Assembly (NCBI RefSeq): GCF_000247605.1
Contig: NC_016894.1
Location: 2,655,732 to 2,719,731 of the forward strand
Reading direction: 5' to 3'
Source of the DNA: Acetobacterium woodii DSM 1030
GTDB taxonomy: Bacteria; Bacillota; Clostridia; Eubacteriales; Eubacteriaceae
DNA: 64,000 nucleotides
The translations under genes and the position numbers were made by a program. Shown in pieces: positions 1-64,000 of the stretch. Position 1 is the stretch's first letter; each line of letters begins with the position of its first letter. A model generated the notes under the pieces. That model worked only from the letters and a program-made list of their open reading frames with translations, did not search any database and was not told the DNA's origin.

Positions 1-638
1 CAAACGATTACTCCGTTGGTTTAGCAAAATTCTTTACTGATTCTTTCACCAAATTAACCGGCGATCCCAACGCGATTGTTTCCACCGGAAACTATAATAC
101 TGGCGATCAGGATTTCAACGGTATCTTAACTAACATTAAAGCAACCAACCCAGATGTTATTTTTGCACCCGGTAACTTTACCGAATCAGCATTAATTATC
201 AAACAAGCTCGCGCACTGGGAATCACCGCACCATTTATCGGTGGTGATACCTGGGAAACAAATGAATTCATCACCGTTGGTGGTACCGATGTTGAAGGTG
301 CAGTTATGTCAACATTCTTTGATGATACCAATCCGCTGACCGAAGCTGGTAAAACATTTGTTACCGAATATAAAAAAGCATATCCGGATCGTGAAAATAT
401 TGCGGCTGTAACAGCGCTTGGTTATGACGGATACATGATGACACTTGATGCCATTGAACGTGCCGGTTCTACTGATCCTGTTGCTATCCGCGACGCATTA
501 GCGCAAACAACTGACTTTGAAGGTGCTACCGGGATGATTACGATTGACGCCAATGGTGATGCAACCAAAAATGAAGCGATCATCAAAACGGTTAAAGATG
601 GGAAATTTACTTATCAGGATTCAGTTACCATCGATTAG
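1..638 (+). CDS. livK: Branched-chain amino acid ABC transporter substrate-binding protein, LivK type (5' end cut by window)
   Basis: The reading frame is open from the window edge (first full codon at base 3) to TAG at 636-638, giving the last 211 residues of a periplasmic-binding-fold protein. Segments such as NPDVIFAPGNFTESALIIKQ and AVTALGYDGYMMTLDAIERA, and the closing GMITIDANGDATK, are typical of LivJ/LivK-family (type I) receptors. It would be a lipid-anchored extracellular receptor delivering a branched-chain amino acid or similar ligand to the LivHMGF transporter encoded directly downstream. The signal peptide and ligand carboxylate-binding residues lie outside the window, so the ligand cannot be predicted. 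Identification as a family member is secure. Confidence 0.93.
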   Translation, partial: NDYSVGLAKFFTDSFTKLTGDPNAIVSTGNYNTGDQDFNGILTNIKATNPDVIFAPGNFTESALIIKQARALGITAPFIGGDTWETNEFITVGGTDVEGAVMSTFFDDTNPLTEAGKTFVTEYKKAYPDRENIAAVTALGYDGYMMTLDAIERAGSTDPVAIRDALAQTTDFEGATGMITIDANGDATKNEAIIKTVKDGKFTYQDSVTID

Positions 639-755
639 TTCAGCTACACAAATTAATTTTAAAAGAAGTGTTTAAATCGCTTTCTTTTTTCAAATGCAAA
701 GGTGCATTAACTACAATAAATATGTAATTAACATGTTACCTTCGCAACCACAACA

Positions 756-787
756 TTGAGGGTATTTGTTTAATCAGATACCCTCAA
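756..787 (+). terminator. Stem-loop between livK and livH (attenuator or partial terminator)
   Basis: A 10-bp perfect stem TTGAGGGTAT / ATACCCTCAA with a 12-base loop lies in the 180-bp gap after livK. No clear T-run follows, so it is more likely a partial terminator or mRNA-stabilising 3' hairpin that lets the receptor be made in excess of the membrane components. Expression effect is inference. Confidence 0.5.
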
Positions 788-818
788 TTCAATTAAATGA
801 TATAACGAGGTTTTAATT

Positions 819-1724
819 ATGGTCGTTGGAATGACAATGGAAACATTCTTGCAGCAACTTATTAATGGTTTGTCACTGGGGAGTTTATATGCTCTTATTG
901 CCATCGGTTATACCATGGTTTATGGGATCTTAAGACTGATTAACTTTGCCCATGGTGACATCTTTATGATGGCTGCCTATTTCACATATTTTGGGATTGC
1001 AGTATTTTTTCTGCCCTGGTATGTCACTTTTATTATTACAGTCGGTTTAACAATGTTACTCGGTGTTACCATCGAACGGGTCGCCTATCGTCCGTTACGG
1101 GAAGCCCCCAAAACATCACTGTTAATTTCGGCAATCGGCGTTTCGTTTTTGCTCGAAAACGTAGCAACTTATTTGTTCTCGGGAAAGCCACAGGCATTTC
1201 CGGAATTTCCACTTTTGACAACGCCATTTTTTATTGGCGGGTTGTCAATTCAACCGGTTTCGATTGTTATTCCGATTGTTGCATTTGTCTTGATGACTGC
1301 ACTCCTTTTTATTATTAACAAAACTAAAGTCGGAATGGCTATGCGCGCCGTTGCCGTCGATTATGATACTGCCAAGCTCATGGGTATTAAGATCAATGGG
1401 GTCATTTCTTCAACCTTTGCCATCGGTTCTGCACTTGCCGCTGTTGGTGCCATTTTATGGTGTATGAAATACCCATCGGTGTTACCCCTCATGGGTGTTG
1501 TTCCCGGTTTAAAATGTTTTATCGCTGCTGTAATCGGCGGAATCGGAAATGTCAAAGGTGCCGTTCTCGGGGGCCTGATTCTCGGCTTTTCCGAAGTGCT
1601 GATGGTGGCTTTTTTCCCCGCCCTCACCGGCTATCGAGATGCCATCGCTTTTGTTATATTAATCGTTATTCTATTATTTCTTCCCAATGGACTCCTTGGT
1701 AAGAAACAAGTGGAAAAGGTTTAG
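819..1724 (+). CDS. livH: Branched-chain amino acid ABC transporter permease LivH
   Basis: This 301-residue polytopic membrane protein belongs to the LivH permease family: the N-terminus has the characteristic GLSLGSLYALIAIGYTMVYG followed by LRLINFAHGDIFM, and about eight hydrophobic helices follow, ending with FLPNGLLG. It forms half of the transmembrane channel of the Liv importer with LivM. The chosen ATG has a GAGG ribosome site about eight bases upstream; two further in-frame ATGs at 831 and 837 are possible starts. It lies 180 bp after livK and is followed 14 bp later by livM, so one operon is likely. Confidence 0.93.
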   Translation: MVVGMTMETFLQQLINGLSLGSLYALIAIGYTMVYGILRLINFAHGDIFMMAAYFTYFGIAVFFLPWYVTFIITVGLTMLLGVTIERVAYRPLREAPKTSLLISAIGVSFLLENVATYLFSGKPQAFPEFPLLTTPFFIGGLSIQPVSIVIPIVAFVLMTALLFIINKTKVGMAMRAVAVDYDTAKLMGIKINGVISSTFAIGSALAAVGAILWCMKYPSVLPLMGVVPGLKCFIAAVIGGIGNVKGAVLGGLILGFSEVLMVAFFPALTGYRDAIAFVILIVILLFLPNGLLGKKQVEKV

Positions 1725-1738
1725 AGGAGGTGCCAAAA

Positions 1739-2845
1739 ATGAACGAAACACAACGCAACTTAGGTACCTACTTAAAAGATCATTGGAAAACGATAGTTTT
1801 CTTAGGTATTGTATTACTCGGAATTGGTCTTGCCGATATTTTTGTCGACTCCTATCTCCGACGACTTTTAAATTTATGTGCCATCTATGTTATTGTTAGT
1901 TTGGCTATGAATCTGGTTAATGGTTTTACTGGTCAATTTTCTTTGGGCCAAGCTGGTTTTATGGCAATTGGCGCTTATACCGTCGCAGTTTTGACTGTTC
2001 CGATTGAGTCGCGGGCAGCTATTTTTTACCTGGAACCGATGGCGCCCTTTTTAGCGAATATCCAATTACCCTTTATTGTGGCCTTAATCTTAGGTGGTTT
2101 TATGTCTACCGCCGTCGCTTTTCTAATCGGGTCTCCCTGTTTAAGACTTCGCGGTGATTATTTAGCCATTGCAACGCTGGGATTCTCCGAAATTATCCGC
2201 ATTGTCTTTACAAATACGCAGTCGATTACCAACGGTGCGCTGGGTATCAAAAGTATTCCTACCATTAGTAGTTTATGGTGGACCTTCGGGATTGCCTTAA
2301 TCATTATTATCGCCACGATCCTTCTGATCAATTCTTCCTATGGTCGCGCTTTTAAATCGATTCGTGAAGATGAAATTGCCGCCGAAGCCATGGGGGTAGC
2401 ACTTTTTAAAACAAAGATGACCTCCTTTTTAATTGGCGCTTTTTTTACCGGAGTTGGTGGTGGTCTATTTGCCGCTCTCCTTGGCACCGTCGATCCCAAA
2501 CAATTCTATTTCACGCTAACCTACAATTTTTTATTAATTATTGTCCTTGGCGGTATGGGCAGTATTTCCGGAACAATCATCGCCAGCTTTGTTGTTACCT
2601 TAGGTCAGGAAGCATTACGTTTTCTGGATGAACCAATGGCCTTTGGATTAGATCTGCCAATTTTTAGACCTGGCTTACGGATGGTTGTTTTCTCATTCTT
2701 ACTCATGGCAATTGTCCTCTTCTACCGCAAAGGCTTAATGGGCACTAATGAGCTCACCTGGGATTTCATCGCTGATAAATATCATTCAATTAAACAGGCT
2801 TTAAGTAAAAATAAAACATCCGTTGAGGGAGGTGACAAAAAATGA
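1739..2845 (+). CDS. livM: Branched-chain amino acid ABC transporter permease LivM
   Basis: A 368-residue permease of the LivM family, with LNLVNGFTGQFSLGQAGFMA near the first helices and the cytoplasmic coupling segment GRAFKSIREDEIAAEAMG that contacts the ATPases. It pairs with LivH. An in-frame GTG at 1730 overlaps the ribosome site AGGAGG (1725-1730), so the ATG at 1739, eight bases after that site, is the better start. The stop overlaps the livG start by four bases (ATGA), indicating translational coupling. Confidence 0.93.
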   Translation: MNETQRNLGTYLKDHWKTIVFLGIVLLGIGLADIFVDSYLRRLLNLCAIYVIVSLAMNLVNGFTGQFSLGQAGFMAIGAYTVAVLTVPIESRAAIFYLEPMAPFLANIQLPFIVALILGGFMSTAVAFLIGSPCLRLRGDYLAIATLGFSEIIRIVFTNTQSITNGALGIKSIPTISSLWWTFGIALIIIIATILLINSSYGRAFKSIREDEIAAEAMGVALFKTKMTSFLIGAFFTGVGGGLFAALLGTVDPKQFYFTLTYNFLLIIVLGGMGSISGTIIASFVVTLGQEALRFLDEPMAFGLDLPIFRPGLRMVVFSFLLMAIVLFYRKGLMGTNELTWDFIADKYHSIKQALSKNKTSVEGGDKK

Positions 2846-3648
2846 GTCTTTTAAAAACTGAAAATGTCATCATGCAGTTTGGCGGCGTTGTCGCTGTCAA
2901 CGACTTGAATATTGATATTAAAAAAGGCGAACTCGCTGCCCTTATCGGACCCAACGGAGCTGGAAAGACAACCGCTTTTAATGTCATCACCGGTGTTTAC
3001 ACCCCTACCAAAGGAAAAGTTCTTTTTACGCCAACCGATAAAAAAACTGGCCAGACTACCGAAATTGATATTACTGGTAAAAAACCTGATAAAATTACTG
3101 GTTTAGGGATTGCGCGAACCTTTCAGAATATTCGTCTTTTTAAAGAATTAACGGTTCTTGAAAACGCCCTGGTTGCTACCCATACTAATGTTGACTATAA
3201 CTTCCTTTCAGCTATCCTTAGAACGCCCAAAGCTCGAAAAGGTGAACGACGAGCAAAATCTGATTGCGAGTTTTTATTGGAGCGTTTAGGTCTCATTGAT
3301 CTCAAAAATGAAAAAGCCTCCTCGCTTCCCTACGGTCAGCAACGTCATCTTGAAATTGCCCGAGCCTTAGCCACCAATCCGCAATTGTTACTTCTTGACG
3401 AACCGGCTGCCGGGATGAATCCGCAGGAAACCGATGAATTAACCGATTTAATTTTTAAATTAAAAACTGACTTTGATCTTTCAATTTTTATGATTGAACA
3501 TCACATGGATCTTGTCATGGAAATCTCTGATCATATTTATGTATTGGATTTTGGTTGCACGATTGCCAAAGGAACCCCGGACGAAGTTCAAAATAATCCG
3601 AAGGTTATTGAAGCATACTTGGGGGTGGATGAAGATGTTGAGAATTAA
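2842..3648 (+). CDS. livG: Branched-chain amino acid ABC transporter ATP-binding protein LivG
   Basis: A 268-residue ABC ATPase. It has Walker A GPNGAGKT near residue 37, the LivG-type signature LPYGQQRHLEIARAL, Walker B LLLLDEPAAGMN and the switch histidine in FMIEHHMD. LivG and LivF form the nucleotide-binding pair on the cytoplasmic face. Ribosome site GGGAGG precedes the ATG, which overlaps the livM stop. It ends inside the start of livF. Confidence 0.94.
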   Translation: MSLLKTENVIMQFGGVVAVNDLNIDIKKGELAALIGPNGAGKTTAFNVITGVYTPTKGKVLFTPTDKKTGQTTEIDITGKKPDKITGLGIARTFQNIRLFKELTVLENALVATHTNVDYNFLSAILRTPKARKGERRAKSDCEFLLERLGLIDLKNEKASSLPYGQQRHLEIARALATNPQLLLLDEPAAGMNPQETDELTDLIFKLKTDFDLSIFMIEHHMDLVMEISDHIYVLDFGCTIAKGTPDEVQNNPKVIEAYLGVDEDVEN

Positions 3649-4348
3649 TAATTTACAAGTTGCCTATGGTGGCATCGAAGCTGTCAAAGGTATTGATCTG
3701 GAAGTGCCGGAAGGCAAAATTGTCACATTGATTGGCGCCAACGGTGCTGGAAAAAGCACCACCCTTCGTGCCATTGTCAATCTGGTTAAATCAAAAGCTG
3801 GTAGCATTACCTATAACGATGATGAACTTTTAGGTCTTGATACCACCAAAATTGTTGACAAAGGGATTACCTTGGTCCCCGAAGGACGTCATGTCTTTCC
3901 CGATTTAACCGTCATCGAAAACCTCAAAATTGGCGCTTACATGCGAAAAGATCGGTTAGATGATGATCTCAAGCGAATCTATGGTCTTTTCCCCCGTTTG
4001 GAAGAGCGCTCCTGGCAACCAGCCGGAACCTTATCGGGTGGGGAACAACAAATGCTGGCCGTCGGTCGGGCGATGATGAGCCGGCCCAAACTACTAATGA
4101 TGGATGAACCATCGCTTGGGCTGGCACCATTAATTGTTCAAGGCATTTTTGATATCATCAAAACACTTAATCAAGAAGGTATGACCATTTTACTGATCGA
4201 GCAAAATGCCAATATGGCCCTTAAAGTAGCCGATTATGCTTATGTTCTGGAAACTGGTAAAATTACCAAACAAGGTACCGGTCATGAACTTCTGGCTGAT
4301 GAAAGTATCAAAGAAGCTTATCTGGGCAAGAGTCATCGAAAAAATTAA
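3635..4348 (+). CDS. livF: Branched-chain amino acid ABC transporter ATP-binding protein LivF
   Basis: A 237-residue ABC ATPase with Walker A GANGAGKS, signature LSGGEQQMLAVGRAM, Walker B KLLMMDEPSLGLAP and H-loop region ILLIEQN, all typical of LivF (glutamine in place of the switch histidine is usual for this family). The frame is open further upstream, but the ATG at 3635 follows a GGGGGTGG ribosome site inside the end of livG and gives the normal family length; ATG 3629 is an alternative. It closes the livKHMGF operon and is followed by a terminator. Confidence 0.93.
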   Translation: MLRINNLQVAYGGIEAVKGIDLEVPEGKIVTLIGANGAGKSTTLRAIVNLVKSKAGSITYNDDELLGLDTTKIVDKGITLVPEGRHVFPDLTVIENLKIGAYMRKDRLDDDLKRIYGLFPRLEERSWQPAGTLSGGEQQMLAVGRAMMSRPKLLMMDEPSLGLAPLIVQGIFDIIKTLNQEGMTILLIEQNANMALKVADYAYVLETGKITKQGTGHELLADESIKEAYLGKSHRKN

Positions 4349-4354
4349 GCCAAA

Positions 4355-4400
4355 AAAAGCACTGAGCCATTATTTTAAATAAATAATGGCTCAGTTTTTC
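4355..4400. terminator. Bidirectional Rho-independent terminator between livF and ppx
   Basis: A long stem CTGAGCCATTATTT / AAATAATGGCTCAG (4362-4394) is followed by TTTTT on the plus strand and, read on the minus strand, by TGCTTTTTTT. It can serve both livF (+) and the polyphosphate operon (-), which end here tail to tail. Confidence 0.88.
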
Positions 4401-4405
4401 GTTGT

Positions 4406-5941
4406 TTAGCGATGCGTAATAACCACCTTATTACTAATCGTTAGGTTTCGATTAAAAACCCGTTTAAACTTTTTACCGCATTCACTGATAATCATATCGT
4501 CAAATACGGAATGCCCGGTTGTCAGAACATTGAGTTGCACTTCTTTTTCCATAATCACACAATTAATATCCTTCACGACACCATCCATGCTGCGATCTAA
4601 ATACTCTGAAATTTGCAAAAATAAACTAAGCTGATCAATGAGATGGCGTTCTTGATCCTGAAGTAACACAATATATTCTTCAGCAATTTGAATTTTTTTA
4701 TTAGTACGATGATTGAGGGCAATGAAAGCACTGATTAAAAGTTCTTTTTGTTCAATCCCCAAAAGTCCTGAATTCAGGATAATATAAAAACTATGTTCAT
4801 GATGGTTATCAAATTGAATCTTGATGCCTACATCGTGCAGCATGGCACTGGCGCGGATCATCTTATGAACATCCTGAGTAATCCCATGAATTGGCTGCAA
4901 TTGTTCAAATAACTTTTCAGCAAGCTTAAAAACATGATAAGCATGAGGAATGTTAACATTAAAATTAAGCATAATATTAACTAACGACAATTCGAAGATA
5001 TCATAAACCAGATTATCCTCGTTATAACCAAAATAATTGTAAATGATACCATCGCGCAAACCTGCATTGCTGATGATAAGCTCTGGTGCGTCAATGTGTT
5101 TCATGACCCGTTCAAGAGTATGGCTAGAACCCACAAAAATATCAATTCGACCTTTTGACAATCCTTTTAGATTTGATCGTTCAGAAAAATTCATCTTAGC
5201 GGCCATTTCACAAATTCGTTTAACATCATTTGATTTCATTCGATAATTATGGGCAATTTCTAGCGGATAATCGATCATGCTGCGATGAATCCTGCCAACA
5301 TTTCGAATCGTTCCGCCGACTCCGATTACCGGTAAACCTTTTGCTTTTTTTAGCATCGGCGTTTCATCAAATGCTTTTTTTAAAAATTCATCTAAATCCT
5401 TTAATTTCTGGTCGGTCACCTCATCCGCTAAATCGAATTCCTCAGCTAAATCGATTGATCCAAATGGTAAACTGATTCCATCCACTTTTTTTCGATCTTT
5501 GATTAGCACAAATTCCGTACTTCCACCGCCAATGTCCATCAGTAGCGCATCTTTAACATCGAGGGTATTGATGGCACCTAAATAGTCCATTGAAGCTTCA
5601 ACTTCGCCAGAAATAATCTCAACATCTAAACCTGTTTTTTCCTTGATTTGGGCAACGTAGGCTTCTCCGTTAGAGGCCTTTCGTACGGCTGCAGTTGCTA
5701 CCGCAATGATTTTTTCGATCTCATAGGCCTCGCACATGCTTGTAAACATCGACAACGTTTCTAAACCAAACGCCATTCGTTGCTTTTCAAGTTGACCGGT
5801 TTCTGCCAATCCATCATTTAAACGGACATTAACCTTAACATCATCGATAATCTGAAAATATTCATTATTATAATACTCGCCAATGACGAGATGAACACTA
5901 TTTGATCCAATATCGATAACGCCAATATTTCGTCTTTCCAC
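4406..5941 (-). CDS. ppx: Exopolyphosphatase, Ppx/GppA family with HD-type C-terminus
   Basis: A 511-residue Ppx/GppA phosphatase that removes terminal phosphate from inorganic polyphosphate (or from pppGpp; the two activities cannot be told apart from sequence). The N-terminal ASKHA fold shows VIDIGSNSVHLVIGE, ATAAVRKASNG, the phosphate-binding LLMDIGGGSTEFVL and VIGVGGTIRNVGR. The C-terminal half (about 310-511) has an HD-like helical domain with MLHDVGIKI. It is the last gene of a minus-strand operon and shares one base with the ppk stop, implying coupling of polyphosphate synthesis and breakdown. Confidence 0.9.
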   Translation of the reverse strand: MERRNIGVIDIGSNSVHLVIGEYYNNEYFQIIDDVKVNVRLNDGLAETGQLEKQRMAFGLETLSMFTSMCEAYEIEKIIAVATAAVRKASNGEAYVAQIKEKTGLDVEIISGEVEASMDYLGAINTLDVKDALLMDIGGGSTEFVLIKDRKKVDGISLPFGSIDLAEEFDLADEVTDQKLKDLDEFLKKAFDETPMLKKAKGLPVIGVGGTIRNVGRIHRSMIDYPLEIAHNYRMKSNDVKRICEMAAKMNFSERSNLKGLSKGRIDIFVGSSHTLERVMKHIDAPELIISNAGLRDGIIYNYFGYNEDNLVYDIFELSLVNIMLNFNVNIPHAYHVFKLAEKLFEQLQPIHGITQDVHKMIRASAMLHDVGIKIQFDNHHEHSFYIILNSGLLGIEQKELLISAFIALNHRTNKKIQIAEEYIVLLQDQERHLIDQLSLFLQISEYLDRSMDGVVKDINCVIMEKEVQLNVLTTGHSVFDDMIISECGKKFKRVFNRNLTISNKVVITHR

Positions 5942-8052
5942 TATCTCACTCCTCCAATATTTCGGTTTAGAATTGCTTTTTCCTTCACCGCTGCAAATTC
6001 GTCTTCAGCTTTTTTGCAGAAGTATTCCTGACAGGAAAGTAATTCTTTGCCACGCTTGTCGATTCGAATATAGGCTCCGGTTGCGGTCATTACTCGTGTC
6101 TTAATTGTATCCCTTAAGGTTATATCTAAAATATCTTTGAGTCGTTTTTTGAGACTTTCGTCTTCAACCGGAAATAGTGTTTCAATCCGCCGGTTTAAAT
6201 TTCGTTCCATCCAGTCGGCACTTGACAGATAAATATCTTCTTTGCCCTGATTATAAAAATAGTAAATTCGACTGTGTTCAAGAAAAGTCCCGACGATACT
6301 ATGAACAACGATATTCTCGCTGATATCTGGCAATCCCGGAATTAAAGAGCACATACCCCGAACAATCAATCGAATTTCAACGCCGGCCTGAGATGCTTCA
6401 TAAAGTTTGTTGACGATCCCTTCATCCACCAGCGAATTCATTTTGGCAATAATTTTCCCTTTTTCTCCCATTTTCACGTTTTCAATTTCACGATCAATAG
6501 CAATATAAAAAGCATTTCTCAATGTTTTGGGCGCGACTTCAATCTTTTTCCATAACGTGTAATGACTATACCCCGAAAGCAGATTAAAAAGCGTTGTAAC
6601 ATCGGAACCATAATTTTCTTTAGCCGTAAACATCCCCAAATCCGTATATAAACCAGCTGTTACATCATTATAATTTCCGGTTCCTAAATGGACATAACGC
6701 CGAATTCCATCCGATTCTTTTCGGACCACCAAAATCATTTTACAGTGAATCTTTAGACCGGCCAGTCCATAGATTACATGACATCCGGCCTGTTCCAACT
6801 TTTTCGCCCAAACGATATTATTGGCTTCGTCAAAACGGGCCTTAAGTTCCACTAATACCGTAACTTGTTTGCCATTTTGCGCGGCCTGAATTAAAGCTTC
6901 GATAATCGGCGAATCCCCACTTACGCGATAAAGGGTCTGCTTAATAGCCAAAACATCGACGTCTTTCGATGCTGTTTTAACAAAATCGACAACCGTTTGA
7001 AACGATTGATAAGGGTGGTGAAGCAAGCGATCTTTTTCGCGAATCACTTCAAAAATATCTTCCTTCTCATAAAACTCATCAGAAATAAGCGGGGTATAAC
7101 GCGGTTCCCGAAGTTCATTAAATTCATGTCTATTCTGAAATTTCATATAGCAGGTTAAATCAAGATTACCTTTTAACTCATAAAGTTCATTTTCCTTAAT
7201 TTCCAATTCATTCATGAGCCATTTTTTCATTTTTTTACTCATCTCTTTGGTGACTTCGAGTTTAATGCTGGCACCCCATTTACGCTGTTGGATTGACTTC
7301 TCAATCTCAATCAGTAAATCTTCGGCTTCATCTTCATCAATGGCTAAATCACCATTTCTGGTAATTCTAAATTCATTCACCTGTTTAACTTCATAACCCG
7401 TAAATAACTCATGGACAAAAGGGCTGATTAAATTTTCCACAAAAATGTAATTGTAAACATCCGACTCGTTCGGTTTAGGAAGAGCAATGATTCGTTCTAA
7501 TACCTTTGGGATCTCTAAAATCGCCATAAAATCTTTTTCATCCTTAACCTTTGCTTCGGTATCATGAAGCATAATGCACAAGTACACCTGGTTATTTTTC
7601 ACGAGCGGAAACGGGCGACTACTATCAATCGCCTGAGGGGTTAAAACCGGATAACATTCGTGCCTGAAATAATGCAAAGCAAAGTCTTTACCTTCATCAT
7701 CCAATTCATCATAATCCAAAAAAAAGATATTATTCTGATTAAGCTCGGGCAAGATCGATTTTGATAAACAGGTATATTGCCTTGCCATCATTTCCTGTGT
7801 CAAACTGTTAATCGCCGCTAATTGTTCGAGTGGCGTTAATCCGTCCATACTTTTTTTACTATAACCAACGTTGATCTGATCCATAATACCAGCCACTCGA
7901 ACCATAAAAAACTCATCCAGATTTGATGCGGTAATGGCTAAAAATTTTAAACGATCCATAACCAGATTACATTTATCATAAGCTTCCTCTAAAACCCGAT
8001 AATTAAAATCCAACCAACTAATTTCCCGATTTATCAACAATTTATTTTTCAC
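5941..8052 (-). CDS. ppk1: Polyphosphate kinase 1
   Basis: A 703-residue PPK1, which reversibly moves the gamma phosphate of ATP onto polyphosphate. The N-terminus (NREISWLDFNYRVLEEA), the middle domain and both phospholipase-D-like C-terminal domains are present: the active-site His lies in GLKIHCKMILVVR, followed by YVHLGTGNYND and, further on, a second domain with ADWMERNLNRRIETLFPV. Length matches the family. The gene overlaps its upstream neighbour by four bases and its downstream neighbour by one, so the three polyphosphate genes form one translationally coupled operon. Confidence 0.95.
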   Translation of the reverse strand: MKNKLLINREISWLDFNYRVLEEAYDKCNLVMDRLKFLAITASNLDEFFMVRVAGIMDQINVGYSKKSMDGLTPLEQLAAINSLTQEMMARQYTCLSKSILPELNQNNIFFLDYDELDDEGKDFALHYFRHECYPVLTPQAIDSSRPFPLVKNNQVYLCIMLHDTEAKVKDEKDFMAILEIPKVLERIIALPKPNESDVYNYIFVENLISPFVHELFTGYEVKQVNEFRITRNGDLAIDEDEAEDLLIEIEKSIQQRKWGASIKLEVTKEMSKKMKKWLMNELEIKENELYELKGNLDLTCYMKFQNRHEFNELREPRYTPLISDEFYEKEDIFEVIREKDRLLHHPYQSFQTVVDFVKTASKDVDVLAIKQTLYRVSGDSPIIEALIQAAQNGKQVTVLVELKARFDEANNIVWAKKLEQAGCHVIYGLAGLKIHCKMILVVRKESDGIRRYVHLGTGNYNDVTAGLYTDLGMFTAKENYGSDVTTLFNLLSGYSHYTLWKKIEVAPKTLRNAFYIAIDREIENVKMGEKGKIIAKMNSLVDEGIVNKLYEASQAGVEIRLIVRGMCSLIPGLPDISENIVVHSIVGTFLEHSRIYYFYNQGKEDIYLSSADWMERNLNRRIETLFPVEDESLKKRLKDILDITLRDTIKTRVMTATGAYIRIDKRGKELLSCQEYFCKKAEDEFAAVKEKAILNRNIGGVR

Positions 8053-9599
8053 GATTCAACCCTCTTAATCTTTAGTATCGGTTTAATTCCATACACTTTT
8101 TCCATCGTATTACGACTGGCTTTAAAGAAATATTCTTCCAATTGAAAGTTTTTTCCCGTTGTCAAAGAAATAATTAGTTTTTCATCTTTGACATGACACT
8201 GGATATTCTGGATTTTCTGTTGATAACTCTTATCCAGAGCAATCCCCAATTTCAGTATCGCCGTTAATTTTGCCACCAGCAATTGCTCTTTTTCATCGTT
8301 TGAATGGATAATTTCATCGGCGATAATGAAATTAGTTTTAACGGCTTCAGCAACCTTTCCCATCACCGCTTTTTCAGCTTGAGTAACGCCGATGATGTCA
8401 GTCGTTTCAATAATATAATGGCTTTGCACCCAATAATTTTTATGATCAATAAAACTCCCGACTTCCATCAAATAACACAACATTGATAAAAGCTGTCGTT
8501 CCCGTTTTTCCAACTGATGATATTTTTTTAATGAATCAAATATTTTCAGGCAAATTTTTTCAACAAACTCCGAATGTTTTTGACTGGTATGATATTTTTT
8601 TCCAATCGTTTTTGCCGATAAATAAGAACCCTCTTCGATCCAGTCGATGAGTTGTTGTTTTTTGGTAACTTGAAACTCAAAATCTAAAAATGCATCACCA
8701 ATAATCATTGGTATCAATATAAAGGTCTCAACTCCGGTTTCAGCCAATAATTTTAGATAAAGCATCAAGGTATGATTAAGGGTTTCAGCTTCATTTTGAT
8801 CTAACAAGGGATATTTTTTCAGGAGTTGATTGACGGTAAGATCCCCGGCAATTTTACACAACGCTTCAAACTCCTTGGCTTTGACAACATAATAATTTTG
8901 TCGTACGGTATAACCGCACAACTGCGCAATGACATCAACTTCATGTGACGATACAAATAGTTTTTTGACTTGTCGCTTTCTAATGTTTTCAACAATATCC
9001 TGTGTATTGATCGAAATAAACTCCATCAAGAGGGTTTCAAACCGCTCTGAATTTTCTTCGATCGATTTTAAAATTTCCTTCATTTTAAGATAACCCAGTT
9101 CGGCGGTCTGATGATAATCAATAATACCATTTTTCAAAAGTGCTACCGATACATTGCCACTGGAAATCGAAGCCAACATTTGATCTTCTTTCGTTTCTCC
9201 GGTGATATTAAATTCTGAATCACATTTTAAGATCATATGCCGATAGATGAGATGGGTTTCTTCTTCTTTATCCAGTATCTCAACCTCATAACCACCGGTA
9301 TTTATTTTAATCTGCTCAAGAATATAAAGCCGGTTGCGCGCCTCTCGCAAAGCCGTTGTTCCAAAAATTTTTATTGATTCTACCGCATAGGTTTTAGACA
9401 TTTCTATATATTCATTAATTGTCTGACAAAGTGCGTAAACAGATTTAAAGCTAATCTCACCTTTAGTAAAACTTTGGTTTCCAAAATTTATCGGAAACAT
9501 CGCCCGATCTAATATTTTAATGCATCCTTTGCCGCGTTGTCCGACGATAAACTCACACCGAATTGATCCAATATAAATAACTGAAAATCGCTTAATCAT
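8049..9599 (-). CDS. Divergent Ppx/GppA-family protein, probably lacking the canonical phosphate-binding loop
   Basis: A 516-residue protein that follows the Ppx/GppA layout (IYIGSIRCEFIVG, then FGTTALREARNR, then an HD-like helical C-terminus) but with altered catalytic loops. The usual DIGGGSTE loop reads ASISSGNVSVAL and the second glycine motif (GVGGT in its neighbour) reads VSSHEVD. The ORF is open 18 codons further upstream, but ATG 9599 has GAGGTGA six bases before it and is preferred. It is first in the ppx-like/ppk1/ppx operon. It may be a regulatory or substrate-sensing paralogue rather than an active phosphatase; that is inference. Confidence 0.72.
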   Translation of the reverse strand: MIKRFSVIYIGSIRCEFIVGQRGKGCIKILDRAMFPINFGNQSFTKGEISFKSVYALCQTINEYIEMSKTYAVESIKIFGTTALREARNRLYILEQIKINTGGYEVEILDKEEETHLIYRHMILKCDSEFNITGETKEDQMLASISSGNVSVALLKNGIIDYHQTAELGYLKMKEILKSIEENSERFETLLMEFISINTQDIVENIRKRQVKKLFVSSHEVDVIAQLCGYTVRQNYYVVKAKEFEALCKIAGDLTVNQLLKKYPLLDQNEAETLNHTLMLYLKLLAETGVETFILIPMIIGDAFLDFEFQVTKKQQLIDWIEEGSYLSAKTIGKKYHTSQKHSEFVEKICLKIFDSLKKYHQLEKRERQLLSMLCYLMEVGSFIDHKNYWVQSHYIIETTDIIGVTQAEKAVMGKVAEAVKTNFIIADEIIHSNDEKEQLLVAKLTAILKLGIALDKSYQQKIQNIQCHVKDEKLIISLTTGKNFQLEEYFFKASRNTMEKVYGIKPILKIKRVES

Positions 9600-9697
9600 A
9601 AAAGTCACCTCATATTCTTTTTTATATTCTATCACAATTTCGATAAATTTCATGTTAAAACTCCGTGAAAATAGCGTTTTTTATTAAAATGCCCGCA

Positions 9698-9726
9698 ATA
9701 AAGCCGGCACATAATGCCGGCTTTAT
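9698..9726 (-). terminator. Stem-loop after the methyltransferase operon
   Basis: Twelve-base perfect stem ATAAAGCCGGCA / TGCCGGCTTTAT with a five-base loop, just past the stop of the methyl-THF transferase gene. T-richness downstream is moderate, so termination is probable rather than certain. Confidence 0.65.
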
Positions 9727-9762
9727 CGTTATCTTATCTTGGAGAATATAAAGAATATTTAA

Positions 9763-10563
9763 TTAACCCAGTAATCCTTTACGGTGAGCTTTAATATAAC
9801 CGCCGCAATAACTATCCTGGCCATGTAATGCCGTTGATGCAACAATATCAGCCATCATGCTGGAATTTGCAGGATCTAATACGTAGCCATCCATTCCCAG
9901 GGTCATGGTTTGAACCACAAAGAGTCGATTCAAAAGACTACGATTGGGAAGTCCATATGAAATATTACTCAGTCCACACATAAAGTGAACATCCGGATAT
10001 TTAACCTTAATTTTTCTGACTGTATCCAGTACTTCTTTACCAGCTGTGGTAACACTGCTTATCGGTTTTACGAGCGGATCAAAATACATATCGTCATCTT
10101 TGATACCGTCTTTCGTTAATTTCGCGTAAAGATCATCAACGACTTTCATGCGATCATCGGAAGTGACCGGCATCCCCGTATGATCCATACATAATACCAC
10201 GATTTTAGCGTCAAATTTTTTGACCAGTGGTACGATTGCCTCATATCTACCTTCTTCACCGGAAAGTGAGTTGATCATCGGACGTCCGAATTTACATAAG
10301 TTAAGTCCAACTTCAAGGGCTGATGCTTTCGGACTATCAATACACAGTGGCATTTCAACTTCATCCTGAATCGTATTTACTAACCATTCCATGACTTCTT
10401 CTTCATCATGAATCATATTACCGCAATTCACATCGAGAAAGGTTGCTCCAGCATCGGTTTGCACCTTCGCAAGTTCTCTGATCACTTTTTCATCGCGATT
10501 TTGAACGGCTTCTTTGACGACTTTTCGACTACTATTAATTAATTCACCTACAATTGTCAGCAT
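9763..10563 (-). CDS. mtaA: Methyl-corrinoid protein:tetrahydrofolate methyltransferase (MtaA role in acetogens)
   Basis: A 266-residue TIM-barrel protein of the pterin-binding (MeTr/AcsE/MtgA) family. Pterin-contact segments are visible: DVNCGNMIHDEEEVMEW, CIDSPKASALEVG and PMINSLSGEEGRY. In methanol-using acetogens such a protein moves the methyl group from the methylated corrinoid protein to tetrahydrofolate, feeding the Wood-Ljungdahl methyl branch. It is unrelated to archaeal MtaA (a coenzyme M methyltransferase), so the symbol describes role, not homology. It is last in the mtaB-mtaC-mtaA order, 30 bp after mtaC. Confidence 0.85.
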   Translation of the reverse strand: MLTIVGELINSSRKVVKEAVQNRDEKVIRELAKVQTDAGATFLDVNCGNMIHDEEEVMEWLVNTIQDEVEMPLCIDSPKASALEVGLNLCKFGRPMINSLSGEEGRYEAIVPLVKKFDAKIVVLCMDHTGMPVTSDDRMKVVDDLYAKLTKDGIKDDDMYFDPLVKPISSVTTAGKEVLDTVRKIKVKYPDVHFMCGLSNISYGLPNRSLLNRLFVVQTMTLGMDGYVLDPANSSMMADIVASTALHGQDSYCGGYIKAHRKGLLG

Positions 10564-10593
10564 CTTTTTGCCTCCCTTAAATTTTTGCGTATT

Positions 10594-11232
10594 TTATATG
10601 CTGGCCATCATGCGGTCACACAGTTCAACGGCTGTCGAGGCATCTTCAGCATATCCATCGGCTTTAACTTCGTCAACAAAGTCTGGCGAAATGGGTGCGC
10701 CCCCAATAATGACTTTAACTTTGTCGCGTACGCCGCCTTTAACCATTTCCGCAACCGTTGATTCCATTTTCATCATCGTTGTTGTTAACATTGAAGACAT
10801 TCCCACAATATCCGGTTGATGTTCTTTGATTGCTGAAACAAATGTTTCTTCTTTAACATCCACACCTAAATCAATTACGGTGTAACCGCTGCTTTCGATC
10901 ATCATAATTAATAGATTTTTTCCGATATCATGTAAATCGCCATTAACGGTACCGATCATGATTTTACCTTTAGTGGTCATATCTGTATCTAAAATTAGCG
11001 GTTTAACCAGTTCCATGCCTTTATTCATCGTCTCTGCTGATTCCATAACTTCAGGTACAAACATTTCACCACTTTTAAATAACGGAGCGACAATATTCAT
11101 CCCCGCAACCAACCCCTTGTTAATGATATCCATTGGTGGAGTTTTAGCATCAATCAATTGCTTAACGATCCCCTGTACGCCTGCAACATCACCATCTACA
11201 ACGCATTGTGATACTTGTTCTAAAGTAGCCAT
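10594..11232 (-). CDS. mtaC: Methanol-specific corrinoid protein MtaC
   Basis: A 212-residue corrinoid protein with an N-terminal helical cap domain (about 1-85) and a B12-binding Rossmann domain carrying GDLHDIGKN, whose His is the lower axial cobalt ligand, followed by DLGVDV and VIIGGAPIS. It carries the methyl group between MtaB and the THF methyltransferase in the cytosol. It sits between mtaB and mtaA with short gaps and has a good AGGAGG-type ribosome site. Confidence 0.92.
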   Translation of the reverse strand: MATLEQVSQCVVDGDVAGVQGIVKQLIDAKTPPMDIINKGLVAGMNIVAPLFKSGEMFVPEVMESAETMNKGMELVKPLILDTDMTTKGKIMIGTVNGDLHDIGKNLLIMMIESSGYTVIDLGVDVKEETFVSAIKEHQPDIVGMSSMLTTTMMKMESTVAEMVKGGVRDKVKVIIGGAPISPDFVDEVKADGYAEDASTAVELCDRMMASI

Positions 11233-11299
11233 TTTATTCCTCCTATTATTTCATGAATTTATTTTTTCGTTACATCTGGTTTATGGTTTATAACTCCCC

Positions 11300-12682
11300 T
11301 TATAGACCATATTCACTGGCCGTAAATGTTGTTAAATCTAATTCTGGTTCCATCATCTTGTAGAATTCGTGCGGATCATTTGGAATGGTATCAATTTGTC
11401 GCGACATTTTATCCAGCCATTTCATATCACGTTTATCAGCTTGTACTTTACCGCTGGTAATCCCGGCTTTTATTTCTTCAATCGCTCCTCGCGCTGCCGC
11501 AATTGTCATGGCTAAATGCCCATCGGGAGTCGCTTTAACAATTTCAGCACTGATTCTTAAAACAACTTCCGGACTTAGTACATAAGCCTGTGGATCCAAT
11601 GATGCATCAGAATCCGATAATAAATCACGCATCATGAATTGTTGCCCTTTAGCGGTTGCCGCATTCATTAAACGACAGTCATAAATAAGTTGTTCCATCC
11701 CGACAACTGGCGCCATCCCTGATAATAACAACACTTGTTGGATTGATTCATTACTCCAGACATCACAAACGCATGCAGCCACATTTCCAACGGGGCTCAT
11801 ATGAGCCGGAGCTGCTGTTTTACCTTCCATTGAAATTGGGCAACCAGTGATCGCTTTCAAATAAGGACCTTCATAGGCGCAATCTTTATCAGGACCGACA
11901 CACCCTTGTTCAAAAGCAACTAATGATCTCGGCACTGCCACAACCCGAACGACTGCCGCAAAAGAACGGGGAATAAATCCTTTTTCTGCTAAAACCATGG
12001 CCGTATTGGCAAATCCACACGCTGAATCGCCAGCTGGCAAGCAATCATGGGCATCACAAATTTTTACAATTTCGGCCCATAAAAATTCCATATCAATACA
12101 TCCAAGAACTCCCATCGCCAGGATTGATTTTCTGATATCTGCTTTCACTAGCGCATCATCATGAATTTCTTTGCCACCGGTAGATTCAATTGATAAAAAG
12201 TCGGTACCATCTTTAGCGCAATTATTAAAAAGCTCCAACATCGTATCCCAATATTTTCCGCCTCGCATTACTGGTGGACGACTCATTTCTCGTAAGTCAT
12301 TTGGGGTTGTTCGAAGTGTTGCTTTTAATCCATATTTATCAGCCGCGGCTTTTATTTCATCGATCAAGATCTGATTAATTCTTCGACCATAAGCAGGAAC
12401 TTCCGTGAAATCGGGAATGGTTTCAAATTCGATCAAAACGCCAGGTGATTTTAATTCTGCCGCTCGTTGTAATGACGTCGTGATAATATCGGTATAAATT
12501 CTGGCGGCTTTATCCATTGTTGCATCGTTTACATCCATGCCTGGAAGCGTAAAGTTAAGTTCCGGATAAACTAATCCGCCGCCAATTACCATCCCACTTT
12601 TGGTTGTAACAGGATTTGGACAGCTTCCATACACAAAATCGTCTAACTTGCTAATCGCTAATTTATTGAACGTTTTTTTCAT
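11300..12682 (-). CDS. mtaB: Methanol:corrinoid protein methyltransferase MtaB
   Basis: A 460-residue zinc methyltransferase that activates methanol and methylates the corrinoid protein MtaC. The candidate zinc ligands are Glu166 in FLSIESTGG, Cys222 in GDSACGF and a Cys in GCVGPDKDCAYEG (261-268), by analogy with the Glu-Cys-Cys set known from Methanosarcina MtaB. Two in-frame ATGs exist; 12682 is preferred because the upstream one forms part of its ATGGAGG ribosome site. It is followed at 67 bp by mtaC. The three genes together give methanol-dependent methyl entry to acetogenesis. Confidence 0.92.
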   Translation of the reverse strand: MKKTFNKLAISKLDDFVYGSCPNPVTTKSGMVIGGGLVYPELNFTLPGMDVNDATMDKAARIYTDIITTSLQRAAELKSPGVLIEFETIPDFTEVPAYGRRINQILIDEIKAAADKYGLKATLRTTPNDLREMSRPPVMRGGKYWDTMLELFNNCAKDGTDFLSIESTGGKEIHDDALVKADIRKSILAMGVLGCIDMEFLWAEIVKICDAHDCLPAGDSACGFANTAMVLAEKGFIPRSFAAVVRVVAVPRSLVAFEQGCVGPDKDCAYEGPYLKAITGCPISMEGKTAAPAHMSPVGNVAACVCDVWSNESIQQVLLLSGMAPVVGMEQLIYDCRLMNAATAKGQQFMMRDLLSDSDASLDPQAYVLSPEVVLRISAEIVKATPDGHLAMTIAAARGAIEEIKAGITSGKVQADKRDMKWLDKMSRQIDTIPNDPHEFYKMMEPELDLTTFTASEYGL

Positions 12683-12746
12683 TTTATCCTCCATTGAAAT
12701 TTAGATTATTTGATTAACTATTTCCTTCGCTCGTTTAGTTCCCCTC

Positions 12747-13139
12747 TTATGAAACCTTGACTCCCGCTTTAATAACGACAAATCCTGCCATTTGTACAAT
12801 CCTGGCTAAAACAATTTCACCTTGTTCAGGTTCATCTCCAAATACTGACCCAAGTGTAATTCTGCCCGATTTAAAACAACAAATATCTTCCCCGATAATA
12901 ACTTCCAGTTTTTGTTTAATCTCTTCTAACAGTGCTCCAGCGACCAATAGATCGCTGACAAAATACTCTCCTCTTTCATACAGATGGGCAACCTTTTCAG
13001 TCCCTATCTGACAGGCTCTCATTACTTCTATTCCTTCTTCTCTTGTTGGATTGTAAGCTATAAAATTTTCTATTATTTCAATTGCCTTTTCGCCTTCAAG
13101 ATTTTCTATGCAACAGATTAACGCTTTATAATCAATCAT
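12747..13139 (-). CDS. Truncated corrinoid-protein-like protein (cap domain plus start of B12 domain, no axial His)
   Basis: 130 residues resembling the first half of an MtaC/MtbC-type corrinoid protein. Residues 1-85 match the helical cap (YERGEYFVSDLLVAGALLEE); the rest begins the B12 domain but reads GSVFGDEPEQGEIVLARIV where functional homologues have GDLHDIGKN, so the cobalt-ligating His is replaced by Pro. The protein then stops after VIKAGVKVS, exactly where the first beta-alpha unit of the Rossmann domain ends. It lies 64 bp upstream of mtaB on the same strand. It may be a decayed duplicate or a cofactor-free protein that engages MtaB or the corrinoid machinery. Confidence 0.7.
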   Translation of the reverse strand: MIDYKALICCIENLEGEKAIEIIENFIAYNPTREEGIEVMRACQIGTEKVAHLYERGEYFVSDLLVAGALLEEIKQKLEVIIGEDICCFKSGRITLGSVFGDEPEQGEIVLARIVQMAGFVVIKAGVKVS

Positions 13140-13321
13140 TTTTTTAGCCTCGAAAGAACTAATCTCCCCCTCCTCAAGTTCGATTTTAATTTTAGTAACC
13201 TGCAGGATTTCTAAAATTTATTTTATATTCTTATCATACGCTCCTTTAAGCATTACGTCTTTAGACAATTTTAGTAAAATTTTGTATTATATTGCTTTTT
13301 AGTTTTATTGAAGGCATAAAA

Positions 13322-13363
13322 TAAGCATAATTAATGATTTTTTAGTAATTATCATCAATTATG
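13322..13363 (-). terminator. Stem-loop after the His-rich gene
   Basis: Inverted repeat GCATAATTAATGA / TCATCAATTATGC separates the cobW-like/His-rich pair from the mtaBCA block. Downstream on the minus strand the sequence is TTATTTTATG. Stem supported; termination efficiency unknown. The rest of the 240-bp gap up to 13139 is AT-rich and holds no obvious gene; it should contain the promoter of the truncated-corrinoid/mtaBCA genes, but I could not pick one with confidence. Confidence 0.5.
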
Positions 13364-13379
13364 CATATTCGTGTATTTT

Positions 13380-13850
13380 TTAATGATGGTGATGACCATT
13401 GCAGATCGGACATTCTTCATCGTTTTCATGATGGTGATGATGTCCTTCCAGCGGGTTATCTTTTTTTTCGATTTGGATACTGATATCCGAATCCCTTTTT
13501 TTTAGTATCTTGCATGATCTTTCCCAATAAATGCGACTTTCACTTTCACTAATATTAGAAACCAGTGAATTAACAATCATACTGATTTTACTCACCTCCT
13601 GATATTTGCCCTGAAAATTACTGTTAATCCCATTAGCGTCGCTGATACAACTATATTTAATAAAATCGGTTTCGTTAATTTGAGCCAGAGCTTTGATATG
13701 TCCAATCAACCGCTCCTCATCTTTTAAAATCTGATCAATATAAACGTGTAACACCTCTTCAATCCGCGATCGCCATCTTTCGACAGGTAAGGCCTGCGCT
13801 GAAGTAAATTGAACATTAAAAACAACCGGCAAAAATTCTTCCTGATACAT
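13380..13850 (-). CDS. Uncharacterised protein with His-rich metal-binding tail
   Basis: A 156-residue cytosolic protein of no family I recognise. Its C-terminus is striking: a run of five His, then ENDEECPICNG and four more His, an evident zinc/nickel/cobalt-binding tail with a CxxC. The gene begins six bases after the stop of a CobW-type GTPase and follows a corrinoid protein gene, so the three are probably co-transcribed. A metal donor or storage partner for the GTPase, supplying MtaB zinc or corrinoid cobalt, is a reasonable inference. Start ATG is preceded by AGAGGG. Confidence 0.7.
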   Translation of the reverse strand: MYQEEFLPVVFNVQFTSAQALPVERWRSRIEEVLHVYIDQILKDEERLIGHIKALAQINETDFIKYSCISDANGINSNFQGKYQEVSKISMIVNSLVSNISESESRIYWERSCKILKKRDSDISIQIEKKDNPLEGHHHHHENDEECPICNGHHHH

Positions 13851-13855
13851 TTACT

Positions 13856-14488
13856 TTACCCTCTTTCCAACAAAAATTGATGAAACTCCGAACTCAAGCC
13901 TTGATCAATGTTCATTTTAAATAATTTCATATTAGGGTTAATCTCATTGACCATTTTCACAGCCTCATTAATTTCCACCCGCGGAGCCTGATCAATCTTA
14001 TTAACAACGACACTTTTAGCCAAATCGATGGCGTCAAGAAACAACTTATTCATTCTTTCTTTATAGAGATAAGCTCGCCCCGGATCAAAAATAAATACAT
14101 TGAGAATTTCTGCATCTTCATATCCACAATGTAAGATTGCCGGATACATCGACGAAGGTTGAGCCATTCCGGATGGTTCAAATAATATATAATCTAAATC
14201 CTCATATTCATGAAGCAGATGATTGATCGTCACTTCCAACGTCACCTTCATGGTACAACAAACGCATCCACCAAATAAATCCAGTACATCGTAACCAAGC
14301 ATCTTCATCTCACGGTTATCAATACCCACATCACCAATTTCATTAATGATAATCGCACATTTTTTGTTTTCTTTTGAAAGGATTTCAATGGTTTTCAACA
14401 ACAGCGTCGTTTTTCCAGACCCTAGAAAACCGGTAAATAAAATAATCGGCGGCCGTTTTTCAGATAATCCTTGGTCCTCTTTATACAT
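13856..14488 (-). CDS. G3E-family GTPase, CobW/YjiA/HypB-like metallochaperone
   Basis: A 210-residue P-loop GTPase. The Walker A is GFLGSGKTT (20-28), the metal-binding motif of COG0523 proteins is GGCVCCT (CVCC at 75-78), the Walker B region is FEPSG and the guanine-specificity motif is NKID. It is shorter than full CobW proteins because the C-terminal domain is almost absent. The ORF runs 40 codons further upstream inside the corrinoid gene, but ATG 14488 has AAGGAGGG upstream and overlaps the preceding stop by eight bases. Likely role: GTP-driven metal insertion for the methyltransferase system, together with the His-rich protein encoded next. Confidence 0.85.
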   Translation of the reverse strand: MYKEDQGLSEKRPPIILFTGFLGSGKTTLLLKTIEILSKENKKCAIIINEIGDVGIDNREMKMLGYDVLDLFGGCVCCTMKVTLEVTINHLLHEYEDLDYILFEPSGMAQPSSMYPAILHCGYEDAEILNVFIFDPGRAYLYKERMNKLFLDAIDLAKSVVVNKIDQAPRVEINEAVKMVNEINPNMKLFKMNIDQGLSSEFHQFLLERG

Positions 14489-15155
14489 TAAAGTAGCCCT
14501 CCTTATTTCCGAGTAGTTTATTAACCGTTTCAATCGCTTCAAAAACATCTTTTCCGTAACCATTCGCTCCAATTTCATCAACATAATCTTGAGTAACCGG
14601 TCCCCCACCGATAATAATTTTGATTCGATCTCTCAAGCCTTCATTACGAATGGCCTGTACCACGTGTTTTAATTCCCCGATTGTTGTTGTTAAAAGGGCA
14701 GACATCGCCAAAATATCCGGTTGGTAACGTAATATCGCTGATATAAAAGACGAAGCCGGGACATCGATTCCCAGATCAATCACTTCATAACCATCGCCCT
14801 GTAACGTCATTGAAACCATATTTTTACCGATATCATGCAAATCACCAGCAACTGTTCCGATAATAACCCGCCCTTTCTTTTTATCTAGACTTGAGTCGAC
14901 AATCAGCGGTTTTAAGACATATAGACTTGCGTGCATCGCTCGGGAAGACATTAAAACATCCGGAATAAAAATATTTCCATTTTTAAACTCTTTGCCAATT
15001 TGGTCCATGATTGGAATAAGCGCATTTAAAATAATACGCTCTGGTGAAATTCCCATTTTCAACGCTTTTTCAGTCGAATTTTTAACGATCTCGGCATCAC
15101 CATCGGTTAATCCATCTTGTATTTCTTTGACATAAATATCCATGTGCTGATCCAT
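14481..15155 (-). CDS. Corrinoid methyl carrier protein (MtgC/MttC/MtaC family)
   Basis: A 224-residue corrinoid protein: helical cap (about 1-95, with NGNIFIPDVLMSSRAMH) and B12-binding domain with GDLHDIGKN, DLGIDVP and IIIGGGPVTQDYVDEIG. The ATG at 15155 follows AAAGGAGTGAG; the codon before it is a TTG. No matching methyltransferase lies beside it, so its substrate is open: it may be a second carrier for MtaB. It directly follows the PocR/AraC regulator gene (15 bp) and overlaps the GTPase gene. Confidence 0.88.
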   Translation of the reverse strand: MDQHMDIYVKEIQDGLTDGDAEIVKNSTEKALKMGISPERIILNALIPIMDQIGKEFKNGNIFIPDVLMSSRAMHASLYVLKPLIVDSSLDKKKGRVIIGTVAGDLHDIGKNMVSMTLQGDGYEVIDLGIDVPASSFISAILRYQPDILAMSALLTTTIGELKHVVQAIRNEGLRDRIKIIIGGGPVTQDYVDEIGANGYGKDVFEAIETVNKLLGNKEGYFNV

Positions 15156-15170
15156 CAATTCTCACTCCTT

Positions 15171-16499
15171 TTAGAGATTTTGCCTAAATTGTGTCGGCGT
15201 CATTCCTTCATTGCGGCGGAAAACTTTAGAAAAGTAACTACCATCACTATAGCCCAGCGACATCGCTATCTCTTCGATTTTATACCGTGGATTACTGAGC
15301 ATTTTTTTGGCTTCATTTAACCTGACTTTGGTGACATAATCCATTACCGTCATATTTTGGCTTTCTTTGAAAATCCGACTAACATAAAAAGGACTTAAAT
15401 AAACGGAATCGGCAATCTCTTCAAGTGAGCTGTTTTTATGATAATTATTGCGAATATAGCCTTTAATCCCTTCCACTGCTACCCGATTTTTCGACTTGCT
15501 ATGATGATGTATTTCATCTAAATAATGCTCTAACAATGTCATTGCTACGATATTTATTTCTCTGATACTGTAACAATTATTAAGTTCCTGTAATAGATTC
15601 GCGTTAAATATCATCGATTTTTCGATATCGACGCCAGCTTCCACACATGCCCGCGACATCACCACAACCAATTCATAAACCCGCCCTTTCATCGTCATCA
15701 ATTTTTCTCCGTCAACGGAAAAGATATCGGCCAGCATCACTTTAAAAAGCTTGCGGCATTCATCTAAATCGCTGAGTTTGATTTTCCCGATGAGGGCCTT
15801 TTCTTTTTCCATAAAAAAGTTAAGACTCTGGCTATTTAATTTATCTTCCAAGTTTTTTCGAGTCTGAATTTCTTCATTTAATAAAAGTTGCTGTAATTCA
15901 ATTTCTTTTTTCTGGTGTAAACTTTCCCATCCTGTTTTAATGATATAATTCGCAATAACATGAAGCAATGAAGCTGCACATTGTACTTTTTCCCCGGACA
16001 CAACCTGAAGTTTCTTGGCAGCTTCAAACAATGCTGTAAAATCTTCGGTCAGGAACTGATTCATTTCTTCGAGTTCAATCCAAAAAAATTCTTCCGGTTC
16101 CCACATCAGGACTTGCCCACAAATAATGGTCCCCAAATGTTCTTCATCAAAAATAATCGGTGCTGCCCATTCAATTAATCCGGCCGGGCATCTGAAAATA
16201 TAGGGTTCATCGAAAATAGCTGCCTGTTTTCCCGCCCGGGCGTACGCCCCAACACAACGACTAATTCCTTTTTGTTTTTCCATTCTCCAGATCATATGAC
16301 AAAATTCGCAATTTTTTTGGGCATCCTTTTTAGAAAAGATCGAATGCCCCTCGACATCAACAATATTAGCAGTTAGCCCAGTTACCTTGGTGAATGAATC
16401 CAATATTTTCGTAATAATTTCTTTATCCACTAATTGAAGTAACCGCGCTCTGCTGGAAAGAGTTCCATATTTTTTGTTGTCAAACGCTTCTTTCATCAT
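15171..16499 (-). CDS. PocR-domain AraC-family transcriptional regulator
   Basis: A 442-residue regulator. Residues about 20-190 form a PocR sensory domain with the Cys cluster NCEFCHMIW ... ISRCVGAYA ... FRCPAGLIEWAAPI, also found in regulators of propanediol and methyltransferase operons; a coiled linker follows, and the last 100 residues are a double helix-turn-helix AraC domain (LEEIADSVYLSPFYVSRIFK, IEEIAMSLGYSDGSYFSKVF). The Cys cluster may sense a corrinoid, metal or redox state. It is first in the minus-strand methyltransferase island and probably activates it. Two tandem ATGs exist; the second (16496) has the better spacing from AGGAGG. Confidence 0.87.
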   Translation of the reverse strand: MMKEAFDNKKYGTLSSRARLLQLVDKEIITKILDSFTKVTGLTANIVDVEGHSIFSKKDAQKNCEFCHMIWRMEKQKGISRCVGAYARAGKQAAIFDEPYIFRCPAGLIEWAAPIIFDEEHLGTIICGQVLMWEPEEFFWIELEEMNQFLTEDFTALFEAAKKLQVVSGEKVQCAASLLHVIANYIIKTGWESLHQKKEIELQQLLLNEEIQTRKNLEDKLNSQSLNFFMEKEKALIGKIKLSDLDECRKLFKVMLADIFSVDGEKLMTMKGRVYELVVVMSRACVEAGVDIEKSMIFNANLLQELNNCYSIREINIVAMTLLEHYLDEIHHHSKSKNRVAVEGIKGYIRNNYHKNSSLEEIADSVYLSPFYVSRIFKESQNMTVMDYVTKVRLNEAKKMLSNPRYKIEEIAMSLGYSDGSYFSKVFRRNEGMTPTQFRQNL

Positions 16500-16524
16500 T
16501 ATACCTCCTCAATTTAACCAATTG

Positions 16525-16695
16525 TAGGTAATTGCAAAAGTGCCATGAGCTTTGGGCCCAGTTTCGCACGAAACAATTTCTACACGGTACGGCGGACAGT
16601 TCGATGAACTGTTCGCCTACACGTTACGAAATCGTTTGTGGAAACTGCACCCAAAGCAACTGTTGTTTGATTTTTTTTAATTTCGCAATTACCTA
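16525..16695 (+). repeat. Family A palindromic element, copy 1 (171 bp)
   Basis: The element runs from TAGGTAATTGC to GCAATTACCTA and is a nested palindrome: outer arms TAGGTAATTGC / GCAATTACCTA, inner arms CTTTGGG / CCCAAAG bounding a 107-bp core (16550-16656), and a central palindrome around GGACAGTTCGATGAACTGTT. Two other copies are at 42845-43015 and 63633-63803. It has no coding capacity and can fold into one long hairpin, so it is MITE- or REP-like. Here the core reads GGGCCC on the left. Confidence 0.92.
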
Positions 16696-16828
16696 TTAAC
16701 CAATTGTAATCGTATAACTACCGCTATATTAAGAGTATAACATATTTCAACTTATTAATAGGTAAAATATTGCTATTTCTGGTACTATTCTGTATGATCT
16801 TCAACTTTGTCGTTTTAAAAATCTTTGC

Positions 16829-16881
16829 CAAAAAAAAAAGTGCAAATTTCCAACCAATTTTGGTTTGAAATTTGCACTTAT
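16829..16881 (-). terminator. Rho-independent terminator of the rubredoxin gene
   Basis: Perfect 12-base stem AGTGCAAATTTC / GAAATTTGCACT followed on the minus strand by a run of ten T. A second small hairpin, GAAGTAAT / ATTACTTC, lies between it and the stop (16882-16907). The 130 bp between copy 1 of the family A element and this terminator holds nothing else I recognise beyond the probable promoter of the regulator gene. Confidence 0.9.
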
Positions 16882-16929
16882 GAAGTAATATTATTCATCA
16901 TTACTTCTTATCACAATGTTTTCTTGCTT

Positions 16930-17088
16930 TTATACTTCCGAAAATGAGTTTTTATCGACGCCACATTCTGGACAGACCCAATCTTCCGGAATGTCTGCAA
17001 AAGCAGTTCCTGGAGCTACACCGTTGTCGGGATCACCTAAAGCCGGGTCATAAATATAACCACAGACATCACATTCATATTTTTGCAT
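16930..17088 (-). CDS. Rubredoxin
   Basis: A 52-residue rubredoxin that is easily missed because of its size. It has the two iron-binding knuckles: Cys6 and Cys9 in [12 protein letters not shown], and Cys39 and Cys42 in WVCPECGV, with the conserved [10 protein letters not shown] loop and PEDWVCP. One Fe(III/II) bound by four Cys makes it a cytosolic electron carrier, typically for oxygen and peroxide reduction in acetogens. Ribosome site AAAGGAG lies upstream of the ATG. It is monocistronic with its own strong terminator. Confidence 0.96.
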
Positions 17089-17212
17089 TGAGTTTCTCCT
17101 TTGTTTTTTTAGTTTGACATAAATCTATTATAATCATTATTGACTTTATTTCAATATATTTTTTGTATTATTTTAAAATTTTTCGCATTTTTTCTATTTA
17201 AATAAACAATCC

Positions 17213-18133
17213 TTATAAATAGTGCTGAAGATTTGCACAACCAATCATCCCTGCTTCATTCCTGAATCTGGCAAGTACAATTTCAGGCGTCGCAATATCG
17301 GGATAAGTCAAGCGTTTAATGGTTTCAATTTTTATTATCTCCAGTAAAAATTCCCCAGCATAGGATAATCCCCCGCCAATGGCTATTATTGATGGATCGA
17401 TAATCCCACAGATATTGGCAATCGCCCACCCCAAATATTTAGCCAATCGATGCACTGCTTCTTCCGCCAACGGATCACCTGCTTTGGCCGCATTTAAGAT
17501 TGCTTTGCCGTCAAAATCGACAACCGTACGGAGTGTTGATTTGCGCCCCCGCTCCAGCTGCATTTGGCAATATTTAATAATCGCCGTAGCTGAAGCAAAT
17601 GTTTCCAGGCAGCCATTTTTACCGCAGCTACAGGTATAAAAGTTTTTTTCCATCAGTAAATGACCGATTTCTGAAGCCACGCCATGAGCTCCTGAAATAA
17701 TGCGATTATTTAAAATTACACCACCACCAACACCGGTACCAAGCGTAATCATCACCGAATTTTTATGTCCTTGTGTGCTCCCAAAAGCAGCTTCAGCGAT
17801 ACTGGCGGCTGTCGCATCGTTGACCAGCAAAACTTCTAATGCTAACTCACTTTCCAAATCATGTTTCAGCGGAATATTTTGCCAATTGAGATTAGGGCAG
17901 GAAACAATGGTATTGCCATCACCTGAAAGAATCCCGGGGATGCCAATCCCCACTCGTTTTTCACCAGGTGAAAGCGTAAGCAATTCTTTAATCAATTCCT
18001 TCATGTCATTCAGAATCTCAGGATAACCGCGAAATCCGTCTGTTTTAAATGATCGGTTATTCAATATTTCGCCTTGATCATTTACAACCGCACCTTTAAC
18101 AGTCGTCCCTCCTAAATCAATACCAATACCCAT
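17213..18133 (-). CDS. glcK: ROK-family sugar kinase, probable glucokinase
   Basis: A 306-residue ROK kinase: GIDLGGTTVKGAVV phosphate loop at the N-terminus, VNDATAASIAEA catalytic Asp region, TLGTGVGGGVIL, the GAHGVASEIGH motif and the zinc loop CSCGKNGCLE. It phosphorylates glucose or a related hexose with ATP in the cytosol. Length and motifs match Gram-positive glucokinase, but a fructo- or N-acetylmannosamine kinase cannot be excluded. Start has GGAGGG upstream. It stands alone between rubredoxin and the Yip1 gene. Confidence 0.85.
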   Translation of the reverse strand: MGIGIDLGGTTVKGAVVNDQGEILNNRSFKTDGFRGYPEILNDMKELIKELLTLSPGEKRVGIGIPGILSGDGNTIVSCPNLNWQNIPLKHDLESELALEVLLVNDATAASIAEAAFGSTQGHKNSVMITLGTGVGGGVILNNRIISGAHGVASEIGHLLMEKNFYTCSCGKNGCLETFASATAIIKYCQMQLERGRKSTLRTVVDFDGKAILNAAKAGDPLAEEAVHRLAKYLGWAIANICGIIDPSIIAIGGGLSYAGEFLLEIIKIETIKRLTYPDIATPEIVLARFRNEAGMIGCANLQHYL

Positions 18134-18199
18134 ACACCCTCCTTGTAACTATCTATTCCGTTATTTCAGGTTTTTTGATAAAAATAACTTCACTTATGA

Positions 18200-18817
18200 T
18201 TATGACAGGGTTGATAAACCGGCCGCTGATTTAAGCGCCAGAAGTGTTGACCCCAGCGTTAACCCGGCCGATACAATCTCTAACCCAATAACTGGAATTG
18301 CTGCTTTTTTATAAGAAACCTGGTATACAACGGCAAGTCCAATAATTGTCAGTACAATCTGCCAAATATTAAAAACACTAAAAATTCCGGCAAAAAATGC
18401 AACCCAATCCATCTCAGCCGTCGCTTTTATATCGATTGGCTTTAAAAAAACAATATTTAAAATCGTTTGAAAAATCTTGGGAAAATAAGTCAAACCCACA
18501 ATATAGGCTGCGATTTTAAAGGAACCTTCTCCGCCCATTTTTTTTAGGACCAGATTAAATATCGCGGCCTTAACCATTACGGCTATGGCTAAACCAATTA
18601 TTACCGAAATAATTCCGCCGCCAATCGCCATTCCCTTTACCAGTCCCTGCTGTTCTGCCGGAATATCAAGCGTACTCACCTGAGCCCCTGCAAGCACCGC
18701 AGTTAAGCCAACAATGATTAACAGTATCACAATCGGTATTAACAATGATACCTTCTCTTTCTCAGCAACCTGCTTAAAAAATTTCACCGGATTAATTAAT
18801 AAATTCAAGTAATTCAT
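18200..18817 (-). CDS. Yip1-domain integral membrane protein
   Basis: A 205-residue protein with five hydrophobic helices and the Yip1-type N-terminus LINPVKFFKQVAEKEK. Function of bacterial Yip1 proteins is not known. It lies 113 bp downstream of a MacB-like permease gene on the same strand, in a block with an ATPase and a secreted protein, and may be a membrane partner of that exporter. Confidence 0.75.
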   Translation of the reverse strand: MNYLNLLINPVKFFKQVAEKEKVSLLIPIVILLIIVGLTAVLAGAQVSTLDIPAEQQGLVKGMAIGGGIISVIIGLAIAVMVKAAIFNLVLKKMGGEGSFKIAAYIVGLTYFPKIFQTILNIVFLKPIDIKATAEMDWVAFFAGIFSVFNIWQIVLTIIGLAVVYQVSYKKAAIPVIGLEIVSAGLTLGSTLLALKSAAGLSTLS

Positions 18818-18930
18818 TTCTTCTCTTTCTCCTTTTTATTTCTGTTTTAATTTATATTGCAATCAAATCATCACTAAGTGAATCGTTTCCCGCTCGTGTT
18901 ATCACCTTAGCTAAATTAAAAATGATCGAT

Positions 18931-20226
18931 TTACTCACTTCTGATTGCATCCAACGAACTAAGATTAGCGGCCTTAATCGCTGGCCGTACCCCCGATAAT
19001 AATCCTACCAATGCCGAAAAAAGCAATGCAAAAATTACCAGTCCCGGAGTGATGTATGAAATATTGGCGTTTCCATTACCACCAATAAAAAATCCGGCAA
19101 TCAGATTAATCAGCAGTGATAAGAGTACACTAATAATAATACCAACCATCCCGCCAATTAAACCAATCATTGTTGATTCGGCAATAAACATATTTCGAAT
19201 ATCCGAAATGGATGCCCCAATCACCTTCATAATCCCTATTTCTTTGGTCCGTTCATAAATAGACATCGTCATTGTATTGACAATCCCAATACACGCAACT
19301 AACAGCGCTACACCGCCAATTCCACCTAATAAAATTTGCAGCATCTGAAAAACGCTACCCATCGAATCTAAAATCTGCTGCATTGAAAACACGGTGAATT
19401 TCAAACCTTCAATTTCACCGGTAACATCATTGACAACCGATGAATCTTCAACCGTCACTAATACTTCTGAGTATCCGGTTTTTTTAATATTCACTTTCTT
19501 GCCGGTTTGCCATTCGTTTAGTTCCGTCACTAATTTATAATCAGAGATGATCGAATAATCCTCATTTCCGCCCGTTGATTCCAATACCCCGCTCACTCTT
19601 AGTTTTTGGGTCCGCTGTTCTTCTTCACCTTTTTCATTTGTTCGTTTGATTACCAAGGTAATATTCTGGCCGATTAAATCTTCCGGTTTTACCGAACTCT
19701 TTTCAGATTTAGCCGATGCCCCACTATAAGTATAAGAGGTTAAAACATCTTTACCCAGGATTACGCTATTTTCATCGTTAGCACCTGGTTTTCGGCCACT
19801 GGTGGTCTCGTAACGCATATCATCTAAAACCCCATAATCAACCCCCATAAGGGAGACACTATATTGCTCACGATCAACTTCAATTTCACCACCGCTGAGG
19901 TTTACCACCGGTGTCACTGCCGTCACACCATCAATTTTTTTCAAGTCTTTAATTGCGTCATCATTTAAGATCGACTTATCCTTTTTGTTTCCACCACTCA
20001 TCGAGGGCACACCCATGGATGACAAATCCTGATAAACCTGAAGCGTTGTCACTGAACCAATCCCCGACAACTCATCGGTAATACTTTTCTGAGCGCCATT
20101 TCCAATCGATACCATCACAATAATCGATGCTGTTCCGATTACCACGCCAATGATGGTGAGAATGGTCCGAAATTTCATCCGCCAGAGATTCTCCCATGAT
20201 AATCGCAGGAGTTCTTGCTTATTCAC
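18931..20226 (-). CDS. MacB/FtsX-type ABC transporter permease
   Basis: A 431-residue permease with the MacB layout: an N-terminal helix after LRLSWENLWRMKFRTILTII, a large extracellular domain (about 45-290) and three C-terminal helices around GGIGGVALLVACIGIVNTMT and ERTKEIGIMKVIGA. Such proteins export peptides or lipoproteins or transmit mechanical signals rather than import solutes. It follows the secreted CARDB-like protein by 12 bp and belongs with the ATPase at 21151-21840. Confidence 0.88.
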   Translation of the reverse strand: MNKQELLRLSWENLWRMKFRTILTIIGVVIGTASIIVMVSIGNGAQKSITDELSGIGSVTTLQVYQDLSSMGVPSMSGGNKKDKSILNDDAIKDLKKIDGVTAVTPVVNLSGGEIEVDREQYSVSLMGVDYGVLDDMRYETTSGRKPGANDENSVILGKDVLTSYTYSGASAKSEKSSVKPEDLIGQNITLVIKRTNEKGEEEQRTQKLRVSGVLESTGGNEDYSIISDYKLVTELNEWQTGKKVNIKKTGYSEVLVTVEDSSVVNDVTGEIEGLKFTVFSMQQILDSMGSVFQMLQILLGGIGGVALLVACIGIVNTMTMSIYERTKEIGIMKVIGASISDIRNMFIAESTMIGLIGGMVGIIISVLLSLLINLIAGFFIGGNGNANISYITPGLVIFALLFSALVGLLSGVRPAIKAANLSSLDAIRSE

Positions 20227-20238
20227 ACCATCACCTCG

Positions 20239-21111
20239 CTATGCGCCAATTCCAAAGACCACCCGGAGAAATTTCTGGAAGGCATTTTCGTCACTCTTAT
20301 CAGTGCTTTGAACCGGCGTTTCTTCTGAAACAATGGTAATATTTTTTTCAATCGTCCGTTCATTATTAAAACTATCCATATATTTAAGGCTAATTTTCCC
20401 CGGAAATTCCCCTTTATCAGCAGTTGTTACATCTGTCGAAAAATTGTCGCTATCATCTTTTTCATAGGTGCCATAATATTCGTAACTTTTTGAAAAAGTC
20501 AATCCATCGCCGGAAATACTAAGCTGTACCCCGCGCACCGGATTGGAACCAAAGTTGGCAATTTCAAATTCAACCGGTGTTACGCCTTTATCATTTTTCT
20601 TTAAAACGACACGGTCAGGGGCAATAATTGACATTGAATCGCTTTCATTAATAACAACACCAACTGTTTCGGTAAAATTATATGTCTCTCCCCCCCATGT
20701 TTCACAATTAATTTGCAGGTTCAGATTATAATTTTTTGCTTCAGCATTTGGTGAAGTCACCATTGGAATCTCGATGGTGGCACTTTCTCCTGAAAGAATT
20801 TTCTCTAAATAAAAATGACTCCCGCTGCCAACCATCGAAAATACCCCTAGATCCTCGGCACCCGACTGCGATAAGACGTCTAATGTTACATTATTGGCAT
20901 TATAATCGCCATGGTTTGTTAACGTAATCATCATTTTGAACTCTTTTCCCGGCGAGACAGTCACCGGGTCAAAGGTTACCGAACTAATTTGAAGCAATGG
21001 CTGTTCTGGTGCGGCTAAAACTCCCGGTGCCAGCGATAACGCCAACAGGGCTACCATCAGTAGCGGTATCATTGCTTTAAAGATCTTTTTTGTTATGCTT
21101 TTTTGTTTCAT
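20239..21111 (-). CDS. Secreted protein with CARDB/COG1361-type repeats, exporter accessory
   Basis: A 290-residue protein with a clear signal peptide (KKIFKAMIPLLMVALLALSL, cleavage probably after VLAA) and two immunoglobulin-like repeats of the CARDB/S-layer COG1361 type (SVTFDPVTVSPGKEFKMMIT; VEFEIANFGSNPVRGVQLSI). The C-terminus FQKFLRVVFGIG is hydrophobic. ATG 21111 is chosen because it follows ATGGAGG, while ATG 21123 is part of that ribosome site. Encoded between the ATPase and permease, it may be an extracellular adaptor analogous to MacA. Confidence 0.78.
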   Translation of the reverse strand: MKQKSITKKIFKAMIPLLMVALLALSLAPGVLAAPEQPLLQISSVTFDPVTVSPGKEFKMMITLTNHGDYNANNVTLDVLSQSGAEDLGVFSMVGSGSHFYLEKILSGESATIEIPMVTSPNAEAKNYNLNLQINCETWGGETYNFTETVGVVINESDSMSIIAPDRVVLKKNDKGVTPVEFEIANFGSNPVRGVQLSISGDGLTFSKSYEYYGTYEKDDSDNFSTDVTTADKGEFPGKISLKYMDSFNNERTIEKNITIVSEETPVQSTDKSDENAFQKFLRVVFGIGA

Positions 21112-21150
21112 CTTTTCCTCCATTTTCTCAACTCCTATTTATTTTAAATT

Positions 21151-21840
21151 TTATTGGCTGACCGAACGTTCAATCACACCATCGCGCATATGGATAACCT
21201 TCGAGCAATATTTAGCGGCTTCCGGATCATGGGTAACAATGACAAACGTCTGATTATCCTCCCGATTCAAACGACTGATCATATCCATAATATCCTCACT
21301 TGTCTTTGAATCAAGATTTCCGGTCGGTTCATCGGCAAGGATGATTTCCGGATGATTGACCAAAGCTCTGGCAATACTGACCCGTTGTTGCTGCCCACCG
21401 GATAACTCACTCGGCTTATGGTTCATCCGTTCGACCAGACCGACGACCTCCAACGCTTCGATTGCCCGTTCTTTCCTGATTTCCTTTTTGACGCCGGCAA
21501 AAGTAAGTGCTAAAGCAACATTTTCCATTGCCGTCATCGTGGAAATAAGATTATAGGATTGGAAAATAAAGCCTAAATGCTCGCGTCTAAATAAGCATAA
21601 TTGATTTTCAGTCATGTCGCTGATCCGATAATCGCGGATCATAATTTCTCCTGATGTTGGCGGAACCAATCCCCCCAAAACATTTAAAAAAGTAGATTTT
21701 CCTGATCCGGAAGGGCCAAGTAGTGCTACCATTTCGCCTTGCTCAATATCAAGATTAATCCCTTTTAAAATATTAATATCTGTTTTTCCCAGTTTAAAGT
21801 CTTTTTTTAAATCTCTAACTTGTATAAAAATCAATTTCAC
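21151..21840 (-). CDS. MacB/LolD-type ABC transporter ATP-binding protein
   Basis: A 229-residue ATPase with Walker [10 protein letters not shown], signature [15 protein letters not shown], Walker B IILADEPTGNLD and H-loop FVIVTHDPE, the pattern of LolD/MacB exporters. It should pair with the permease at 18931-20226. The start is uncertain: the first codon is GTG overlapping GAGGGGG, and a TTG two codons later (21834) has better spacing. Confidence 0.87.
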   Translation of the reverse strand: MKLIFIQVRDLKKDFKLGKTDINILKGINLDIEQGEMVALLGPSGSGKSTFLNVLGGLVPPTSGEIMIRDYRISDMTENQLCLFRREHLGFIFQSYNLISTMTAMENVALALTFAGVKKEIRKERAIEALEVVGLVERMNHKPSELSGGQQQRVSIARALVNHPEIILADEPTGNLDSKTSEDIMDMISRLNREDNQTFVIVTHDPEAAKYCSKVIHMRDGVIERSVSQ

Positions 21841-21907
21841 CCCCTCATCTCAATATGATTCATTTCATATAATGTTGCTTATTATTATAACATAATCGCG
21901 TTAATAT

Positions 21908-22732
21908 TTATTCAAGATTTAAGTGATTTTTCATAATATATTGCGTTATATAATAAAAAACACCGCATAAAATAACATTAGTCAAAGTTGAAACGTTAAT
22001 AAACAAAGATAATATCTGCATCATTTCGGGACCTTCTGAGGCAAAATCCTCCAGATTACCAATCGCTAGAATGCCCATCACTATTGATCCGATTATTTGC
22101 AATACGATGGTAATCACAATATAAGCACCAAAGGATGCAATAATCCGGTGTTGACTAAACATCTGTCCAATCGCAATGGATGCATAAATCATCAGAATTG
22201 AGGCAATTGTACTGACAAAAACAAGCAGCGTTGTTTCAAAAATGACCGTATTAAGATTCATTCCAAATGTATTATAAAAATCGGTATAAGCGCTATTGAT
22301 AGTTTGGAAAAAGTCCAACATCGTAAAAGTACCTAATGAAAAAATAAAAAAAGTAACCGCATAAATTAGCGTACAAATAATTGACCACATCAGTCCGATT
22401 AGTAATTTAGACAAAACCAACTCCCAAGTCTTAACTGGCAGACTGAACATAAGATACCCTTCATCGGTAAACAGATTTTTATAAAATCGCTGAATAATAA
22501 TAACTAACGTCATCACAGATAAGGCGATAATAAAAATAAAATACAATGTAAAACAAATACCCAAAATAACTTCTGCCACCGGGTTGGAAGCAACATTGTC
22601 AGAGAAAAAATCCGGTGCTCCAAAACTTAAAACAAGTTTAGTAACGATCGTTAAAATGAGTAGTGCCCCATATAAGGGTAAAAACACTCTCTTGGTAGCC
22701 TTCAATTCATTTTTTAACAGCTTTGTTAACAT
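21908..22732 (-). CDS. ABC-2 type transporter permease
   Basis: A 274-residue protein with six hydrophobic helices and the N-terminus LTKLLKNELKATKRVFLPLY, plus LFTDEGYLMFSLPVKTWELVLSKLL, which is typical of permeases in GntR-controlled (YtrA-type) operons. It overlaps the ATPase gene upstream by seven bases. Likely a Gram-positive envelope-stress or lantibiotic-type exporter; the substrate is unknown. Confidence 0.82.
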   Translation of the reverse strand: MLTKLLKNELKATKRVFLPLYGALLILTIVTKLVLSFGAPDFFSDNVASNPVAEVILGICFTLYFIFIIALSVMTLVIIIQRFYKNLFTDEGYLMFSLPVKTWELVLSKLLIGLMWSIICTLIYAVTFFIFSLGTFTMLDFFQTINSAYTDFYNTFGMNLNTVIFETTLLVFVSTIASILMIYASIAIGQMFSQHRIIASFGAYIVITIVLQIIGSIVMGILAIGNLEDFASEGPEMMQILSLFINVSTLTNVILCGVFYYITQYIMKNHLNLE

Positions 22733-23421
22733 TTGAATACCTCCCTGAATAATCCATCGACAGACTTATTGTATTTTTCCCGCACTTCATCAACTGAAGA
22801 CGTCAGTGTAATTTCACCGTTTGAGATAAAAATAATATCATCCAGTATTTGTTCAATGTCGGCAATCAAGTGCGTTGAAATAATAACTGAGGCATCTTCC
22901 TGATAATTCGTGATAATGGTATTGAGGATATAATCGCGAGCCGCCGGATCAACCCCACCGATAGGTTCATCAAGTAGATAAAGCTGTGCCGAACGACTCA
23001 TAACAAGAATCAATTGAACCTTTTCTTTTGTTCCTTTTGACATCGTTTTAAGCCGTTCCTCAGGACTAATATTTAAATCCTTTAGCATATTTTCAGCTTT
23101 AATTCGATTAAAATCTTCATAAAAGTCTTCAAAAAAAGCGATGACGTCATTAACTTTCATCCATGAATTCAGATATGTTTGTTCGGATAAATAAGATGTT
23201 ATATTTTTAGTATGAACCCCCGGAGCCACTCCGTCAATGGTAATCTCCCCGGCGGTTGGAACCAGTAAACCGGTTGCTATTTTAATTAAGGTACTTTTAC
23301 CGCTGCCGTTTGGCCCCAGTAAACCAATGATCCGTCCTCTGGAAATCTCTAAATCGACTTGCGATAAGGCCGTCTTTTTGCCAAACTTTTTGGTCAAATT
23401 TTTAGCGTTTAGTATGCTCAT
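22726..23421 (-). CDS. ABC transporter ATP-binding protein, YtrB-like
   Basis: A 231-residue ATPase with Walker A GPNGSGKST and Walker B LYLLDEPIGGVDP. The signature loop reads MSKGTKEKVQLILVMSR, the degenerate LSGGQ form seen in YtrB-type proteins, and the switch His is in ISTHLIAD. It lies one base downstream of the GntR regulator gene and overlaps its permease partner. Confidence 0.87.
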   Translation of the reverse strand: MSILNAKNLTKKFGKKTALSQVDLEISRGRIIGLLGPNGSGKSTLIKIATGLLVPTAGEITIDGVAPGVHTKNITSYLSEQTYLNSWMKVNDVIAFFEDFYEDFNRIKAENMLKDLNISPEERLKTMSKGTKEKVQLILVMSRSAQLYLLDEPIGGVDPAARDYILNTIITNYQEDASVIISTHLIADIEQILDDIIFISNGEITLTSSVDEVREKYNKSVDGLFREVFKC

Positions 23422-23422
23422 C

Positions 23423-23791
23423 TTAGTTTTCCTCTTCTTCAGTTTTTTCCATTAATGCTAATATCTCAGGCTTAGTCAAGCCCAGTTTTTTCATTTTTTC
23501 TAAAAATGCATCAATTTCGTGAACTGCTATCGTTTTTTTTGCTTCCTCAATCACTTTTAAATCCTCCGTAATAAATCGACCACTGGTTCTTTGTGCAAAC
23601 ACAAGCCCCATCCGTTCCAGTTCAGCTAACGATTTTTGCATCGTGTTGGGATTTACACCGGCATCCATAGCTAACTCGCGAACCGATTCAAGTTTATCAC
23701 CAGGTGCGTAAACACCCGAGACAATTCGTAATTCTATTTGTTCCACCAACTGCTTATAGATGGGTCGGTCGGAATCGATGTACCAGTTCAT
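23423..23791 (-). CDS. GntR-family transcriptional regulator, YtrA subfamily
   Basis: A 122-residue repressor with an N-terminal winged helix (PIYKQLVEQIELRIVSGVYA; LAMDAGVNPNTMQKSLAELE) and a short effector-less C-terminal helix region, the length and order typical of YtrA. It heads the regulator-ATPase-permease operon and most likely represses it through the inverted repeat just upstream. Ribosome site AAGGAGG precedes the ATG. Confidence 0.88.
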   Translation of the reverse strand: MNWYIDSDRPIYKQLVEQIELRIVSGVYAPGDKLESVRELAMDAGVNPNTMQKSLAELERMGLVFAQRTSGRFITEDLKVIEEAKKTIAVHEIDAFLEKMKKLGLTKPEILALMEKTEEEEN

Positions 23792-23814
23792 TCTGGCCTC
23801 CTTGTTTTTGTATT

Positions 23815-23838
23815 ATTGTATTACTTATATAATACAAT
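23815..23838 (-). promoter_or_regulatory. Probable operator of the YtrA-type regulator
   Basis: A perfect inverted repeat ATTGTATTA-N6-TAATACAAT lies 24 bp upstream of the GntR gene, overlapping the likely core promoter. Position and symmetry fit an autoregulatory site of a GntR dimer. Confidence 0.7.
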
Positions 23839-23876
23839 AAATCAACTTTAAATAATTGTCAAGACTTAAAACAAAA

Positions 23877-23896
23877 AGAACCTCAATTGAGGTTCT
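23877..23896 (-). terminator. Terminator hairpin with T-run, distal copy flanking family B element
   Basis: AGAACCTC / GAGGTTCT stem with an AATT centre, followed on the minus strand by TTTTGTTTT. It is nearly identical to the hairpin at 24075-24094 on the other side of the family B element. This one keeps the T-run, so it is probably the original terminator of the chemoreceptor gene. Confidence 0.8.
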
Positions 23897-24074
23897 CGAG
23901 GTTGCCAATAAACGACCGTACCGACCAATTGTTAATCTGTTGTATGCACGCAATTCGGACAGTTGCAATTAAAGATTTGGCTAATGAAAGCTTTTTCGTG
24001 GCAACTGTTCGCCTTGAGGCACACAACATGATCGAACAATTGTCGGTCCTCCGTTATCTTTTTTGACAGTCTGA
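23897..24074 (-). repeat. Family B palindromic element, copy 1 (178 bp)
   Basis: An imperfect long palindrome: the left part ACCGACCAATTGTTAATC mirrors the right part ending GAACAATTGTCGGT, with further matching inside (GACAGTTGC / GCAACTGTT). A second copy of exactly the same length lies at 55815-55992. No coding capacity. Both copies are oriented the same way and both sit between a duplicated terminator hairpin. Confidence 0.9.
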
Positions 24075-24094
24075 AGAACCTCAATTGCGGTTCT
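24075..24094 (-). terminator. Terminator hairpin, gene-proximal copy flanking family B element
   Basis: Stem AGAACCGCAATTGAGGTTCT (minus strand) two bases after the chemoreceptor stop. It lacks a T-run because the family B element follows directly. It differs from its partner at 23877-23896 by one base. Confidence 0.75.
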
Positions 24095-24096
24095 CA

Positions 24097-26718
24097 TCAC
24101 AGTTCTCGTATTTCAAAAGCGCTAACCATTTGCTTAAGTATTTGGGATTGGCCTGATAGTTCTTCACTGGCGGCAGCACTTTGCTCTGCTGTCGCCGAAT
24201 TATTTTGAACGACTCTGGAAACCTGTTCGATCCCCTGATTAATTTGTTCAATTTCATTGGCCTGATCCTTTGATGCTTGAGCAATTGCTGCCAAAAGATC
24301 ACTGACTTTTTCAATTTCAGAGGAAATTGCCTTCAAACTTTCACCCGTATCATCGGCTGCTTTTGTTCCCGCTTCAACTTTATCAAACGATTTTTCAATC
24401 AATTCAGCTGTTTCTCTTACAGCGTTACTGCTAAGTTCCGACAAATGTCTCACTTCCTGGGCAACTACGGCAAACCCTTTGCCATGTTGTCCTGCGCGGG
24501 CCGCTTCTACGGCCGCATTTAATGCCAACACATTGGTTTGAAAAGCAATATCATCAATAACCTTGATAATTTTAGAAATATTGTTTGCTGACTCATTAAT
24601 TTCAACCATTGCGGTAATCATTTGCTGCATTTTTGCATTGCCAACTTCGACGTTTTTACTAACCGCAATCACCATTTCATTGGCTTCTTTTGATCGTTTC
24701 GCATTATATTTTGTATCATCGGCCACTTCCTCAATCGATGCTGTTAATTCTTCAATCGAACTGGCTTGTTCCGTTGTCGCCTGGGCTAATGCCTGACCGG
24801 TGTCAGAAATTTGTATCGCTCCGTTTTCGACCTGGGTAGAAACCGTATTAATATCCGAAAGGGTGGTGCTGAGTCTCATATTAATATCATTTAGGGATTT
24901 CTTGATATTTGAAAAATCCCCCCTGAATTCCGAAGTAATTTCCTGATTAAGTTTGCCTTGTCCCATTGCTTCCAGGGTTTCGGTAATTTTTCTAACATAC
25001 CCTTCTAATGAAATAATGGTTTGGTTTAGATCTTTTTTTATTTTTGCATGATCGCCGTTATATTCGCCCCTTACCATGATCTGCAGATTACCTTGGGCCA
25101 GCTCCTGCAAAACCATTGATGCCTCTTTAATCGGTTCGATGACAGCATCTAAAGTCTGGTTAAAACCATCAATCATCAGCGCATATTCACCGCTGAATTT
25201 ACTGCTATCGCCACGATGACTCAAATCACCTTCGACCGCAATTTGCGCCATCATTTCTGTTTCACCAACCAACATATAAATATTTTCCATCATTTCAACC
25301 AATGTCGGAATCAAATAATCATTCTGACTGCGTTTGCCATTCTGTTTAAGTCCTTCTAAATCACTCAGGTCGCCATTGCGAATATGGCCTGCAATTTTTG
25401 TAATACTCAACAACAATCGTCGGATGCCATTAATTGATGCAGCGATTTCCGCATAAATCCCCAAATAATTTCCCTTCACAGCTTGTGTAAAATCATTTTG
25501 ATTCATTAGTCCAAGCACTTCATTTCCTTCCTGTAGAGCGCCTAATCCATCAATACAGGCATTAATACTCGTTTTAAACGTTTTAAAATCACCTTGATAA
25601 GGGTAGTTGATTTTATTGGGAATAATACCCTTACCAATTTGATTGACGCAGTCCGCAGCTACATTCAGAGGTGTCACAAGCGCATCAAGCGTATGATTAA
25701 AACCGACTAGAATTTCTTTAAAACCACCGCTAAAATTTTCCTCATTTCCTCTAATCTCCAATCGCCCCGCTACCGCTGCTTCGGATAACATAACTGATTC
25801 ATCAATTAGTGCTCTGACCGTTTGTATCGTTTGTATCAGCGCCGGTGTAATTTCATCCATTTCGTCGACGGGTTCAATATTAATCGCTACATTTCCCGCC
25901 GAAATTTGATGCATCGTTTGAATAACCGTATTTTGGAGATCATCTGCAAAATTATCCATGGCAGTCGCCATTTCCCCAATCTCGTCAGTGACACTCATAT
26001 GAAGCCGCATTCCCAAATGTCCCATGCTCATTTCTTTAATCATCGTTTTTATTTTTATCACCGGCCTGGTAATCGAGCCGGTAATAAACAAACTCAATAA
26101 TAACGAAAGTACCAATCCCAAAATCAGCAAGATCACTGTTATCATCGTTGAAGTCTCAGCAATCGCAACATTACTCGCTGCTGTATCTTTAACAATTTCA
26201 ATTTTAATTTCCATCATCTGCCGATAATGATCTTCAATTTTATTACGAATTGTTTCAAATTCCTCGCCATCCACAATCGCCGCTGCTTCTGTCGGTTTTC
26301 CGGCTCTTGTTAAGGTAATTATTTCTTCAACTTTTTTGTCATAATCATCTTTTAGTAAATAAGTTTCATCGGCAATTTGAATTGCTTCCGGGGATTTCAG
26401 CGTGGTCTCAAATGTTTTAAGATTTGAATCAAATTTCGCATTGCTCCGCGAAATTTCAATTTCAAGATTATCAATTTCTTCAGGTGTGGCTGCCCAAATC
26501 AAATCTTCGATTGTTACTGAAATATTCTGGAAAGCATCAACGATATAAACTAACTCCCCCAGCGGTTTGGCCATTTTCTGATAAAGATAAACATCCTGCT
26601 CACTGATTTTCTGGATTCCCGCAAGTCCCATTACCCCAATCCCGCCGGCGATTGCCGCAACGATAAAATATCCCAGAAGTATTTTCCTGCCAATTCTCAA
26701 GTTGTAAAACCATTTCAT
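24097..26718 (-). CDS. Methyl-accepting chemotaxis protein with multiple HAMP-like segments
   Basis: An 873-residue membrane chemoreceptor. TM1 is at about 13-32 and TM2 at about 190-212, bounding a four-helix-bundle sensor domain. A HAMP domain follows ([19 protein letters not shown]), then several HAMP-like repeats up to residue 600 (for example [19 protein letters not shown] and [20 protein letters not shown]). The signalling tip [20 protein letters not shown] is intact. It should control CheA activity in a polar array. The stacked HAMP region makes it long for a chemoreceptor. Neighbours give no ligand clue. Confidence 0.92.
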
Positions 26719-26769
26719 CTTCTTATCTCCCTATTGATTCCGCATTATAATAATCTTATTAAATAAAAT

Positions 26770-26814
26770 AACAGTGATAAAGAAAAACAGTTTTCCTGTT
26801 TTTTTATCACTGTT
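26770..26814 (-). terminator. Terminator of the UbiB-like kinase operon
   Basis: Long stem AACAGTGATAAA...AAACAG / CTGTTT...TTATCACTGTT in the 187-bp gap between the kinase stop and the chemoreceptor start, followed by ATTTTATTT on the minus strand. Confidence 0.7.
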
Positions 26815-26904
26815 AAAAGTCTAACATGTCATTTATGATCATATGTTAACGTTTGAGGAAGATAATATTAAATATCTGTTAATTCATATCTAAATGAGGT
26901 AAAT

Positions 26905-28536
26905 TTAGCGCTTTCGCTTTTTTCGATGAATAGAAATCATTAATGCTAAACTTAGTATAATAGCCGTAAAATAACCTAACGCTCCCAGTGCCGGAATCCC
27001 CATAAATTTAGGGGTCATATCCGTGGTTGCAATAAAACTGGAACCAATTAAAAGTGCTGCATTGATAATACAGATAATGATTTTATTTACCATCTGGTCG
27101 ATTTCTGCCAATGGTTCTTCAGACCCCATTACCTCTAAATTTAACTTGATTTGACCTTTATTCGCTAAACTTAAAAAATCTGAAATCTGCCCCGGAACAC
27201 TAATCGCTTTTTCGCCTGAAATCAGCATTTTCCGGGTGTTTGTTTCGACAAAAGTTTTTAAATCAAAATTTTCGACCTGCTGGCCAGACATATGATTTGC
27301 CATAATTCTGACAAAATTTGCTTCCGGCGAGATATCGGCAATAACGCCTTCGATCGTAATCATTCCCCGACTGAGCATACTAATTCCTCGCGGCATTCCA
27401 ATATGATTCTCAGTCGCAATCTTAAGAATTTCTTCCAGAAAACGCCCCATATTAATATTGCTCAATTCTTCGGTTCCATAAACATCCAGAATACGATCAA
27501 TGGCTTCGTATAAAAGCGAATGATTAATCCGCCTACCCTTATGGACGCCTAACGATAAGATCGCCCCTTCGATTCCTTCGACATCCCTTGTTGCTACCGC
27601 CTTTACGCTCCGCCGTAACAGTCCCATCTCTCGTTTAGACAATTTACCCATCATTCCTAAATCAATCCAGACGATTTGTCCATCGCGAATAAAAATATTC
27701 CCCGGGTGCGGGTCAGCATGAAAAAAGCCATCATCGATGATTTGTTTGACATAGTTTTCGGCGAGTTTAGTTCCTATTTCCTCCAAATCATAACCAGCTT
27801 CCAACAACATGATCTTTTCATCAATTTCAATCCCCATGATGTTTTCCATCACCAGAACCTTCGACGTCGTATATTGATTGTAGATTTTGGGGCAGCCAAT
27901 GTATTTGATCTCCGTGTTTAGTTCATTAAACAACTGTGCATTTTTAGCTTCATACAGAAAATCCATTTCCTGTTGAGCCGTACTCCACATCTCATCAACA
28001 ATCATTTTAAAATCAACCACATCACCAATGCCGCTGGCAATATTGAGAATCCCGGTTGCCCGATTTAATAATACCACATCCTGGGCCATCACCTGATAGA
28101 TGCCGGGCCGTTGCACCTTAATTACCACCTTAGATCCATCAAGCAACTCGGCGGCATGTACCTGGGCAATCGATGCCGATCCCAATGGTTTATGCGTAAT
28201 TGCTTTAAAAACGTCCGTTGCCGGGAACGAATACTCATCTTCAATAATGCCAACAAACTCATTATAGGGCATCGGCGTAACTTGAGATCGCAATTTTTCA
28301 AGTTCTAAACAATAATCATTGGGAAAAATATCCCGACGCATTGACATAATTTGACCAATTTTAATAAAGGTTGGCCCCAGATCTTCGATGATCAATCGAA
28401 GTTTTTCCGGGGTCAACCCTTTTGTAATGTCATGTTTTACCAAAATGGAGATGATTTTTTTTAGTCGCCTGCCATTATTGTCGGTTGGGGTGTTCTCTAT
28501 CTCGTTTGTTTTTTCAACAGAATCACTTGAGTTCAT
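26905..28536 (-). CDS. ABC1/AarF/UbiB-family atypical protein kinase
   Basis: A 543-residue UbiB-family protein. The invariant KxGQ motif is seen in GPTFIKIGQIMSMRRDIFP, the A-rich loop in GSASIAQVHAA with the following VVIKVQRPG lysine, the catalytic region in DDGFFHADPHPGNIFI and the metal motif in WIDLGMMGKL. Two C-terminal transmembrane helices anchor it. In quinone-free anaerobes the role is unclear, probably lipid or isoprenoid handling. ATG 28536 is chosen because AAAAGGAAA precedes it; more upstream Met codons would lengthen the overlap with the previous gene. Confidence 0.88.
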   Translation of the reverse strand: MNSSDSVEKTNEIENTPTDNNGRRLKKIISILVKHDITKGLTPEKLRLIIEDLGPTFIKIGQIMSMRRDIFPNDYCLELEKLRSQVTPMPYNEFVGIIEDEYSFPATDVFKAITHKPLGSASIAQVHAAELLDGSKVVIKVQRPGIYQVMAQDVVLLNRATGILNIASGIGDVVDFKMIVDEMWSTAQQEMDFLYEAKNAQLFNELNTEIKYIGCPKIYNQYTTSKVLVMENIMGIEIDEKIMLLEAGYDLEEIGTKLAENYVKQIIDDGFFHADPHPGNIFIRDGQIVWIDLGMMGKLSKREMGLLRRSVKAVATRDVEGIEGAILSLGVHKGRRINHSLLYEAIDRILDVYGTEELSNINMGRFLEEILKIATENHIGMPRGISMLSRGMITIEGVIADISPEANFVRIMANHMSGQQVENFDLKTFVETNTRKMLISGEKAISVPGQISDFLSLANKGQIKLNLEVMGSEEPLAEIDQMVNKIIICIINAALLIGSSFIATTDMTPKFMGIPALGALGYFTAIILSLALMISIHRKKRKR

Positions 28537-28918
28537 CGATTTCCTTTTCACTGGCATTTTCTGCTGCATCAACTACTTCAGCATCGTCGTTTTTATTGCC
28601 TTCTGCCGCACTCATTGCCGCCAGCTTGTCTTTGATCTTTTGAATTTCTTCAGGAGTCATTTTGTCAAGGCCTTCAACCACATTATCGACTGTCGGTGGT
28701 GATGTTGGTTTGACCACATTTACAGTCACACTGTCTTTAATCGTTTCTTTAATATTATGTTTTAATTCCTCGTTGAGTATTTTTCCCTGTTCCAGTGTAA
28801 TTTCACCTTTATCGACAAGTTCATCAATAAGAATCTTAGATTTTTCAGCCGTGATTGCCACCGCTCCAATGCCAAATAGAAATATTTTTTTTAAATCTTC
28901 ACTAATACTGGTCAACAT
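28523..28918 (-). CDS. Phasin-like small protein with acidic coiled tail
   Basis: 131 residues: an N-terminal amphipathic/hydrophobic stretch (DLKKIFLFGIGAVAITAEKS) followed by charged helices and a linker, resembling phasin-family proteins often encoded beside AarF/UbiB kinases in Firmicutes. It overlaps the kinase gene by 14 bp and has a CAGGAGG ribosome site. A membrane-surface partner of the kinase is likely. Polyhydroxyalkanoate binding is not implied, since no PHA genes are present here. Confidence 0.6.
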   Translation of the reverse strand: MLTSISEDLKKIFLFGIGAVAITAEKSKILIDELVDKGEITLEQGKILNEELKHNIKETIKDSVTVNVVKPTSPPTVDNVVEGLDKMTPEEIQKIKDKLAAMSAAEGNKNDDAEVVDAAENASEKEIDELK

Positions 28919-29096
28919 CTTGTTCCTCCTGTTTTAAAAATAATTTAGTTAATTAAACAACCCAAAAGTATCAAACCAACGGTTTTTTGCTGTCGTTTTT
29001 TTAACTGTTACCAAAAATCTTAACACATTTATATTAAACTGGCTTTAAGTAATGTTATACCCCGTAAAACGCGAATTAAACAACCTGACCTCGCCC

Positions 29097-30293
29097 TTAA
29101 CACTCTAATTTAAATCCGTTTTGAGTCAGCGCATCGCGAATTTCCTCGATGTGTTGATAATTTCTCGTTTCCAGCTCAATCCGTAAAAAACAACCATTAA
29201 TGTCCGAGCCTTCATTGCTCCGTTCATGATGGATCGAAATCACATTGCCACCAAAATCAGCGATAATTTGAGAAACTTTTTTTAACTGCCCAGGTTTATC
29301 AACCAGTTCAATATTAAGGGAACAAATACGGCCGGAGGTTAATAAACCTCTTTTAATAATCCGGGATAAAATGGTGACATCAATATTACCGCCGGAAACA
29401 ATACAAACCGTTTTTTTGCCTTTAATTGGCAATTTATCAAACATCGCTGCGGCCACGGCCACAGCCCCGGCCCCTTCGGCAATCAGTTTCTGTTGTTCGA
29501 TGAGGGTCAGAATCGCCGTTGATATTTCATCTTCATTAACCGTCACAATTTCGTCGACATAATCACGACAAAGACTAAACGTCAGTTGACCTGGTTCTTT
29601 AACCGCAATCCCATCGGCAATCGTCGACACCTGCGGCAATCGACAGATTTTATTATCTTTTACAGACATCTGCATACTTGGTGCCCCACAAGCCTGCACG
29701 CCATAAACTTTCACTTCCGGTTTTAAAGCTTTCAGGACATAAGCAATACCGGAAATCAGTCCGCCGCCACCGATTGGGACAATAACGGCATCCAAATCCG
29801 GCAGGCTGTCCAAAAGCTCCAAACCAATCGTTCCCTGCCCGGCAATCACAAATTCATCATCAAACGGATGAATAAAGGTATATCCTTTTTCTTTTTGAAG
29901 TTCCAACGCTTTAGCATAAGCTTCATCATAACCCCCTTCAACCAGGCAGACCTCTGCTCCATATGCTTTAGTTGCCTCGACCTTTGAAATTGGGGCTCCA
30001 TCCGGCAAACAAATGACCGCATGAATCTGATTAATCGCTGCGGCTAATGCCACGCCTTGAGCGTGATTACCGGCGGAACAGGCAATCACACCCTTTTCTT
30101 TTTCGGCTTTGCTCAGTTGCGACATTTTATAACAGGCCCCGCGAACTTTAAAAGAACCCGTTATCTGTAGATTTTCTGTTTTCAAATAAATATTACTGTC
30201 CGGGCATATTTTAGGGGCATGAATCAAATCGGTGGGGCGGATATAATTTTTGAGTGTAAATGAAGCATGATAAATTTTGTCTAGTGTTAACAT
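29097..30293 (-). CDS. ilvA: Threonine ammonia-lyase (threonine dehydratase) with ACT domain
   Basis: A 398-residue PLP enzyme of fold type II converting threonine to 2-oxobutyrate and ammonia. The PLP lysine is in GSFKVRGA, the phosphate loop in PIGGGGLISG, and SGGNID is near the end of the catalytic domain. Residues about 325-398 form one ACT domain (LVDKPGQLKKVSQIIADFGG). Single-ACT proteins of this length may be biosynthetic or catabolic (tdcB-like), so the symbol is provisional. It stands alone. Confidence 0.88.
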   Translation of the reverse strand: MLTLDKIYHASFTLKNYIRPTDLIHAPKICPDSNIYLKTENLQITGSFKVRGACYKMSQLSKAEKEKGVIACSAGNHAQGVALAAAINQIHAVICLPDGAPISKVEATKAYGAEVCLVEGGYDEAYAKALELQKEKGYTFIHPFDDEFVIAGQGTIGLELLDSLPDLDAVIVPIGGGGLISGIAYVLKALKPEVKVYGVQACGAPSMQMSVKDNKICRLPQVSTIADGIAVKEPGQLTFSLCRDYVDEIVTVNEDEISTAILTLIEQQKLIAEGAGAVAVAAAMFDKLPIKGKKTVCIVSGGNIDVTILSRIIKRGLLTSGRICSLNIELVDKPGQLKKVSQIIADFGGNVISIHHERSNEGSDINGCFLRIELETRNYQHIEEIRDALTQNGFKLEC

Positions 30294-30392
30294 TTTCTCT
30301 CCTGTTCAAATCTGATTTAGAAAATTGCAAATCCGGATGTTATTACAACTTTCTAAAATCCAATCGCTTTAAATTAATTACGTTTATTTTCT

Positions 30393-32048
30393 TTATTTGG
30401 GTCTGACCGTATTGCTTGGGTACCACTTTAAAAACCACAATGAAAACACAAAGGTTGGGATACTTAATAAAATGGGAATAATGGCGGCAAAATGGATCAT
30501 CATGGTCGTATTCAACCACATTGTCGTTCCTGCCTGGATTAAAAATACCAACGCCCAAATGTAAGTCAATATACGATTTGTCTTAAGAAACAAAACATTT
30601 TTTAGCGCATTTCGACCATTAAAAAAATGGGTGTAATCAGCTGTTAATGGAACTGTTTTTAAAGTTGAGATCCCCCAAATTAAAGCTAAAGCAAAATATC
30701 CCAACAATGCAAAAGTATTGCCATTATAATTAGCGCCAAAGGTCACGACCGTTAATCCCAGCAGCGAAAACAATAACAACGTTGCTTTTTCAAAATAGAC
30801 CAGATCAGGGCCACGTTTAACACTGCATAACACGCCACTGATCATCAACGGAATCACGACTCCAATCAGGGGATTGTAATCGACAAAAAGGAAACAAAAA
30901 AGCCATGGGCACATGGCCAGAAAAAACCAATAAGGCGTATTTTTAAACGTAATTGGGATTAGTTTCTTTTTCTTATCCGGATTCAGGCTAACCGGACCAA
31001 ATAAGCCATCCAAAAAGGCATTAAATAAGCGCATATCTCCGGTCACCGTAAATTTTTTCTCCAGCAATGATTGCGCCGCATCAATTTTTCCTTCCATGAT
31101 TCGTTCCAAGGTGCTGAGATTAATATTAATGGCCGTTGATTCACGCGCAAAATCATTACGTAACAAGGTACACGTCTCATCTTTTATCACAAACTGGTAG
31201 CGTTCTTTAATATCAGCAAAGTCAATTTGTAAAACAGCATTCATTTTAGGACGGATCTTGGGGTTAAAAGCAGCCTGAATTTCTTTCATGTAATTCCAGG
31301 CAATCAATCCACCATCAGAATCCTTCATCCGAATATCATCTACGCCCCAACTTAAATTGGTGGTTTGTAGATAGGTTGCCGTTTCAATAAATGGTTTTGA
31401 AAGACCTTCACTAACCGTTTCTGAAATGCTCAGCTTCTCGCCATATTCCTTACCGGCGATTTTAACTAATTCCAGATACGGACCGGTTAGGTTGTCCAAC
31501 TGGTGAATTCCCAGCAGTTCACCTTCGACACAAATTATTTTCGCCCATTTATTTTTGCCAAAAAGATTATTAAACTGTTCTTCGACACCTTCATAATTAT
31601 TTTTGGTTGATGGAAAACCACAGGTGCTGATCAAGATATGTTTTTTAGCTGCCATTTTTTCAGGATTTCTAAACGGATGTCCATAGGTTCCCCCGCCTTC
31701 GTGATCAATAAACGGAAGTAAAACCGGTTGTGTTCGTTCCATAAATTTTTTTATAGTACTGGAAATTCCATAATGGTAAAGCGGTGTTGCCCAAATAACA
31801 ATATCAGCTTCCACATATTCCTTTAGCAACGCTGTCATATCATCCTGAAAAATACATTCTCCCGGAGTCGTGGTCCAACAGGTATGACACCCTGTACATG
31901 CGTTTATGTTCCGCTCGACTAAATCGACAGTTTCGATTACGGTTTCAGGATTATATTCAATCAAACCCGAAACAAATTGCTCAGCTATTTTCATGGTAAA
32001 ACTTTTATTCGTTTTATGACTACCATTTAATAATAAAACCTTGCGCAT
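30393..32048 (-). CDS. Flavodoxin-fold reductase fused to SCP2-like domain and membrane domain
   Basis: A 551-residue three-part protein. Residues 1-210 are an NAD(P)H-dependent FMN-reductase/flavodoxin-like domain (VLLLNGSHKTNKSF; NACTGCHTCWTT with two CxxC-type cysteines; WATPLYHYGISSTIKKFMER). Residues about 235-335 resemble an SCP2 sterol-carrier domain (KIDAAQSLLEKKFTVTGDMR). Residues about 365-545 contain five or six hydrophobic helices. The combination suggests a membrane-attached flavoprotein acting on a lipid-like or quinone-like molecule. Full role unknown. No partner gene adjoins it. Confidence 0.75.
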   Translation of the reverse strand: MRKVLLLNGSHKTNKSFTMKIAEQFVSGLIEYNPETVIETVDLVERNINACTGCHTCWTTTPGECIFQDDMTALLKEYVEADIVIWATPLYHYGISSTIKKFMERTQPVLLPFIDHEGGGTYGHPFRNPEKMAAKKHILISTCGFPSTKNNYEGVEEQFNNLFGKNKWAKIICVEGELLGIHQLDNLTGPYLELVKIAGKEYGEKLSISETVSEGLSKPFIETATYLQTTNLSWGVDDIRMKDSDGGLIAWNYMKEIQAAFNPKIRPKMNAVLQIDFADIKERYQFVIKDETCTLLRNDFARESTAININLSTLERIMEGKIDAAQSLLEKKFTVTGDMRLFNAFLDGLFGPVSLNPDKKKKLIPITFKNTPYWFFLAMCPWLFCFLFVDYNPLIGVVIPLMISGVLCSVKRGPDLVYFEKATLLLFSLLGLTVVTFGANYNGNTFALLGYFALALIWGISTLKTVPLTADYTHFFNGRNALKNVLFLKTNRILTYIWALVFLIQAGTTMWLNTTMMIHFAAIIPILLSIPTFVFSLWFLKWYPSNTVRPK

Positions 32049-32242
32049 ATTTCCCTCTCTTTCTTTAAATCATCTTCCAATTTTGAAACCCGTATGGAAA
32101 TTCTTATAAACATTCATAATTAATGAATTGTTTTCTCATCCTAATATATAATACCTTATCTCGCTCAATTATAACAAATTATTTTTAGAACGAATACCTA
32201 ATAATTCATTTAACAGAACTTCTTATATTAAGACTTAATTTG

Positions 32243-32297
32243 TGTGTCACATGTTATAATGAGACACATACATGTGTCAACCTGACACATGACACAT
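32243..32297 (+). promoter_or_regulatory. Upstream activating boxes for the sigma-54 promoter
   Basis: Two inverted repeats built from the same half-site: TGTGTC (32243-32248) with GACACA (32263-32268), and ATGTGTCA-ACC-TGACACAT (32272-32290), followed by an extra GACACAT (32291-32297). They lie 70-130 bp upstream of the sigma-54 core promoter, the usual position for enhancer sites of an AAA+ activator. The activator encoded at 33888 is the obvious candidate; that is inference. Confidence 0.75.
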
Positions 32298-32360
32298 ATT
32301 TGATCGCAGTCATTTTTTCGAAAATTTCGAATTTGCGTCCGTCTTGCTGCGGTTATGGTT

Positions 32361-32375
32361 TGGCATGATAATTGC
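32361..32375 (+). promoter_or_regulatory. Sigma-54 (-24/-12) promoter
   Basis: TGGCATGATAATTGC matches the sigma-54 consensus TGGCAC-N5-TTGC at all but one position, with the invariant GG and GC dinucleotides 12 bp apart. It lies 68 bp before the DUF362 start codon and downstream of the activator boxes. Confidence 0.82.
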
Positions 32376-32442
32376 GGGTATACAATGTTATGTTCATAAT
32401 TATGGACAAATATATGGTAAATGTACCAATAAGGAGATTATC

Positions 32443-33744
32443 ATGAGTAAACCAAAAGTATCTGTTGTTAAGGTTGCACCGCCCGAAGGAAATGCCTCAT
32501 TCATGAACGGGAAATATGTTCGTATTGAAGAAGATGTCCAAAAAATAAAAAAGGCTGTTGCCGAAGCAGTTGAACTCGCCATTGGTTCACTTGATACCAT
32601 CATTAAAGAGGGCGACGTTGTTTTGATTAAACCTAACCTTGCTTTCCAGGCCCCTCCCGAAAGTCATGCTGTTGTTGACCCGCGAACCATTGAAGCAGTT
32701 GTTTCTTATGTTAAAGAAAACTCCAAAGCTAAAAAAGTATTAGTCGGCGACAATCCCTCTTTAGGGATGCATGTCGGTCGTGCAAAACCGGCCTTTAAAG
32801 ACTCCAAAATGGAAGAAGCCGCTTATTTGGGTGGAGCTGATGAAGTTATTTATTTTGATGAACATGATGTTGTTCCGGTTGAAATTGAAGGTGCAAAAAT
32901 ATTTAAACATGCCACTGTTTTCAAACCATTTCTTGATGCCGATGTTGTCATTAACCTGCCTAAAATGAAAGTGCATTTAGCTGGAACCGTAACCCTGGGA
33001 CTTAAAAATTGGAATGGCATTATCCCCAATTGTCATCCCGACGGCCAACAGCAAGGTGCCCATCGTATCGAATTAGGTCAAAAAATGGCCGATTTATATC
33101 GGGTCAGACATGCCGATTTGACAATTGTTGATTCCGTCATTGGGATGGAAGGTCAAGGTCCTCATGCCGGTACACCCATTGAAATGAACCTTATTGTTGC
33201 CGGCGCCGACACGGTCTCGGTTGATGCCGTTGCCGCTTCCATCATGGGTTTTGATCCCATGGAAATCCCGGCTATCCGTTGTGCCGGCACCGAAGGTCAA
33301 GGCGAAATTGATCTAGCCAAAATCGAAGTCGTTGGTAATTCTGTTGAATCGGTGATGAAACACTTTAAACGTCCTGGTGGTGATCCGATTGGGATGTATG
33401 CCGGTTTAACCTGCATCATGCAACAAACTTGTGGCGGTTGCCATGTGAATGTCCGTGGGGCACTGGATTCCTTTGCCATCAGTGGGATCGACATGAAGAA
33501 ATTCCTTGAAAAATCTGGTGAAGTCGTTGTTATTGCCGGTGGTGTACCGGATATTGATCCGCAATTCTGTGCCGACAAAAACGTCTTTATCTGTGGCGAT
33601 TGCTGGGAAATTTTCCCCTCGGCCGACAAGGTTAGAGAAGCCGCTTCACTCGCCAAATCAGTCACGTATTACCCCGGTTGTGCCCCTGTTTATATTTTTG
33701 CGCAACTCAATGCCGATCTCCAAAAACTGGCGGCTGCTAAATAA
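32443..33744 (+). CDS. DUF362-family protein, candidate nickel-pincer enzyme
   Basis: A 433-residue cytosolic DUF362 protein. The N-terminal half has VVLIKPNLAFQ (59-69) and DADVVINLPKMKVHLAG; the latter continues to LGLKNWNGIIP, so His178 and Lys188 are ten residues apart. In lactate racemase LarA the cofactor-binding segment has the same His-x9-Lys spacing (recalled as His174 and Lys184). The C-terminal half is Cys-rich: C324, C330, C333, C376, C384, C387 and C413 (TCGGCHV, ICGDCWE, YPGCAP), suggesting an Fe-S cluster or other metal site. The ATG at 32443 follows AAGGAGA. It is first in the sigma-54-driven block that also encodes LarB and LarC. Confidence 0.85.
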   Translation: MSKPKVSVVKVAPPEGNASFMNGKYVRIEEDVQKIKKAVAEAVELAIGSLDTIIKEGDVVLIKPNLAFQAPPESHAVVDPRTIEAVVSYVKENSKAKKVLVGDNPSLGMHVGRAKPAFKDSKMEEAAYLGGADEVIYFDEHDVVPVEIEGAKIFKHATVFKPFLDADVVINLPKMKVHLAGTVTLGLKNWNGIIPNCHPDGQQQGAHRIELGQKMADLYRVRHADLTIVDSVIGMEGQGPHAGTPIEMNLIVAGADTVSVDAVAASIMGFDPMEIPAIRCAGTEGQGEIDLAKIEVVGNSVESVMKHFKRPGGDPIGMYAGLTCIMQQTCGGCHVNVRGALDSFAISGIDMKKFLEKSGEVVVIAGGVPDIDPQFCADKNVFICGDCWEIFPSADKVREAASLAKSVTYYPGCAPVYIFAQLNADLQKLAAAK

Positions 33745-33755
33745 CTGTTCTATCC

Positions 33756-33783
33756 GGTATCAGGGGCTTAATCCCCTGATACC
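33756..33783 (+). terminator. Stem-loop after the DUF362 gene
   Basis: Perfect 11-bp stem GGTATCAGGGG / CCCCTGATACC with a six-base loop, 11 bp past the DUF362 stop. No strong T-run follows. Probably a partial terminator that lets the DUF362 protein accumulate above the downstream products. Confidence 0.6.
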
Positions 33784-33887
33784 ATCATTTAAGTGGCAGT
33801 CATCACCTTCTTAAACAAAAAAACGCTAGTGACCATTGCGATACTCAAAATATCAACAAACTGATATTCCAAAGGAGTGTGAACGCT

Positions 33888-35891
33888 GTGAAGATTTCTC
33901 CAGACTTTAATTTAATGAAAAAAACATGGACCGATTTTGTCGTTTCGGGAATTATTGGCGATCATATTCGTAAACCTATCCTTGACTCCTGGCTGCGGTG
34001 TCGGAAAGCCGAACTTGATCCCCATACCTTAAACCGGACTCCCACTGTTAATGAAGAAAATTTCAGAAAACGTCTGGAACAAAACAAAATTCTGCTCGAT
34101 GTCAGCATCCCTTTCATGGTTGAGTTACAAGAGTTTGTCAATAAATCCGGTTACTCTACGACTCTTACCGACCCAAACGGCGTCATTTTGGAACTCATTT
34201 GCGATCATTCCATTCTGGAAGCCGCCTTTACCAAAAATCTGGTCCGTGGCAGTATCTGGAATGAACAGATGGCTGGTACGAACGCCACTGGCCTGGCCAT
34301 CGATTTGCTTCAACCGATTCAGGTGATTGGTCCCGAACATTATTTTGAATGCTATCATGATTTAACCTGTTCGGCTGCCCCGATCTTGGATGAAACGGGT
34401 AAACTGCTGGGAATCCTTGACATGGCCGGCCCTAAAGAACTGGCGTATCCGCATACCTTGGGAATGGTTGTTGCTGCCACCAAAGCGATTTCCCGCCAAT
34501 TATGTGTGGTTGCATCCAATCGTCAGGTTGATTTAACCAATCATTATCTGAGCACCCTTATCGATTCTATGACTGATGGCGTTGTTGCTGTTGATGTTAA
34601 AGGTAAAATAATTGGTATCAATTCACAAGGGGCGAAGATATTAAAAACGACCACCTTTGAATCTTACGGCAAAAATATTTTGGAAATTATGGATGGTGAA
34701 ACCATTCTTGATCACAATGGCCAGGTTCCGTCGGCTTTTAAAGAAAAAGATAAACACATTATCACCAAAAGCAAAAAAATAAATTGTTTGGTCAACAGCA
34801 AACTGATCCTTCATGATAACGGAACGATCGCCGGCGCGGTTGCCACCCTAAAAGATATGAACCAAACTAAGCCAACTGCACAAAAACATAAACGCAAAGG
34901 GACCCGTTTTACGTTTGACGATATCATCGGAGAAAGTTCCGAGCTGTTACGGTCGGTTCATCTTTCTCAGATTGCCGCTAAAGGAAGTGCCACTGTTTTA
35001 CTTCAAGGCGAAAGCGGTACCGGCAAAGAAATGTTTGCTCAGGCTATTCATAATGCCCGACAGTCCGATCAACCATTTATTGCCATTAATTGTGCCGGAA
35101 TTCCCGAAAACCTGATTGAAAGTGTCCTTTTTGGTTATGAAGAAGGATCATTTACCGGTGCCAGTAAACATGGTAAAATCGGAAAATTTGAATTAGCCAA
35201 AGGCGGCACTATTTTCCTCGATGAAATCGGAGAAATGCCCATTAATACACAAACTATTTTACTTCGGGTGTTACAGGAACGCTACATCCAACGGATTGGC
35301 GGTGACAAAGATATTCCCATTGAAGTTCGGGTGATCGCCGCGACAAATAAAAATCTGGCCGAAGAAGTTAAAAACGGGCGATTTCGACAAGATCTTTATT
35401 ATCGACTCAACGTTTTACAAATCAATATCCCGCCCCTTCGCAAACGAAAAAAAGATATTCCTATCCTGGCCGACTTTTTTTTGAATGAGATCACCCATTC
35501 CTGCGGCAAGTATATCGAAACGCTACACCCTTCAACAATTGCAACCATGCAGGAATATGAGTGGCCCGGCAATATCAGACAATTCAAAAATGCCATCGAA
35601 CAAGCCGTAAATTTTACTGAAACAAATCGGATTGATGATTATTTTATTTCAAATTATCTGCCTAATATCAATGCCGAAATGACACCAAAAGAGATCCCTG
35701 TTCCCCAACAAAAACCGCACATAAACCTGGCTGAGAAAACCCCCACTGGCGATTTAAAAGATCTCGAGTTAATCACCATAAGAAAAGCACTGCTGCTTTT
35801 TAGCGAACGTAAAAAAGCGGCTGCTTACCTGGGTATTTCCCGAAGCACCCTTTATCGCAAAATCAAGCAATATCACCTGGAGGATTACTAA
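33888..35891 (+). CDS. Sigma-54-dependent activator, AcoR-like (GAF-PAS-AAA+-Fis)
   Basis: A 667-residue enhancer-binding protein. It has an N-terminal GAF-like sensor (about 60-200), a PAS domain (about 215-310) and an AAA+ domain with Walker A GESGTGKE (374-381). The sigma-54 loop reads GSFTGAS (Ser in place of the usual Ala), and Walker B reads GGTIFLDEIGEMP. A Fis-type helix-turn-helix (KKAAAYLGISRSTLYRKIKQ) closes the protein. GTG 33888 is chosen because the upstream GTG at 33879 abuts AAAGGAG. It presumably senses the pathway substrate and activates the promoter at 32361. Its stop overlaps lipB by one base. Confidence 0.9.
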   Translation: MKISPDFNLMKKTWTDFVVSGIIGDHIRKPILDSWLRCRKAELDPHTLNRTPTVNEENFRKRLEQNKILLDVSIPFMVELQEFVNKSGYSTTLTDPNGVILELICDHSILEAAFTKNLVRGSIWNEQMAGTNATGLAIDLLQPIQVIGPEHYFECYHDLTCSAAPILDETGKLLGILDMAGPKELAYPHTLGMVVAATKAISRQLCVVASNRQVDLTNHYLSTLIDSMTDGVVAVDVKGKIIGINSQGAKILKTTTFESYGKNILEIMDGETILDHNGQVPSAFKEKDKHIITKSKKINCLVNSKLILHDNGTIAGAVATLKDMNQTKPTAQKHKRKGTRFTFDDIIGESSELLRSVHLSQIAAKGSATVLLQGESGTGKEMFAQAIHNARQSDQPFIAINCAGIPENLIESVLFGYEEGSFTGASKHGKIGKFELAKGGTIFLDEIGEMPINTQTILLRVLQERYIQRIGGDKDIPIEVRVIAATNKNLAEEVKNGRFRQDLYYRLNVLQINIPPLRKRKKDIPILADFFLNEITHSCGKYIETLHPSTIATMQEYEWPGNIRQFKNAIEQAVNFTETNRIDDYFISNYLPNINAEMTPKEIPVPQQKPHINLAEKTPTGDLKDLELITIRKALLLFSERKKAAAYLGISRSTLYRKIKQYHLEDY

Positions 35892-36586
35892 TGAAAAAAT
35901 CCCTCAATTGGATTGATCTGGGACTAATCTCTTATTCGGAGGCCTTTGCTATTCAGGAAAAAATCCATGCAAAATGTGTGGACCAATCCTGGCCGGATAC
36001 ACTGCTCTTTCAAGAAAACTATCCCATTGTTACTTTGGGCCGCGGGACTCACGAAAAAAACCTGCTGTGCACCCCCGACGATCTTAATTTAATGGGCATC
36101 GCGTTAACCACGGTTAGCCGCGGTGGCGATATTTCGTATCACGGTAACGGGCAATTGATCACTTCCCCGATTCTACATTTTGACCACTATGTTAAAGGTG
36201 CTCACCAGTATGTCCGTTGTCTTGAACAAGTAGTGATCAACCTATTGGCACACTACCATATAAAAGGAACTCGCAGCAAAGGGCAAAGCGGGGTCTGGGT
36301 GGTCGAACCCCGTAGTGGTGAAGATAAAAAAATTGCAGCTCTGGGGATTGCCGTCTCTCATGGCGTGACCCTTCATGGCATTGCGATCAATGTCAACCCC
36401 AACCTGCAGCATTTTAAAACCATTATTCCCTGTGGCATTGACGATAAAGGCGTCACCTCGATGGTCGCCTGTGGCTGTCCGGCCATAGCTTTGTCAGACC
36501 TTCGCGATCAGTTCATTCTCGCTTTTAATGACATGTTTGGAACCCACAGCCGGCAAAGCTCTATTGCCGAAATGGAGCTCACGTAA
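35891..36586 (+). CDS. lipB: Octanoyl-[carrier protein]:lipoyl-domain octanoyltransferase LipB
   Basis: A 231-residue LipB, which moves an octanoyl group from an acyl carrier protein to the lysine of a lipoyl domain. The motif RGGDISYHGNGQ (78-88), Lys147 in KKIAALGIAVSHGV and the acyl-accepting Cys181 in IIPCGI are all present, so it should be active. It is coupled to the regulator gene by a TAATG overlap and precedes a free lipoyl-domain gene, an obvious substrate. No LipA was seen in the window, so whether the acyl group is sulfurated to lipoate cannot be judged. Confidence 0.93.
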   Translation: MKKSLNWIDLGLISYSEAFAIQEKIHAKCVDQSWPDTLLFQENYPIVTLGRGTHEKNLLCTPDDLNLMGIALTTVSRGGDISYHGNGQLITSPILHFDHYVKGAHQYVRCLEQVVINLLAHYHIKGTRSKGQSGVWVVEPRSGEDKKIAALGIAVSHGVTLHGIAINVNPNLQHFKTIIPCGIDDKGVTSMVACGCPAIALSDLRDQFILAFNDMFGTHSRQSSIAEMELT

Positions 36587-36646
36587 AATGACTAATTAAT
36601 TATCGCTGTTAGTACATAACCAATCTTAAATTTAAGGAGAAATAAA

Positions 36647-36883
36647 ATGAAATATGAAATTGTTATCCCAGAATTTGCTGAAGGCGCTGAAGAAATCAAT
36701 TTAAGACAATGGCTTGTCGCACTTGGAAGCACGGTTAAAAAAGGAGACAACATCGCTGAAGCCGCGACTGACAAAATTTCAATTTATATCGAAGCTCCCG
36801 CCGATGGTATACTTTTGACGCACCTTTCCGCTGAAGGCGACCGCGTTTTAGTTGGTCAAATCATCGGCGAAATCGAGGGCTGA
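36647..36883 (+). CDS. Stand-alone lipoyl/biotinyl carrier domain protein
   Basis: A 78-residue protein that is a complete lipoyl-attachment domain resembling the N-terminus of 2-oxoacid dehydrogenase E2 subunits but with no E2 catalytic domain. The attachment site is Lys43 in ATDKISIYIEAPADG; the closing EGDRVLVGQIIGEI strand is intact. It is too short and different in sequence to be GcvH. Being encoded between LipB and an SDR enzyme, it is probably the acyl or lipoyl carrier of a dedicated pathway. Ribosome site AAGGAG precedes the ATG. Confidence 0.92.
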   Translation: MKYEIVIPEFAEGAEEINLRQWLVALGSTVKKGDNIAEAATDKISIYIEAPADGILLTHLSAEGDRVLVGQIIGEIEG

Positions 36884-36887
36884 CGGC

Positions 36888-37631
36888 ATGGCAGGGATCC
36901 ATCAAGATAAGGTAATTATCATCACCGGCTCCTCTCGTGGTATCGGTTATTCCTTTGCCGAATATCTCAGCAACGAAGGTGCCAATATCGTGATCATCGG
37001 TCGTAACATCGAAACCGCCAAAGCCGCCGCTGCCAAACTCCCAACAAAGTGTCTTGCCGTTCAGTGTGATATTTCTTCAGAAGAAGATGCGCTTAACATG
37101 GTTGATCAGGTTATCGAAACCTATGGCAAAATCGACGTTCTGATTAACAACGCCGGGATTTTCCCGGTTAAAACCTTCAGTTCCATGACCTTGGCCGACT
37201 GGAAATCGGTCATTGATATTGATTTAACGGGTACCTTTATTGCCACACATGCGGTTTATCGCGTTCTTGAAAAACAAAAACGTGGAAAAATTATTAATGT
37301 TGCCTCAATCGCCGGGCGTGTTGGTGGCTTAGGATTCACCCATTACTCTGCCGCTAAAGGCGGCGTTATTGCTTTTACCAAAGCGCTGGCCCGAGAAGCT
37401 GCGCGCCTTAACATCCAGGTTAACGCCATTGCTCCTGGGGTTATTGAAACCGACATGGCTAAATCCAACTTTCCCAAATATGCCCTCACCGAGCATATCA
37501 AAAACACCCCTGCCGGACGATTAGGTAAAGAAGAAGACCTCTTCGGGATTATCTCATTTCTTTGCTCATCAGGAAGCGACTATATCATTGGCCAAACGAT
37601 TGCCATTGATGGTGGTTATACGATGATTTAA
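36888..37631 (+). CDS. Short-chain dehydrogenase/reductase, FabG-like
   Basis: A 247-residue SDR with cofactor loop TGSSRGIG (13-20), NNAG (87-90) and the catalytic Ser140, Tyr153 and Lys157 (YSAAK). The closest layout is FabG (3-oxoacyl-carrier reductase) or a secondary alcohol dehydrogenase. It starts four bases after the lipoyl-carrier stop (ATG 36888; the frame is open 12 codons upstream inside that gene). Its substrate could be an acyl chain held on the carrier or a free hydroxy acid. NAD or NADP preference was not judged. Confidence 0.9.
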   Translation: MAGIHQDKVIIITGSSRGIGYSFAEYLSNEGANIVIIGRNIETAKAAAAKLPTKCLAVQCDISSEEDALNMVDQVIETYGKIDVLINNAGIFPVKTFSSMTLADWKSVIDIDLTGTFIATHAVYRVLEKQKRGKIINVASIAGRVGGLGFTHYSAAKGGVIAFTKALAREAARLNIQVNAIAPGVIETDMAKSNFPKYALTEHIKNTPAGRLGKEEDLFGIISFLCSSGSDYIIGQTIAIDGGYTMI

Positions 37632-37657
37632 AATTTAGTATTTTTGAGGAGGTGCCG

Positions 37658-39517
37658 ATGAATATTCAAGATTCGTTTTGTAAACTAAAAAACAGCGCTG
37701 TTACTATCACATATTGGGAAGCTGACGGTCAGGAATTTACCCAGACCTATACTACCTTGTATAAAAACGCCATGAAAGTTCTTGGGGGATTGCAATCGCA
37801 CGGACTGAAAAAAGGGTCCCTTTTGGTTTTACAACTTAACAGCCTTCAAGCCCAGATTACTTGTTTTTGGGCCGGCATCCTGGGTGGGATGGTACCCGCG
37901 ATCCTGCCCCTTGCCCAGGATGACAAATCCCGGGCTTATTTACAAAGCGTGCTGGCAGTTCTCGATAATCCGGTCATCATCAGTGATCTGGAAGGGGTCA
38001 CAAGCCTCTTCGAAAACAGGCTGCTGATGTACCGGGCGTTAACCGAATTCACCCCGGGAGTCATCTGTAAAAGTGACGATTCCGATCCGGGGATGATCCA
38101 ATTTACTTCTGGCACATGCGCCGCTCCAAAGGGCGCTATTCTGACTGTCGGCAACCTCTTGGAAGGTGGCATTGCCAGCAGTATCATCGTGCGAAAAAAC
38201 GTTGCCGAACGTTATTTAAGTTGGCTGCCGCTCTCCCACTGTTTTGGTTTTGTCGGTTATCATCTGGTTCCCATTGTCAATAACTTCCCACAATATTTAA
38301 TGAGCCCGCTCCAGTTTGTTAAACATCCCAATGCCTGGCTGGAAAAGCTCTCACAATTTTCGGCCACTGTCACCGGAGCCGCGTTGTTTGGCCTCGAACT
38401 GCTCCTTAAAGTTGGTCTCAAACCAAACCGTGACGTCGATCTGAGCACTGTTTATATTTGTTTTTGTGGTGGTGAAGATGTAAATCCCCTTTCGTTAACT
38501 TCCTTTGAATCTCAAGCAGCACCGATGGGCTGGGCAAAGGATACCTTAAAACCCGCCTACGGGCTTAGCGAAACAACCATGGGAGTTGCTTATACTCCCT
38601 ATGGCCGCTCTTTTCAAATGGATTATTTTCTCGGCAGCGGGATCGCCATTGGTAATAAACTCTTCTTTTGCGATCCTGACGATGATACCATTGGGCGGAT
38701 GTCGGTGGGTATTTTAGATGAATGTAATGAGGTCGTTATCAAAGATCTTGATGACCAGATTCTAGACCCGGAATATCTTGGCCTGATTCATATTCGCGGT
38801 TCCAATGTAATGAGCGGTTACTATTCGAAAGATCCCCACGAACCATCCGGCGTGGACGAAAATGGCTGGTTTAACACTGGCGATCTGGGGTTTTTCCGGA
38901 AAGGATGGTTAAATGTTTTTGGGCGCTATAAAGATATTATTATTGTCAATGGCGAAAACTATCTGGTCTCGGACCTGGAAAAAACAGCTAAACAAGGTTT
39001 ATCAGAAAATACTAACTTAATTGTTGTTCAGGGCCGGGATCGCTCCACTCAGGAAAATAAACTTATCCTTTTTAGTGATTCAAAAGATCCGGAAACCTTA
39101 ACGAAAGGCGGACAAGCAATTTCATCCACCTGGCAGATTCCCATCGCCTGGGGTGTCATGATCGATGAAATTCCTAAAACCCCCTCAGGGAAAATCAACC
39201 GCCTGGCTCTTGCGGTAGCCTGGGAAAATGGCGACTACAACCATTATGACCTGGCCATCCCGTTCACCAGCAACGCCACTTCCACCCTTGATGGCGCGTA
39301 TCAAGAAATGGCCGAATACTGGGCTGAAATCCTAAAAATTCCGACTGCTTTAATCAGCCCGGAAAGCCATTTTATCTTTGATCTTGGCGGTGATTCCCTC
39401 AGTTTGATTGACCTTTTGAATCGCTTGGAACAGACTTATTCTATCAAAGTCAATACCGATCAGATTCGCAATCAACTGACTTTACAAGAAATGACCCATT
39501 ATATTCAAACACTTTAA
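37658..39517 (+). CDS. Acyl-AMP ligase fused to a phosphopantetheine carrier domain
   Basis: A 619-residue class I adenylate-forming enzyme. Its ATP loop is FTSGTCAAPKGA (149-160; Cys-Ala-Ala is unusual where Ser/Thr-rich residues are common), with YGLSETTMG and FNTGDLGFF further on and the C-terminal catalytic lysine in TPSGKINR. The last 75 residues are an acyl carrier domain with attachment Ser580 in LGGDSLSL. It should activate a carboxylic acid and load it on its own carrier arm, so LipB encoded four genes upstream could take the acyl group from it. ATG 37658 follows GAGGAGG. Confidence 0.9.
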   Translation: MNIQDSFCKLKNSAVTITYWEADGQEFTQTYTTLYKNAMKVLGGLQSHGLKKGSLLVLQLNSLQAQITCFWAGILGGMVPAILPLAQDDKSRAYLQSVLAVLDNPVIISDLEGVTSLFENRLLMYRALTEFTPGVICKSDDSDPGMIQFTSGTCAAPKGAILTVGNLLEGGIASSIIVRKNVAERYLSWLPLSHCFGFVGYHLVPIVNNFPQYLMSPLQFVKHPNAWLEKLSQFSATVTGAALFGLELLLKVGLKPNRDVDLSTVYICFCGGEDVNPLSLTSFESQAAPMGWAKDTLKPAYGLSETTMGVAYTPYGRSFQMDYFLGSGIAIGNKLFFCDPDDDTIGRMSVGILDECNEVVIKDLDDQILDPEYLGLIHIRGSNVMSGYYSKDPHEPSGVDENGWFNTGDLGFFRKGWLNVFGRYKDIIIVNGENYLVSDLEKTAKQGLSENTNLIVVQGRDRSTQENKLILFSDSKDPETLTKGGQAISSTWQIPIAWGVMIDEIPKTPSGKINRLALAVAWENGDYNHYDLAIPFTSNATSTLDGAYQEMAEYWAEILKIPTALISPESHFIFDLGGDSLSLIDLLNRLEQTYSIKVNTDQIRNQLTLQEMTHYIQTL

Positions 39518-39554
39518 TTATTCAGCTGACCTAACAGCAGTCATGGAGACAATT

Positions 39555-40304
39555 ATGAATGTAGATCAATTAACCAAATTATTAGAAGATGTAAAAAATC
39601 AGGACTGTGATGTAAAAACAGCTCTTGAACTATTAAAAACACTGCCATACGAAGATTTATCCTATGCCAAGGTCGATCACCACCGTGAATTACGAAATGG
39701 TTATCCCGAAGTTATTTACAGTCCGGGGAAAACCCTCGAGCAAATCAAAGGGATTGTCGAAAACATGATGAAACGCTCGACCGGAAATATTTTAGCCTCC
39801 CGGGCCGAACGTGACGTTTTTGATACCATCAAAGCGATTACACCCGATGCTATCTATTATGAAGAAGCCCGTTCTGTTGTCGTTAAGCGGGAAGAATATA
39901 AAACAACCAAAGACTATATTCTTGTTGTCACTGCCGGCACCTCGGATATTCCGGTTGCCGAAGAAGCTGCCATTACCGCGATGGTCATGGGCAATCAGGT
40001 GAAACGTCTTTATGATGTCGGCGTTGCCGGTATCCATCGGCTGCTGGGCAATGTCGATATAATTAATCATGCCAAAGTAGTCATTGTTGTTGCCGGCATG
40101 GAAGGCGCCTTAGCTTCGGTTGTTGGCGGCCTTACCAGTAAACCGATTGTGGCCGTACCGACCAGTATCGGATACGGCGCCAGCTTTGGCGGAATTTCCG
40201 CCTTGTTGGGGATGCTGACTTCCTGTGCCAGTGGCATTGGGGTCGTCAATATCGACAATGGTTTTGGTGCTGCTTGCATGGCTTCAAAGATTAATAAATT
40301 ATAA
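39555..40304 (+). CDS. larB: Nickel-pincer cofactor biosynthesis carboxylase LarB
   Basis: A 249-residue PurE-like protein of the LarB family, which carboxylates and hydrolyses nicotinic acid adenine dinucleotide to start synthesis of the nickel-pincer nucleotide. The C-terminal PurE-like half shows ILVVTAGTSDIPVAEEA, RLYDVGVAGIHRLL, VVAGMEGALASVVGGL and PTSIGYGASFGG. ATG 39555 has GGAGA five bases upstream; ATG 39543 overlaps that site. It lies 37 bp after the ligase gene, in line with the whole block. Confidence 0.93.
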   Translation: MNVDQLTKLLEDVKNQDCDVKTALELLKTLPYEDLSYAKVDHHRELRNGYPEVIYSPGKTLEQIKGIVENMMKRSTGNILASRAERDVFDTIKAITPDAIYYEEARSVVVKREEYKTTKDYILVVTAGTSDIPVAEEAAITAMVMGNQVKRLYDVGVAGIHRLLGNVDIINHAKVVIVVAGMEGALASVVGGLTSKPIVAVPTSIGYGASFGGISALLGMLTSCASGIGVVNIDNGFGAACMASKINKL

Positions 40305-40355
40305 CTATCCACTTACATTACATCTGGGCTCCGCCCGAAAAAGGAGATTTGTTCA

Positions 40356-41507
40356 ATGAAGGTTTTATTTTTCGATTGTTTTTCCGGTATTAGTGGTGAT
40401 ATGGTTCTGGGAGCCTTTATTGATTTAGGTATTGATCCGGCTTATCTTCAAGCTGAGCTGGAAAAATTAAATCTCAGCGGATTTCGCATTGAAGCTGAAG
40501 CTACCATGAAAAAAGGAATCTCCGGGACCTGCTGTCATGTCCGGTTAGACCCCGATCATCATCACCATCGACATTTTGACGATATTAAAGCGATTATCGA
40601 AAAGTCAACCTTAGCTGCCGATATCAAAGCGACAGCCTTAGCCATTTTTATGCGGGTCGCCGTTGCCGAAGCCAAAGTTCATAATGTGCCGGTTGACCAT
40701 GTCCATTTTCACGAAGTTGGCGCCTTGGATTCAATTGTCGATATTGTCGGTGCTGCTATTTGTTATCATACTTTAAAACCGGATATCGTTTACGGTTCTA
40801 AAATAAATGTTGGCAGTGGCTGGGTTCGCTGCGCTCACGGACTTCTGCCCGTCCCCGCCCCGGCAACCACCGAGATTCTTTGCGAATCGAACTTTGAAAT
40901 CTATTCCAACGCCATTGACGGGGAATCCGCCACCCCTACCGGGGTGGCCATTCTGGCTGAACTGGCTACCTACTCGCCGACAACGCCCAGCTTTATTCCC
41001 GAAAAAACCGGTTATGGTTTCGGCAAAAAAGATTTCGGCATCCTGAATGCCCTCCGGATTATTCAGGGACGTCGTAGCGAATCCAATCTTGCTATGGTTG
41101 TGGAAACCAATGTTGATGATATGACCGGTGAAATGGCTGGTTACGTGTTGGAATTATTACTTCAAAATGATGCCTTGGATGCTTTTTATACACCCGTTTA
41201 TATGAAAAAAAATCGTCCCGGCATCCATTTGACAGTTTTGTGTACAGAAGCGAAACTTCCGCAAATTGAAGAAATTATTTTAAAAGAAACTTCCACCATC
41301 GGATTACGAAAATATCCGGTCGAACGCACCTGTATGCATCGCCAGTTTAAAAAAATCGCAACACCGTTAGGCGAAATAACCGTAAAAATATCGCAGCATG
41401 GAAAGATTACACGAACTACCCCAGAATATGAAGATGTCAAAAAAATGGCGCTGGCATCGGGAAAATCGCTTTGGGAAATTCTGGAAATGGTGGAAAAATT
41501 AAAATAG
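40356..41507 (+). CDS. larC: Nickel-pincer cofactor nickel insertase LarC
   Basis: A 383-residue LarC, the CTP-dependent enzyme that inserts nickel into the pincer nucleotide. The N-terminus FFDCFSGISGDMVLGAFIDLG, the His-rich metal segment DHHHHRHFDDI and HVHFHEVGALDSIVDIVG are hallmarks, and the C-terminal CTP-binding half begins at ETNVDDMTGEMAGY. It is a single unbroken frame, unlike the larC1/larC2 arrangement of Lactobacillus plantarum that needs a ribosomal frameshift. LarE, the third enzyme of the pathway, is not in this window. Confidence 0.94.
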   Translation: MKVLFFDCFSGISGDMVLGAFIDLGIDPAYLQAELEKLNLSGFRIEAEATMKKGISGTCCHVRLDPDHHHHRHFDDIKAIIEKSTLAADIKATALAIFMRVAVAEAKVHNVPVDHVHFHEVGALDSIVDIVGAAICYHTLKPDIVYGSKINVGSGWVRCAHGLLPVPAPATTEILCESNFEIYSNAIDGESATPTGVAILAELATYSPTTPSFIPEKTGYGFGKKDFGILNALRIIQGRRSESNLAMVVETNVDDMTGEMAGYVLELLLQNDALDAFYTPVYMKKNRPGIHLTVLCTEAKLPQIEEIILKETSTIGLRKYPVERTCMHRQFKKIATPLGEITVKISQHGKITRTTPEYEDVKKMALASGKSLWEILEMVEKLK

Positions 41508-41523
41508 TAACTTACCCCCTGTG

Positions 41524-41558
41524 AAAAAGACGCCGGCAATCCATTCCGGCGTCTTTTT
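41524..41558 (+). terminator. Rho-independent terminator after larC
   Basis: Stem AAAAGACGCCGG / CCGGCGTCTTTT with an eight-base loop and following T-run. It closes the sigma-54-driven block. Its mirror-image A-run also allows weak function on the minus strand. Confidence 0.92.
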
Positions 41559-41559
41559 T

Positions 41560-41668
41560 AGCCAGTTCCTCGCAATACAAACAACTGGTAATATGAAAAT
41601 AAATTCGCTCCTGACTACACTCTTTCCAGTTAATCGTCCACCCTACTTTTGGGTAGCCGCTTTTCATA
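41560..41668 (-). pseudogene. Possible remnant of a small Cys-containing hydrolase-like gene
   Basis: A minus-strand frame here translates to a plausible protein piece (WKECSQERIYFHITSCLYCE, then ELAKKDAGMDCRRLF) that recalls part of L-2-amino-thiazoline-4-carboxylate hydrolase-like proteins. The frame runs on into the larC terminator and lacks the rest of the family. Treat as a fragment; chance similarity is possible. Confidence 0.25.
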
Positions 41669-41722
41669 ACTGGCTTTATTAATAGTTTAAATAAATGGAA
41701 GGTAAGCAAGTTTCAAAAGCAA

Positions 41723-42721
41723 TCATTTTTTTTGTTTATTGCGTTGGTATCCGATCGTTTGACCTTCCTTAACCTGGCTAATTTGCTGCCTTTCTTGGAG
41801 ATAATCGAGATGTGACATGATTTCTCCTACCGCAAACCATTTTTGCTGAATGGGAAATTCACTCCAATTTTTTCCGCGCATCGACCATTTAAGTTGACTG
41901 GCTATTTCATAAGCATTTTGACCGCTTTTATTTTCGATGATCGCGATGATTTCACCAAGTCGTTCGGCATGATGTTGCTTTAACTGCCTGATCCGGTCAT
42001 AAACATTGGCATCATTTTTGCGATGCGCCGGAAGTGCCAAATTAATATCATAACCGGCAATTTTATCAAGGCTTTCCAAATAATCACCGAGGGAATCGCT
42101 GATATTTGGCCACGCAGTAATGTTCGGGGTAATGTCAAATAATACATGGTCGCCTAAAAACATGATTTTTTCATTTTTCATATAAAGGCAGGTATGCCCG
42201 GGTGTATGTCCGGGCGTACAAACACACTCAAATGCATAGTCGCCAATATAAAATATTTCCTTGTCTTTACAAAGCATCGCATCAAATTCATTTTTAGGGG
42301 CATACCGAATTGCCGGATTAATTTTCGCTTGTGCGTTTAAATCATCACTTGGAAACCCCTCCTGTAAAAATCGTTTTTTAAATTCCTGTTTGTTTCCACC
42401 AACCATCATTTTCGTGAAATACTGATAATCGATTTCGCCCATGATAACTCGGGTTTTATCAGTACAAATCCGTTCGACTAAACCAATATGATCTGAGTGA
42501 AAATGAGTTAAAAACAAAGTTGTTAGATCCATATCAATCGCCAGTTCATGTAAACCTTGTGATAAAACATCAAAACATTCCCTTTGATTAAATCCGGTAT
42601 CTATTACCAGGTTCCCACCCGCGGTTTTGACCACGTAACAATTCAAATTTTTTAACGGGTTATTGGGTAACGGAATATTCAATTGGTAAATTTCAGGTTG
42701 CTTAAAGATTTGTTTTATCAT
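41723..42721 (-). CDS. Metallo-beta-lactamase-fold hydrolase
   Basis: A 332-residue MBL-fold protein with the metal-binding motif THFHSDHIG, the downstream GHTPGHTCLY and GDHVLFD, and a C-terminal helical extension (PAHRKNDANVYDRIRQLKQHH) found in the YflN/glyoxalase-II-like group. Probably a thioesterase or similar hydrolase; substrate unknown. It is alone on the minus strand between larC and a family A element. Confidence 0.85.
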   Translation of the reverse strand: MIKQIFKQPEIYQLNIPLPNNPLKNLNCYVVKTAGGNLVIDTGFNQRECFDVLSQGLHELAIDMDLTTLFLTHFHSDHIGLVERICTDKTRVIMGEIDYQYFTKMMVGGNKQEFKKRFLQEGFPSDDLNAQAKINPAIRYAPKNEFDAMLCKDKEIFYIGDYAFECVCTPGHTPGHTCLYMKNEKIMFLGDHVLFDITPNITAWPNISDSLGDYLESLDKIAGYDINLALPAHRKNDANVYDRIRQLKQHHAERLGEIIAIIENKSGQNAYEIASQLKWSMRGKNWSEFPIQQKWFAVGEIMSHLDYLQERQQISQVKEGQTIGYQRNKQKK

Positions 42722-42844
42722 ATGTCTCCCATATCAATTTTAATTTATTTTTAATATCAATAACAAAAATCATTTAGCGAATTTGCGTTATTCTTTATCA
42801 TTGTCCTTTATTTTACCATATCTATCCTTTCATTCAAGAATAAA

Positions 42845-43015
42845 TAGGTAATTGCGAAACTGCCATGAGCTTTGGGTGCAGTTTCCACAAACGATTTCGT
42901 AACGTGTAGGCGAACAGTTCATCGAACTGTCCGCCGTACAGTGTAGAAATTGTTTCGTGCGAAACTGGGCCCAAAGCAACCGTTGTTCGATGTCTTTTAA
43001 TTTCGCAAACGCCTA
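42845..43015 (+). repeat. Family A palindromic element, copy 2, core inverted relative to arms
   Basis: Same 171-bp length and same outer arms in the same orientation as copy 1 (left GCCATGAGCTTTGGG, right CCCAAAGCAAC), but the 107-bp core (42870-42976) is the reverse complement of the copy 1 core, with about one mismatch. So GGGCCC is on the right here and on the left in copy 1. Confidence 0.92.
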
Positions 43016-43093
43016 GAATAAACAGAAAAACGCATCCTCTAATGCCCATTAACGCAACAAAAAAGTTTATCTATAAAATTCAGGATATTTTAA

Positions 43094-43136
43094 AATAAAA
43101 ACCTGATCGTTTTTTTACAACGCTCAGGTTTTTATT
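43094..43136 (-). terminator. Terminator of the DUF2786 gene
   Basis: Stem AATAAAAACCTGA / TCAGGTTTTTATT, with a T-run on the minus strand just past the stop at 43157. It can work in either direction. Confidence 0.85.
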
Positions 43137-43156
43137 AATCTTATTTATCGGGATCA

Positions 43157-43846
43157 TTACATCACTTCTGATTTAACTGTTTCTAATTTATCCAACGCGG
43201 TAAAAACCTTTCCTTCCCGGTATCCCTGAGCGTAAAAAGAATAATGTTCTTCTTCATGGTTTTTTTCTTTATGTTGGGTTTGCTCCATTGGGATCAATAT
43301 TTCTTTGACTTCCGGTGGCACGGTCATCACCAAACCCCATTCCTGGTGCTCAAAAACCTGAACCGTATAAGCATCATCGAGGCCTTCATAAAAACCTTTG
43401 CCATACGTCTCACAAGCTTCATTAATAATTGCATTTGATTTTTCATCAAGTTTCATCGCTTTTTTAATGGCCTTTAACTGTGAACGCACACAATCAACCG
43501 CATAAGCAAAAATACTGTTACAAATTAACGCATCTTCCTCATAACCATGAAAAATAATATAATGCCGTTGCGTTCCCGGTGGCGTAATCATATAAAATAC
43601 ACAGCAATTATTTTCCGAAATGACATCAGCCAAGCCGGTCATCCAGTGCTCTCTGCGAGTCGTATAATAGATATCACTATCGACTTTAATCGGTTTTTCA
43701 TCAAATCTTAATAATTCCCGCTCCGTTAATTTATATTCAACCATCAGTTTTTTTGCTTTTAGAATTGCATAATTTGCTTCATTGGGATTAGGACTTTTAC
43801 CAAGGGCTAACAGTTTTTTAATTCGCTCTTTAATATTCGCTTCCAT
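43157..43846 (-). CDS. DUF2786-domain protein
   Basis: A 229-residue protein whose first 45 residues are a DUF2786 helical segment (KERIKKLLALGKSPNPNEAN, then AILKAKKLMVEYKL). The middle (HYIIFHGYEEDALICNSIF) is typical of the extension found with it. These proteins are common near phage and mobile DNA but their function is unknown. It is monocistronic. Confidence 0.85.
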   Translation of the reverse strand: MEANIKERIKKLLALGKSPNPNEANYAILKAKKLMVEYKLTERELLRFDEKPIKVDSDIYYTTRREHWMTGLADVISENNCCVFYMITPPGTQRHYIIFHGYEEDALICNSIFAYAVDCVRSQLKAIKKAMKLDEKSNAIINEACETYGKGFYEGLDDAYTVQVFEHQEWGLVMTVPPEVKEILIPMEQTQHKEKNHEEEHYSFYAQGYREGKVFTALDKLETVKSEVM

Positions 43847-44018
43847 TTTTCTTCCTCGTTTTGAACTTTCCGTTTTCTGCTAAAAACATCCACTGTTATC
43901 CAAAAATAATTATTATAGAATCAATCTTATTTCAATACCGTTTTATTTTATATCTCTTATTTTATTTATAATGGCTCAAACTGTCAAGAACGAAGCGCGG
44001 ATTTTCAACAAATCTTAA

Positions 44019-44786
44019 TTATTTTAGGATTGGATTTTCAAATCGTCGCCATTTTGGCGTTTTTTTACCATACTGAATGGCTTCCTGAGGGCAACGGTTA
44101 ATACAGGCCGTACAATGTGTACATTGTTTCTTAATCCAAATCGGCTTATTATTTTCCATTTCAATGGCCGAAACCGGGCAAATTTTGGCGCATTTTCCAC
44201 AGCCATTACATTTTTCATCGACATAAAAAAGTCGTGTTTTACGACCGTGTCTGTAAAGAGGGTAAGCAACTTTAGTGAGAAAGGATTTTTTTCGTTTGCT
44301 TAGATCATCTTTTTTATTATTTGTGATGGCCGTAACAATGCTTTTTAGTTTTTTATCAACCGAAAGTTGTATCTTTTTTTGCTTATCCGGAGCGGTCGGT
44401 TGGTACATCATAATATAATTGCTGGCCATCTTGATTTCAAATCCAGCGTTTAGTGGCAAACCCGACTTTTGCAACAATGCTTCCAACATTTTGGGGGTTC
44501 CACCCATCCCGCCGCCACATGTCATTACCCCAAATACATAAGGTTTTATTTCCTTTTCCTGATTTGGTTCAATTTTTAACTCAGCAATAAAATCGGCCAC
44601 TATTGAAGGCACCCCATAAAAATAAACGGGAAAAACAAAACCAATCTTTTCATCGCTTGAAAGCCGATAAACAAATGATTTTTCTTTCATCGCCTTCGTT
44701 ATGTCAATACTCTGTTCGCCCAGTTCATCACCAATCGTTTTAGCAACATACAACGAATTACCGGTTCCGGTAAAATAAAATATCAT
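44019..44786 (-). CDS. EFR1-family protein (flavodoxin-like domain plus two [4Fe-4S] ferredoxin motifs)
   Basis: A 255-residue redox protein. Residues 1-150 are flavodoxin-like (FYFTGTGNSLYVAKTIGDEL for FMN phosphate). Residues about 190-240 hold two clostridial ferredoxin motifs: CNGCGKCAKICPVSAIE and CTHCTACINRCPQEAI. A cytosolic electron-transfer role is expected; no dedicated partner is encoded nearby. It lies 14 bp downstream of the amidotransferase gene, so the two may be co-transcribed. Confidence 0.92.
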   Translation of the reverse strand: MIFYFTGTGNSLYVAKTIGDELGEQSIDITKAMKEKSFVYRLSSDEKIGFVFPVYFYGVPSIVADFIAELKIEPNQEKEIKPYVFGVMTCGGGMGGTPKMLEALLQKSGLPLNAGFEIKMASNYIMMYQPTAPDKQKKIQLSVDKKLKSIVTAITNNKKDDLSKRKKSFLTKVAYPLYRHGRKTRLFYVDEKCNGCGKCAKICPVSAIEMENNKPIWIKKQCTHCTACINRCPQEAIQYGKKTPKWRRFENPILK

Positions 44787-44800
44787 GTTTTTTTCTCCTC

Positions 44801-45454
44801 TTAATTATTGATTGCTAATTCATAAAAACGTTTTAGTAAGATCCTCCCATAGGTTTGATGTTCCTTAGTACTACAGAATATATCGCCAATACATTCCGGA
44901 TGGAACTGAACTCCCCAAACATTCTTCTTAAATCTTAACGCATGCGTTGATTCGAAATCATTCTGAGCTAATACTACGGCATTTTGCGGTAACCTGGTGA
45001 CGGTCTGAAGATGCGACGCATAAGCACTAAAACGTTCCGGTAATACCCCCAGCAAAGCGTCTTTTTTCCCTGCTTCTGTCAGACTAATCTCAACCTCGCC
45101 CTTTTCTTCTCCCAATTCATGATAATCAACCGATCCGCCAAAAATATGGGCAAGTAATTGGTGTCCAAAGCAAATACCTAAAATAGGAATATTCTTTTCA
45201 ATAACCTGCTTTAGCCATTGCGAGGTTGCAACTCCCCAGGGTTCCAAATTGGTTACCATTGCAGGAGAACCGGTAATAATAACCCCGGCAACATCATCCG
45301 ACAAAATCGGTACCGTATTTTTATAAACTGAAATCACATCGATATTTTCATCCAGAAGACCAATACAACGGGCAATGCGGACATCACAATCGCCGCAGTT
45401 ATTAATAACCGCTTGATCTGACGATCCCGTTTTTATAATGAGTAATTTTTTCAT
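44801..45454 (-). CDS. Class I glutamine amidotransferase-like protein
   Basis: A 217-residue GATase-1 domain protein with nucleophile Cys in ILGICFGHQLLA and the His-Glu pair in GVQFHPECIGD. It resembles stand-alone GMP-synthase-like amidotransferases used for small-molecule amide or glutathione-type hydrolysis. The frame is open 29 codons upstream, but ATG 45454 follows GGAGGACAACG and gives the family N-terminus (KKLLIIKTGSSDQ). Confidence 0.85.
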   Translation of the reverse strand: MKKLLIIKTGSSDQAVINNCGDCDVRIARCIGLLDENIDVISVYKNTVPILSDDVAGVIITGSPAMVTNLEPWGVATSQWLKQVIEKNIPILGICFGHQLLAHIFGGSVDYHELGEEKGEVEISLTEAGKKDALLGVLPERFSAYASHLQTVTRLPQNAVVLAQNDFESTHALRFKKNVWGVQFHPECIGDIFCSTKEHQTYGRILLKRFYELAINN

Positions 45455-45979
45455 CACCGTTGTCCTCCAATATTTTTTCATAGTTTTCCTATATGTTTTA
45501 ATTTTAATTGCAGGAAGCGTTATTGTCAATAACAATATCACCTATTTCAGTCTTCAAAATCAGGACTGTATCAGTTCCGTTATGATCAACTTTTTTTATC
45601 AAGTTAAGTTTTTTACTTATTATTATATCACATCGATTATCACTTATTTCATCCATCAGGCTTTTATTTCCAAATATATGATCCTAATTTTATTAAATAT
45701 TTAAACATGTTTATCAGATGGTTAAACCATTTTTTAATTTCAGATCATGGTTGTATTTTAGCTCAATTCTATCATATAATTGATGTTGTCTTTTACTGAA
45801 TCTTTTGTATTATAATACTGTTTTTAATCATGTTACAAACCCTGATCGAGTTATTGGCGTTCTTTCCGTTTTAAAAAATATACCATTAATAATCCATTTA
45901 TTTTAACGAGATAAAGGCTGCCCATTTCCCTACCATCCCCGAATTCGATGATTTCACTTTTATTTGCGAGGAGGCAAAA
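45455..45979. other. Intergenic region between divergent genes (525 bp)
   Basis: AT-rich spacer between the amidotransferase (-) and the XdhC-like gene (+). No credible gene. A possible plus-strand promoter has TATAAT at 45811-45816 with TTGTCT 19 bp upstream, a weak match. No riboswitch fold or repeat was recognised. Confidence 0.5.
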
Positions 45980-47062
45980 ATGAACAATGAAGTTTATAAA
46001 CAGCTATACGATCAAATGAATCTCGGCAATAAATCGGTGCTCGTTACAAATCTGAGCACTCCATCAACCCCATCCAAAAGTATTCCCAAAAAGTTTCTGA
46101 TTTCCACCGAAGCCCTGTTAAATCAGAAGTTTGATGACCATTTACCGAAACAAGTCTACGAAAAAGCCGCCCAAACGCTTGAAACAGGTATTCTCGAATT
46201 TATCCAGATCGCGGAAGAATACTTTTTAATTGAACCTTATTTTCCCGAACCGCAATTAATTATTTTCGGTGCCGGTCACATTGCAATGCCCTTGGCTGAG
46301 TTTGGTAGCCGGGCCGGTTTCACGGTTACTGTTATTGATGATCGCCCTTCTTTTGCCAATCATCAACGATTTCCGACTGCTCAAAAGGTTATCTGCGAAA
46401 GTTTTGAAAAATGTTTTGACCTGATTAACATCCATCCCCTAACTTTTATTGTCATTGTTACTCGAGGTCACCGTCACGACATGGATTGTCTGCGACAAGT
46501 TTTAAACTACCAAACGGCTTATACCGGAATGATCGGTTCCAAGCGACGAGTCAAAGGCGTGATGGAAAAAATGCGCGAAGAAGGTTTTTCTCAAGAGCAA
46601 CTGGATTCCGTTAACTCTCCCATCGGGTTTTCAATCGGAGCCGTAACCCCCGATGAAATTGCTTTCTCAATTATCGCCGAGGTAATCAGTTACCGTCGTT
46701 TCTCAAACTTTAAAAAAGAAAATTCAATCAATAAAAAACAGCATTGGCCGGAATACGACCCGGATGTTATTAATGAACTCGCAACAGATGATGATTCTCC
46801 CAAAGCTATTATTACCATTGTTAAAACCAAAGGCTCTGTCCCTCGCAAGGAAGGTGCTAAAATGATCGTTTGGCCTTATGGAAAACTGTTGGGAAGTATC
46901 GGTGGTGGCTGTAGTGAAGGCACCGTCATTACCACTGCCCGAGATGTCATCGCCACTGGCGGATATCAGTTCCAAAGGGTTGATATGACCGGGATCGTTG
47001 CCGAAGATGAGGGTATGGCCTGTGGTGGAATTATGGATGTTATCATCGAATATTTTGAATAA
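45980..47062 (+). CDS. XdhC/CoxI-family molybdoenzyme maturation protein with rearranged domains
   Basis: A 360-residue protein containing both XdhC parts. The Rossmann (XdhC_C) domain comes first at about 85-235 (QLIIFGAGHIAMPLAEFGSR; IVTRGHRHDMDCLRQVL; TGMIGSKRRVKGVMEKM). The CoxI domain comes last at about 270-358 (ITIVKTKGSVPRKEGAKMIV; LGSIGGGCSEG; DEGMACGGIMDVIIE). The usual order is the reverse. XdhC proteins load sulfurated or selenated molybdenum cofactor into xanthine-dehydrogenase-type enzymes. The following purine deaminase genes fit that role. Start ATG follows GAGGAGG. Confidence 0.88.
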   Translation: MNNEVYKQLYDQMNLGNKSVLVTNLSTPSTPSKSIPKKFLISTEALLNQKFDDHLPKQVYEKAAQTLETGILEFIQIAEEYFLIEPYFPEPQLIIFGAGHIAMPLAEFGSRAGFTVTVIDDRPSFANHQRFPTAQKVICESFEKCFDLINIHPLTFIVIVTRGHRHDMDCLRQVLNYQTAYTGMIGSKRRVKGVMEKMREEGFSQEQLDSVNSPIGFSIGAVTPDEIAFSIIAEVISYRRFSNFKKENSINKKQHWPEYDPDVINELATDDDSPKAIITIVKTKGSVPRKEGAKMIVWPYGKLLGSIGGGCSEGTVITTARDVIATGGYQFQRVDMTGIVAEDEGMACGGIMDVIIEYFE

Positions 47063-47236
47063 CGCAGCCTTTTTTAAGGGCTTTTATTCGCTTTTTTTAT
47101 CCTCACAATGATAACATCGAAAATTAGCTGAATGCTATCGACACTAATCAGTTGATTGACAATTTTATTTTTAAGCGTATAATGTAGTTAAATTCATATT
47201 TTAATGATATGAAATCATTTAAACAAGGAGCTATCC

Positions 47237-48601
47237 ATGGGACAAATTTTAATTAAAAATGCCTATATTGTTACGATGAACGCTAAAAATCAAGTCTATA
47301 CCAATGGTAGTATTTTGGTCGAAGACGATCAAATAATCGCTGTTGGTAAAGTGGATCATCAACTCGTCAAAAATACGGCTGAAACAATCAATGCTGAGGG
47401 CAAATATGTTCTTCCCGGATTTGTTAATACCCATGTTCATACGTCTCAGCAACTGGGACGTGGCCTTGGGGATGATGTCGATTTATTAACCTGGCTTCAT
47501 CAACGAATCTGGCCATATGAAAGCAACCTGACCGAAGAGGATTCTTATATCTCCACCCTGCTTTGCAGCCTTGAACAGATCCGCGCTGGTGTAACTTCTT
47601 TTGCTGAACCTGGTGGACAATTTGTCAGCGGAATGGTAAAAGCAGTAAGCGAAGCCGGACTCCGTGCCAAATTAGCTAAATCCGTCATGGATTGTGGCGA
47701 AGGCCTTCCTAAAATCTGGCAACGCAATACCCAGGAGGAATTAGACCAACAGGAAGATGATTTCAAAAAATATCATAACACTGCTGACGGACGGGTTCAA
47801 ATTTGGTTTGGTCTACGGACGATTTTCAATAATTCCGATGATTTAATTATAAAATCCAAAGCCTTGGCCGATAAATATCATGTTGGACTTCATATGCATG
47901 TTGCTGAAGTGAAAGACGAAATAGACTATACGATGGAAGTTTATGGCGAACCGACCGTTACTCACCTTAACCGACTGGGCGTTCTGGATAAAAATTTTCT
48001 GGCTGTTCATACGGTGTGGTTGACCGATGAAGAGGTTTCCTTATTCCGGGACAAACAAGTAAAGGTTTCTCATAATCCGGCTGCTGCAATGCGAGTTTTA
48101 GGTTTTGCCAAAATACCAAAAATGCTTAAAGAAGGGATTTGTGTCACTATCGGAACCGATGGCGCCCCTTCCAGCAATCGTATGGATATGGTCGATGAAC
48201 TCTGGCTGACTTCTTTAATTCATAAGGGTTGGCGCTTAGACCCAACGGTGATGAAAGCTGAGGAAATATTGCAAATGGCAACTAAAAACGGTGCCCAAGC
48301 ACTCCTTGATGAAGATCTCTATGGCAGTCTTGAGGTCGGTAAAAAAGCTGATCTGATTGTTATCAACCCCAACTCTGCCTCGATGCTCCCACTTCATGAT
48401 CCCATTGCTAATCTGGTCACCTCGATGCACTCTTCCAATGTCGAAAGTACCTTGTGTAATGGCAAATGGCTGATGAAAGAACGGATCATCCAAACGTTAA
48501 ACGAAGCGGACATCCTTAAAGAAGCCAAGGCCCGTGCCGCCGCCATCTATAAACGCGCCGGCATCGATCTTCCCGATCGTTTTCCCACAATAACATTTTA
48601 A
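47237..48601 (+). CDS. Amidohydrolase, guanine/S-adenosylhomocysteine deaminase-like
   Basis: A 454-residue TIM-barrel amidohydrolase of the AtzA/TrzN/MtaD group. Metal ligands are visible in NTHVHTSQQLGRG, LHMHVAEVKDE, VHTVWLTDEE and GTDGAPSSNRMDM. Proteins of this group deaminate guanine, methylthioadenosine, S-adenosylhomocysteine or related heterocycles; purine neighbours favour a purine substrate. It has an AAGGAG site and lies 174 bp after the XdhC-like gene. Confidence 0.85.
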   Translation: MGQILIKNAYIVTMNAKNQVYTNGSILVEDDQIIAVGKVDHQLVKNTAETINAEGKYVLPGFVNTHVHTSQQLGRGLGDDVDLLTWLHQRIWPYESNLTEEDSYISTLLCSLEQIRAGVTSFAEPGGQFVSGMVKAVSEAGLRAKLAKSVMDCGEGLPKIWQRNTQEELDQQEDDFKKYHNTADGRVQIWFGLRTIFNNSDDLIIKSKALADKYHVGLHMHVAEVKDEIDYTMEVYGEPTVTHLNRLGVLDKNFLAVHTVWLTDEEVSLFRDKQVKVSHNPAAAMRVLGFAKIPKMLKEGICVTIGTDGAPSSNRMDMVDELWLTSLIHKGWRLDPTVMKAEEILQMATKNGAQALLDEDLYGSLEVGKKADLIVINPNSASMLPLHDPIANLVTSMHSSNVESTLCNGKWLMKERIIQTLNEADILKEAKARAAAIYKRAGIDLPDRFPTITF

Positions 48602-48645
48602 AAAACCACCATGATCGATTAGATCCGATCATGGTGGTTTTTTTA
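48601..48645. terminator. Bidirectional terminator between amidohydrolase and adenine deaminase genes
   Basis: Strong stem AAAAACCACCATGATCG / CGATCATGGTGGTTTTT, T-runs on both strands. Serves the convergent genes on either side. Confidence 0.93.
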
Positions 48646-48738
48646 TCTTCTCACTTATTTGCCAGCGTTCACGGTTTTGGCAAGACGATCAGAATTGATC
48701 TTAAATTTCTACCCAAACCTTTTGTTTCCCGCGATTAT

Positions 48739-50502
48739 TTATTCCACAATCTCCAGAATCGGATCAATTATTTCCTGTTTAAAAACATCAATAAATCCAT
48801 GGTCTGTTACGGCGTAGGACGGTATCGCTGCCAAACAAATAAAAGACAAAAACATAAATGGAATCGCAATGCCCGATCCCAATGTTTGGATTGACTGGTT
48901 CAGCGATTCTTTTTGGCTTGCCAATTCTTCTGCCGACAAATCAGATAACAAACCCAAAATAGGATAAGCTACTTCGTTTAGCACCGCTTTGTTGTTTACT
49001 ACCACCTGTCCCCCTTGAATTTCTGCCACACGATTCACGGCAATGGCCATATCTTCATGATTTGTTCCAAGAACGATAATATTATGGTTATCATGACCAA
49101 CCGATGATGCAATTGCACCCGATTTTAGATTAAATCCACCCATAAAGGCTTTGCCAATATTCCCATTTTTTCCGTAGCGTTCAACCTGGGCAATATACAA
49201 AACATCCTGCTCAAGATCTGCTTGTACAACCCCATTTTTCACCTGAAGATCAACGATTCTTTCATTAGTAATGGGAATCCATGGTAAGGTATCCATCGCT
49301 TTTACCTTTACCTGTTTGGCCTTTTCCGACACTCGCACCGCAAAGTCCGCTGCCGTCACCGGTTTTGCTAATTTGATTGTGTTTAGTAACATCGATTGAT
49401 GCTTAGCTTTGGGATAAGAAATCAACAGCTTCCCATTCGCTAAGATCGGTTTTCCTCCAGAAATTACTGACAACACCTTAAAATTTTCGGCCCCGGTAGT
49501 GATATTGATATCGGCTCGCTTACCCGGAGCTAAGCCGCCAATTTCTCGATCTAGTCCAAAGGCCCGGGCTGGGTTTAAACTGACAAATTGGATCGCTGTT
49601 ACAAAATCTAATCCTGCTTCCAAGGCGGTTCGCACGGCATCATCAAGATGACCTCTTTTTACGGCATCAATAGTATGCAGATCATCGGTGACAATACTAA
49701 CCCGCGACGTATCCAAACCGTTCTCGATTATCGGCTTCAAACCATCTTTCAAACTCCGGGCCGCAGAGCCTTCGCGAATTTGTACATGAAGACCATTACG
49801 TAATCTGGCCACAATATCTTCGCCCGACAGTGATTCATGATCAGTACTGATTCCCGCCGCGGCGCAAAGATTAAGGGCTGGCCCTTCAATATCAGCCAAA
49901 TGGCCATGCAAAGTTTTTCCTCTTGCCAGGGTTTCATCCATTGAATCAAGTAAATCAGGAAATCCCGCCAGAATATAAGGACCAACACACTCCGACAAAC
50001 CCACTGCATCTTGGCGAGTCAATGCTTTTTTTATGATTTCGGAATCAAAACTACCACCACTGGTTTCTAGATTTGGAGAAAATGGCACATGTGATGGCAC
50101 TACAAAATACAACTTCAAATCAGTAGCTTCTACTTCTTCCAATACTGCCTCAATGGCTTCCAGACCACCTACCACCCCAACCTCATGTAAATCGGTGAAG
50201 ATGATGGTGGTTCCGTGTTTTAAGGCAATCTCAGCAAAAGAACGGATTGCGAGGCTGGTGCTTTCCGGATGAATATGCCCATCAATAAAACCGGGCGTAA
50301 TAAAATGTCCTTCGGCATCAATTATTTGGGTATTTTCGCCAATAGTGTAGTCGACCTGACCAACCGCCGCAATCGTGTCGCCACTGATAGCAACCCCACC
50401 TTCATAAATTTCGCCCGAATAAACATTGACAATTTTTCCATTTTTTACCACGATATCCGCAGTCGCTTTGCCGCCAGCCACAGTCAGTAATTTTTGATTC
50501 AT
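48739..50502 (-). CDS. ade: Adenine deaminase
   Basis: A 587-residue Ade-type amidohydrolase that converts adenine to hypoxanthine and ammonia. The metal site is seen in GFIDGHIHPESTSL and HLADIEGP, with TDDLHTIDAVKRGHLDD and, near the C-terminus, SVGHDNHNIIVLGTN. Length and motif order match the family. Together with the XdhC-like and amidohydrolase genes it suggests purine use as a nitrogen or carbon source. Confidence 0.95.
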   Translation of the reverse strand: MNQKLLTVAGGKATADIVVKNGKIVNVYSGEIYEGGVAISGDTIAAVGQVDYTIGENTQIIDAEGHFITPGFIDGHIHPESTSLAIRSFAEIALKHGTTIIFTDLHEVGVVGGLEAIEAVLEEVEATDLKLYFVVPSHVPFSPNLETSGGSFDSEIIKKALTRQDAVGLSECVGPYILAGFPDLLDSMDETLARGKTLHGHLADIEGPALNLCAAAGISTDHESLSGEDIVARLRNGLHVQIREGSAARSLKDGLKPIIENGLDTSRVSIVTDDLHTIDAVKRGHLDDAVRTALEAGLDFVTAIQFVSLNPARAFGLDREIGGLAPGKRADINITTGAENFKVLSVISGGKPILANGKLLISYPKAKHQSMLLNTIKLAKPVTAADFAVRVSEKAKQVKVKAMDTLPWIPITNERIVDLQVKNGVVQADLEQDVLYIAQVERYGKNGNIGKAFMGGFNLKSGAIASSVGHDNHNIIVLGTNHEDMAIAVNRVAEIQGGQVVVNNKAVLNEVAYPILGLLSDLSAEELASQKESLNQSIQTLGSGIAIPFMFLSFICLAAIPSYAVTDHGFIDVFKQEIIDPILEIVE

Positions 50503-50514
50503 TTTTACCTCCCA

Positions 50515-50690
50515 GTAAACTTTTTTGACTTTTACTACTTATATAGATTGCTGATTCCATCAATTCTTTTAACCGCCGGAATCAGTAACTTATTGGTATC
50601 CGATTAAGGTCAAAAGCAACGCTTGTGTTAGCAGCGGTTTAAAACCCATCTCATAGTTATTATATCAGCTTATCCAATTATTGAAAATAG
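50515..50690 (-). promoter_or_regulatory. Structured 5' leader of the adenine deaminase gene
   Basis: On the minus strand a likely promoter (TTGGAT, TATAAT at about 50660-50690) is followed by a leader of roughly 150 nt. It contains a hairpin CTGATTCC / GGAATCAG and a possible alternative pairing AACCGC / GCGGTT that spans it. It does not match the purine riboswitch core that I looked for. Regulatory function is speculative. Confidence 0.35.
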
Positions 50691-50780
50691 TAAGAAGGCG
50701 ATTCAACATTAAGTAACTGATCAATGCGCAGTTTCTGTAATCTTTCCTTGGTTACGATCTGATTTTAGCCGGCGAGAGCA

Positions 50781-51095
50781 TTAAGCATCTCTTTTTTTCA
50801 AACTAAGCCCTTCTGCTTGTATGGTCACCCCAATTAAATTCTTTTTAAGTTTAAAATGCAACGTTTTAGCGATTACCCGCGCTCTTTTACTGATATAAAT
50901 CGTCATATTATCTTGTTCAAAAATATCGTACGGCTCGGTATCATCAGGCTTAATTAAATTAACCTCCGCTGTTTCAAATGTTGGGCAACATCCACCGCCA
51001 GTAGTACTGATACTCAACGTTAACACATTTTTGTCTTTTTTATGGGCCTGGTCCAAAACTGACTGATCAATTTTAATCTTATAAGATTGATTCAT
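50781..51095 (-). CDS. CC/Se-motif-like small protein
   Basis: A 104-residue protein with beta-rich sequence and the segment TTGGGCCPTFETAEVN, recalling the small CC/Se-motif (seleno)protein family in which the second Cys may be selenocysteine. Here both positions are Cys, and no in-frame UGA is needed. The C-terminal IYISKRARVIAKTLHFKLKK fits the same family. A redox or selenium-related role is only inference. Family assignment is from memory of the pattern. Confidence 0.5.
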   Translation of the reverse strand: MNQSYKIKIDQSVLDQAHKKDKNVLTLSISTTGGGCCPTFETAEVNLIKPDDTEPYDIFEQDNMTIYISKRARVIAKTLHFKLKKNLIGVTIQAEGLSLKKRDA

Positions 51096-51195
51096 TATTT
51101 ATCCCTCCTGTTTTTTTGCGCTTTGGGAAAATCTACAATCAAACCGCAATCTTAAGTCTATCCAGTCTCCTTAATTTCTGCCTTAATTTCTTAGG

Positions 51196-54084
51196 TTATT
51201 CTCTGACTTTTAAAATTTCGACCAACGAAATCTTTTTTAAGTGCCGCCCAACCATAAAATTAACAACAGTGTACGCACTTAAAATAATCGCTGCCATAAT
51301 CAGATAAGACTGCGGTGTGATTGTTGCCTTCATTCCCGCTGAAACATTGGCTATCATGTATGGATAAACCTGATTAATAATCATTTTACTAATCGGAATC
51401 GCAATCAGGGTTGAGAGCACAACAGTATAAAAGCTCGTACCAAGATACAGCTTTTTTATTTCCTTTTCATCATAACCAAATACCTTAATTAATGAAATAC
51501 TAAACGTCGCTTTGTCAATCATCATTTTCAGTAATAAATACATCACAATTACAAAAAGTAGTATTGAAGCTCCCAGAATTGTAACCACCAACCCATACAT
51601 CATTGTGAACATTTGTCTGGCTGCATCAACCATTTTATCGACTGTTATGACTGTGGCAATCCGTCCCGTTTCAATATCCAATTCATGATCCGACATAAGG
51701 GTATTATAATAATCTTCTTCTTGTCCAAACAAATCACGCATATCTTGAATGTCCATAAAAAGATAAAGACCGCTCGCGTAATTGACAACTTTTTTGACTG
51801 TAAAATTGTAATTTTGATCTTTGAGATTATCCGATAACGTAATCACATCCCCGACTCGATAACCAAACTTGTTCGCCACGGAATTCGAAATAACCACGTC
51901 ATTTTTTTGACCATCCACTGAAAAATCAAAATAAGGATTTTGATTATCAATCCCCATAATCGTCACGTCCATCGTTCCCCCGGTTAAATAGAGCTTTGCC
52001 GCTAAAGACTCGGCATAAGCTTTTGTCGCGTCAGCAGGGGCCACTTCCATCGGATATTTTAACAAATAAAGATAATTATATTCAACATCTGTCGCCACAC
52101 TATGCACGTAAGTATTAATACTCCCATCGATGCTAAATCCAAAAACCATCAATAAAATGGCGATAAACAATCCCCAAAACAACGTAATGTTAGCCCGAAT
52201 TTCTCGCATCAATTGACGAATCCGATAGCGATTAATAAAGTCCATCTCTTTTAAATCAAGCGTTGCCAGTTGATGTTGTTTCTTTTCTCGTCTAAGCAGT
52301 TTAAGCGGTGCCATTGATAATTTATTATTGATTACCAAATAGTTGACCATTAAAGTGATCATTATTGGTATTATAATCCCATAAACCAAAAGGTATGGTG
52401 GAAAAATCATGGTATAGGTCGGGTAAGAATAATAAGCAACATTTTCTTTAATATTTTCCCCGATCAGCAAAAATCCCAAACTGGTCCCCATCATTGCCGC
52501 AACTGTAACAACGACCAGCGGCAGGATCATAAAATGTCTCAGCAGTTCTTTTTTTACATACCCCATTGAATATAAAGCCCCAATAACCGCACTTTCTTTA
52601 TCGATGGTATGAATGACAAATACTGAAATCATATAGGCCATTAACGTAATCACAATAATCCCGGCAATTAAAGCGGAATTTTTATTAATCGCAGCATCGC
52701 TTTTACAACTTGTAATCCGTTGATTATTATCGGCTTCTAAAAAAGTGATCAGATTGACATATCGATAATCCATATTTTCATTAATAAAATTAGTTACCTG
52801 GTTCTTAAATTCGCCCATTCCGCTATTTAACGCCACGGCACCGTTACTTAAGGTATCCATTCCCTTCGCTAAAGACACGCCACCTTGATATAGCTGATCG
52901 GCTCCCGTTGACAGTTCTGCGGACCCCGAATAAGCCGATTCAACACCAGTCGTATAAGCTTTGAGACCCGCTTTAAAATTTTTGTAACTATCCAATTGTG
53001 TTTTCATCGTGTTCAGAGCTGCCACTGAATTTGTATCTGCACCGTCAATGGATTGCATTAAGGTCTCAATCGTAGATTCATAATTATCGCCGGTTACGGT
53101 AATCGCTATTCCCATTTTTTTAAGTTCACTGTTTACCTGCGCAATCATCCCCTGAAAAACATCATCAGCCGCTTTATTTAAAGTCGCATTAGAAGCTGTT
53201 AATGCTTTTAAACCTGAACTTAATTGGTTGGTTCCATCCGCTAAACGAGTTGCTCCATCAGTCAGTTCATCGGTTCCTTCTTTAACGGAACTGGTTCCAC
53301 TTGCCAGCGTTTGTGTTCCCTCAGCTAAATCGTTAACCCCATTGGACAAATCATTTTTACCTTTTTCAATGGTATTGATGATCTCTTTCATATATTTATT
53401 CGTCACCTTGCTTTTATCAAAATCAAGGTCAACCAATTTTTCTTTAAGTTCTGTATCAGTCAGTGCTCCTTCTAACTGATAACTATAATTATATTCAACA
53501 TTGAGATCTTTTTCGATCAACTGATTAAATTCGGTTGCGGCGACAAACCCGATACTGAATTGTTTCAAATCCGCCAATACATCGGAAACATTTTGAACAA
53601 CATTGGAATAATCCGGCACGGTCCCAATTCCAGTTACCAAATAGTTTCTTTGACCCACCACGAGGGACTGTCCCACCTGAATGCCATGATTTTCGGCATA
53701 ATGTTTTTCCAGCACAATTTCGCCGATTTGTTCAGCTAATCTGCCCTCTTCAAGCGCAATGGTATTGATATTATCACGGTTTTTAAATAGCCGCAGCGTC
53801 GATTTTTCCGGCCCCGTTAAATCCACATAGAAAGCGACTTCCGTTTTAGCACCGATCTTTTCAAGTTCGACGATCTGATTTTCGGTTAACGGAACATAAA
53901 CCGAAAACGCTCCATCCTCCAAGTGATTTTTTTTGTTATTAGTATCAATGGTCTCATTAACAACATCTGTGGCGCCAGCCATGCTAACGACCAATCCGAT
54001 CGAAAAAATGATTAACACCGCCAATGCTCCATATCTTACCCAATTCTCTTTTAGTTCGCGAAAAATCCGTTTATTTAAAATCAT
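51196..54084 (-). CDS. Large FtsX-type ABC transporter permease with coiled-coil extracellular domain
   Basis: A 962-residue permease. An N-terminal helix (about 18-38) precedes a large extracellular part with a repetitive segment of about 160 residues (ASGTSSVKEGTDELTDGATR; MDTLSNGAVALNSGMGEF), as in YhgE/Pip-like proteins. There are two FtsX modules: helices at about 480-600, then a second set starting about 655 and ending in three helices near the C-terminus. ATG 54084 is six bases after GGTAGG; the upstream codons are TTG-TTA. It works with the ATPase encoded eight bases upstream. Likely exports an envelope-active molecule. Confidence 0.87.
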   Translation of the reverse strand: MILNKRIFRELKENWVRYGALAVLIIFSIGLVVSMAGATDVVNETIDTNNKKNHLEDGAFSVYVPLTENQIVELEKIGAKTEVAFYVDLTGPEKSTLRLFKNRDNINTIALEEGRLAEQIGEIVLEKHYAENHGIQVGQSLVVGQRNYLVTGIGTVPDYSNVVQNVSDVLADLKQFSIGFVAATEFNQLIEKDLNVEYNYSYQLEGALTDTELKEKLVDLDFDKSKVTNKYMKEIINTIEKGKNDLSNGVNDLAEGTQTLASGTSSVKEGTDELTDGATRLADGTNQLSSGLKALTASNATLNKAADDVFQGMIAQVNSELKKMGIAITVTGDNYESTIETLMQSIDGADTNSVAALNTMKTQLDSYKNFKAGLKAYTTGVESAYSGSAELSTGADQLYQGGVSLAKGMDTLSNGAVALNSGMGEFKNQVTNFINENMDYRYVNLITFLEADNNQRITSCKSDAAINKNSALIAGIIVITLMAYMISVFVIHTIDKESAVIGALYSMGYVKKELLRHFMILPLVVVTVAAMMGTSLGFLLIGENIKENVAYYSYPTYTMIFPPYLLVYGIIIPIMITLMVNYLVINNKLSMAPLKLLRREKKQHQLATLDLKEMDFINRYRIRQLMREIRANITLFWGLFIAILLMVFGFSIDGSINTYVHSVATDVEYNYLYLLKYPMEVAPADATKAYAESLAAKLYLTGGTMDVTIMGIDNQNPYFDFSVDGQKNDVVISNSVANKFGYRVGDVITLSDNLKDQNYNFTVKKVVNYASGLYLFMDIQDMRDLFGQEEDYYNTLMSDHELDIETGRIATVITVDKMVDAARQMFTMMYGLVVTILGASILLFVIVMYLLLKMMIDKATFSISLIKVFGYDEKEIKKLYLGTSFYTVVLSTLIAIPISKMIINQVYPYMIANVSAGMKATITPQSYLIMAAIILSAYTVVNFMVGRHLKKISLVEILKVRE

Positions 54085-54091
54085 TAACAAC

Positions 54092-54790
54092 CTACCATTC
54101 CAACTGACTGGCCGGTTTTATTACCGTATTAACATAATCATCGCTGATTCGACCGTCTTTGATTTTTATTACCCGATCAACCATCTCTTTAATCGCAGTA
54201 TTATGCGTAACAATAATCAACGTTGTGCCATATCGCTTATTAATTTTCTCAATCAACATAAGAATCTCGCGCGAAGCCTGATAATCGAGCGCACCGGTTG
54301 GTTCATCACATAATAACAGCTCCGGGTTTTTTATCAGCGCTCTGGCAATAGCACAGCGTTGTTGTTGCCCTCCCGACAATTGGGACGGAAATTTTTTCTG
54401 ATGCTCAGTCAAACCCAAGGTTTCCAGTAGTTCATTCATATCCAATGGTGTTTGAGTCAGATATTCGCAAACCTGAATATTTTCTTTAACCGTTAGATTT
54501 GGCACAAGATTATAAAACTGAAAAATAAAACCCAGATAATTTCGCCGATATAGCGATAACTCTTTTGCATTTAACTGCGTAATCTCAACGCCGCTGATCT
54601 TCACACTGCCACTATCGATGGTATCCAACCCGCCGATGGTATTGAGTAATGTCGATTTTCCCGATCCGCTTGGGCCTAAAATCGCGCAAATCTGACCCTT
54701 TTCTATTCTGGTAGAAACGCCTTTAAGCACTTGCGCGTAACTGCCACCTTCGCCGTAACTTTTTTTAATATCATTTACTTCAATAAACAT
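54092..54790 (-). CDS. ABC transporter ATP-binding protein, MacB/LolD type
   Basis: A 232-residue ATPase with Walker [10 protein letters not shown], signature [15 protein letters not shown], Walker [13 protein letters not shown] and H-loop [11 protein letters not shown] 54790 follows GAGGAG; six upstream codons of open frame are not needed. Pairs with the large permease downstream. Confidence 0.9.
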
Positions 54791-54941
54791 CTGTTCTCCT
54801 CTATACACTCAATTCAAGAAATTACAACTGGACACTTAATCTGGTATTCGATTTTAAGGTCACCCATCTTATTACCTATTTAATCACTTTTTCAAAACTA
54901 CTTATCTCATTATTAAGCAATTATCAATCTATTGATTCAAC

Positions 54942-54959
54942 ATAACACCGCTATGTTAT
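54942..54959 (-). promoter_or_regulatory. Probable TetR operator upstream of the ABC exporter genes
   Basis: Inverted repeat ATAACACCGCTATGTTAT, 150 bp before the ATPase gene and 48 bp beyond the tetR stop. It matches the site at 55673-55690 in 16 of 18 positions. Confidence 0.78.
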
Positions 54960-55006
54960 ATTCAAAATAAAATTGAATTCCGTTTTTAAATTCAATCCTA
55001 TTGATA

Positions 55007-55642
55007 TTATTTTATTACGATGTCATCTCCTAATACGCTCAGCCATCCACCTGATAAGAATTTTGCAATCATATCGGCTTGGAGCAATGCTTCTTCTAAA
55101 GATAAGTCATGTGTCAAAAGTTGTGCAAACGATGACGTTTCCAAATGCGCTAACCAGTGCATCGTATACCGGCTAAGCGCTTTCTTTTTTTTATCATCAA
55201 TCCCAATATAATCTAACAGCAGACAAGTATTTTCTTCCATTAAATCAACGAGTTCATCATAAAAATTTTCATAACTTGATCCATTCGATTTATTTAGGAG
55301 CAACATAAACTCATCTTTATGCTCATACATATAGCTGACAAATTCGCGCCCTTGCTCAATTCCATCAGTAATTATCATTTGTTGGGTAACTTTTTCATTT
55401 AGATAAAGCACCTGCTCATTTTGGGTATGATGAACAATGACTTCTTTTACTTCAATCGCAACTTTTTTAACTAAATCGGCAAACAAATCATTTTTATCTT
55501 TAAAAAAGAAATACAACGCTCCCGTTGTAACGCCCGCTTTTTTACAGATTTTTCGAATAGACGCTTTTTCATAACCAAGTTCCAAAAATTCAGCCTTCGC
55601 AACTTTTAATAATCGTTCCCGTGTTTCTGTTTCATTTCGCAT
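55007..55642 (-). CDS. TetR/AcrR-family transcriptional regulator
   Basis: A 211-residue repressor with the N-terminal helix-turn-helix ASIRKICKKAGVTTGALYFF and a ligand-binding C-terminal domain. It is encoded immediately upstream of the ABC ATPase/permease pair on the same strand. The matched palindromes upstream of its own gene and of the exporter indicate that it represses both. Start ATG is the one nearest the promoter. Confidence 0.9.
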   Translation of the reverse strand: MRNETETRERLLKVAKAEFLELGYEKASIRKICKKAGVTTGALYFFFKDKNDLFADLVKKVAIEVKEVIVHHTQNEQVLYLNEKVTQQMIITDGIEQGREFVSYMYEHKDEFMLLLNKSNGSSYENFYDELVDLMEENTCLLLDYIGIDDKKKKALSRYTMHWLAHLETSSFAQLLTHDLSLEEALLQADMIAKFLSGGWLSVLGDDIVIK

Positions 55643-55672
55643 TTTTTCTGTGGCTCCTAATATCGATCATAG

Positions 55673-55690
55673 ATAACACCGTTATGTTAG
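55673..55690 (-). promoter_or_regulatory. Probable TetR operator upstream of its own gene
   Basis: ATAACACCGTTATGTTAG, 30 bp upstream of the regulator start codon; nearly the same sequence and orientation as the site at 54942-54959. Supports autoregulation. Confidence 0.78.
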
Positions 55691-55790
55691 CATTATTTTT
55701 TCCCATTGTCAATTTTCATTTCAGCAGTTATGAGACTGTCTACTACAACGAAAAACTTAAATTATAAATCTAACTTGATGACCTTAAAAA

Positions 55791-55814
55791 AGTCCCGGCA
55801 AAATTACCGAGACT
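55791..55814 (-). terminator. Terminator hairpin with T-run, distal copy flanking family B element
   Basis: Stem AGTCTCGG...CCGGGACT around AATTTTG, followed on the minus strand by TTTTTT. Near-identical to 55993-56016. Confidence 0.8.
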
Positions 55815-55992
55815 TGAGGTTGTCAATAAACAACCGTACCGACCAATTGTTAATCTGTTGTATGCACGCAATTCGGACAGTTGCAATTAAATTTTGGGCT
55901 GGAGATAGCCTTTTCGCTGCAACTGTTCTCCTTGAGGCACACAACATGATCGAACAATTGTCGGTACTAGGTTATCTTTTTTGACAGTCTGA
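55815..55992 (-). repeat. Family B palindromic element, copy 2 (178 bp)
   Basis: Same length, orientation and sequence (mostly identical; the least conserved part is the central 25 bp) as 23897-24074. Flanked by a pair of terminator hairpins whose sequence differs completely from the pair around copy 1. Confidence 0.9.
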
Positions 55993-56016
55993 AGTCCCGG
56001 CAAAATTGCCGGGACT
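55993..56016 (-). terminator. Terminator hairpin, gene-proximal copy flanking family B element
   Basis: Stem AGTCCCGGCAATTTTGCCGGGACT lying 14 bases after the stop of the 104-residue gene; no T-run follows because the family B element begins there. Confidence 0.75.
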
Positions 56017-56030
56017 TCAGGTTTAATACT

Positions 56031-56345
56031 TTATTCTTCTGAATTTCGTAACTGTCGTCTGATCTGCTCGACAATTTGTTCAATCGTATAATATTCAACT
56101 TCAATCACATTAAGTGTCGAGTCTTCAATCCGGTCATTAAACTTCTGCGGTGTAAAAATCAAACGGATTTTGTTTCCCTTTTCATCATTCCAGTCAGCAT
56201 GCGTCACTTCATTTTTTAAATTTCCGAAAAAAAGTGCGCTTTGACTTTCATTCCAGGGCAGATAAAAACCTTCAGCATTAAGCAACAAATTGATGTCTCC
56301 TAAGCGTTTTCCAATTCCTTTTATGTTCTTTATTCTCTTTAACAT
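56031..56345 (-). CDS. Hypothetical protein, 104 residues
   Basis: Not recognised. A basic N-terminus (LKRIKNIKGIGKRLGDINLL) is followed by a predicted beta-rich middle (GNLKNEVTHADWNDEKGNKI) and an acidic C-terminal helix. No signal peptide or membrane helix. It has a GGAGTAACG-like ribosome site and follows the DUF4391 gene by 76 bp, so the two may be co-transcribed. Confidence 0.65.
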   Translation of the reverse strand: MLKRIKNIKGIGKRLGDINLLLNAEGFYLPWNESQSALFFGNLKNEVTHADWNDEKGNKIRLIFTPQKFNDRIEDSTLNVIEVEYYTIEQIVEQIRRQLRNSEE

Positions 56346-56421
56346 CGTTACTCCTATTATATTGATCTGTTCTACGACTTAACCAGATCCGTCTATTATC
56401 ATTGTTGCTAAAACATCGATT

Positions 56422-57207
56422 TTATAATAATGTATAGCTAAAACGTGTTCCCGCTCCATCTTGCAATTTCAAAAATACATTTGGAAAAAAAGAACGCATA
56501 TTTTCTACTGATTCTTGTTGTGATTCAGCGATAACGGGCTGCGAAATCTCATTTAAAGCCGTCAGCTTGATTCTATCAATTTTAGCATTGGCATTTTTAA
56601 GCTCCGTAGCTATCTCAAACTGCTTACTAAATTGGAGCTCATTTTTCATTTGTATGTTAAGTTTCTTGATGTAATTTTCGAGACTTTTTAATTCTTCATT
56701 TTCATTATCAGCGTTGCTGTCAATTTGAAAGTGCATCGATTTTCCTGTGATTTGATAAAAAAAGCTTTCATAAACTTGATCAAAATTCCATCCTTCTAGT
56801 GTTAGCGTTAAATCATCAATTAACATCCAGCTACTCTGAAAATAATTTTGATGATTAGCAAAACCAGTCCGTGTCTTTAACGTTTGTAGTTCTCGGCACC
56901 ACAATTGGCCCCATTCCTCGTAACGCATAATAAAAATTGTAAATTGCTCAGTTTCTCTGTTAATAATTTCAATAATATCGGGGTTGATCGCCTGGCGTTT
57001 TAAAACAATCTCAACGATTGCGATCGCACTTAACTGCGTTCCTTTTTGAATTGATACGGTCTCCATTGAAAGGGTATTGATCCAGATGATGCTTTCAATT
57101 TCATCAATAAATGTCTTTTTTAATGTAATCTTATCATTTAGATATTTGTAAAACAATTCTTTCGGCATCTGTCGGTATACATTAGTGGTCTCTGGTAAAC
57201 TGATCAT
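56422..57207 (-). CDS. DUF4391-domain protein
   Basis: A 261-residue protein matching the DUF4391 pattern from its first residues (LPETTNVYRQMPKELFYKYL; FIDEIESIIWINTLSMETVS). The N-terminal part looks like a small nuclease-like alpha/beta domain, followed by a coiled region (ENEELKSLENYIKKLNIQMK). DUF4391 genes are often found with helicase and methyltransferase genes of restriction-type systems; none is present here, so this copy is an orphan. AAGGAGA precedes the ATG. Confidence 0.75.
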   Translation of the reverse strand: MISLPETTNVYRQMPKELFYKYLNDKITLKKTFIDEIESIIWINTLSMETVSIQKGTQLSAIAIVEIVLKRQAINPDIIEIINRETEQFTIFIMRYEEWGQLWCRELQTLKTRTGFANHQNYFQSSWMLIDDLTLTLEGWNFDQVYESFFYQITGKSMHFQIDSNADNENEELKSLENYIKKLNIQMKNELQFSKQFEIATELKNANAKIDRIKLTALNEISQPVIAESQQESVENMRSFFPNVFLKLQDGAGTRFSYTLL

Positions 57208-57422
57208 GGCATCTCCTTCTCAAAATTTTGACTTATGATTGTAAGCTTGTAAGATTCACTATTTATGTAATCGGCGAACCTATCAAAATATTTAGTTTTT
57301 TTAGAGAAACACGGCCAGAAAATAAGTTTACCATGCAAAAATGCAGCGAGTCGTATAAGTTTTAAGTGCTCCAAAACGATCCTAAGTCAATACGGTTTAT
57401 TCTTTTCCGAAAAACAAAAAGC

Positions 57423-57471
57423 ACAAAAAAAGACTACAGCCGATTCCACATTTTTACCTGTAGAACCGGCT
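57423..57471 (-). terminator. Terminator of non-coding unit 1
   Basis: Stem AGCCGGTTCTACA / TGTGGAATCGGCT followed by GTAGTC and seven T on the minus strand. The stem starts within the stop codon of the short ORF at 57471-57494. Confidence 0.85.
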
Positions 57472-57494
57472 TAGTCCAAAATCTCTGTAGTCAT
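57471..57494 (-). CDS. Seven-codon ORF (MTTEILD), non-coding unit 1
   Basis: A minus-strand ATG seven bases after AGGAGGATTCC opens a frame MTTEILD that ends in TAA at the start of the terminator hairpin. The same short ORF (MTTEILG) with ribosome site and terminator recurs at 59783-59806. One difference between them is silent (ACT/ACA), one changes Asp to Gly, and the stop changes TAA to TAG, which is consistent with translation but too little data to prove it. Confidence 0.4.
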   Translation of the reverse strand: MTTEILD

Positions 57495-58000
57495 CCGTTT
57501 GGAATCCTCCTATGATTTTTTTTACCAAAAATCTTTTTTCATTTTTTCATAAATTCGACCAACTTGTTTGGAATATTCTTTTGTTAAGATACGATTCGTT
57601 TTATTCTCACTGGATCATTATCTACTAGATTCTTTACTTAATATTTTTGATTCAAGAACATCTTCTCGTTTCCAATTTTCTATCGGATTCGGCTTTTCTA
57701 AAGCCACATGAAATTTTCTATTTTTCGTTGATACTTTTCATTCATCGTTCATTTAATTCGCTGTGAGTTTACCTTCGTTTCTTAATTTCAAATAAATTTG
57801 CTTATTAACAAATTCTTCCCTTGCCGATAATCCAATTGATTTAAGTCTTCCTCAATTTTTTAGATTGATTCAGATTAATTCTTTTATATTATCCAGCTAG
57901 TTGGTTTTTATTTACTTTTAAATGATCAGTAGATCTTTGATTTAATTATATTATAACACCTTTTTTTAATATGTAAATAGATTTTTTGTAAACGTTTATA
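57495..58000 (-). ncRNA. Non-coding (or decayed) transcription unit 1 with conserved promoter
   Basis: On the minus strand the unit has an operator-like TATAAACGTTTACAA (57986-58000), TTTACA (57972-57977), a 16-bp spacer and TATAAT (57950-57955). About 450 nt without a long ORF follow, ending in the short ORF and terminator. Several frame-broken pieces read like protein (EYSKQVGRIYEKMKKDFW; REEFVNKQIYLKLRNEGKL), so it could be a degraded small gene. The same promoter and end are found at 59807-60267. Together with the spacer 57208-57422 and 58001-58311 this explains most of the 1.1-kb gap. Confidence 0.5.
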
Positions 58001-58213
58001 TTAAAATATATTATTTATCAGAACCGCTATTTATAGCCATTATAATTAGATTTAGCGGGTCCTGTCGGTTTCTTTTTTTTAAGTTTTATTTAAGCTTCTA
58101 CTAACTCAATTAAACTTAGCCGTTACTTCATAACTTTTTCTTCGCGTTATAATCCAGATACTAATTTCATTTCAGTTCCGGCCATATGCTTTCGAGATAG
58201 ATCACAATGAACT

Positions 58214-58250
58214 AAAAAAACACCTGATGATTTTAGGTTCACCAGGTATT
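58214..58250 (-). terminator. Terminator of the 450-residue hypothetical gene
   Basis: Stem ACCTGGTGA / TCATCAGGT followed by GTTTTTTT on the minus strand, about 60 bp past the stop at 58312. Confidence 0.8.
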
Positions 58251-58311
58251 AATTCAGTAACTATTTTTAAAACTTATGTGTTCGTTCAATTCACCAATCA
58301 ACTATTAACGT

Positions 58312-59664
58312 TTATTCAAATATTTTTATTTTTAACTCATCTCCATTACACGCGTCCGGATGATCAATGATATTTAAATTTTCCAGGGCGATTTTTCTAG
58401 TAAACAAGTACCGAACCCGTTCTTCAAATGCAACCGGAAAAGCTTCCGTCAGACTAAGGTCCCGGGCTACAGCACGACTTTTACCTTTGCCATTATTATA
58501 GCAAAGTACCCATTTGTCCTGGGTGATGCTGAATACATCGGCGGTGCTAGTTGGTCCCGGACGGAGATAGGCCGCCATCGCCTGTTTAGCTTTTTCAGTC
58601 GTGTCCCCACAACCGACGGTCAGGAAAACACATTCCGGCATATCACCGATAGCTTCCATAAAGGTTTCTTTGGTCCCCGCCAAAAGCAACAACAATTCAG
58701 CTCCAATTTTATCGTTTATTTCAAAACAACCCAAACTTTTTTTGGCTTTTAAAATATCAAAACATTCTGCTTTTAATCCTTCAATCAGTTTGCCATGATC
58801 GGTAAAAATAAGCTGGGCGTAGTTGTAAAAGTCACCAATGATGCCCGAACCAAATTCATAGGATACAATCTGTTGCTTTTTTTCATCATACTTGCAACCA
58901 AATCGGCGGCGATGCTGGTCGCCCTTCGCATTAGCTTTCGTTTTTAGTCCATTAGCTTCTATATAATAACCTTTATTCTTTTTATTATTGTAAAGATTTT
59001 TGCGATACCCTGATTTGTACGCCTGCCATGAATATTTACATGAGAGCAGAACCATGCGGTGTCGTCCATTTTGTTTTTGTTTAGAAATGGCTACCATATC
59101 AATTCTTCCTAATGGTGTCCCTTCCGGCGAATAGTTCAAATCCACACAATACCAGTCTGAGTTGATGTTCGCGTTGTTATTGCAAGCAATGATCCCCTGA
59201 TATTTTTGTCCCAATGGCCCCGCTTTTGCTTCAATCGGGGCACTTTCGATGAGAGCATTTTCCACATTTTCCTTAAATTCCAAATAGGATTCAACAAAAG
59301 CCTGTACGAATTCCTGATTAAATGGAAAAATCATCAGGTCTGATTTCTGCGTAAACTTCAGTCCACAAAACGCAGTTCGGTCAATAAAAAATTTACTAAT
59401 TTTAACAATACATTTCTGGCCTTCTTGATATACTAACTCCATCATTTTTTTTCCCCAGTAATAAATGATGATGCTTTCATCCCGGATGCCTAAAAATAAT
59501 TCCTTCTTTTCAATAACCCTATTTTTTAAAAAGGTTTCCACTTCTGGAACCTTTAAAAGATTTTCTAAGTTTCCTCTTGACAAATAAATTCCCTCCGATA
59601 TTTTAGTGTGCATAATTGCATTGTATGTCCCTGAGTTCTCAACAATTATGAACTGCTGTCTCAA
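58312..59664 (-). CDS. Hypothetical protein, 450 residues, possible PD-(D/E)xK-like fold
   Basis: Not assigned to a family. The middle contains GRIDMVAISKQ...MVLLSCKYSWQAY, an Asp in a beta strand followed about 20 residues later by SxK on the next strand, which recalls a restriction-nuclease core although the usual Glu is replaced. Residues 225-275 are very basic. The C-terminal part (VFLTVGCGDTTEKAKQAMAA) looks like a second alpha/beta domain. No signal or membrane segment. It has its own promoter (TTGCAC-17-TATAAT, 59693-59721) and lies just beyond non-coding unit 2. A defence or DNA-processing role is speculative. Confidence 0.6.
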   Translation of the reverse strand: MRQQFIIVENSGTYNAIMHTKISEGIYLSRGNLENLLKVPEVETFLKNRVIEKKELFLGIRDESIIIYYWGKKMMELVYQEGQKCIVKISKFFIDRTAFCGLKFTQKSDLMIFPFNQEFVQAFVESYLEFKENVENALIESAPIEAKAGPLGQKYQGIIACNNNANINSDWYCVDLNYSPEGTPLGRIDMVAISKQKQNGRHRMVLLSCKYSWQAYKSGYRKNLYNNKKNKGYYIEANGLKTKANAKGDQHRRRFGCKYDEKKQQIVSYEFGSGIIGDFYNYAQLIFTDHGKLIEGLKAECFDILKAKKSLGCFEINDKIGAELLLLLAGTKETFMEAIGDMPECVFLTVGCGDTTEKAKQAMAAYLRPGPTSTADVFSITQDKWVLCYNNGKGKSRAVARDLSLTEAFPVAFEERVRYLFTRKIALENLNIIDHPDACNGDELKIKIFE

Positions 59665-59692
59665 CGGATTATTTATTTTACAATTAAATTTT

Positions 59693-59721
59693 ATTATAAC
59701 TTTTTATAGGTAAAGGTGCAA
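59693..59721 (-). promoter_or_regulatory. Promoter of the 450-residue hypothetical gene
   Basis: Minus-strand TTGCAC (59716-59721), 17-bp spacer, TATAAT (59693-59698), 29 bp before the ATG. Near-consensus vegetative promoter, so the gene does not depend on the upstream unit. Confidence 0.75.
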
Positions 59722-59737
59722 TCATTAATTAACCGTT

Positions 59738-59784
59738 CAAAAAAGACTAAAGCCGATTTTACATTTGATCTGCAAAATCGGCCT
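59738..59784 (-). terminator. Terminator of non-coding unit 2
   Basis: Stem GGCCGATTTTGCA / TGTAAAATCGGCT (imperfect) followed by TTAGTC and six T on the minus strand. Homologous to the terminator at 57423-57471. Confidence 0.85.
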
Positions 59785-59806
59785 AGCCCAAAATCTCTGT
59801 TGTCAT
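59783..59806 (-). CDS. Seven-codon ORF (MTTEILG), non-coding unit 2
   Basis: Second copy of the short ORF, preceded by AAAGGAGTCC and ending TAG at the terminator. See 57471-57494 for the comparison. Alternatively the conserved bases may be a structural RNA element: TCCAAA before the ATG can pair with TTTGGA/TTTGGG at its end in both copies. Confidence 0.4.
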   Translation of the reverse strand: MTTEILG

Positions 59807-60267
59807 CCGTTTGGACTCCTTTAATGGATTTTATCAAAAATCTTCTTTGTCTTCTTTTCAACATAAACACTGCTAACTTCTGGAAATTTTCTTACTCTTC
59901 AGATCGGCTCTGCTTTAACTCATTTCTTATCATTCATGAATCTTATTGTCATCATCTTCACCGAATTTTTTTTCTTGATAACCAATGATCTTTGACTATT
60001 CCTGTTTGATTAGTTTGAGGCTTCAACCATTCTGGATTTCGAAATAATCTGTTTTTTCATCCAAACTTTTCCACTACCTAAAAATAATTCATTCCAAATC
60101 AATTCAAATTGCTCGGATAATATCATTTTATAGGCGAGTTTTACGTATGTTTACTTTTTAATGATCGTCATCATTTCAAATTGAAAAGATATTAAGTTAA
60201 TCTTTGATTTAGCTATATTATATCACCATTCTATCATAAGTAAATAACTAAATTGTAAACGTTTGTA
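59807..60267 (-). ncRNA. Non-coding (or decayed) transcription unit 2 with conserved promoter
   Basis: Same design as unit 1: operator-like TACAAACGTTTACAA (60253-60267), TTTACT (60239-60244), 16-bp spacer, TATAAT (60217-60222), shared start TAAATCAAAGAT, then about 400 nt with no long frame. Broken protein-like pieces include RNPEWLKPQTNQTGIVKDHW and EVSSVYVEKKTKKIFDKI, the latter aligning with the last piece of unit 1. Homologous at both ends, poorly conserved in the middle. The remaining 60268-60553 is AT-rich and presumably holds the promoter of the CHAP gene; nothing else was recognised. Confidence 0.5.
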
Positions 60268-60565
60268 TAACTTTTGTGTCCATTAGCTACCGTGAAGTAA
60301 GTGATATTTTTATAATGTATTTCGACACATCATCCCCTATCAGAACTTTTTATTATTGTTGATTACAACAACAATAAATAAAATTCAAGACTTTTGAAGT
60401 TAATTATTGCAAAATGTACCTTTAAGGTGTAAAATTTACGTAACGAATTGTAACGGAGAAAATATTCTCAAACTTTTGAACGATCAACTGAATGTTTTTA
60501 TTTCCATTATAAGATAATTATTAATTTAATCTACCGAATAAATAAACGAGATCGTGGGAGGATCA

Positions 60566-62047
60566 ATGAAAATGAAATTTTACCGAGGAACTGTTTTATG
60601 TATTGTTTTGATTCTAGCCCTAGGCGTTTTTCCGGCTTCAGTATCAGCTGAACAAAACAACGACAGTCGTGAGCCATTAAGTGTTGCGAATGCTCAACCA
60701 TCTATCGAAACCCGCGAGATGCTTCCCGGTGATGTTGTCCCCGATCCGGGGTTACCTGATGATGCTTATCGTAACGAAACCTTAAGTACGTCGTCGGTAT
60801 TCACGCCACGGCTTGACGCTCCAACATCCGATAATGACTGTTATTTTGCTAAAAACATTTTTTATCTCGGCGGATATGGGATGCCCAACTGTACGGCCTA
60901 CGCCTGGGGGCGTGCCTATGAAATTCTGGGCAGTAAACCTAACTTAAGTAACGGCAACGCCAATGAATTTTGGGATTACAACTTAAATAGTGGTGCTTAT
61001 TCATATGGAACCACCCCAAAAGTTGGCGCAATTATCTGCTGGGACGGCAGTGAATGTGGACATGTTGCTGTTGTTGAAAAAATTGAAGGCTCAAAAGTTA
61101 CGATTTCCGAATCAGCTTGGAGCGGACCGTTCTTTAAGACCTCCACTTTTAACGCTGGTTCAGAAGACTCGTTTTCTGTCGGTGGATTCCAGGGCTATAT
61201 TTATCTGGGTGAATTTGATAATGATAATCCCGGTGAAAACCCCGGCGAAAATCCTGGTGAAAATCCCGTTCCATCCGACACCACCCCACCCGTTATTACA
61301 AACGCACAAATCACGGATATAGATGATGAGGGTTTTACCGTAACCTGTCAGGTTGCTGATGACAACTCCGGCGTTGCGTCAGTCCTTTTCCCTACTTGGA
61401 CAGAAAACAATGATCAGGATGACTTGATCTGGCATCAAGCCTCAATTAATAATGGCACTGCTTCTTACCGGGTTTTGTATCGGGACCACAAAAATGAAAT
61501 GGGCACCTATATCGTTCATGTCTATGCCTATGATGGCGCTGGAAATATATCTTGTTTCCCGTTAAGTGTTGTCGCTCAAAAAAGAATCACCTGTTCTTAT
61601 CATACCCATGTTCAGGATATTGGCTGGCAACAATGGCAATCCAATGGTGAATTAAGTGGCACCTCGGGCGAATCTAAACGACTGGAAGCGATTCAAGTTT
61701 CGATTAATAACAAAGGTCTTGATCTGGGGATCAAATATCGGACCCATGTCCAGAATCTTGGCTGGCAGGATTGGAAATCAGGCCCTGAAATTAGCGGTAC
61801 CTTGAATCAAGGCCTCCGCCTAGAAGCCATTCAAATCCAATTAACGGGCACCGATGCTAACCGTTATGACGTTTATTACCGCGTCCATGCTCAAAACATC
61901 GGTTGGTTAGACTGGGCTAAAAACGGTGACAACTCAGGAACCGAAGGTTTCGGTTATCGTCTCGAAGCGATCGAAATTATCGTTGTTCCGGCTAATTCTC
62001 CGGCACCAGGCTCAACCTTACGTGCTTTTGAAAGCAACAACAATTAA
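60566..62047 (+). CDS. Secreted CHAP-domain peptidoglycan hydrolase with three ChW repeats
   Basis: A 493-residue secreted protein. Signal peptide residues are FYRGTVLCIVLILALGVFPA, with cleavage near VSAE. A CHAP amidase/endopeptidase domain lies at about 90-215, with catalytic Cys in YGMPNCTAYAWGRA and His in ECGHVAVVEKI. It is followed by a linker of (NPGE) repeats, an immunoglobulin-like GBS-Bsp-type domain (about 245-345) and three ChW repeats (DIGWQQWQSNGELSGT, NLGWQDWKSGPEISGT, NIGWLDWAKNGDNSGT). It probably remodels or attaches to the wall. ATG 60566 follows GGGAGG closely; ATG 60572 has wider spacing. Confidence 0.92.
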   Translation: MKMKFYRGTVLCIVLILALGVFPASVSAEQNNDSREPLSVANAQPSIETREMLPGDVVPDPGLPDDAYRNETLSTSSVFTPRLDAPTSDNDCYFAKNIFYLGGYGMPNCTAYAWGRAYEILGSKPNLSNGNANEFWDYNLNSGAYSYGTTPKVGAIICWDGSECGHVAVVEKIEGSKVTISESAWSGPFFKTSTFNAGSEDSFSVGGFQGYIYLGEFDNDNPGENPGENPGENPVPSDTTPPVITNAQITDIDDEGFTVTCQVADDNSGVASVLFPTWTENNDQDDLIWHQASINNGTASYRVLYRDHKNEMGTYIVHVYAYDGAGNISCFPLSVVAQKRITCSYHTHVQDIGWQQWQSNGELSGTSGESKRLEAIQVSINNKGLDLGIKYRTHVQNLGWQDWKSGPEISGTLNQGLRLEAIQIQLTGTDANRYDVYYRVHAQNIGWLDWAKNGDNSGTEGFGYRLEAIEIIVVPANSPAPGSTLRAFESNNN

Positions 62048-62058
62048 ACAAAAATAAA

Positions 62059-62091
62059 CTATAAAAGCACTCTGAATGGAGTGCTTTTATG
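62059..62091 (+). terminator. Rho-independent terminator after the CHAP gene
   Basis: Stem ATAAAAGCACTC / GAGTGCTTTTAT with a six-base loop, 14 bp after the stop. Confidence 0.88.
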
Positions 62092-62180
62092 GTTTATGGC
62101 CTTTATAATTTTCGTCTTTAAATTGAAACTGAACATCTTAAAAAATACGCTACTCACATAACAGGTAATTTAGCCGTTAC

Positions 62181-62807
62181 CTACCGCATTTTCCCAAATG
62201 GAAAAGGTTTTCCATGACCTACATAAACTGTTGTAATGGGGTAAGTTTTTAACCCTTCCCAACTTTTCTTAAGCGCCTCTTCATTTTCATAAATATGAGC
62301 GAGACTAGGTTTTAAAAAGTTCATAAACATGTCCCCAGCAAACAAGTTACCATCATCAAGCAAAATTCCAAGCGATCCTCTTGTATGTCCCGGCAGCGCA
62401 ATAATCTGAGCCGGCAAACCAAATTGATCCAGTCTTTGACCATGAACCAAATGAATATCGGGCTGAATTCTTAATGATTGATGCAACTCTTTTTCAGATA
62501 AATATTTAATAACGGCTCCCATCAGACCCCGACTTTTGATTTCTAAAATCGTACAATCGATCGGGTTCATGGCAATTGGCGTTTGATATTTATTTTTGAA
62601 ATACTCCGCTGTCCCGGTATGATCCATATGCCCATGAGTCAAAATTAGCAGCTTAATTTCTGCGGGTATTATGCCTTCATCTGCTAACTTCTTTTCAATC
62701 ATGTCGGCATCACCGGGATGACCGGAATCAATCATCACGATTGATGATTCCGTCTTGATGACGTAACAATTGGCATTATTACAGGTCAAAGTTATTATTT
62801 TTATCAT
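62181..62807 (-). CDS. Metallo-beta-lactamase-fold hydrolase
   Basis: A 208-residue MBL protein with LTHGHMDHTG, LPGHTRGSLGI, FAGDMF and the final VGHGKPFPF, all metal ligands of glyoxalase-II-like hydrolases. It overlaps the end of the TetR gene by 29 bp and is translationally linked to it (AAAGGAG inside the regulator's end). It probably detoxifies or hydrolyses a compound sensed by that regulator. Confidence 0.9.
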   Translation of the reverse strand: MIKIITLTCNNANCYVIKTESSIVMIDSGHPGDADMIEKKLADEGIIPAEIKLLILTHGHMDHTGTAEYFKNKYQTPIAMNPIDCTILEIKSRGLMGAVIKYLSEKELHQSLRIQPDIHLVHGQRLDQFGLPAQIIALPGHTRGSLGILLDDGNLFAGDMFMNFLKPSLAHIYENEEALKKSWEGLKTYPITTVYVGHGKPFPFGKMR

Positions 62808-63414
62808 TTTTCACGGCTCCTTTTAATTGTTTCTGATGGTATTCGCCATGCGTTTGATTATACGCGGCGATAAAATTTTCTTTTACCTGTTTTTTATCAA
62901 CATCAAAATAATTGCACCACTGCTCCTGATAACAGGCAAAAAGAACACTCGGCATTATACTGGTAAAAAATTCAGCGATCCATCTGAACTGGCTTTTTTT
63001 ATCATCAGCAAGCTCTGGAGCGCCCGCAATTTCCCCCTGATAAGTCATCAACGGTTCAAGCACCTTAAAAACAGGAACGCTTTTATTCCCCTTTTTTAGG
63101 GATTCTACCAAGATGATGCGCAAAAAATCACTGTTTTTCTCCAGATAATCCAAATAGTTATTTAGTCTTTCTTGACAATCAACGTCACCAACTCTCAGTA
63201 GTTGATCATATTCATCAAAAAATTTAAATACAATTGCATTTAGAAGCGTTTCTTTCGATTTAAAATGATAATAAATGAGTGATTTTGGCACTCCCGTTTG
63301 TAAGGCGATTTGATCCATGCTGGTCCCATCGTAACCTTTTTCTGAAAACAATTGTTTTGCATTTTCTAAAATCACTTCTTTTTTACTTTCTCTTTTAGTT
63401 GTAATTGTTGCCAT
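62779..63414 (-). CDS. TetR/AcrR-family transcriptional regulator
   Basis: A 211-residue regulator: helix-turn-helix TSMDQIALQTGVPKSLIYYH, followed by the standard KSKETLL helix and a helical ligand domain. ATG 63414 is chosen for the GAGAGG seven bases upstream; other in-frame Met codons lie up to 33 bases further. It overlaps the MBL hydrolase gene and should control it through the palindrome at 63463-63480. Confidence 0.9.
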   Translation of the reverse strand: MATITTKRESKKEVILENAKQLFSEKGYDGTSMDQIALQTGVPKSLIYYHFKSKETLLNAIVFKFFDEYDQLLRVGDVDCQERLNNYLDYLEKNSDFLRIILVESLKKGNKSVPVFKVLEPLMTYQGEIAGAPELADDKKSQFRWIAEFFTSIMPSVLFACYQEQWCNYFDVDKKQVKENFIAAYNQTHGEYHQKQLKGAVKNDKNNNFDL

Positions 63415-63462
63415 ACGATTACCTCTCATTTCGTATTCAAAGGCCATTGTTATTCATTAATG

Positions 63463-63480
63463 ATACTGACCATTCGGTAT
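63463..63480 (-). promoter_or_regulatory. Probable TetR operator
   Basis: ATACTGA-CCAT-TCGGTAT, a near-perfect inverted repeat (6 of 7 pairs) of classic TetR type, 48 bp upstream of the regulator start. Confidence 0.7.
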
Positions 63481-63632
63481 AAGTAGTATATGCCATAACT
63501 TTTACTTTGTCAATTAATTGTATCTCAGCGCAGGCCGTATAAAAGCAATTTCCATTATTCTTCAAAAAACATCTAATCCTGCCCTTGACTCTCCCCGTGC
63601 CGGAGCATTTATACTTCAAATTGTAATAAAAA

Positions 63633-63803
63633 TAGGTAATTACGAAATAAAAAAACATCGAACAGTGGTTGCTTTGGGTTCAGTTTCCACAAACAATTTC
63701 GTAACGTGTAGGCGAACAGTTCATCGAACTGTCCGCCGTACCGTGTAGAATTTGTTTCGTGCGAAACTGGGCCCAAAGCTCACGGCATTTTCGCAATTGC
63801 CTA
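63633..63803 (-). repeat. Family A palindromic element, copy 3 (171 bp)
   Basis: The whole element is in the opposite orientation to copy 1 but with the same internal arrangement: its reverse complement matches copy 1 arms and core alike (core 63672-63778). It ends 26 bp before the start of an ABC ATPase gene, inside that gene's likely promoter or leader. Confidence 0.9.
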
Positions 63804-63828
63804 GTAATAAAAATGACTGGAGGAAAAA

Positions 63829-64000
63829 ATGGAAAACTGCATCGAAGTCAAGAACTTAACGAAGTATTATGGCAACCGGGTTGCGGTCAACAACTTAAAT
63901 CTCACTGTTAAAAAAGGTGAAGTATTTGGTTTGTTAGATCCAAATGGAGCCGGGAAATCAACCACCATCGACTGTATTCTTGGTCTTAAATCATTTGAGA
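63829..64000 (+). CDS. ABC transporter ATP-binding protein (3' end beyond window)
   Basis: The first 57 residues of an ABC ATPase of the ABC-2/drug-export type: [19 protein letters not shown] and the phosphate loop. That loop reads [11 protein letters not shown], with Asp in place of the first Gly of the usual GPNGAGKST. The start ATG follows CTGGAGG. A family A element ends just upstream. The rest is outside the window. Confidence 0.88.

Follow-up and report, generated by a model that had tools for sequence, protein, structure and literature searches.

In Acetobacterium woodii, a 176-bp MITE is flanked on each side by a copy of a local stem-loop, and similar duplications flank copies of the same element elsewhere in the genus as well as a clade of IS1182-family insertion sequences (ISs). 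We observed duplication of the stem-loop, empty sites with one hairpin copy, a tip in common with the IS, like behavior across the IS clade, mixed orientation and sites at gene ends. The reading that we favor, with a probability of roughly 0.87, is that the element is a MITE of an IS1182-family IS, the DDE transposase of which would duplicate the entire stem-loop by joining at the feet of the hairpin. An earlier note on a 64,000-nucleotide stretch of the A. woodii DSM 1030 chromosome (hereafter, the window) had proposed from two loci an element that both targets and duplicates hairpins; this main point is supported, and the phenomenon is real and general beyond the two window sites.

The element in the window and in the genus

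At the first site, the MITE occupies positions 23898..24073 (plus strand) between a left stem-loop copy at 23876..23897 and a right copy at 24074..24095 (neither assigned a strand), which form a 22-nt duplication with a single mismatch; the right tip, when reverse-complemented, reads CAGACTGTCAAAAAAG, as in the IS1182-family IS described below. At the second site, the MITE (55816..55991, plus strand) separates stem-loop copies at 55790..55815 and 55992..56017 (again without strand), a 26-nt duplication with two mismatches; as read from the sequence, the two changes in the left copy would give G-U wobble pairs on a minus-strand transcript. This second hairpin pair was also recovered by an independent analysis. 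The placement between near-identical hairpins described in the earlier note was thus confirmed at both loci, with an element length of 176 bp in place of the 178 bp given there. The statement that the hairpins are local and not part of the element also stands, because they differ among the copies that carry a duplication. At both sites, a mechanical call of open reading frames (ORFs) places the right-hand neighbor on the minus strand, at distances of 1 and 404 nt, and therefore the left hairpin is the distal copy. An A-run upstream of this copy, equivalent to a T-run on the minus strand, makes it terminator-like for the minus-strand gene at the right, and the observation that only the distal hairpin retains its T-run holds at both sites.

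The element is short, forms a long imperfect hairpin, contains no transposase gene and has the inverted-repeat structure of a MITE. Its inner core (CGTACC...GGTACT), better conserved than the tips, forms a single long hairpin. One of the helices occurs in the alternative paired versions TTTGC/GCAAA, TCTGC/GCAGA, GTTGC/GCAAC and TCCGC/GCGGA; the two commonest versions of this helix (20 and 10 of 71 copies) hold mismatches, and RNAalifold identified changes on both sides at just 5 of 30 pairs. We make no claim of an RNA function for the core. A search with Rfam gave no match in the window, and a search of eight loci with a lax threshold returned two weak matches (mir-268 and U12), neither of them at the element.

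Matches to the element, some of them weak, were present in all 19 Acetobacterium genomes examined, that of A. woodii included, and absent from all 42 genomes examined outside the genus. The inner-core pattern was detected in 16 of the 19 genomes, at 3 to 102 places each, and the reversed pattern in none. Across the genus, the core is near-invariant, the tips and the apical hairpin are variable, and elements of approximately 142, 176, 232 and 251 bp occur (L050-L086, L119-L128). Clusters of core copies in congeners, which were examined as possible IS ends, proved to be mostly complete MITEs.

Geometry of the MITE duplications and the empty sites

BLAST of the A. woodii genome (4.04 Mb, one contig) produced 43 match rows, three of which were the palindrome read in reverse or a fragment, leaving 40 copies of the 176-bp element; tip patterns revealed five more partial copies. 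Copies with a recognizable core and loosely matching tips were scored for a direct repeat that abuts the element, allowing 3 nt of slack; five of the 40 own-genome copies (L024, L036-L039) fell outside this scoring. A score of at least 8 was reached by 36 of the 64 scorable copies (25 of 38 rows in A. woodii and 11 of 26 rows in congeners), compared with 0 of 300 random placements at equal spacing, which attained a maximum of 5.2. Site-specific duplications, which the earlier note expected at all further copies, are therefore present at these 36, and the remaining 28 show no clear duplication. The matching repeat is nearly always a local stem-loop, and printing out the flanks made evident that the hairpin sequence changes from copy to copy.

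For the geometry, we used the 34 copies whose repeat is 15 nt or longer, after L061 and L071 were dropped. The duplications measure 15-28 nt (mean 23.5), and in 30 of the 34 the repeat is centered on the dyad of the hairpin within 1 nt. Repeat length correlates with the span of the G:C-closed stem at r = 0.43 (n = 34), or 0.69 (n = 30) following removal by hand of four odd sites (L025, L028, L035 and L072); an earlier measure of span that extended into the flanking A/T tracts, at which the later MITE rule stops, had given r = 0.16. Shorter hairpins have longer overhangs. Pairing across the repeat (positions 0-8, with the better copy taken) is 0.62-0.79, versus 0.35-0.41 at 3-6 nt outside, and is lower inside the repeat than in the IS clade. 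The moderate correlation, the longer overhangs on shorter hairpins and the lower pairing together suggest that the MITE duplications may have a preference for about 24 nt; old copies may also have decayed. A duplication of 20-24 bp, as proposed originally, did not survive the larger sample, in which length varies with the hairpin, from 15 to 28 nt at the 34 MITE sites and from 18 to 64 nt in the parent clade.

By the mechanical ORF call, the genes around the 34 sites are convergent in 15 cases, tandem in 9 and 10 (the two directions) and divergent in none, which indicates that the MITE is inserted at gene ends without a fixed orientation; the common orientation relative to the gene that had been noticed earlier is true of the two window sites and does not extend to the whole set. 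An A-run upstream or a T-run downstream accompanies 29 of the 34 sites.

The orthologues of the 23.9-kb site include two, in G003 and G008, with one hairpin and no element. In G005, G010 and G018 (and, more faintly, in G001 and G002), one hairpin is accompanied by a short relic of the left part of the element, and eight other loci were unreadable across the site. These left-end relics beside a single hairpin (L130-L132, L135, L136) suggest that internal deletion, and not clean excision, may have removed some MITE copies. A separate orthologue query covered six A. woodii sites, four of which were evaluated (L012, the upstream gene of which is not shared, and L007 were left out). Element-free orthologues of these four carry one copy of a hairpin in every case (L011, 6/6; L004, 3/3; L013, 1/1; L015, 4/4), most of them being anchored on one side only, several by the upstream gene. 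At several sites, the orthologous hairpin has diverged from that of A. woodii, and a second, unrelated hairpin lies nearby in 4 of 6 orthologues of L011 and 3 of 4 of L015. The earlier note had reasoned that tandem hairpins already standing at empty sites would speak against insertion; an identical hairpin twice in tandem was seen at none of the element-free orthologous sites examined, and those that could be read have the hairpin in one copy each.

A candidate parent and its IS1182 clade

A search of the 19 genus genomes with an IS1182 model gave matches in 17, with 10 over the cut-off, and one subgroup among them fits the MITE. In this subgroup, an IS of Acetobacterium wieringae (G012) is 1.49 kb long, starts with CAGACTGTCAAAAAAG, ends with CTTTGACAGTCTG and sits between two copies of a 22-nt stem-loop. 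Its transposase scores 362.6 bits against NF033551 (IS1182; cut-off 270) and also matches the Pfam models DUF772, DDE_Tnp_1_6 and DDE_Tnp_1; D145, D272 and E399 are among the invariant columns of 13 aligned transposases, and we read them as the putative catalytic residues. The right tip of the MITE, when reverse-complemented, is identical to the first 16 nt of this IS, and the left tip is only partly similar. Additionally, the right tip of a MITE in G016 (reverse complement AGACTGTAGACAAAG) agrees with the end of a member of the IS clade, L267, over the 11 nt printed there. The IS copies in G008 and G014 are likewise bordered by a stem-loop on each side, an A/T-rich palindrome in G008 and a pair that has diverged in G014. 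Among six congeners searched for the site of the G012 insertion, G018 gave no match, and the five that hold the site (G008, G001, G005, G010 and G003) all have one hairpin; the flank matches overlap by 21 nt in G008, G001 and G003, which is about the size of the duplication.

We did not find an intact cognate IS in the A. woodii genome. The nearest piece is a tip-less fragment that is 50% identical over 197 residues, and the two complete IS1182 elements present in that genome (536 aa) belong to another subgroup. From the sequence comparisons, we infer that the 176-bp element is a MITE of an IS1182-family IS and that this IS or a close relative would have moved it. The autonomous parent with matching ends that the earlier note called for is thus likely an IS1182-family IS, as far as the right tip goes, with the left tip agreeing in part.

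Other candidates for the parent were set aside. Three-gene elements of the TnsB/TniB type (NF033594, none over the cut-off) have 6-bp duplications where these could be read, together with other ends, and ten loci of IS1634-family elements (NF033559) had no convincing matching tips. Unpaired left or right tips in the A. woodii genome came from degenerate copies, from hybrids and, in one case, from a match within a gene, and no transposase was recognized among the ORFs at two of the six unpaired-tip loci. The three-gene elements (L099-L108) are 3-kb multicopy elements in their own right, with four of five copies nearly identical in A. woodii and five nearly identical copies in G014; we read their genes as a small zinc-finger-like ORF, a TnsB-like DDE protein and an AAA ATPase.

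A scan with the A. wieringae transposase yielded 195 relatives, and the best 80, mostly from Clostridia, were taken, including the two A. wieringae copies and nine from one Chakrabartyella piscis strain. Both tips, in the form of terminal inverted repeats, were recognized at 60 of these best 80 loci; the other 20, which lacked one tip, both tips or a correctly spaced pair, remained outside the scoring. A duplicated stem-loop flanks 46 of the 60 IS copies, in agreement with the palindromic targets reported for some IS1182 members, and its length ranges over 18-41 nt, with most lengths taken, plus one duplication of 64 nt; 927 random placements in these loci all stayed below the duplication score. 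In 45 of the 46, the duplication is centered on the dyad within 1 nt, and its length correlates with hairpin span at 0.79 (Pearson) or 0.68 (Spearman), a span that counts A/T pairs and hence often exceeds the duplication, whereas the MITE rule stops at A/T tracts. Pairing is 0.91-0.96 at positions 1-7 inside the duplication and 0.70 at its edge, and falls to 0.56-0.69 at 1-2 nt and 0.33-0.42 at 3-6 nt outside; the edge is unsharp even in this clade because A/T tracts flank the stems. The A/T run typical of terminators is present at 34 of the 46 sites. Since 12 of these 46 IS sites and 5 of the 34 MITE sites lack an obvious A/T run, insertion is probably directed at the stem-loop and not at the terminator per se, and it is to this extent that the original proposal of insertion in terminators with duplication of the hairpin, otherwise supported, has to be modified.

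The duplication is absent at 14 of the 60 IS copies, two of which are cut by a contig end. Eight of the 14 (L243, L246, L249, L251, L254, L256, L258 and L263) have a different stem-loop on each side, suggesting a second event after stem-loop duplication, such as recombination between copies; for comparison, a stem-loop score this high is reached by 76 of 2000 single random 36-mers.

Mechanism, alternatives and related systems

DDE transposons usually generate short target duplications of fixed length, because the two points of attack lie on B-DNA in a rigid complex. A repeat that tracks the length of the hairpin and ends symmetrically about its dyad is hard to reconcile with cuts staggered by a constant distance in linear DNA; it fits a model in which joining takes place at the two feet of an extruded hairpin. 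In the mechanism that we propose, the DDE transposase of the IS would act on stem-loops of unrelated sequence, mostly terminator-like. In an extruded stem-loop, the two feet would be neighbors at a four-way junction regardless of stem length, and the two 3' ends of the element could be joined to both strands at the 5' feet; gap repair would then copy the entire stem-loop onto both sides. The distal copy would retain the T-run, so that the gene can keep a working stop signal and termination would presumably survive the insertion. That the target is an extruded cruciform or a single-stranded hairpin at the moment of joining seems to us somewhat probable. With similar reserve, we lean toward a broader view, in which the transposase clade recognizes DNA shape and not sequence, joins both 5' feet of an extruded stem-loop and so produces a duplication that equals the stem-loop and has no fixed length; its MITEs would have multiplied in Acetobacterium (up to 102 core copies in one genome), with terminators serving as landing sites that repair themselves and suffer no harm.

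Ordinary DDE transposition into linear duplex DNA, with a stagger of about 24 bp, a preference for A/T-flanked terminators and an incidental hairpin, would account for the clustering of MITE duplications at 22-26 nt and for their moderate correlation with the hairpin; we regard it as quite improbable, because the duplicated sequences vary between sites and the lengths in the parent clade, centered on the dyad as they are, spread from 18 to 41 nt and reach 64. It is hardly credible that tandem terminators came first, with the element merely lying between them, or that the element brings flanking hairpins of its own: some empty sites do have an unrelated second hairpin close by, and eight IS copies lie between two different hairpins, but the duplicated hairpins differ among copies, and the element-free orthologous sites examined hold one copy.

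Two further alternatives concern the agent rather than the target. A structured RNA could be copied into terminators by a reverse transcriptase, in a target-primed manner, with offset nicks giving rise to the duplication. The inner core is in line with such a route, as it folds into a long hairpin, has changed less than the tips and contains some paired changes, but there is no clear bias toward 5' truncation (of 40 own-genome copies, 7 are missing the first 10 nt and 5 stop short of position 170 of 181), and a DDE insertion sequence with a matching tip produces these same duplications; we find this route very improbable. A separate, unseen transposase that has only the tip in common might also move the MITE, the IS1182 element being a cousin and not the driver. 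The close match at the right tip only and the missing intact cognate IS in A. woodii speak for this, whereas the occurrence of the same tip with the same unusual hairpin duplication within one genus, and the 11-nt agreement between the G016 MITE and L267, speak against it, and we judge it unlikely.

Structured bacterial MITEs, such as bcr1 of the Bacillus cereus group, are short, palindromic and multicopy and have a predicted RNA structure. The window element resembles them in being short and palindromic, in its many copies and in its predicted RNA structure, and differs by its stem-loop duplication; we know of no such duplication for bcr1 and like MITEs. Group IIC introns also insert beside terminator hairpins, a likeness in targeting, but they are ribozyme retroelements and, as generally understood, leave no target duplication.

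The nearest known systems are IS1272 and TnSha1 of staphylococci, IS1182-family elements whose targets are stem-loops of unrelated sequence (PMC5678879, PMC4923244). According to these reports, several TnSha1 targets are terminators confirmed by RNA-seq, and both orientations occur at one target (PMC4923244, PMC5678879); with IS1272 and TnSha1, the hairpin is deleted or replaced and the target is not duplicated (PMC5678879, PMC4923244). Transposase family and stem-loop targets are thus the same, whereas here the whole hairpin is duplicated and the replacement of the IS1272 type was not encountered. In 2017, duplication through attack on the 5' feet was sketched as no more than an alternative pathway (Fig. 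13, pathway b; PMC5678879). The duplication described here supplies the missing outcome of pathway b; searches of open-access text turned up no account of an IS1182 element that duplicates an entire stem-loop.

Long duplications are also characteristic of the long-TSD subgroup of the IS1202 family, which has TSDs of 16-28 bp, with one length listed per IS, and a TnsB-like transposase; in the portion of the source available, no hairpin target is reported, and ISAjo2-type outer ends read 5'-TGT..ACA-3' (PMC10132070). Our elements share the long duplications and differ in their IS1182 transposase, variable duplication and hairpin target, which place them outside this subgroup as it is described there.

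A duplication that tracks whichever hairpin was hit makes structure-directed transposition directly testable. The outcome mirrors that of IS1272, and the two form a natural pair, one deleting and the other duplicating, for asking what decides which foot is attacked. That the gene keeps its terminator may explain how a repeat can build up to about 100 copies without harm.

Two other observations concern neighboring repeats. The window contains a second repeat family of approximately 173 bp with the ends TAGGTAATTGCGAAA, at 16525-16697, 42845-43015 and 63631-63803; its three copies are flanked by duplications of 7-9 nt and not by hairpins, and it is probably an ordinary MITE of another transposase. 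Elsewhere in the A. woodii genome, two hybrids, L040 (position 1732295) and L045 (3228217), join the left half of the 176-bp element to the other repeat family and the reverse, and from their sequences they look like reciprocal products of a rearrangement through nested repeats.
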